This document shows, in pieces, positions 1 to 25,365 of a stretch of 25,365 nucleotides of DNA. The translations under genes were made by a program, and so were the position numbers. The stretch's first letter is position 1; each line of letters begins with the position of its first letter. Below the pieces are notes generated by a model that did no database searches, was not told the DNA's origin, and worked only from the letters and a program-made list of their open reading frames with translations. The DNA is from a virus, in the IMG/VR virus record IMGVR_UViG_3300027704_000142, positions 1 through 25,365 of that record; one strand, given 5' to 3'.

Positions 1-242
1 GTATGAAGATGGGCGGTAAGGTTAAGCCCAAGGGTATGAAGATGGGCGGTAAGGTTAAGCCCAAGGGTATGAAGATGGGCGGTAAGGTTAAGCCCAAGGG
101 TATGAAGATGGGCGGTAAGGTTAAGCCCAAGGGTATGAAGATGGGCGGTAAGGTTAAGCCTAAAGGTATGAGAAATGGTGGAGTAATACAAGGAACACCA
201 GCATCTCAAGTATCTGGGACTAAGTTTAAAGGTGTGTTTTAA
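1..242 (+). CDS. Basic Lys/Gly/Met repeat protein, 5' end cut by window edge
   Basis: The visible part (79 residues from the first ATG at position 3) is five copies of an 11-residue unit, MKMGGKVKPKG, followed by a non-repeated 24-residue tail that starts MRNGG and ends KGVF. The two bases before position 3 (gt) fit the end of a further repeat codon, so the reading frame and the repeats probably continue to the left and the true start is outside the window. The protein is very basic, low in complexity and predicted to be disordered. It stops directly before the adaptor gene (TAA then ATG), in the position just upstream of head-tail connector genes. Similar short basic Met/Gly/Lys repeats occur in hypothetical proteins of marine phages, as I recall. 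A role in binding DNA or the virion is an inference from the charge only. Confidence 0.6.
   Translation, partial: MKMGGKVKPKGMKMGGKVKPKGMKMGGKVKPKGMKMGGKVKPKGMKMGGKVKPKGMRNGGVIQGTPASQVSGTKFKGVF
3..167 (+). repeat. 33-bp tandem repeat, five copies, in frame
   Basis: Five head-to-tail 33-bp units begin at 3, 36, 69, 102 and 135. Units 1-4 are identical; unit 5 differs at two third-codon positions (ccc to cct, aag to aaa). Each unit codes for MKMGGKVKPKG. The repeat probably continues beyond the left edge, since the two bases before unit 1 match the end of a unit. Confidence 0.95.
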
Positions 243-908
243 ATGACAACATCCAACTCTAGAGATTTTGAACTAGATGTAGGTGAGATAATAGAAGAAG
301 CCTACGAACGGTGTGGACTTGAAGTTCGCACCGGCTATGACGCTCGAACAGCTCGTCGTTCTTTAAACTTGATGTTCGCGGAGTGGGCTAATCGTGGTTT
401 AAATCTTTGGACTGTAAATCAAGAACTTGTTACTTTAACATCAGGCACAGCGGCGATCACTGTGTCGGATGATGTTGTGGATATTCTTGAAGTTATTGTG
501 CGTAGGAGCAGTACCGACTACGATATAACCAGAATAAGTCGTGGCGAATATGGAACAATTGCTAATAAGACTACAACAGGACGACCCAGCCAATACTTTT
601 TTGATCGTCAGATAACTCCTATTATTAACCTCTGGCCTGTGCCTGAGAACTCTACAGATCAGATATTGTATTATTACGTTCGTAGAATACAGGACGCAGA
701 CACTTTGGTGAATACCACGGATCTTCCTTTTCGATTTTATCCTTGTATGGTCGCAGGTCTTTCTTATTACTTAGCGATGAAGAGAGCTCCTGAAAGACTA
801 CAGATGTTAAAAGTTGTTTACGAAGAAGAGTTTCAGAGAGCCTCGGATGAAGACGAAGGCAGAACTCCTCTTAAACTTCAGCCTAGTATCCAGTATTTGA
901 GGGTGTAA
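243..908 (+). CDS. Head-tail adaptor-like structural protein
   Basis: 221 residues. The N-terminal part is helical, with an EIIEEAYERCGLE segment and an RTGYDARTARRSLN segment followed by LMFAEWANRGLNLW. A beta-rich middle (LTSGTAAITV, INLWPVPENS) and a C-terminal helical part (LPFRFYPCMVAGLSYYLAMK) follow. This arrangement matches, from memory, a protein common in marine podovirus-like genomes, annotated as a phage adaptor or structural protein and thought to be comparable to the P22 gp4 head-tail connector ring. It sits directly after the repeat protein (TAA-ATG, no gap) and before two further small connector-type genes, which supports a head-to-tail interface role. The family assignment is tentative; the virion role is more secure than the exact position. 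Confidence 0.6.
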   Translation: MTTSNSRDFELDVGEIIEEAYERCGLEVRTGYDARTARRSLNLMFAEWANRGLNLWTVNQELVTLTSGTAAITVSDDVVDILEVIVRRSSTDYDITRISRGEYGTIANKTTTGRPSQYFFDRQITPIINLWPVPENSTDQILYYYVRRIQDADTLVNTTDLPFRFYPCMVAGLSYYLAMKRAPERLQMLKVVYEEEFQRASDEDEGRTPLKLQPSIQYLRV

Positions 909-1229
909 ATGGCTTATGCTAGTGGAAGATATGCTTACGGAATTTCAGACAGATCGGGCTTTCGATATCGTCTGAAAGATATGAAGAAAGAATGGAATGG
1001 TCTTCTTGTTGGTCCAGATGAGTTTGAGCCGAAACACCCACAAATCATGGTTTCAAGACACGCAACTGATCCTCAAGCACTAAGAAACGCTCGGCCAGAA
1101 CCAAATATTGAAGCAGAGAGGGTAATTCAATATGGGTTTAACCCTGTAGGATATAATGATTATAACAATTTTGTTTCAAACAACTTGGTTGCTGCGGCCT
1201 CCATAGGAACAGTAACGGTGACAACATGA
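909..1229 (+). CDS. Small conserved virion-block protein ending in GTVTVTT
   Basis: 106 residues; starts directly after the preceding stop codon. The N-terminal third (SDRSGFRYRLKDMKKEWNG) is basic and aromatic, followed by LLVGPDEFEPKHPQ and a Pro/Arg-rich stretch (TDPQALRNARPEP). I recall this pattern in unannotated proteins of marine phages beside adaptor genes, but I know no assigned function. The C-terminus ends IGTVTVTT, and almost the same ending (GSVTVTT) occurs in the protein at 7660-7971. Its stop overlaps the next start as ATGA, suggesting coupled translation with the next adaptor-like gene. No catalytic motif is visible. Confidence 0.6.
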   Translation: MAYASGRYAYGISDRSGFRYRLKDMKKEWNGLLVGPDEFEPKHPQIMVSRHATDPQALRNARPEPNIEAERVIQYGFNPVGYNDYNNFVSNNLVAAASIGTVTVTT

Positions 1230-2083
1230 GCTATACATACACTCAACTAAAACAAGCAGTACAAGATTTTACACAGAACGATGAAGTGACCTTTATAAAT
1301 AATCTTCCCGTGTTTATAAAAACTGCGGAAGAAAGAATTTTAAAAAATGTTCAACTTACTTTGTTCCGAAGAAACGTATCAGGAACCGCAACAAATGGGA
1401 ATCAATTTCTTGCAGTCCCTTCTGACTATCTTTCTTCGTTTTCTTTAAGTCTTGCTGGAGCTGACGGGAACAAGTTTTTTTTAGAAAAGAAAAACATTAG
1501 TTTTCTTCAAGAATATACTCCTAATTCTTCTACAACGGGGTCTTCCCGATATTATGCTGATTATGACATTAACAATTTTATACTAGCACCTGCTCCCAAC
1601 GCCGCTTTTACTGCGGAGTTGCACTATTTTTATAGGCCAACAAGTATTACATCGAACACTTTTTTACTTACTCTTGTTCCGGTCATTGGGACTTTTACAA
1701 CGAGTGACACAATAACGGGAGGTACTAGCGCAGTTAGTACTACTGTAAATGCCGTGCCGTCTTCTACTACATTAACCGTTGAGATCCCTGGAGGTTCTTT
1801 TTCTGTTGGAGAAACAATAACGGGTAGTTCTAGTGGTGCGACGGGAACGTTGTCTTCTATCGGTGCGGACACAGCATTAACTTGGTTAAGTGAAAACGCT
1901 GATATGGCTCTATTATACGGGTCTTTGATTGAAGCGTATATTTTTATGAAGGGGGAACAGGATGTTATGGGCATGTACAATCAAAGGTTTCAAGAAGCGA
2001 TAGTAGGTGTTAAGATGCTGGGAGAAGCTAAAGAACCTATTGATGAGGATAGGGCTGGATTGTTAATAAGGGATAGACAATAA
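1226..2083 (+). CDS. Second phage adaptor-like protein with an inserted beta-rich repeat domain
   Basis: 285 residues. The N-terminal part (TYTQLKQAVQDFTQ, FIKTAEERILKNVQLTLFRRN, VPSDYLSSFSLSL) and the C-terminal part (ALTWLSENADMALLYGSLIEAYIFMKGEQD, YNQRFQEAIVGVKMLGEAK, split here) read as one adaptor-type family that I recall from marine phages. Between them, at about residues 143-214, is a Thr/Ser/Gly-rich stretch holding two related units, FTTSDTITGGTSAVSTTV and FSVGETITGSSSGATGTL. It appears to interrupt the strand that normally joins HYFYRPTSIT to TWLSENAD. The gene overlaps its upstream neighbour by ATGA and its downstream neighbour by one base (TAATG). The likely place is the head-tail or tail-tube interface; the inserted domain may face outward. 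Confidence 0.6.
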   Translation: MSYTYTQLKQAVQDFTQNDEVTFINNLPVFIKTAEERILKNVQLTLFRRNVSGTATNGNQFLAVPSDYLSSFSLSLAGADGNKFFLEKKNISFLQEYTPNSSTTGSSRYYADYDINNFILAPAPNAAFTAELHYFYRPTSITSNTFLLTLVPVIGTFTTSDTITGGTSAVSTTVNAVPSSTTLTVEIPGGSFSVGETITGSSSGATGTLSSIGADTALTWLSENADMALLYGSLIEAYIFMKGEQDVMGMYNQRFQEAIVGVKMLGEAKEPIDEDRAGLLIRDRQ

Positions 2084-2373
2084 TGTTAACAGAACCAATA
2101 GGAATTACAGTCGGATCAGTAGGGGTTCAGACAACGGACAACAGAGGGTTCACTCCAGAAGAAACAGCGATGCGATGTGTTGATAAGATTATAGGTATAT
2201 CGGACAATGCACATCCTGCAATACGAGATCAGGCTCACGCCTATCGAAAAGAAATGGAAAAAATAATTGCAATTTATATGGTTCAGGCTATTAAAAGCGA
2301 TAGAACTACGGTATATAATGCAATTAAAGATTCTGGAAACCTTAAACTTGCCGAATATATAAGGAGAATGTAA
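2083..2373 (+). CDS. Small helical protein of unknown function in the virion block
   Basis: 96 residues. The first 25 residues are beta-like (EPIGITVGSVGVQTTDNRGFT), followed by a mostly helical body with EETAMRCVDKIIG, HPAIRDQAHAYRKEMEKIIAI and DSGNLKLAEYIRRM. There is no signal peptide or membrane segment. It overlaps both neighbours by one base (TAATG at each end), so it is embedded in a translationally coupled run of structural genes. I recall similar small proteins after adaptor genes in marine phages, without a function. A minor structural or assembly role is an inference from position. Confidence 0.6.
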   Translation: MLTEPIGITVGSVGVQTTDNRGFTPEETAMRCVDKIIGISDNAHPAIRDQAHAYRKEMEKIIAIYMVQAIKSDRTTVYNAIKDSGNLKLAEYIRRM

Positions 2374-2807
2374 TGGCTTTTAATGGCAATTTTTTATGCA
2401 CCTCGTTCAAAGTAGAACTAATGAAGGGGGTACACAATTTTACAGCAGCAAGTGACCAGTTTAAAGTAGCTCTGTACGACAACAGTGCTACCTTTACCGC
2501 TGCGACTACTGCGTACACCTCAACCAACGAAATCAGCGGTACAAACTATACTGCTAAAGGAAACTTTTTAACAAGTGTGACACCTGTGGCTAGTAGCACA
2601 ACAGCTTTAACTGATTTTGCAGATGAAGTGTTTAGCACCGTAACAATATCAGCAGTACGAGGAGCTTTGATATTTAATGAAGCAGCTACTAGTGACCCAA
2701 CAGTTTGTGTATTAGATTTTGGTGCAGATAAAGCAGCAAGTTCTGGTGATTTTACGATTGTGTTTCCAACTGCCGATGCGAGTAATGCGATTATCAGGAT
2801 AGCCTAA
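2373..2807 (+). CDS. Predicted beta-rich virion structural protein
   Basis: 144 residues, Thr/Ala/Ser-rich, with the alternating pattern of a beta-sandwich: FKVALYDNSATFTAATTAYTS, then NEISGTNYTAKGNFL, then FSTVTISAVRGALIFNE and a final VCVLDFGADKAASSGDFTIV region (split here). There is only one short helix near the N-terminus. It resembles unannotated phage structural proteins with the core pattern LYD.SA.....T.Y....E..G..Y. It overlaps the previous gene by TAATG and is joined to the next by TAATG. A head-fibre, decoration or tail-surface role is possible; no specific family can be named. Confidence 0.55.
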   Translation: MAFNGNFLCTSFKVELMKGVHNFTAASDQFKVALYDNSATFTAATTAYTSTNEISGTNYTAKGNFLTSVTPVASSTTALTDFADEVFSTVTISAVRGALIFNEAATSDPTVCVLDFGADKAASSGDFTIVFPTADASNAIIRIA

Positions 2808-3400
2808 TGTCTATCAACAACGTAGCTGCATTTCAAGGTTGGAATAGTTCCGTACAAGGTTGGAACACGGGAACTTGGAATACGAACGTAGCTTATTCGG
2901 TTACTGCTACAGGTAGTGTTGGTGCTGTAACAGGTATTACATCTATAAGTGTTTCTGTTACAGGGGTTGCAGGAACATCTGCGTTAGGTAATATATTTTC
3001 TACAAATGTAGGAGTGAGTGCAACAGGAGGTGTTGGTTCTACAACCGTTGTTGGTCTTGCTAATGTTTCTGTTACAGGAGTTGCAGGGACCTCTGCAGTT
3101 GGTTCTACAACCGTTGTTGGTCTTGCTAATGTTTCTGTTACAGGGGTTGCAGGAACATCTGCATTAGGTAGTTTCTTTACCACAAATACAATGGTAACGA
3201 TGACCGCTTCTGTAAACAGTGCGACGGCAGAGACTGTTGGCGAGGCAAACATAGAAGTAACAGGAGTAAGCGCAACTGGGCTAGTGACCGCTATAACGGA
3301 CTTTCCTGTAGTTTGGGGGCAGATTATACCTAGTCAAACCCCCAATTTTAGTGCAATATCACCTAATCAAGATCCTTCTTGGACAGACGTAGCAGCATAG
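2807..3400 (+). CDS. Repetitive VTGVAG-type surface or structural protein
   Basis: 197 residues, almost free of charge and made mainly of Val, Thr, Gly, Ser and Ala. The N-terminus has three Trp-containing motifs (GWNSS, GWNTGTW). Residues from about 30 to 155 hold repeated beta units based on SVTGVAGTSALG; two of them are exact 22-residue tandem copies. The C-terminal part returns to a Trp/Pro-rich composition (VVWGQIIPSQTPNF, DPSWTDV). The composition suggests stacked beta-strands or a fibre shaft. It is placed directly before the tail fibre gene, with a 12-bp gap that carries the next gene's ribosome binding site (AGAGG). It could be a fibre base or tail appendage; this is inferred from composition and position. 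Confidence 0.55.
   Translation: MSINNVAAFQGWNSSVQGWNTGTWNTNVAYSVTATGSVGAVTGITSISVSVTGVAGTSALGNIFSTNVGVSATGGVGSTTVVGLANVSVTGVAGTSAVGSTTVVGLANVSVTGVAGTSALGSFFTTNTMVTMTASVNSATAETVGEANIEVTGVSATGLVTAITDFPVVWGQIIPSQTPNFSAISPNQDPSWTDVAA
3032..3163 (+). repeat. 66-bp in-frame tandem duplication
   Basis: Two adjacent 66-bp copies, 3032-3097 and 3098-3163, code for the same 22 residues (VGSTTVVGLANV then SVTGVAGTSA). They differ only at a few positions near their ends (ggagttgcagggacctct against ggggttgcaggaacatct). More diverged VTGVAGTSALG units flank them on both sides. The near identity points to a recent duplication or to exchange between copies. Confidence 0.9.
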
Positions 3401-3412
3401 AGGTAAATAAAC

Positions 3413-5482
3413 ATGGCAAGTGTATATACAAATGATCTAAGATTAGAAGAAATTGGGTCAGGAGAACAATCAGGGACGTGGGGGGATACAACCAACACGA
3501 ACCTAGAACTTATAGCAGAAGGTCTTAGTTTTGGAACAGAGGCCATAACAACAAATGCAAATACGCATACTTCCACAGTTGCGGATGGAGCTTCCGATCC
3601 TGCCCGTTCTATGTATATTAAATACACAGGAGCTTTAGATTCTGATTGTACAATCACAATTGCTCCAAATACTTTATCTAGAGTTCACATTATTGAGAAT
3701 GCCACTACGGATAGTGGAAGTTCTGGCCCCTACAATATACTTATATCGCAGGGTGATGGCGATGCAAAGGTAACTATTCCTAAAGGCCATAAAAAGGTGG
3801 TTTATTTAGATGGTGCAGGTTCTGGAGGTGTTGTTGTTGATGCCTTTACCGATTTAAATGTTCCTAGTCTTTTTGTTAAAAACCCCGGAACAGGAGACAA
3901 TAGTACCGCTTTATTGACTTTGCAAACAGCGGAAGCTGACATTGCAGCGAACGATGTATTAGGAAAAATATCTTTTCAGGCTCCAGATGAGGGAACAGGA
4001 ACAGACGCTAATCTTATTGCTGCTGCTATTCAGGCTATCTCTGAAGGTGACTTCAGTTCTTCTAGCAATGCTACAAGCCTAAACTTTATGACAGGAGCTT
4101 CAGAAGCTGCTGCTACTAAGATGACGCTTACTTCTGGAGGTAATCTCACAGTTACAGGAGTTGGAACATTTGCTTCACTCGACATCTCTGGTGACATAGA
4201 CGTAGACGGCACAAGCAACCTAGATATAATAGACGTAGATGGCGCAGCTAACTTTGCAGCGACTGTGACGTTTGCAGATGGTGTAAATATTATTACTGCT
4301 TCAGCAGGTACAGCTAACGTACGCTTGGGTAGCAACGCAGGAACCTCAATAGAATCTGGCGGTAACAACAACGTATGCATTGGCGATGAATCTGGAACGT
4401 CACTTACAACTGGGGATGAGAATACCTTTGTTGGTCACGCATCAGGCGATGCTGTGGATAGAGGTCATAATAATGTGGCTATTGGTAAAAACGCTTTAAG
4501 TGCTGAGGTATTTGGGTGTAGGTCTGTTGCTATTGGTCACGCTGCACTATTTAGCCAAACATTTTCAAGTGAAACAAATGCTTTAAATGTTGCCATTGGT
4601 TTCTCTTCGGGAGCAGCGATAATTTCAGGACAAAATAACACCCTCATTGGTGGATCAGCGGGTGGAGCAATCAATACAGGGGACCAAAACACTATTGTAG
4701 GAACTAATGCGGGTGATGCTTTAAACACAGGTAACAAAAATGTAGCTGTTGGCAGAGATGCTTTAACTGGTGGTACAACCTATGATGGTAACACAGCCAT
4801 CGGTTGGCAAGCATTAAAGGTTGCTGATAATACATCTGGTGCAGATGGAAATAATGTAGCCATAGGTGCTGATGCTGCTTCTGCTGTTACTTCAGGAATA
4901 AAAAATGTTTTAATTGGTGTTTCATGTGCAGCTGCTTTAAGAACTGGCGGTGGAAATGTTATGATTGGTCAAGGTACGAATGTAAGTGCAGCAGCGGCAG
5001 AAAATCAAATAACTATAGGTCAAGCTATAGCGTGTGACCAAGACTCTCAAGTTACAATAGGTAAAACAAGTAATGTTGTAAAACTTGAGTTTGATACAGA
5101 CGCAACTTGGACAAGAAGTTCTGATGTTCGTAAAAAGAAAAACATAGAAAACTCTACACTAGGTTTAGATTTTGTTAATGATTTACGTCCTGTAACTTTT
5201 GAGTGGAAACCAAACAATGAGTTTCCTAAAGATTTTACAGAGTACAGTGAAAAAAATAACATGACAACAGGTGTAACTATGCACGGTATGATTGCACAGG
5301 AAGTTAAGTCTGCATTAGATAACGCAGAAGTAGATAACTTTGGTGGATGGAAAGAAGATAATGATGGCTCACAACGTATAGCTCAAGATATGTTTATCTA
5401 TCCTCTGATTAAAGCAATGCAAGAGTTATCTGCACAGGTTGATACACTTAAAGCAGAAATTAAGGAGTTAAAGAATGGATAG
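3413..5482 (+). CDS. Tail fibre/spike protein with S74 intramolecular chaperone
   Basis: 689 residues. The N-terminal segment (NDLRLEEIGSGEQSGTWG, then TTNTNLELI) is a conserved virion-anchoring motif of phage fibres. Residues 90-310 are beta-rich. From about 317 to 560 there are some fourteen units of the form NN(V/T)xIGxxAG or NVAIGxxAL, like the left-handed beta-roll of YadA-type trimeric adhesin heads. The C-terminal 120 residues match the peptidase S74 / endosialidase chaperone family: SSDVRKKKNIENS with the Ser570-Asp571 dyad, then LRPVTFEWK, HGMIAQEV and a C-terminal coiled coil (MQELSAQVDTLKAEIKELK). In this family the chaperone trimerises the fibre and then cuts itself off just before the Ser. 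The likely role is host receptor binding. The ribosome binding site AGAGG lies 9 bases before the ATG. Confidence 0.9.
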   Translation: MASVYTNDLRLEEIGSGEQSGTWGDTTNTNLELIAEGLSFGTEAITTNANTHTSTVADGASDPARSMYIKYTGALDSDCTITIAPNTLSRVHIIENATTDSGSSGPYNILISQGDGDAKVTIPKGHKKVVYLDGAGSGGVVVDAFTDLNVPSLFVKNPGTGDNSTALLTLQTAEADIAANDVLGKISFQAPDEGTGTDANLIAAAIQAISEGDFSSSSNATSLNFMTGASEAAATKMTLTSGGNLTVTGVGTFASLDISGDIDVDGTSNLDIIDVDGAANFAATVTFADGVNIITASAGTANVRLGSNAGTSIESGGNNNVCIGDESGTSLTTGDENTFVGHASGDAVDRGHNNVAIGKNALSAEVFGCRSVAIGHAALFSQTFSSETNALNVAIGFSSGAAIISGQNNTLIGGSAGGAINTGDQNTIVGTNAGDALNTGNKNVAVGRDALTGGTTYDGNTAIGWQALKVADNTSGADGNNVAIGADAASAVTSGIKNVLIGVSCAAALRTGGGNVMIGQGTNVSAAAAENQITIGQAIACDQDSQVTIGKTSNVVKLEFDTDATWTRSSDVRKKKNIENSTLGLDFVNDLRPVTFEWKPNNEFPKDFTEYSEKNNMTTGVTMHGMIAQEVKSALDNAEVDNFGGWKEDNDGSQRIAQDMFIYPLIKAMQELSAQVDTLKAEIKELKNG

Positions 5483-5720
5483 AACAGATGAGCAAAAAGC
5501 TCAAGATTATACAGCTATAGGTAACATTGTAAATGTTATTACAAATGTTATTGCAGGAGATGCTGATGTAATAGGGGATATGACTGTAGCCTATAGAAAA
5601 GAAAAAGTAAAAAGAAACTACCAAGCATTAGAAGTTATGAAAGCCTATGACGATTGGGGTTCAGAAAATATGACGGCTGCTACAAATGCAATAGCAGCAG
5701 GTAAAACATTCGTAGGCTAA
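5475..5720 (+). CDS. Small unknown protein following the tail fibre
   Basis: 81 residues; it begins inside the last codons of the fibre gene (8-nt overlap), with AAGGAG 6-11 bases upstream inside the coiled-coil codons. The sequence is helical: DEQKAQDYTAIGNIVNVITNV, a short acidic turn (GDADVIGDM) and a basic helix (AYRKEKVKRNYQALEVMKAY). No family is recognised. Tight coupling to the fibre gene would suit a fibre assembly factor or a small tail component, but this rests only on position. Confidence 0.55.
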   Translation: MDRTDEQKAQDYTAIGNIVNVITNVIAGDADVIGDMTVAYRKEKVKRNYQALEVMKAYDDWGSENMTAATNAIAAGKTFVG

Positions 5721-5734
5721 AAGGATATATCTGA

Positions 5735-7660
5735 ATGCCCTTAACGAAGTTACAATTTAAGCCGGGTGTTAATAGAGAAACAACTTCTTATTCTAACGAG
5801 GGCGGTTGGTTTGATATAGACAAAACACGCTTTCGGTTTGGGTTTCCAGAAAAGATAGGTGGTTGGTTAAAAGACACGAATACTGCATTTTTAGGCAGTT
5901 GTAGAGCTTTGCATCCTTGGTTAGCGTTAGATGGTACACAGTTTCTTGGTATTGGAACTCATCTTAAATACTATATAAAAGAAGGTGGTGGATACAACGA
6001 TATAACTCCTCTTCGAGCGACAACTACAAACGGTATTGTCTTTGCAGCTACAAATGGTTCCTCTACTATTACAGCTACGGATAATGCTCATGGAGCAGGA
6101 ATAGGTGATTTTGTAACTATAACAGATGCAGCTACTCTTGGCGGTGTTATAACCGCAGGAGTTTTAAATCAAGAATATCAAGTGGTATCTGTTCCTACTG
6201 GTAATACATTTACCTTTGTAGCTAGGGTTGCGGATACCTCCATAGGAAGTATTACAACAACGGCAGGACTAAACCCAGTTCCTGTTGTGGCGAATGCAAG
6301 TGACAGTGGTAATGGTGGTTCAGCAGCCGACGCCGCCTATCAAGTGACTGTTGGTTTAGATACTCAAGTTGGAGGTAACGGTTGGAACGCAGGATCTTAT
6401 GGTCGTGGAACTTGGAATAGCTCCGCCGATCTTAGCGTTAGTGGTTTGACTTTAAGAATATGGAGCCATGATAACTTTGGTGAGGATCTTATACTTAATG
6501 CTAGAGATGGTGGAATATTCTACTGGGATAAATCTAGTGGTACAGGAGCAAGAGCCGTGGAGCTTTCGTCTTTATCCGGTTCAAATTTAGCACCAACAAT
6601 AGCAAAGAAGGTTCTTGTTTCTGATGCAGACAGGCACATTATAGCGTTTGGGTGTGACCCTGAGACAGCAATAGGAACACAAGATCCACTTTTAATACGT
6701 TTTAGTTCTCAAGAAAGTTTAACAAGTTGGCGGACGTTACCAACTAACACCGCTGGTGAACTTCGTCTTGGCTCTGGTTCTGAAATTGTAACGGCTATTG
6801 AAACACGACAACAGGTTCTTGTGTTTACAGATGAATCACTTCACGCTATGCAATTCTTAGGGCCCCCATTTACTTTTGGTATTTCCGTTATATCTGAAAA
6901 CATCACAATAGCTGGCCCACTTGCTGCTATAGCGGTTGAAGATATGGTATTTTGGATGGGCAAACAAGAGTTCTATATTTATGGCGGCGGTGTTCAAAGG
7001 CTTCCTTGCACCGTAAGAGATTACATCTTTACGGATTTTAATTTGTTACAATCGGAAAAAGTAACAGCAGGAACAAACAATTCTTTTTCTGAAGTGTGGT
7101 GGTTTTACCCCAGTAAGAATAGTGTTGAGAATGATAAGTATGTTATTTACAACTATCAACAAAAGATTTGGTACTACGGTAACTTGTCTCGGACCGTGTG
7201 GTTGGATAGAGGTATTGAAGTTAATCCTTTAGCAGCAGGAACTGATCATTACTTATATTCGCACGAAAGTGGCTTTGATGATGGCAGTACAGAGCCGGTA
7301 TCCGCTATAGCGGCGCACATTGAGTCAAGTCAAATTGACATTGGAGATGGAGATCGTTTTTCTTTTGTTAATAGAGTTATCCCGGACATAGCTTTTAGAA
7401 ACTCTACATCTGAATCTCCTTCCGCAACACTAACTCTCAAGGGTCGAAATTATCCTGGAGGAGGTTACTTGCAAACAGATGCGAACGCTGTTACTCAAAC
7501 CACCGGAGGAACATCGACTGTTATAGAACAGTTTACCGAGCAAGTTAACCTTCGTGTTAGAGGGAGGTCCCTTGCACTTAGGTTATCTTCATCTGACATA
7601 GGCGTTACTTGGCGGTTAGGTTCTCCTCGAATAGACATTAAGCCTGATGGAAGAAGATAA
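5735..7660 (+). CDS. Large tail protein, possibly P22 gp10-like stabilisation/hub protein
   Basis: 641 residues, beta-rich throughout. It opens PLTKLQFKPGVNRETTSYSN, then GGWFDIDKTRFRFGFPEKIGG (split here). The middle holds blade-like repeats (VLVSDADRHIIAFGC, SSQESLTSWRTLPTNTAG, QQVLVFTDESLHAMQFLG, MVFWMGKQEFYIYGGG) that look like a beta-propeller, then WWFYPS and KYVIYNYQQKIWYYG. The C-terminus has SATLTLKGRNYPGGG and EQVNLRVRGRSLALRL, a beta domain. The layout suits the P22 gp10 / packaged-DNA stabilisation group, in which a propeller-like protein closes the tail below the adaptor ring. A Thr/Gly-rich region at about residues 95-210 may be an insertion. The family call is by memory of pattern, not by alignment. 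Start: AAGGA 9 bases upstream. Confidence 0.6.
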   Translation: MPLTKLQFKPGVNRETTSYSNEGGWFDIDKTRFRFGFPEKIGGWLKDTNTAFLGSCRALHPWLALDGTQFLGIGTHLKYYIKEGGGYNDITPLRATTTNGIVFAATNGSSTITATDNAHGAGIGDFVTITDAATLGGVITAGVLNQEYQVVSVPTGNTFTFVARVADTSIGSITTTAGLNPVPVVANASDSGNGGSAADAAYQVTVGLDTQVGGNGWNAGSYGRGTWNSSADLSVSGLTLRIWSHDNFGEDLILNARDGGIFYWDKSSGTGARAVELSSLSGSNLAPTIAKKVLVSDADRHIIAFGCDPETAIGTQDPLLIRFSSQESLTSWRTLPTNTAGELRLGSGSEIVTAIETRQQVLVFTDESLHAMQFLGPPFTFGISVISENITIAGPLAAIAVEDMVFWMGKQEFYIYGGGVQRLPCTVRDYIFTDFNLLQSEKVTAGTNNSFSEVWWFYPSKNSVENDKYVIYNYQQKIWYYGNLSRTVWLDRGIEVNPLAAGTDHYLYSHESGFDDGSTEPVSAIAAHIESSQIDIGDGDRFSFVNRVIPDIAFRNSTSESPSATLTLKGRNYPGGGYLQTDANAVTQTTGGTSTVIEQFTEQVNLRVRGRSLALRLSSSDIGVTWRLGSPRIDIKPDGRR

Positions 7661-7971
7661 TGTCCAGAAATTTAATCCTTCCATTCTTTCCTACTCCTCC
7701 CGAAGAGTACAGCCAACAATACATGGCAGAATTAATGAGATCTTTTTCTACTTATTTAAGTCAAATGCAAAACCCCGGAGAAGGAAGACATACTAACTTA
7801 TCTCTTACAAACCTGCAAACAGATGACCAAGGGCTAACTGTAGGGGACTTGTTTAATTATAGAGATGCCTCTGGAATGATGGGATATGTAAAGATTACGG
7901 AGGCAGATAAGTCTCACCTTAGAGGAATAACAGCGACGGGCGGAGTTGGAAGTGTAACGGTAACGACATAA
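7660..7971 (+). CDS. Small conserved structural-block protein ending in GSVTVTT
   Basis: 103 residues. The N-terminus is LPFFPTPPEEYSQQYM followed by a helix (AELMRSFSTYLSQMQNPGEG), then LSLTNLQTDDQGLTVGDLF, a short strand region (YVKITEADKSHLRGI), and the ending ATGGVGSVTVTT. I recall small proteins of this shape between the tail protein and the ejection cassette in marine podovirus-like genomes, without a known role. It overlaps the preceding gene by TAATG. The C-terminal VTVTT ending is shared with the protein at 909-1229 although the codons differ. Confidence 0.6.
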   Translation: MSRNLILPFFPTPPEEYSQQYMAELMRSFSTYLSQMQNPGEGRHTNLSLTNLQTDDQGLTVGDLFNYRDASGMMGYVKITEADKSHLRGITATGGVGSVTVTT

Positions 7972-8032
7972 TCGCACTAGAAAAGTAAAAACAAGTCTGA
8001 TAGGATGTTTTAAATACAGGAGAAGATAAGAA

Positions 8033-8770
8033 ATGGGCATTGATCTACTAAAAACATTAGGCACCTTGGTTGGAATGTCTGTAGGTGGACCCAGTGGAGC
8101 AGCGATAGGTGCCGCTCTTGGAGAGGGTATTTCTTCTGGTGGAGATTTCGAGAAAATGTTACAAGCAGGGGTTGGCACTCTTGTTAATACTCAAGCGTAT
8201 GGAAACTTAGGTCTTGCTGCAAATCTTTTGAATAGTGGTACATCTTCTGGCGGTGGCGGTGGCGGCGGTGGTGGACGACAGGTGGCACAGCCAGGCGGCG
8301 GACAACAGCCAGCACAAGGACCTATGGGAAACATGACCGGAATGATCCAAGGCGGTGGCGGAATAACAAACTTATTAAATATAGCAGGTCTTAATAATCC
8401 TCAAGGACTAGCGATGCTAGATTTTCTTTCAGAGAAAAACAAACCTTCTGCAACAACTCCGCTTCAAAGAAGACAAATGCAAACGGGAGAAAGACTTCCT
8501 GATTATCGAGGAACAGCGGCACCTGACATGAGGGGCCAAGGTCTTCGGTCCATGAACATGGGTGGGATGATTGAAGGACCGGGGACCGGGACAAGTGATT
8601 CAGTGCCAGCGATGATTTATCAAAACGGGGGTCCGGTTCAAGAAGCTCGGCTCTCGGACGGTGAGTTTGTGATGACGGCCGATGCGGTTAAAGGTGCTGG
8701 GGCCGGGGACCGCGCAGCTGGTGCAGCTAAGATGTATCAGATGATGAATAGTTTTGAAGGGAGAGCATAA
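8033..8770 (+). CDS. Glycine-zipper virion protein, first of the putative ejection cassette
   Basis: 245 residues. Residues about 9-37 (TLVGMSVGGPSGAAIGAALG) form a glycine-zipper-like hydrophobic helix of the sort that can insert in or perforate membranes. A nine-Gly run follows at about residues 73-81, then a Gln/Gly/Pro-rich linker. The C-terminal 70 residues (MNMGGMIEGPGTGTSDSVPA, then YQNGGPVQEARLSDGEFVMT) are a conserved domain seen in many phage virion or tail-associated proteins; its biochemical role is not known to me. A good ribosome binding site (AGGAGA) lies 10 bases before the ATG in a 61-bp gap. It is TAATG-coupled to the next gene. By analogy with T7 gp14 it may be the small ejected protein, but there is no visible homology to gp14. 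Confidence 0.6.
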   Translation: MGIDLLKTLGTLVGMSVGGPSGAAIGAALGEGISSGGDFEKMLQAGVGTLVNTQAYGNLGLAANLLNSGTSSGGGGGGGGGRQVAQPGGGQQPAQGPMGNMTGMIQGGGGITNLLNIAGLNNPQGLAMLDFLSEKNKPSATTPLQRRQMQTGERLPDYRGTAAPDMRGQGLRSMNMGGMIEGPGTGTSDSVPAMIYQNGGPVQEARLSDGEFVMTADAVKGAGAGDRAAGAAKMYQMMNSFEGRA

Positions 8771-9861
8771 TGGCTGAAGAATATGTAAACTTATCGGGCC
8801 AGTATCTTCCTGAGTATCAAGAGAAATATCTTAAAGATCTTATGGCGAACGTCTATCAGACGGACGAGGATGGCAATGTCTCGGGGATAGCTTCTACGTC
8901 TCCTTTGTACGGAACTCCTGTAACAGACGCGGAAGGTAATCCTGTTTATGAAATGGATGAACAAGGTAATCCTCGCCTCGATCAATACGGAGAACAGATC
9001 CAACAGGTTCAAGGGGGAGTTCCTCGACCTGATGTAATGCAGATGACTCAAGCTCAACGAGATGCTATTGCTCTGCAAAAGTCAGGCATTGGGCTTTACG
9101 AAGACGCAATGAATTTAGGCGCACAAACATTAGGGCAAGGACTTGGCGCTTATCAACAGGGTATGGGTTCTCTTGGAGGAACAGCAGAACGATATGATCC
9201 TACAAGCTATAAAGAATTTTACGACCCTTTTGTAGGAGAAGTAATTGATCAAACATATTCTGACCTTGATGAGGCTCAAGCAAAGGAACAGGGAAGGCTT
9301 GGTGCCGACACCGTTGCAGCTGGTGCCTTTGGTGGTTCTAGACAAGCAATACAACAAGCTCTTCTTGCTAAAGATACAATGGGCCAGAAGGCAAAGTTTG
9401 GTTCTCAACTAAGGTCTCAGGCATACCAACAAGCACAACAAGGAGCTCAGTCCGCCTTTGAAAACCAACAGAACAGAGGTCAACAAGCAGCACAAATCTT
9501 TGGTCAGCTGGGTCAGGGCATTGCCGGACTTGGCGTTAAACAAGCGGCACTTGGAGAAGCAGCACAAGGTGCCGCTCAAAGAGATGTTAATGCATTGTTT
9601 AATGTTGGATCGATTGAACAACAACAGCAGCAATCTGAGTACGATGTACAAAGAAACGCAGCGATAGAAGAAGCATACGAGCCCTTTCAAAGGTTCTCGT
9701 ATATGTCCGACATCTTTAGAGGTGTTCCTTCTACGCAACAAACAATGACAACCTCAAGTATGCCAAGACCAAATCCTATGAACATGGTGTATAATACATT
9801 GGGAGGACAAAGTTCTTCAATGGCTGGGTTGGGTGGACTTCGTAATGTGAGTGGATCGTAA
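8770..9861 (+). CDS. Putative internal virion protein, Gln/Ala-rich
   Basis: 363 residues. The N-terminus is LSGQYLPEYQEKYLKDLMAN, followed by a Gly/Asp-rich region and then DPTSYKEFYDPFVGEVIDQT. The middle is a long helical region with GADTVAAGAFGGSRQAIQQ and many Gln and Ala residues (residues about 155-305), suitable for coiled coils. The C-terminus is Ser/Met/Pro/Asn-rich and low in complexity. The AGAFGGSRQ segment is one I recall from internal or minor virion proteins of marine podovirus-like phages. Its position between a glycine-zipper protein and two further large Ala/Gln/Met-rich proteins suggests an injected inner-core protein. No enzymatic motif is visible. Confidence 0.55.
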   Translation: MAEEYVNLSGQYLPEYQEKYLKDLMANVYQTDEDGNVSGIASTSPLYGTPVTDAEGNPVYEMDEQGNPRLDQYGEQIQQVQGGVPRPDVMQMTQAQRDAIALQKSGIGLYEDAMNLGAQTLGQGLGAYQQGMGSLGGTAERYDPTSYKEFYDPFVGEVIDQTYSDLDEAQAKEQGRLGADTVAAGAFGGSRQAIQQALLAKDTMGQKAKFGSQLRSQAYQQAQQGAQSAFENQQNRGQQAAQIFGQLGQGIAGLGVKQAALGEAAQGAAQRDVNALFNVGSIEQQQQQSEYDVQRNAAIEEAYEPFQRFSYMSDIFRGVPSTQQTMTTSSMPRPNPMNMVYNTLGGQSSSMAGLGGLRNVSGS

Positions 9862-9862
9862 A

Positions 9863-11152
9863 ATGGCAATGCAGGACGTATACAATAGAAGTCTTTTTAA
9901 GAACAAAGACAAGAGTGCTCGAAACCAATTAAAGAAAATGGGCGGCATCATGGAATCCTCTGAACAGCTTATGAACGCTGTCTCTGGTATGGGTGCCCCG
10001 AGTGCCACGGTAAGGAAGATGACGGGCCAAGGATCTCCAGGAGCTGTTCCGTATAACCCAATGGCTCCTAGACAAATGGGAACGCAACCTCAAATGCAAA
10101 CACCCAATCAAGCGAAGATGCCTCCTCAAATGCAAAGACCTCCGCAGATGACCATGCCTCAACAGGGAATGCCAATGCAAGGTATGCCTCAACAGGGAAT
10201 GCCTCCTCAAGGTATGCCAATGAGAATGGCTGCAAAAGGAGGGATGTTAGGCATAGCTAACTTAGCAGACAAAGGAAGATTTGGAGACACGGAACTTGTT
10301 CATGTTAATCAACAAGAGAAAGACATGCTACAGCAAATGGGCGGCAGCGGAACAATAAATCCTGCGACGGGACTACGAGAATACAACCCTGCAATAATTG
10401 CACAATTATTAAAATCTGGAGTTAAGCTAACAAAAAATCAATTAGCAAAAATTGGAAAAGCTCCTTCTACAGCAGCACAAAACAAAGTGAGCCCTTGGAG
10501 CAAATCAAAGGGTATTCCTTCTGCTCGTCCCACTCAAGGATCGCCAGCTCCTACCGGGGCTCCAGCTCCTACCGGGGCTCCTCCTCCAACAATGTTGTCA
10601 AGATTTAATCCTCGTAACGATGCTGCATTAAAAAAAATGTATGGAACAGCAGCAGGTATGGTGCCTGGTGCGGTTAAATCTTTTGGGTCTAAGGCATTAG
10701 ATCTCGCAAAGAAAAGTCCGTATACCACTGGTGCAATAGGTATTGGGGGCTCGATGGCACTTAGTTCTTTGTTAGGTGGAGAAGAAGCTGCTACGGAAGA
10801 AACAACACAACCGCAAGGTCCTCAAGGGTTAACTCCGCAGCAGAGAGAAGCGGAACGCATTAAGGCCATGCAGTATTTTGCAATGGCAGCAGAGTCTAGC
10901 CCCTATGCTCGAGGAATGCTCTATGGTTTAGAGAAGCAAGAAGAATCTAGAAAAGTAGCAGACAAAACTTTTGCTACTGTTCAAGCTGCTGTTCTTGCTC
11001 AACAGCTAGAGCTGGGTGAATCCTTTCCAAAAGCAAATGAAATAGCTATGAAGCAAGCCGCCGCTATCGCTCCACTTTCCACAATGGCAATTGGAATTGA
11101 TCCTCAAACCTTTGCTTCAGCGGAGGCTCCGTACATAAGAGAGGATGAGTAA
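9863..11152 (+). CDS. Putative internal virion protein with Met/Pro/Gln repeats
   Basis: 429 residues from the ATG at 9863, one base after the previous stop. An in-frame GTG at 9851 would add four residues inside the preceding gene; neither has a strong ribosome binding site and I prefer the ATG. Residues about 60-120 are a Pro/Met/Gln-rich linker with 10-residue repeats (MPQQGMPMQG). A conserved-looking segment follows: FGDTELVHVNQQEKDML and GGSGTINPATGLREYNP. A second Pro/Ala linker (APTGAPAPTGAP) precedes a short hydrophobic helix (TTGAIGIGGSMALSSLLGG), and the C-terminal 110 residues are helical. The mixture of disordered linkers and a membrane-like helix, next to the giant protein, fits an ejected core component. 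The function is inferred from context. Confidence 0.55.
   Translation: MAMQDVYNRSLFKNKDKSARNQLKKMGGIMESSEQLMNAVSGMGAPSATVRKMTGQGSPGAVPYNPMAPRQMGTQPQMQTPNQAKMPPQMQRPPQMTMPQQGMPMQGMPQQGMPPQGMPMRMAAKGGMLGIANLADKGRFGDTELVHVNQQEKDMLQQMGGSGTINPATGLREYNPAIIAQLLKSGVKLTKNQLAKIGKAPSTAAQNKVSPWSKSKGIPSARPTQGSPAPTGAPAPTGAPPPTMLSRFNPRNDAALKKMYGTAAGMVPGAVKSFGSKALDLAKKSPYTTGAIGIGGSMALSSLLGGEEAATEETTQPQGPQGLTPQQREAERIKAMQYFAMAAESSPYARGMLYGLEKQEESRKVADKTFATVQAAVLAQQLELGESFPKANEIAMKQAAAIAPLSTMAIGIDPQTFASAEAPYIREDE
10154..10213 (+). repeat. 30-bp tandem repeat x2 coding for MPQQGMP units
   Basis: Copies 10154-10183 and 10184-10213 code for MPQQGMPMQG and MPQQGMPPQG. They lie in a longer Met/Pro/Gln-rich stretch from about 10080 to 10225. 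Confidence 0.85.
10544..10579 (+). repeat. 18-bp perfect tandem repeat x2
   Basis: ccagctcctaccggggct occurs at 10544-10561 and again at 10562-10579, coding for PAPTGA twice in a linker of the internal virion protein. Confidence 0.9.
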
Positions 11153-14100
11153 TTGGCAACTGTTTCTCAACTTCGAAAGGCTTTGCCTAGAGCGAAAGCC
11201 GCAGGAGATACAGCCGCTGTTAACTCTATATTAAGACAATTACGAAACATGAATGCAAGTGCGTCAGAGAAAGAAATCTTTCCTGTAGAACTTGTAGAGG
11301 GCGTAGCTTCTGGTATCATTGGTATAGGACAGGGGTTCGGGGAACTCGGTGCTTCAGCCGTGGACCTCGTGGCTGGAACGGATTACGCTAGTGCCGTAAC
11401 AAACTCAGCCGAGGAGTTAAGAGATAATTTAGGCATAGATCCAGAGGGATTTATAGGTAAGGGCGCAGAAGTTCTAACGCAGTTTGTTGTTCCAGGTGTG
11501 GCCGCAGCAAGAGCTGTTGGTGGTATTTCAAAAGTTGGTCGATCTATTGGTCAAGCCAAAGGAGCAAAGGACGCTCTTACTAGTGCAGAACGTTTTGGTT
11601 TTATTGCGAAGGATCTTGGAGCAGCCGCTGGTGTAGATGCGGTAGTTTCTACAGATGGAATGACAACCATTGGAGATTTCTTTGGCGGTGGGTTTACTGC
11701 TACGGATGATACCATTGGATTGGATGGTCGTGCTGAAGCTCTTCGCCGTATTAAGAATAAATTAAAGATAGGTGCGGAAGCTGGCATTGCTGGGGCCGCG
11801 ATCACTGGTGCTTTTACAGGAGTGAAAGCCGTAGGCAAAGGAGTGAAAGCTTCGCAAGTTGGTCAAGATGCTATTGCTGGATTGTCTGATTTAGAACAGA
11901 AAAGAATTTTTAGTTCTGATGAATTATCTGGTGGGCAACAACTCTTTGCAGATCTTATGGCTGGGTTTCGTTATCGTTCTTTCTTGCCTGAACAAATTGC
12001 AACACGTCGATTAGGTATAACAGGTGCAGTGGATAAAGATATTAAACAAGCAGAGATGAATTTAAATAGTTTAGAAAACGATTTAAACAAATCTTTAGGT
12101 GCTGTGTCTAAAGAAGAACTTGGCAGTGAGCGTATGAGGTATATGAACATACTAAATGATTTTGTTACTGAAGCGGACGAAACAAAACGAGCAGGTCATT
12201 TAGAGAAACTACCCAGTAACGAGCTGCGAGATACTGCTCGAAGAATGCGAAAACACGTTGATGATTTAAGTAAATATATATCAAGAGAAAGTAACTTTAT
12301 TAAATATGCTGGTGATTTAAAAGTTCAAGATAAAGAAGCAGCAGGAAAAACAATTAAACAAGTTATAGATTCAAACGTAGGTTCGTATTTTCGCCGTCGG
12401 TTTAAAGTGTTTGAAGACAGCAAATACACACCTGATGCAGAGTCCATTAAAGTTGCAGAAAGTTTCTTTAAGAATAAAAAAGAAGGAAGAAAATTTGTAG
12501 AGGGTGAGTTAACGAACGAGCTAAGGAGGACGAACTCTAGTCCCGCGTTTGAAGAACTGTTAGAAAAAAACTTCGGTCTTACACGAGCTAACAATAATAT
12601 AATAGGGAATGGTGCGAAGGCTACCGTCGAAATCACCGGAGATGTTACGGATGATATGGCGAAGTATGCTAGAGAAGAACTCTTTAAACGCTACAAGTCT
12701 TTAGCTAACAGAAAACATAAAGGTGGAACTGTTGCAATAGATCGTCTTAAAACAGGAATGTTTATAGAACGTAAGGGTTTACCTAAAAACGTTGGAAGGT
12801 TGTTGGGAGAGATAGACGATCCGAGAGAGGCGTATCTTGGAACCGTTGCGGATCTCTCTCAATTTAAGGCAACAGATGATTACTTTGGCATGATAGAACA
12901 GATGGCAAAAAATAATACCTCGATTGGTAAATACTTTTTTAGAGAAGGAACAATAAACCCTGCATCAATAACGGCCACAAATAAAGTTGGAACTCCTTTT
13001 ACGGATTATGAAATTGAAAAAATGTTAGAGACGGGGGAGTATGTTAGACTTGGAAGCGACATCGCTCCGAGTATACTTAAAGATCCGACCGTAAAGTTAA
13101 CAGCCGCAGGAAGAGGTAAAATTCAAGAAAGTGTATTACAATCTGGTTGGGGTAACTTGAATGGTTTTGTTGTTCCCAAAAAAATATATGACAATTTAAC
13201 ATCAACTGTTCTTGCGGAAACAAATCCCTTTGCTCAGATAACTAGAAAATTAATGGGAGGTTTGTTACGAGCTAAAGGTGTGTCACAATATTCAAAAACA
13301 ATTCTATCTCCCATAACACAGATACGAAACTTCACAACGGCCTCATTGTTCGCATTAGCAAATGGAAATGTAGGGGCTGGAATGAAAGGAGACCTCGCTT
13401 CGTCTGCCAGTATGGTGTTTCAAAACCTACGAGGCCTTGCAAAAGACCCTGCATCTCAAGCAACCTTTTTAAAAGAACTGGAAGGTATGCAGATACGCGG
13501 TGTCCTAGGTACAAACACAGAGCTTAAAGAAATTCAAGACATGATTAACAAGGGTGTTGGGTTCTCGGGCCGTGATCCTAAGTCTGGAGTTGATGCTCTT
13601 CTTTCAGGATCACGTTTTACAGAGGGCCTTGCAGATACAAAACTTGCTCGAGGTGGGGGTAAGTTATTTAAAAAGTTTGAGGATCTGTATCAAGGTAGTG
13701 ATGATTTTTGGAAGATATACAGCTATGAATTTGAAACACGTAAGTTGCACAATGCTCTCCGAGGATTGACGGATGAACAGAAGTTCATGCATCTTACCAA
13801 GCAAGGACAAGATCAGGTTATTGCTTCGGACACATATCAAAACTTAGTTAAGTCTGGTGGCAAGATTGAAAATGGTAAGGTAACTTTTGGTCCCGATAAC
13901 TTTGTAAAAAATGATAGGGGGGTAAATACAACAGAAGTATTACGAACTAAACAAGGTATTTTAGATGAATTAATTAAAGATAAGGCGGCACAAATTGTTA
14001 GAGACACTGTTCCAAACTACAACAGGGCTCCTGGATTTATCAAGGCTGTTCGTAAACAGCCGTTCTTTGGAAACTTTGTTACGTTTCCTTTTGAAATATA

Positions 14101-15484
14101 TAGAACAGGAACGAACATAATTAGTCAGGCGTTGGAAGAAATTAACTCAGGTATACCTGCATTAAAGCAACAGGGTATACAAAGAATGACAGGGTTTCTA
14201 ACCACCACCACGGTACTTCCAGGGGCTCTTGCTAGTTTGGCGTATGCAACCACAGGCGTTGATCGAGATGAAATGAAAGCCTTTCAAAGATCCTTTGGTG
14301 CTCCTTGGCAAAAGAACGCTTTGCTTATACCTCTTGGCAAAGATGAAGACGGTAAAATATCTTTCATTAACTTCAGCACATCCAATCCTTACGATACTTT
14401 ATCTCGAATGGGATACGCTGCACTCAACGCGATAGAAACAGGAGATGCTTTAGACAAGAGCGTACCTGATATCATGGGCAGTGTAATGACTGAAAGCATT
14501 TTTGAATTTGCCAAACCATTTGCTGATCAGTCTATGGTGGCAGAAGCGTTGCTCGATGTTACTGCAAGAAACGGAAGACAGACACAAGGTGGAGAAGTTT
14601 ACAACGAACAGGATACAACTGTAACTAAATTTCAAAAAAGTATGCTGCACGTTATGGAAACAATTTTACCGAACATCGTTCCCTTACAAGTAAGCGGTGG
14701 AGAACTAGGCATAAGTCGAGGAGTTCGCGGTGTTCTTGGAGATCCATTTGGTGGATTTTTTGGAGAGTTCGGTGTTGTTAATCCAAAAGATAAAATGGGA
14801 AATGAAAGAACAGGACTTGGCGAGCTCTCTCGATTAACGGGATTTAGCTCACAAACATTTGATCCAAAACGAGGATTGAAGTATGCTGCTCGTCGTTTTC
14901 AAAGAGGTCAGTCTGATGCTAATAGATTGTTTACCAAGTATACAGATGATGAAAACGCAACTCCCAATACATTCCTTAAAGGATATCAGTATGCCAATCA
15001 ACAGAAGCTGGCGAATGATAAACAGTACTATCGAATGATTGAAGACCTACGATCAATGGGTGTACCAAACGCAGAGATTGGACGCATTCTAAAAGCCAAC
15101 GGCATTAGTGGATGGAAAGATATCATAAAAGGAAAGTATAGACCTGTAAGTATATCTCCTCAAAGTATACGAAAGATGAAAGTAGCTGGAACGTATAATA
15201 CTTTTCCAACGCAACAGATCAACTCACTTCGCCAAAGCATGAGCCGCATTGATCTTAGTACGGAGTTTGAGCCAGAAGAAAACATAATATATGACAAAGT
15301 ACTTAATCCACTGGGCGCGGTCAAAGACGCATTGAGTAATATAATTCCGGCAGCAGAGGCTGGAACTATGCCAACAAGTCAGATGCCACAGTTCACTCAG
15401 CCACAGGTTACCACCTCACCTACATCTCTCGCAGGTGATAACCCAGCTACTCAAGAGATTGCTAATCGGTTGACTCGTCAATAG
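11153..15484 (+). CDS. Giant putative ejection/internal virion protein (1443 residues), TTG start
   Basis: 1443 residues. It starts with TTG immediately after the TAA of the preceding gene. GAGAGGATGAG upstream supplies a ribosome binding site about 6-9 bases away, and the next in-frame ATG is far inside, so TTG is the best start. The N-terminal region has a small helical domain (VSQLRKALPRAKAAGDT) and Gly/Ala-rich hydrophobic stretches (GVASGIIGIGQGFGELGASA; GAEAGIAGAAITGAFTG). A long mixed helical body follows with several charged helices (EMNLNSLENDLNKSL) and FRYRSFLPEQIATRRLG. The C-terminal 60 residues are disordered. Size, position as last virion gene, and amphipathic Gly/Ala segments suit a protein ejected into the host envelope, comparable in role to T7 gp16. 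No transglycosylase motif could be recognised. The last 23 bases overlap the convergent gene on the other strand. Confidence 0.6.
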   Translation: MATVSQLRKALPRAKAAGDTAAVNSILRQLRNMNASASEKEIFPVELVEGVASGIIGIGQGFGELGASAVDLVAGTDYASAVTNSAEELRDNLGIDPEGFIGKGAEVLTQFVVPGVAAARAVGGISKVGRSIGQAKGAKDALTSAERFGFIAKDLGAAAGVDAVVSTDGMTTIGDFFGGGFTATDDTIGLDGRAEALRRIKNKLKIGAEAGIAGAAITGAFTGVKAVGKGVKASQVGQDAIAGLSDLEQKRIFSSDELSGGQQLFADLMAGFRYRSFLPEQIATRRLGITGAVDKDIKQAEMNLNSLENDLNKSLGAVSKEELGSERMRYMNILNDFVTEADETKRAGHLEKLPSNELRDTARRMRKHVDDLSKYISRESNFIKYAGDLKVQDKEAAGKTIKQVIDSNVGSYFRRRFKVFEDSKYTPDAESIKVAESFFKNKKEGRKFVEGELTNELRRTNSSPAFEELLEKNFGLTRANNNIIGNGAKATVEITGDVTDDMAKYAREELFKRYKSLANRKHKGGTVAIDRLKTGMFIERKGLPKNVGRLLGEIDDPREAYLGTVADLSQFKATDDYFGMIEQMAKNNTSIGKYFFREGTINPASITATNKVGTPFTDYEIEKMLETGEYVRLGSDIAPSILKDPTVKLTAAGRGKIQESVLQSGWGNLNGFVVPKKIYDNLTSTVLAETNPFAQITRKLMGGLLRAKGVSQYSKTILSPITQIRNFTTASLFALANGNVGAGMKGDLASSASMVFQNLRGLAKDPASQATFLKELEGMQIRGVLGTNTELKEIQDMINKGVGFSGRDPKSGVDALLSGSRFTEGLADTKLARGGGKLFKKFEDLYQGSDDFWKIYSYEFETRKLHNALRGLTDEQKFMHLTKQGQDQVIASDTYQNLVKSGGKIENGKVTFGPDNFVKNDRGVNTTEVLRTKQGILDELIKDKAAQIVRDTVPNYNRAPGFIKAVRKQPFFGNFVTFPFEIYRTGTNIISQALEEINSGIPALKQQGIQRMTGFLTTTTVLPGALASLAYATTGVDRDEMKAFQRSFGAPWQKNALLIPLGKDEDGKISFINFSTSNPYDTLSRMGYAALNAIETGDALDKSVPDIMGSVMTESIFEFAKPFADQSMVAEALLDVTARNGRQTQGGEVYNEQDTTVTKFQKSMLHVMETILPNIVPLQVSGGELGISRGVRGVLGDPFGGFFGEFGVVNPKDKMGNERTGLGELSRLTGFSSQTFDPKRGLKYAARRFQRGQSDANRLFTKYTDDENATPNTFLKGYQYANQQKLANDKQYYRMIEDLRSMGVPNAEIGRILKANGISGWKDIIKGKYRPVSISPQSIRKMKVAGTYNTFPTQQINSLRQSMSRIDLSTEFEPEENIIYDKVLNPLGAVKDALSNIIPAAEAGTMPTSQMPQFTQPQVTTSPTSLAGDNPATQEIANRLTRQ

Positions 15485-15734
15485 ACTTTAAGTGTTCCTC
15501 TATCTCTTCGAACGTTTGTCTCCAAGTAAAGATAGGGGTGGTCTCGCCCATGTACGAACCGATAGTATTAAACTCAAGGTACTCTACAGCGTCATCATAT
15601 TCCATATCATCTCTCTCCATAAGTATCTCAACACATTTATTCGCGTCATAAACTAGTACGTCAACGCTTCCGCTTTCTGCCCACTTCAGTCCTGTGCCTA
15701 TTACGGCTTCGTCAAATCCATCTGCTTTCAACAT
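15462..15734 (-). CDS. Small conserved acidic phage protein of unknown function
   Basis: 90 residues. The segment LKADGFDEAVIGTGLKWAES, then VLVYDANKCVEILMERDDM and YDDAVEYLEFNTIGSYMGE, resembles a small protein widespread in phages and some bacteria (pattern: DGFD.A..G, VYD..KCI..L, AVEY..FN..G..(V/M)GE.TP.F). No function is known to me. It starts on the last base of the polymerase stop (TAATG) and is the last gene of the replication operon. Its final 23 bases overlap the 3' end of the giant + strand virion gene. It may assist replication, since it travels with the polymerase here. Confidence 0.75.
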   Translation of the reverse strand: MLKADGFDEAVIGTGLKWAESGSVDVLVYDANKCVEILMERDDMEYDDAVEYLEFNTIGSYMGETTPIFTWRQTFEEIEEHLKSIDESTD

Positions 15735-17635
15735 TATCCTACTTCTCCCCAGTTGTCCCCAAGTTCCTCGTCCACTTTGGATGGAACCTTGAGTATGTGA
15801 TCTAGTCCTGTTTCCATTATCTTTGTAATCTTATCCGCTTGCTCCTGACTTTCTACAGAGAAACACAATTCGTCATGGACAGTAAGCATAGGCACGAGGC
15901 CCTCGTCATAACAGTCCTTCATTGCTTTCTTTGTTTGATCCGCAGCAGATCCCTGGATAAGTTTATTCAAAGCCTTGTATGTAAACGCCCTTCGTAAATT
16001 CATGCCATGAACTTTCTTTGCTTCTTCCAAAGACAGAGGTTTATTATACTCGTAACTTCTTGGCTCCCACAAATGAAACCTACACTTCCTACCAAGCAGG
16101 GTACGAATAGTGCCATGCACTTGTGCTTGTTGACTAGCAAGATCCGCCAATCCTTTTACAAACGGAACCTTAGTGTGATGCACATCAAGAAGATCCTTTG
16201 CTTCTGCATGTGGGATTGATAACTGGTTGGCAAGCTTTGCCTTACCCATGCCGTACATGATACCAAGGTTCACGGTCTTCGCTTCTTTCCTTGTTATTCC
16301 TGCAAAGTCTGCCACCATTTGATGCAAATCCACATCGCCCTTGTGATACTCCTCAACAATACTGTCAATCATATCATGACGTTGTGCTACGTTCGAGGGT
16401 AGGCTTGCCGCAAAGTGCACCAAGAGCCTCGGTTCTTGGCTCGAGTAATCAAATGATCCCCACTTGGTTCCTTCTTCCGGGATAAACAATCCTCTGATCA
16501 TCTTCTTTATATCGGGATCACGAGCTGGGATCTGCTGTAGATTGGGATTGGAAGAAGAGAACCTTCCTGTAACCGTGCCCCCATCATCTGAACGAAGTTG
16601 ATGAAATTCTGTGTGTATCCTACCCTTGTGATTGTGGCGAAGGATTGTTTCAATAAACGTACCGTCTGCCTTGTCAAACTCTCGAAGCTTAACCAATGCC
16701 TGGCACACTTCATGAGGATGTGCTGTAAGATACTGCTTGGTGAATGACGGAGATCCAGCCTCGGTCATCGGGTGCTTTAGGTTCAACGCATCAAACATTA
16801 ACTTAACAGATGCCCCAGCCCACGGATCAACGTCCACTCCAGACTTGTCCTTAATAAACTTACGCAACTGTTTGGTTCTAACATTCAGATCCTTCTTAAC
16901 TCTTTCCGCCTGATCAAGATCTACACGAACTCCCTTGGTTCTCATGTCGAGCATTAGAGGAATGAGGGAAGTCTCGAGATCAAAGATGCCCCAGAGATCC
17001 TGCTTATCAAGCTCGATCTTTAGCCTGTCCCATAGCTTCAAGGTCATGACGGCATCTTGCTCGGCATACTTTCCCACGAACTTAGGAGGCAGCTTCCACA
17101 TGTCAGCCTTTGGATCAAGACCCCAATCCTTGGCGGCATCCCTTAATGTCTTCTCGTCTTTCCGCATATCGATATAGTCTCGACCCACGTTATTAAGACT
17201 GTAAGAAAACCTATTCTCGTCAATGACAGGAGCCGCAACCATCGTATCGATGATCCGCCCTTGGACCTCGATCCCCTCTGCTCTGAGCCATCCTGCATCA
17301 TAGGTTGCGTTGTGCATAATCTTATCTATATGAGGAGTTTGCATCTGGATCTTCAGCCATTTCATCGTGACCTTTGGATCTAGGTTGTGCCCATTCTCGT
17401 GACGAATAGGAAAGTATCCTGAGTAATCCCCAGCAGCTACAGCTATACCAACTATGTAGCCATCGTTTCGTGCCCACCCTGGCCCAAGGGTCATGATGTT
17501 TGGATCTCTTGTTTCAAGATCCACGGCTATTTGTTTATGCTTTGTTAGATCAGGATACTCTGTTGGTATGTTCCAATCAGGATCTATAAGTTCAAAGAAA
17601 TTAATGGTACTCTTATCATGTCTACTCCTTACCAT
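15734..17635 (-). CDS. DNA polymerase family A with 3'-5' exonuclease domain
   Basis: 633 residues from the ATG at 17635; GGGAGG lies 8 bases upstream. An in-frame ATG at 17671 would add 12 residues inside the preceding gene and is less likely. Exonuclease motifs: Asp39/Glu41 (AVDLETRD), HNATYDAGWL with Asp113, and Tyr190/Asp194 (KYAEQDAV). Polymerase motif A is SFDYSSQEPRLL (Asp396, Glu401), motif B (O-helix) is RKEAKTVNLGIMYGM (Arg449, Lys453, Leu457, Tyr461), and motif C is VHDE (His587, Asp588, Glu589). There is no 5' nuclease domain, as is usual for phage PolA. Leu457 aligns with Phe762 of E. coli Pol I. No CxxCxGxG (DnaJ-like) insert is present. It overlaps the upstream DUF6378-like gene by 14 bases and the downstream gene by one. 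It replicates the phage genome. Confidence 0.96.
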   Translation of the reverse strand: MVRSRHDKSTINFFELIDPDWNIPTEYPDLTKHKQIAVDLETRDPNIMTLGPGWARNDGYIVGIAVAAGDYSGYFPIRHENGHNLDPKVTMKWLKIQMQTPHIDKIMHNATYDAGWLRAEGIEVQGRIIDTMVAAPVIDENRFSYSLNNVGRDYIDMRKDEKTLRDAAKDWGLDPKADMWKLPPKFVGKYAEQDAVMTLKLWDRLKIELDKQDLWGIFDLETSLIPLMLDMRTKGVRVDLDQAERVKKDLNVRTKQLRKFIKDKSGVDVDPWAGASVKLMFDALNLKHPMTEAGSPSFTKQYLTAHPHEVCQALVKLREFDKADGTFIETILRHNHKGRIHTEFHQLRSDDGGTVTGRFSSSNPNLQQIPARDPDIKKMIRGLFIPEEGTKWGSFDYSSQEPRLLVHFAASLPSNVAQRHDMIDSIVEEYHKGDVDLHQMVADFAGITRKEAKTVNLGIMYGMGKAKLANQLSIPHAEAKDLLDVHHTKVPFVKGLADLASQQAQVHGTIRTLLGRKCRFHLWEPRSYEYNKPLSLEEAKKVHGMNLRRAFTYKALNKLIQGSAADQTKKAMKDCYDEGLVPMLTVHDELCFSVESQEQADKITKIMETGLDHILKVPSKVDEELGDNWGEVG

Positions 17636-17888
17636 TGTTCTCTCCTCCCAATGCGCCATACCCACAGACATCGATCCAAGAATCTGTATGTTTAGGAGTT
17701 TCTATTAAGCGACTTAACTTTACTGCAATCATACACTGATAGACCTGTGCAACTGTGACCTCCTTATCAAGAAGGACAGACCACATCTTAGCAATGCGCT
17801 CATGGTTTGTGTACGCATCACCATAGTCCTCTGCCCTTGGACCATTGATCATCTTATCTGCTTGTGCCAATACTTCTGTTCTTTTCAT
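17622..17888 (-). CDS. DUF6378-like protein
   Basis: 88 residues. The pattern ADKMINGPRAEDYGDAYTNH, then ERIAKMWSVLL, VTVAQVYQCMIAVKLSRLIETP and DSWIDVCGYGAL fits the phage domain DUF6378, as I remember it (hydrophobic helices with DYGD, ..NHERIA..W and D...D..GY). The arrangement of helices and acidic residues recalls all-alpha NTP-pyrophosphatase-like proteins, but no function is established, and the match to MazG-type enzymes is only a resemblance. It overlaps the helicase gene by ATGA and the polymerase start by 14 bases, so it is translated as part of the replication operon. Confidence 0.8.
   Translation of the reverse strand: MKRTEVLAQADKMINGPRAEDYGDAYTNHERIAKMWSVLLDKEVTVAQVYQCMIAVKLSRLIETPKHTDSWIDVCGYGALGGENNGKE
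17644..17649 (-). promoter_or_regulatory. Ribosome binding site fixing the polymerase start
   Basis: On the - strand GGGAGG stands 8 bases before the ATG at 17635. The longer reading frame from 17671 would place this sequence inside the protein, so it decides the start. Confidence 0.75.
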
Positions 17889-19408
17889 AATTCATACCTG
17901 TATTTTTTATCTGTATCCACTATGTGTAATGTCTTACGTGCTCGTGTTATGCCCACATAAAACGCTCGATGCTCATCGTCTGGGTGCTTTGTATTTATAC
18001 ATGCCCATGTAGACCCAAGATACACGACGCAATTATCATCCTCTCCACCCTTCATCGCATGAAACGTAGAGACCTTTAGCCTTGGTGGTTTTGTTATGTC
18101 CTCTCCTCTTCTTTCTAGTGCCTTAATATATAGCTTGTCATCCAAGCCAAGCTTGGCAACGTCCATAGGATCTCTTGTCTTTGGTGCTACCAAGCCATAA
18201 TCCCTTACAAGATCATCGTATCCCAGAAGGGCATCGTCTCTTGATGCTTCAAGCAATGTTGATGCTCCTCTTTTAACTACGGCAAAGTCTCCCTGTTTGG
18301 GCACCGCTTTGTAAAACTTTACAACCTGATCAAGAGGCAAGTGTTCACCCAACTGAAGCTGCTTCCAGGTGCTCATTGTTTCTGCCACGTCAGCACCGAT
18401 AGACGGATGCCCCTTGTAACTGTACAAGTATCCCTCTTCCCTAAGTATCGCCGCAAAATTTCTTGCCATCTTATTCGTTCGCGTCATCAAGGTCCACGAA
18501 CCTTGGTCCAAGGGGACACTGTCAAGGCTCATGTGAAAATGAACTTCACCCTCCTCACTTGTGGGCCTGAACTGTTTGATCTTACGCTTACTTATTTTCT
18601 TCACCACAGTTTGTGCCAGTTTGTGTACCCTTCGAGGCATACGGTAGGACTGATCCAGTATGACAACGTCGTCAGAACATTTCATAAATAAAGATACGTC
18701 TACCCCGGTCCATCTATGTATCGCCTGATCATCATCTCCTGCAAATATAACTCTCTCGGCTTTCTCTGACATGTACTCAACCATATCCCACTGCATGGGC
18801 GTTAAGTCTTGTGCCTCGTCTACAATAAGAAGATCTAAGGAGGGGGACGTGGTGGTGCTGTACATCTCTATAAGATCTGCAAAGTCCATCTTGTTTGTTT
18901 CTGCTTTATATTCTCTGAGAGTTTCATCAATCTTTTGTAGCATTGGGAAGCTTATGCTGTGATCTTCCGCCTCGTTATATTCTTGAACCAAAGGCACCCT
19001 TCTGTACCTTGATCTGGTTATGAGCTGGATATATTTACTGCCGCTACCATCAACAGGAGGAATAAGAATGCCATCGTCAGGAGAAACATTATCAACACCA
19101 TCAAACACCATGCCCAAGTTTTTACCCAGCTGTCTCCAATCGTCCTTGTTAATCATGTCCGTGGATTGCAAGCCAAGATTATGAAACGCAATCGAATGCA
19201 TCGTCTTGAAGTAAGGCAGCTCCTTCTTCTCTAACTTAAACTCTGAACACGCACGATCAACAGCTTCTCCGATAGCCTTGCGCGTGAAGGAAACAAAGCC
19301 AATCCGGCTGGGATGAATACCTTCTGCTAAAGCTTTTCTCACATGTTCGATAAGAGTATACGTCTTACCGCAACCCGGAGGGCCAAAGATCAGAGTGCTA
19401 TTCTGCAT
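17885..19408 (-). CDS. UvrD/Rep-type superfamily 1 DNA helicase
   Basis: 507 residues from the ATG at 19408, with GGAG 10 bases upstream; an earlier in-frame ATG at 19435 has no ribosome binding site. Helicase motifs in order: Walker A GPPGCGKT (Lys15), Ia-like FVSFTRKAIGEAV, Walker B LLIVDEAQD (residues 193-201), motif III FAGDDDQAIHRWTG, motif IV LDQSYRMPRRV, motif V STFHAMKGGEDDNCVVY and motif VI AFYVGITRARKTLHI. It is about 200 residues shorter than bacterial UvrD, mainly in the 1B and 2B subdomains. Such short forms are common in phages. It should move 3'-5' on ssDNA and probably opens the duplex for the phage polymerase. It overlaps the HTH gene by 11 bases. Confidence 0.93.
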   Translation of the reverse strand: MQNSTLIFGPPGCGKTYTLIEHVRKALAEGIHPSRIGFVSFTRKAIGEAVDRACSEFKLEKKELPYFKTMHSIAFHNLGLQSTDMINKDDWRQLGKNLGMVFDGVDNVSPDDGILIPPVDGSGSKYIQLITRSRYRRVPLVQEYNEAEDHSISFPMLQKIDETLREYKAETNKMDFADLIEMYSTTTSPSLDLLIVDEAQDLTPMQWDMVEYMSEKAERVIFAGDDDQAIHRWTGVDVSLFMKCSDDVVILDQSYRMPRRVHKLAQTVVKKISKRKIKQFRPTSEEGEVHFHMSLDSVPLDQGSWTLMTRTNKMARNFAAILREEGYLYSYKGHPSIGADVAETMSTWKQLQLGEHLPLDQVVKFYKAVPKQGDFAVVKRGASTLLEASRDDALLGYDDLVRDYGLVAPKTRDPMDVAKLGLDDKLYIKALERRGEDITKPPRLKVSTFHAMKGGEDDNCVVYLGSTWACINTKHPDDEHRAFYVGITRARKTLHIVDTDKKYRYEL

Positions 19409-19619
19409 CCGTCTGTACTCCACGAGGACGAGCATCGAGCCACACTTGTATCTCTTCTCGAACCCACCTACTTGCGCTACGAGTGCCGTCGTCCTGGCCT
19501 AGTATAACAGGTTGTGGAAAGCTATTGTCTTTGACGTGTTCATACACCCAAGACTTGGATACTCCAAGCCAATCGGTTACCTCCGATATTCGCAGTAAGT
19601 TCTTAGAAGGGTATTTCAT
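19398..19619 (-). CDS. AlpA/MerR-type helix-turn-helix protein
   Basis: 73 residues from the ATG at 19619, which has AGGAG 7 bases upstream; the longer frame from 19727 would overlap the primase gene by 125 bases and has no such site. The core reads LLRISEVTDWLGVSKSWVYE, then HVKDNSFPQPV and SRWVREEIQVWLD. This is the typical winged HTH of the AlpA / prophage regulator and excisionase-like family: an HTH (SEVTDWLGVSKSWVYEHV), a wing with FPQP, and the ending RW...E...W. The family binds DNA; members act as transcription regulators or recombination directionality factors. It starts within the last 17 bases of the primase gene and overlaps the helicase start by 11 bases. A regulator of early or replication genes is the likely role; an excision role would need an integrase, which is not in the window. 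Confidence 0.85.
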   Translation of the reverse strand: MKYPSKNLLRISEVTDWLGVSKSWVYEHVKDNSFPQPVILGQDDGTRSASRWVREEIQVWLDARPRGVQTDAE

Positions 19620-21132
19620 TGTTTGTCTCCTGACTAGTTTCTGTTTCTGTGTCTTCAAAGGATGGCACCCACCACACTCGTATCTGTGTCCGCTTGCCGT
19701 CTGTGTTACGAACGCTGTACCTGCCAAAGCATTCCTGTCCGTTGTTTAATTCCTTGATTTGTTCTTGGACCTGGGCCCTTGAGTACGATGTAAACCCTCG
19801 GTTCTTTAGAAAGGTCATGATGCCTACTATCGTAAACCGAGTGAGCCCCTCATCTGTCCAAGGCTTACCCATATCCATTTCCTCTGGAGCCATTGCCTTG
19901 ATACGACTTGTGCAATACGTCCGCAGTAACTCCTTAAACTGTCCAGACAATGTCAATTCTTCTGGCACCTCTAACTGCGTAGACTTATTCATCAAAGCAC
20001 TCACCATCGTCTGCCACTTCTGTGCCTTGACTGTCGGGGGCATTGTTTGGATCTGTTCCATACAGGCTCTTTGCCATAGCAACTGGTTCTGAAGTTGTTC
20101 TGTCGAGAGCTGTACTCTCCTGCCATCAACGTCCATGAAGTACAGCCGAGGCTCAGATAGCATGATGGTCAGTCCACCAAGATCGGGTGTATCAGGAGCC
20201 GAGCTCCCAACGCCAAAGGGCCGGGTCTTACAGATGTCCTTATCGCAATGATCCTTGAGCGGACAGGTGTCGCACTGGTAGAAGTATTCTTTCTTCTGCA
20301 AAGATTCTTGTATCTGTACAACTTCTTTGGCTTCGAGAGAAGGAGAGCACAAGATCCTGTTGTACTCTTCATGATGCTTCTTCCAATCGTCGGGCCACTT
20401 GTATCGGCAGTATACCCCAACAGCAAACATAAATATGTTTCGCATGTCGCTGATCGGACCAAGGCTCGACATAACTTCCAAGCAATACGGTCCATCAACA
20501 AAGTGCTTTCTCTCCCCGGCAAACTGTAGAGCATTCAACTCTGCCGCAGAGATACGCTTCTTCTTTACCGCATCAAAGAACTCAGGCAGCTCCATCGCTT
20601 CACTCTTACTATTGAAGCAGTACCGTGTGGTAAGCTCGGCATTAAAGTATGGCATGTTGATAAAGTTTCCAACGTCACCACGATCCGCAAGTATCTTGTC
20701 CTGCTTTGGAAAGATCTCACACCCAGAATGTCCAAGCGCAATAGACATCTCTGTTAGATATTCTCTAATCAAAGCCGCAGGTTCCCAATCTTTTAGAAAC
20801 AAAAACAAATGTGCACCGCCCGATTTGGATCGGCACAACAAAAGAGGGAGCTTCAACTTTGTTATCTTCTCATTTAACTTCTTTAGATCGAGATCATAAG
20901 TATCTATATCCAGTGCCCCAAACTTACACATGTTGTCCTGTGTAATAGGGATCGACCCGACACCTTGCTTTCCATCTATATGCTCTTGTATTTTCTCTGC
21001 GGTCAACGGCTCTCGGACCACGGTGCTATTAGCTTCCGTCTTTCCGTTGCGCCCAACACGGCCCACCACTGTCTGCCCATGAGCGGCACCCGACCCTTGA
21101 AATACTGCAAGCAACTGTTCTGCCTCAGACAT
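19603..21132 (-). CDS. Archaeo-eukaryotic (TOTE-type) primase
   Basis: 509 residues from the ATG at 21132, with AGGAGG 5 bases upstream; the in-frame TTG at 21147 is unlikely. The N-terminal AEP core shows catalytic motif I ALDIDTYD (Asp75, Asp77), motif II SKSGGAHLF (Ser104, His108), and the motif III region EIFPKQDKI (139-147) followed by GNFINMPYF (155-163). Near residues 281-310 there is a Cys cluster, C287-x2-C290-x5-C296-x4-C301, followed by KTRPFGVG, probably a metal-binding site. The last 200 residues are helical, with no helicase motifs. The protein ends NNEIPF, like the C-terminal tip of bacterial SSB. It makes primers for the phage polymerase. The SSB-like gene lies upstream behind a 64-bp gap with a strong hairpin, and the HTH gene overlaps its end. 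Confidence 0.85.
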   Translation of the reverse strand: MSEAEQLLAVFQGSGAAHGQTVVGRVGRNGKTEANSTVVREPLTAEKIQEHIDGKQGVGSIPITQDNMCKFGALDIDTYDLDLKKLNEKITKLKLPLLLCRSKSGGAHLFLFLKDWEPAALIREYLTEMSIALGHSGCEIFPKQDKILADRGDVGNFINMPYFNAELTTRYCFNSKSEAMELPEFFDAVKKKRISAAELNALQFAGERKHFVDGPYCLEVMSSLGPISDMRNIFMFAVGVYCRYKWPDDWKKHHEEYNRILCSPSLEAKEVVQIQESLQKKEYFYQCDTCPLKDHCDKDICKTRPFGVGSSAPDTPDLGGLTIMLSEPRLYFMDVDGRRVQLSTEQLQNQLLWQRACMEQIQTMPPTVKAQKWQTMVSALMNKSTQLEVPEELTLSGQFKELLRTYCTSRIKAMAPEEMDMGKPWTDEGLTRFTIVGIMTFLKNRGFTSYSRAQVQEQIKELNNGQECFGRYSVRNTDGKRTQIRVWWVPSFEDTETETSQETNNEIPF

Positions 21133-21152
21133 ATATTCCTCCTCCAAAGTTC

Positions 21153-21183
21153 GAGGAGAGGACGATCATAGCATCCTCTCCCC
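21153..21183 (-). promoter_or_regulatory. Strong intergenic hairpin between SSB-like and primase genes
   Basis: Arms 21155-21162 (ggagagga on +) and 21174-21181 (tcctctcc on +) are a perfect 8-bp inverted repeat with an 11-nt loop. In the - strand RNA the stem can extend by a G-U pair and a G-C pair (21153-21183). No U-tract follows on either strand, so it is not a standard terminator. It lies in the gap after the SSB-like stop codon and ends about 20 bases before the primase start codon. Confidence 0.7.
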
Positions 21184-21196
21184 AAGACAGGGTTGA

Positions 21197-21988
21197 TTAA
21201 AACGGTATTCCGTCTTGATCTGGAGAGGAGGGGGAGGGTCCTCCTTCGTCCGCCGCTGCCTTAACTTCTCCTGCCGCAATCGATTTGCGAAAGGCAATGG
21301 CTTCTTGCAATAGGTTCTTGTTATCTACCAACCCGACCTTCTCAACTTGCCAGCTGTTCCACTCACCTAGGTCATTGCTTGCATCAGTGGATGACAGTTT
21401 CCAAATGGTAGAGAACACCGCAGGAGTTACCATCTCTCCTGTCTTGGGATGCTTAACTTTCTGCATCGCAATCTGTGTCTTCCAACGACGACTAACCTTC
21501 AGCTGCGTTGACTTCATATCAATCACCGCAGGTTGGTACGACCCATCGTCCGATACAATTAAACAGAAATGTTGGTCCGACTTAACAAGTTCGTTGCTAC
21601 TTGGTAATATTTCCTTGGCTCCTTGTCTTGTCGTTTGTTGTAGGACAGGATCGTTTGCCGCGATCTCTCCTTTGAAACCACCGCCTAGATCTCGGGGTAC
21701 AAACTCCAGGTACTTTGTAGTCTGATAACAAGGAACAACCTTCAATCCCTTCTCACCTTTCCAAAGCTCTGAGGTTACGGTGTTAAAGGCATCGCCTTGT
21801 TCTGCACCTTCTATATACTCAGGCTTCTTCTTGCTGAGTTGCGGAGACATGGCCTGTATTATTCGAACAAAAGGAATCTGCATCTCTGAACTGTCAAAGC
21901 TTGCTCCCTCTCCTGCGGTACTAAAGATGTCATCCATAACATCCGTTGAAACATTTGCGCCCTTGGGCTTATCTACATCGTTCGCCAT
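21197..21988 (-). CDS. Predicted single-stranded DNA-binding protein of phage type
   Basis: 263 residues; AGGAG lies 8 bases before the ATG. After a disordered N-terminus, the body contains QIPFVRIIQAMSPQLSKK, EYIEGAEQGDAFNTVTSELW, VVPCYQTTKYLEFVPRD, IDMKSTQLKVSRRWKTQI and ending regions rich in Lys and aromatic residues, all of which suit a nucleic-acid-binding fold. It ends in a flexible acidic tail (DEGGPSPSSPDQDGIPF) whose last residues, DGIPF, resemble the DDDIPF tip of bacterial SSB. I recall this family from marine phages, beside the primase and usually unannotated. The name SSB is therefore an inference from the tail and context. It follows the coiled-coil gene without a gap. Confidence 0.75.
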   Translation of the reverse strand: MANDVDKPKGANVSTDVMDDIFSTAGEGASFDSSEMQIPFVRIIQAMSPQLSKKKPEYIEGAEQGDAFNTVTSELWKGEKGLKVVPCYQTTKYLEFVPRDLGGGFKGEIAANDPVLQQTTRQGAKEILPSSNELVKSDQHFCLIVSDDGSYQPAVIDMKSTQLKVSRRWKTQIAMQKVKHPKTGEMVTPAVFSTIWKLSSTDASNDLGEWNSWQVEKVGLVDNKNLLQEAIAFRKSIAAGEVKAAADEGGPSPSSPDQDGIPF

Positions 21989-22546
21989 TTATTTTCTCCT
22001 GATTTCAGCTGCGTTGGCAATGAATGCCCCGAACATATCGAGGTCAATTGGTTTCCCATCCGTTACTCTTTCTTTTACAAAAGCTTTTAGAGTGCTTGGA
22101 TGAATGTGTGTCTTGGCTATCGGATCAAACCCCTTGTTTCTCAGGATACCAACGACGTCTCCTGCTAGGTTGTCTTCACCTTTACTAAAGGAACAAATAA
22201 TATCATTCTTAATGATAGTATCTAGGCCCTCGGAACGTAACCAATCATACGCTTCTTCTCTCCGGCCCACAGGAATTGATGCGTGAACCATCATCTTACG
22301 CTGAACGGTAACACCGTCAACATCAAGACGATCAACGCCCATCTCATCCATAAGTGCCGGGATATTCTCCACTGATAGCTTGTGCTTTTCTTGCTTCAAA
22401 CTTTTTAAGTGAATGTCTGCGTCTTCAATCTGGCTCTCGACATCGCGAAGTTTACGTACAAGATCGCTCAGTGTCCTCCCAGTTCCAGTATCAATGTCGG
22501 ACAACGCTTGTCCTTCATCAAATAAGTCTTCGAATATTTCTGTCAT
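21989..22546 (-). CDS. Conserved phage coiled-coil replication-block protein
   Basis: 185 residues from the ATG at 22546 (GAGG 9 bases upstream; the in-frame TTG at 22582 is not supported). Residues about 24-63 form a coiled coil (SDLVRKLRDVESQIEDADIH, then LKSLKQEKHKL). The C-terminal part is a compact domain with VQRKMMVHASIPVGRREEAY, IKNDIICSFSKGEDNLAGDV and KTHIHPSTLKAFVKERV. The pattern is widely conserved in unannotated phage proteins; some resemblance to the siphovirus Gp157 type of coiled-coil protein exists but is weak. As first gene of the operon and next to the SSB-like gene, it probably serves DNA replication or recombination. Confidence 0.75.
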   Translation of the reverse strand: MTEIFEDLFDEGQALSDIDTGTGRTLSDLVRKLRDVESQIEDADIHLKSLKQEKHKLSVENIPALMDEMGVDRLDVDGVTVQRKMMVHASIPVGRREEAYDWLRSEGLDTIIKNDIICSFSKGEDNLAGDVVGILRNKGFDPIAKTHIHPSTLKAFVKERVTDGKPIDLDMFGAFIANAAEIRRK

Positions 22547-22571
22547 AAGTTTTTCCTCTTCAGAATTGTTG

Positions 22572-22600
22572 TTGACACACAAGTAGGCGTGTCGTAAAAA
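22572..22600 (+). promoter_or_regulatory. Candidate sigma70-type promoter for the SNF2 helicase
   Basis: TTGACA at 22572-22577 is a perfect -35 hexamer; a 17-bp spacer leads to TAAAAA at 22595-22600, a -10 with four of six consensus bases. The inverted repeat gacac (22574-22578) and gtgtc (22589-22593) overlaps the -35 and the spacer. The site lies in the 74-bp divergent gap between the two operons. On the opposite strand no comparable promoter for the replication operon is obvious. Confidence 0.55.
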
Positions 22601-22620
22601 GACTTTATAGGGAGAAACAC

Positions 22621-24090
22621 ATGACTGTCAACTACAAATTTAAAACAAAACCATATGGACATCAAAGAACCGCATTGGACCGGTGTGGAAACAAGAAATC
22701 GTTTGGTCTGTTTATGGAGATGGGAACAGGCAAGAGTAAAGTATTGTTGGATAATCTTGGTATGTTGTTCTGTGATGGCAAGGTAAACTTTGCTCTCATC
22801 ATTGCACCCAAAGGAGTATACAGAAATTGGGTGGCAAAAGAAATACCGCAGCACATGTCGGATGATGTACCGCATCGAGTGATTCGCTGGGTCTCTTCTG
22901 CAAACAAAGCACAGAAAAAAGAAATGGCTGCCGTCAAAGAGAAGTTCAATGGTCTTACTATCTTTGTTATGAACGTCGAAGCTTTCTCTTCTGTCAAAGG
23001 TAAGACGGCAGGGGAATGGTTGGCAAAGCATTATGGTTGGCATGGTATGATAGTCGTGGACGAATCAACCGCAATAAAAAATCACAAAGCCAAAAGAACC
23101 AAGACACTTCTTAAAGTCTCAGAGAATTTTACATACACTCGTATTCTTACTGGGTCACCTGTAACCAACTCGCCTCTTGATATCTATGCACAGACTGACT
23201 TCCTATCGCCCGGTCTCTTGGGTTATGATTCGTTCTATGCATTCCAGGGACGGTACGCTGTACTGCAAAAAGTAAAGATGGGGGCCCATGCTTTCACACA
23301 GGTCCTCGGCTATCGGAACTTGGATGAACTTACAGAGCGACTAGAAAGGTTTTCCTATCGCGTACTAAAGAAGGACTGCTTGGATCTTCCTGAGAAAACA
23401 TACACCTCTCGGTACGTCAGTCTTACGGATCAGCAAAAAAGTTGGTACAATAAGATACAACGTGAAGCTATGATCCTGCTCGAGGACGGCGATCTCGTTA
23501 CAGCACCGGCGATCATAACTCAGATGCTACGACTGCAACAAATACTATCAGGTCATATTAAGTCTGACGATGGTGTGATGCACACGTTTCCCACCAAAAG
23601 AACGGCGGCCTTGATGGAGATACTTGATGAGCACAGTGGCAAGTCAATCATCTGGTCTCGATTTCGACACGACATCATCCACATAACAAAGGAACTCAAT
23701 GCAAAGTTTGGGCAAGGATCTGCCGCAGCTTACTTTGGTGATACGTCCGACGATGTTCGTAATGATATCATCACACAGTTTCAAGATCCAAACTCCAAAC
23801 TTAAATATTTTGTGGGCAATCCATCTACGGCAGGGTATGGTCTAACTCTAACAGAAGCAGACCTTGTTGTGTATTACACAAACGACTTTAACCTAGCTAC
23901 TCGTATGCAAAGTGAAGACCGTGCCCATAGAATAGGACAGCTCAAGCCTGTAACATACGTCGATCTAATTTGTGATGGAACAATAGACGAAAAGATTGTT
24001 GGAGCATTGCAAAATAAAATAGAAATTAGTGCCAAGGTATTAGGAGAAGAGGTAAAGCAATGGTTAAGTCTAAGCCCGAGCCTGATCTAA
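22621..24090 (+). CDS. SNF2-family (superfamily 2) helicase
   Basis: 489 residues; GGGAG lies 6 bases upstream. Motifs in order: Q-motif-like KPYGHQRTAL (Gln15), Walker A MEMGTGKS (residues 32-39), motif Ia ALIIAPKGVYRNW, motif II VVDESTAIKN (Asp147-Glu148), motif III LTGSP (176-180), motif IV region SIIWSRFRHDI, motif V GNPSTAGYGLTLT and motif VI QSEDRAHRIGQ (430-440). This is a typical phage SNF2-like enzyme, with no accessory domains. Such proteins are ATP-driven DNA translocases; in phages they are usually replication or recombination factors. It is divergent from the replication operon, so early expression from the shared control region is likely. The end overlaps the next gene by 31 bases. 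Confidence 0.92.
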   Translation: MTVNYKFKTKPYGHQRTALDRCGNKKSFGLFMEMGTGKSKVLLDNLGMLFCDGKVNFALIIAPKGVYRNWVAKEIPQHMSDDVPHRVIRWVSSANKAQKKEMAAVKEKFNGLTIFVMNVEAFSSVKGKTAGEWLAKHYGWHGMIVVDESTAIKNHKAKRTKTLLKVSENFTYTRILTGSPVTNSPLDIYAQTDFLSPGLLGYDSFYAFQGRYAVLQKVKMGAHAFTQVLGYRNLDELTERLERFSYRVLKKDCLDLPEKTYTSRYVSLTDQQKSWYNKIQREAMILLEDGDLVTAPAIITQMLRLQQILSGHIKSDDGVMHTFPTKRTAALMEILDEHSGKSIIWSRFRHDIIHITKELNAKFGQGSAAAYFGDTSDDVRNDIITQFQDPNSKLKYFVGNPSTAGYGLTLTEADLVVYYTNDFNLATRMQSEDRAHRIGQLKPVTYVDLICDGTIDEKIVGALQNKIEISAKVLGEEVKQWLSLSPSLI

Positions 24091-24317
24091 ATCTTGATGC
24101 ATCCATCGAGATCATGGCGGAGTATCGAAGAGGTCTTTGGAATATAGGCAATGCTTGTCGAGAGCTATCAAAAGTAACTGGGCTCGAGCTCGATGTATGC
24201 CGGATGATGCTCAAGGATATGAAACGTCACAACGTCACACAGATCCGAGGATATAGCAAAGAGCCCGAGAGATTGAGGAAAAGTAAAGAGGGAACACGGT
24301 ACGCCCCCAAGAAATAG
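24060..24317 (+). CDS. Small basic protein of unknown function, possible HTH
   Basis: 85 residues. It starts inside the end of the SNF2 gene (31-base overlap), with GAGG 8 bases before the ATG. The body has two to three helices: SIEIMAEYRRGLWNIGNACR, then ELSKVTGLELDVCRMMLKDM. The C-terminus is rich in Lys and Arg (SKEPERLRKSKEGTRYAPKK). Basic charge and helical pattern suit nucleic-acid binding. No family is recognised. It ends two bases before the 3' end of the convergent gene at 24320-24481. Confidence 0.6.
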   Translation: MVKSKPEPDLNLDASIEIMAEYRRGLWNIGNACRELSKVTGLELDVCRMMLKDMKRHNVTQIRGYSKEPERLRKSKEGTRYAPKK

Positions 24318-24319
24318 TC

Positions 24320-24481
24320 CTAGTCTTTTATCACCGACACGACGTTGTAGTCCGCTAGTATCTCACGCACATGTAACTCACTCGTAGCATACAAGTAAAT
24401 GGATCGCACGTTCTTTTCTAAACTTAAGCCCTTATATTCTACAAAATAACTGTACGTTGGGCTCGGTAAGAATGCTACCAT
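24320..24481 (-). CDS. 53-residue unknown protein coupled to the methyltransferase
   Basis: 53 residues, MVAFLPSPTYSYFVEYKGLS then LEKNVRSIYLYATSELHVREI and YNVVSVIKD (split here). The start ATG overlaps the methyltransferase stop codon by one base (TAATG), and the frame is open to a stop at 24320, filling almost the whole gap between 24317 and 24481. The alternation of aromatic and hydrophobic residues (YSYFVEYKG, SIYLYATS) with a short helix suggests a small beta-alpha-beta fold. It is shorter than most gene finders' limits and may be missed. The function is unknown; it may be a partner of the methyltransferase. Confidence 0.65.
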   Translation of the reverse strand: MVAFLPSPTYSYFVEYKGLSLEKNVRSIYLYATSELHVREILADYNVVSVIKD

Positions 24482-25023
24482 TACTTTCTCTCCCAATGTC
24501 TGCCGTAGAATTTGGTGCCAAGGTATACATCCTTCTCAAATAAATACCAACAGCAATTGTCTTTGCCCGTGCTCTTTGAATCGGGTATCCATTTCACCCG
24601 ACCTATACTTACTATAGCTTTTAAGTACGGCATGAATGCACTGGAAGATTTGTTATGCATCCAATCAGCATCAAACAAAAGCCACGTTGGTTTTAAGGAT
24701 ACGAAATGCATAATCATAGGGTGCAGCAACGACCTATCCCAGGGAGGATTGGTAATGATAACCTCGGCCTCACTGTCATACAGCCATGCGGATATGTCGA
24801 GTGCGTCACATTTATGTATGTCCTCGCGTCTCGGCTCTATGTCCGACTTAAACACACACTTCTTGTCGTAAGACTCCAAGTGATCCACAAGAGCTCCGTC
24901 ACCGGCACAGGGCTCGATGAAATTCGTGATATACTTTATGTGCGGGATGAGTGCTTTAACTGCGGGTAAAGGGGTAGGGTAGAAATCTCTCTCTACCCTT
25001 TCAAAGTTTGACCTCTTACCCAT
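24481..25023 (-). CDS. Small SAM-dependent DNA adenine-type methyltransferase
   Basis: 180 residues. It begins after a short basic N-terminus with RDFYPTPLPAV, a motif common to phage-type methyltransferases. Motif I is FIEPCAGDGAL (residues 35-45, SAM binding), the acidic residue of motif II follows in KSDIEPR (59-65), and the catalytic motif IV is ITNPPW (NPPW at 92-95), the amino-methyltransferase signature. There is no extra target recognition domain, so the specificity may be very short or given by loops. No restriction enzyme is visible nearby, so this may be an orphan protective or regulatory methylase. NPPW would also suit a protein or RNA methylase, so DNA as substrate is probable but not certain. 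It overlaps the upstream RHH gene by 8 bases and is coupled to the 53-residue gene below. Confidence 0.82.
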   Translation of the reverse strand: MGKRSNFERVERDFYPTPLPAVKALIPHIKYITNFIEPCAGDGALVDHLESYDKKCVFKSDIEPRREDIHKCDALDISAWLYDSEAEVIITNPPWDRSLLHPMIMHFVSLKPTWLLFDADWMHNKSSSAFMPYLKAIVSIGRVKWIPDSKSTGKDNCCWYLFEKDVYLGTKFYGRHWERK

Positions 25024-25186
25024 GTTCGTGGCTGGCTTTTAAATGTTCTCTTCGTATGATGACCGAGAGTTGTCGGGTCATCGACCTTTGATCAGTCTCC
25101 GCTAACTCTTTCAACATCGCATGATCGTCCAAAAGCAATGCCACATTTCTAAAGTTTGGCTTCTTTATCTCTGGTTGTTTGTCCAT
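25016..25186 (-). CDS. Ribbon-helix-helix (Arc/CopG-like) small DNA-binding protein
   Basis: 56 residues, MDKQPEIKKP then NFRNVALLLDDHAMLKELAE and TDQRSMTRQLSVIIRREHLK. A short beta strand (FRNVALLLD) is followed by helix 1 (DHAMLKELAETD) and helix 2 (SMTRQLSVIIRREHLKA). This is the fold pattern of dimeric RHH regulators such as Arc and CopG, where the strand pair contacts the DNA major groove. GAGG lies 7 bases before the ATG. The stop overlaps the methyltransferase start by 8 bases (ATGGGTAA), so the two are translated together. Two copies of a hexamer around its own ribosome binding site suggest self-regulation. It may regulate the methyltransferase operon. Confidence 0.75.
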   Translation of the reverse strand: MDKQPEIKKPNFRNVALLLDDHAMLKELAETDQRSMTRQLSVIIRREHLKASHEHG

Positions 25187-25187
25187 T

Positions 25188-25212
25188 GTACACCTCTTGT
25201 TAATAAGTACAC
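25188..25212 (-). promoter_or_regulatory. Candidate RHH operator: two GTGTAC repeats around the ribosome binding site
   Basis: On the - strand GTGTAC occurs at 25207-25212 and again at 25188-25193, 19 bases apart (about two helical turns), with AAGAGG between them overlapping the start of the second copy. The segment is in the 31-bp gap upstream of the RHH gene and directly precedes its ATG. Tandem short boxes at two-turn spacing are usual for RHH repressors; the assignment is an inference. Confidence 0.4.
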
Positions 25213-25217
25213 AATAG

Positions 25218-25365
25218 TTATACGATCTTTGTGGATGGGATACAATAGGTAACAGACTTCTTTACGTCCTTCATTAATCGCAGCGACAACTCAACCTCTT
25301 CCTCTTTTAAATTAAGTTCTTTTGATAGCTCCTCCGCTGTCCACCCATATGTATGAAGCTCGTCC
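25218..25365 (-). CDS. Partial HTH-like protein, N-terminus beyond right edge
   Basis: The last 48 codons and the stop (25218-25220) are visible; the frame is open to the right edge, so the start lies outside. The residues DELHTYGWTAEELSKELNLK, then EEEVELSLRLMKDVKKSV and TYCIPSTKIV, form two helices in an HTH-like layout (TAEELSKELNLKEEEVELSL). It has a weak likeness to the small protein at 24060-24317 (ELSK...L...V...(L)(M)KD.K). It is 31 bp upstream of the RHH gene in the same direction, so it is probably in the same operon. Function not known. Confidence 0.55.
   Translation of the reverse strand, partial: DELHTYGWTAEELSKELNLKEEEVELSLRLMKDVKKSVTYCIPSTKIV

Follow-up and report, generated by a model that had tools for sequence, protein, structure and literature searches.

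The archaeo-eukaryotic-type primase and the gp34-like protein, a presumed SSB, that are encoded in a viral replication module both end in a short peptide resembling the C-terminal tip of bacterial SSB, and the sharing of this tip, which hundreds of related phages retain on both proteins, is real and beyond chance. The most likely reading, which we favor with restrained confidence, is that both tips fit a single pocket on some third part of the phage replisome and that primase and presumed SSB exchange there. Each protein would then consist of its folded part followed by a disordered linker and an SSB-Ct-type docking peptide, made up of one or more acidic residues, Ile or Val, Pro, and a Phe that bears the terminal carboxylate.

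Genomic setting

The stretch of DNA analyzed here, referred to as the window, is a virus record of 25,365 bases. Its replication module is carried on the reverse strand in the order gp33-like protein (DUF7307), gp34-like protein (Pam3_Gp34), AEP-TOTE primase, AlpA-like HTH protein, UvrD-like helicase, DUF6378 protein and PolA, and the gene for an SNF2 helicase lies on the opposite strand (Table 1). The genes around the primase, SSB-like, UvrD and PolA genes among them, are those of an ordinary module for phage replication. At the start of the window (positions 3-242), a short reading frame consists of five near-identical MKMGGKVKPKG repeats.

The match of the primase to PF22548 is above the cut-off, and the catalytic motifs of the AEP family (DxD and SxH-type) are represented by D75/D77 and H108, which are invariant across 35 diverse homologues. 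The ATG at position 21132 is a better start for the primase than the TTG at position 21147, since it is where every aligned homologue begins.

Table 1. Features of the replication region of the window and their positions
Feature	Position	Strand	Evidence and remarks
gp34-like protein, 263 aa, presumed phage SSB	21197..21988	-	PF23977 Pam3_Gp34 E=2e-66; phrog_2402; ends ...SSPDQDGIPF
gp34-like C-terminal tail, predicted disordered, residues 247-263	21200..21250	-	AF2; tip IPF 21200-21208
Archaeo-eukaryotic-type primase, 509 aa	19603..21132	-	PF22548 AEP-TOTE E=6e-17; phrog_21866 primase E=1e-81; ends ...SQETNNEIPF
Primase C-terminal tail, predicted disordered, residues 495-509	19606..19650	-	AF2; tip EIPF 19606-19617
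AlpA-like HTH gene	19398..19619	-	PF05930 E=1e-8; ATG 19617-19619 overlaps primase tip in another frame
UvrD-like helicase, candidate partner	17885..19435	-	PF00580; own C-terminus without IPF tip
PolA-family DNA polymerase, candidate receptor by analogy with T7 gp5	15734..17671	-	PF00476
gp33-like protein adjoining the gp34-like gene, candidate partner	21989..22582	-	PF23984
SNF2-type helicase, replication region	22621..24090	+	PF00176

Conservation and predicted disorder of the tips

A preliminary description of this DNA had read the primase as ending in TNNEIPF and the gp34-like protein, there called SSB-like, as ending in DQDGIPF, and had likened both to the SSB tip. All of this is borne out, with the tails directly preceding the stop codons of the primase (19603-19605) and the gp34-like protein (21197-21199). 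Relatives of the two proteins were taken from viral contigs and counted as distinct closed reading frames. Among the window-like relatives, both families conserve the tip: (I/V)PF ends 104 of 107 distinct primases, and IPF ends 104 of 106 distinct gp34-like proteins. In each of the five remaining sequences (L115, L051 and L039 for the primase; L009 and L035 for the gp34-like protein), the reading frame stops or is lost upstream of the tail. Most of the tips read (D/E)(I/V)PF; in the gp34-like protein of the window, a Gly precedes IPF and the sequence D-Q-D is found further upstream.

The tip is restricted to these two proteins of the module. By the same measure, it was found in 0 of 383 distinct relatives of five other neighboring families (AlpA, 0/71; UvrD-like helicase, 0/97; PolA, 0/49; gp33-like protein, 0/98; SNF2, 0/68). 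Other frames of at least 150 amino acids carry the tip in 15 of 2,857 cases, and those tip-bearing frames that were listed with an acidic-residue filter are mostly unpaired copies of the primase or the gp34-like protein. The UvrD-like helicase (17885-19435) has a conserved C-terminus of its own in the lineage of the window, mostly of the form (K/R)YRYx(L/I/V).

The remainder of the primase tail is variable among relatives and the tip is constant, as is typical of short interaction motifs. Disorder is predicted for both tails. The AF2 model of the primase is well folded and residues 495-509 are the only segment with a pLDDT below 50, and in the model of the gp34-like protein the core is confident and residues 247-263 have a pLDDT below 50.

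Tips in more distant lineages

The survey was extended to named phages and to additional searches of contigs. Among these distant phages, the tips differ from one lineage to another and tend to match within a genome. In the clade of DSL-LC04 the tips are of the form SPF/xPF and match within the genome, in the 023Pt clade they are E(N/H)F or EDF together with (S/A)TPY, and in the HTVC027P clade they are NIV together with (Q/E)DIV, the complete HTVC027P-like pairs being xIV/DIV and likewise matching. The tips of Kokobel2, AEF/SEF, match as well (its primase gave no matches when searched against viral contigs), and the clade found with MW202510 has mostly F or Y endings on both proteins. Not all pairs conform; DIPF, for example, is paired with ARRR in L514. 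Relatives of the gp34-like protein in other replication modules are often aromatic-ended, as in PB1 (AEEF), Hera (AEQF), ECML-117 (AEEF) and Ab18 (KAPF).

The preliminary description had held that homologous primases lacking the tip would refute its reading. Such primases do occur in the distant Nanhaivirus and HTVC023P-like phages, but not in the window's own lineage. In the HTVC023P clade and Nanhaivirus, the gp34-like protein bears a VPF, IPF or TPF tip and the primase has none, so the idea that the tip is universal across the AEP family is rejected, and the retention of the gp34-side tip alone indicates that not every lineage requires a tip on the primase. Among the primases without the tip is that of Dinoroseobacter phage R5C. 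The primases of the HTVC023P clade (L166:1361-2926; L410-L479) end instead in a strongly conserved MDD(D/E)(F/Y)HTGKFRT, which in HTVC023P runs into the start of the helicase gene that follows and could be an extended, modified tip or a consequence of constraint from the helicase.

The two tips of a genome resemble each other more closely than shuffled tips do (p=0.004, 0.013, 0.040 and 0.007 when primases are clustered at 60, 50, 45 and 40%, respectively). The mutual information between the two tips, computed with seven tip classes that were picked after the data were seen, exceeds that expected from independent evolution on the primase tree, with 0 of 300 simulations as high at three clustering levels. 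This result depends on how the tips are classed, as the link between the gp34-like protein (SSB) and the primase is not significant with coarse last-residue classes (p=0.32). The covariation statistics are graded as suggestive only because a control that compared the helicase C-terminus with the primase tip was also nominally significant (p=0.013).

Identity of the gp34-like protein

The label "SSB-like" given in the preliminary description is drawn from genomic context and not from resemblance to SSB in sequence or fold. Its sole Pfam match is PF23977, with no match to an SSB family. The canonical SSB domain PF00436 was not found in 17 long relatives, which makes the gp34-like protein the natural SSB candidate, and it is on this context that we presume it to be an SSB. 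In the AF2 model its core has the order strand-strand-strand-helix-strand-strand, which is compatible with an OB barrel. An OB fold is not claimed, since Foldseek of the model against the PDB gave nothing at E<=0.001, hmmsearch against PDB chains gave nothing significant and hhalign gave no significant match to T7 gp2.5. A weak structural match to PfWMP4_22 of a T7-like cyanophage was set aside; that protein ends in ASTVM and is without the tip.

In phages VP2 and Bm1, the gp34-like protein is accompanied by another, small protein that is annotated as SSB and tailed DDDIPF. These small proteins (VP2, L694:6759-7235; Bm1, L696:1851-2243) have no Pfam SSB match and are encoded directly downstream of the gp34-like gene. 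Their tails are nearly identical to that of bacterial SSB, the VP2 tail being EPPMDFDDDIPF, as in E. coli, and the VP2 gp34-like protein itself ends in DFPDEM. Two families to which no function is assigned, phrog_2544 and phrog_4477, appear to share only the SSB-like tail, as their last ~22 residues match the tail of the small VP2 SSB.

Proposed exchange on a shared pocket

If the tips are binding peptides, the two would dock on the same pocket of the PolA polymerase, the UvrD-like helicase, the gp33-like protein or the core of the gp34-like protein, and the primase and the presumed SSB would compete and exchange there. Exchange would bring the primase to the single-stranded DNA of the fork and then hand off, much as the gp4 and gp2.5 tails do around T7 polymerase. 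The acidic tails of T7 gp4 bind basic patches on T7 polymerase (PMC12593628), and the gp2.5 tail has been implicated in binding both the polymerase and the primase-helicase (PMC5686142). In both T7 and the window's lineage, the SSB (if the gp34-like protein is one) and the priming enzyme of one phage share an acidic, Phe-ended tail, and the polymerase belongs to the PolA family. The systems differ in that the priming enzyme is the TOPRIM-helicase gp4 in T7 and an AEP primase here, the presumed SSB belongs to the Pam3_Gp34 family, which is unrelated to gp2.5, and the T7 tips are of the -DF type (DGDF in gp2.5, DTDF in gp4) rather than the IPF type.

The phage tips share with bacterial SSB-Ct (DDDIPF) acidic residues followed by an Ile-Pro-Phe C-terminus after a disordered linker. 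They have fewer acidic residues, however, vary by lineage (SPF, TPY, NIV), and occur on proteins without a PF00436 domain, one of which is a primase. A search of the open-access literature found no report of an SSB-type tip on a primase of the AEP-TOTE family, though such absence is not proven. Grafting SSBc onto PriB enables PriB to stimulate PriA (PMC8509808), and such tails are therefore portable. The tip of the phage HK620 SSB, NDYPPF, is needed by the phage partner Sak4 (PMC5928155), and thus an xPF-type tip on a phage SSB can be read by a phage-encoded partner, as proposed here, although the HK620 pair acts in recombination rather than priming and the tip is described on the SSB alone.

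The nature of the receptor bears on a second possibility, that both tips imitate the DDDIPF of host SSB and dock on host SSB partners, with the clamp-loader chi subunit, PriA, RecO and ExoI as candidates, thereby recruiting these enzymes or displacing host SSB. This is unlikely, even though the (D/E)(I/V)PF tips of the window's lineage are near-identical to those of bacterial SSBs and the additional small SSBs of VP2 and Bm1 have fully host-like tails. HTVC027P-like phages, a cultured member of which infects Pelagibacter, have NIV/DIV on both proteins, yet SSB ends in DD(D/E)IPF in 7 of 7 Pelagibacter genomes read. Other lineages have -EF, -TPY or -SPF, and both T7 proteins bear -DF tips in a host whose SSB ends in DDDIPF. 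Since such tips are unlike that of the host yet like each other, a phage-encoded receptor is favored, and comparison of the endings suggests that the shared pocket is probably encoded by the phage. The competition for one pocket envisaged in the preliminary description survives as the best reading, that of a shared and hence competitive docking site, but the host pocket, one of the targets that it considered, is not supported as stated.

By analogy with T7 gp5, PolA is a candidate for the phage receptor. PolA is 25% identical to gp5 over the polymerase domain. The front basic patch of gp5 is not evident in PolA, in an alignment that is poor, and other basic stretches are present; the thioredoxin-binding insertion is likewise not evident, in a region where the thioredoxin-binding domain of gp5 is aligned unreliably.

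Quite improbable, in our estimation, is binding of the primase tip to the gp34-like protein itself, in which the tip would mimic the tail of that protein folded on its DNA-binding cleft and bring the primase onto SSB-coated single-stranded DNA. Such binding would account for the likeness of the tips within a genome, the genes are adjacent, and competition between the gp2.5 tail and single-stranded DNA for one surface is indicated for T7 by the title of Marintcheva et al. 2008 (cited in PMC5686142), but the lineages with a tipless primase are left unexplained.

Overlap of the primase tip with the AlpA-like gene

The ATG of the AlpA-like gene lies inside the primase tail, with its first base at position 19619, which is -16 from the last base of the primase stop codon. 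This offset recurs in 62 of 75 distinct loci and is -19 or -13 in 9 more. The double constraint on the tail codons proposed in the preliminary description is correct as to the overlap, but the constraint is lopsided, as the third bases of the Ile/Val and Pro codons vary freely. In 63 distinct tails from the window's lineage, the Pro codon is CCC in 30, CCA in 15, CCG in 11 and CCT in 7, and the third base of the Ile/Val codon varies as well, with the protein tip fixed. These third-base changes alter AlpA residues 3 and 4 and leave the primase unaltered, and the N-termini of AlpA among relatives are of forms such as M-[TK]-[SYF]-[PHRL]-S. The Phe codon of the primase, which corresponds to AlpA Ser5, is TTC in 63 of 63, and xAT, which supplies the AlpA ATG, predominates as the codon that precedes the acidic residue. 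From the AlpA side, only the ATG (mostly xAT-G) and Ser5 look constrained. Since the third bases vary despite the overlap, selection acts on the primase tip.

A primase ending that has no function as a tip and arises only from the start of the AlpA-like gene is scarcely credible. In favor of this view, AlpA starts within the tip in most relatives, and both the fixed TTC codon and the xAT-G pattern suit a constraint from AlpA. The overlap is nevertheless rejected as the sole cause because the free third bases change AlpA residues 3 and 4, the primase of phage 023Pt ends at 3346, with the next gene starting from 3470, and yet keeps an acidic-aromatic tip (...IENF), and the gp34-like tip has no such overlap.

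Significance

The principle of a tail shared by SSB and priming enzyme is already known from T7, and what is new here is its occurrence on unrelated protein families and with a tip of the SSB-Ct type. We tentatively suggest, as a possibility that we would not yet call probable, that T7 (with its TOPRIM gp4) and the AEP phages independently reached the same wiring of SSB and primase by tips, that tip and pocket, the latter private to the phage, change in concert, and that the lineage tips (IPF, SPF, NIV, EF) are thereby kept apart from the DDDIPF of the host. The lineage-specific tips are natural swaps with which phage and host pockets can be compared.

The proposal provides two widespread and little-characterized families with a specific role that can be tested, namely the AEP-TOTE phage primases and Pam3_Gp34/phrog_2402, the latter of which has no assigned function and is present in hundreds of isolated phages, and it predicts the wiring of replisomes of this kind. 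Exchange of SSB and primase by tail competition would no longer be specific to T7 if the two tips do bind at a single site.
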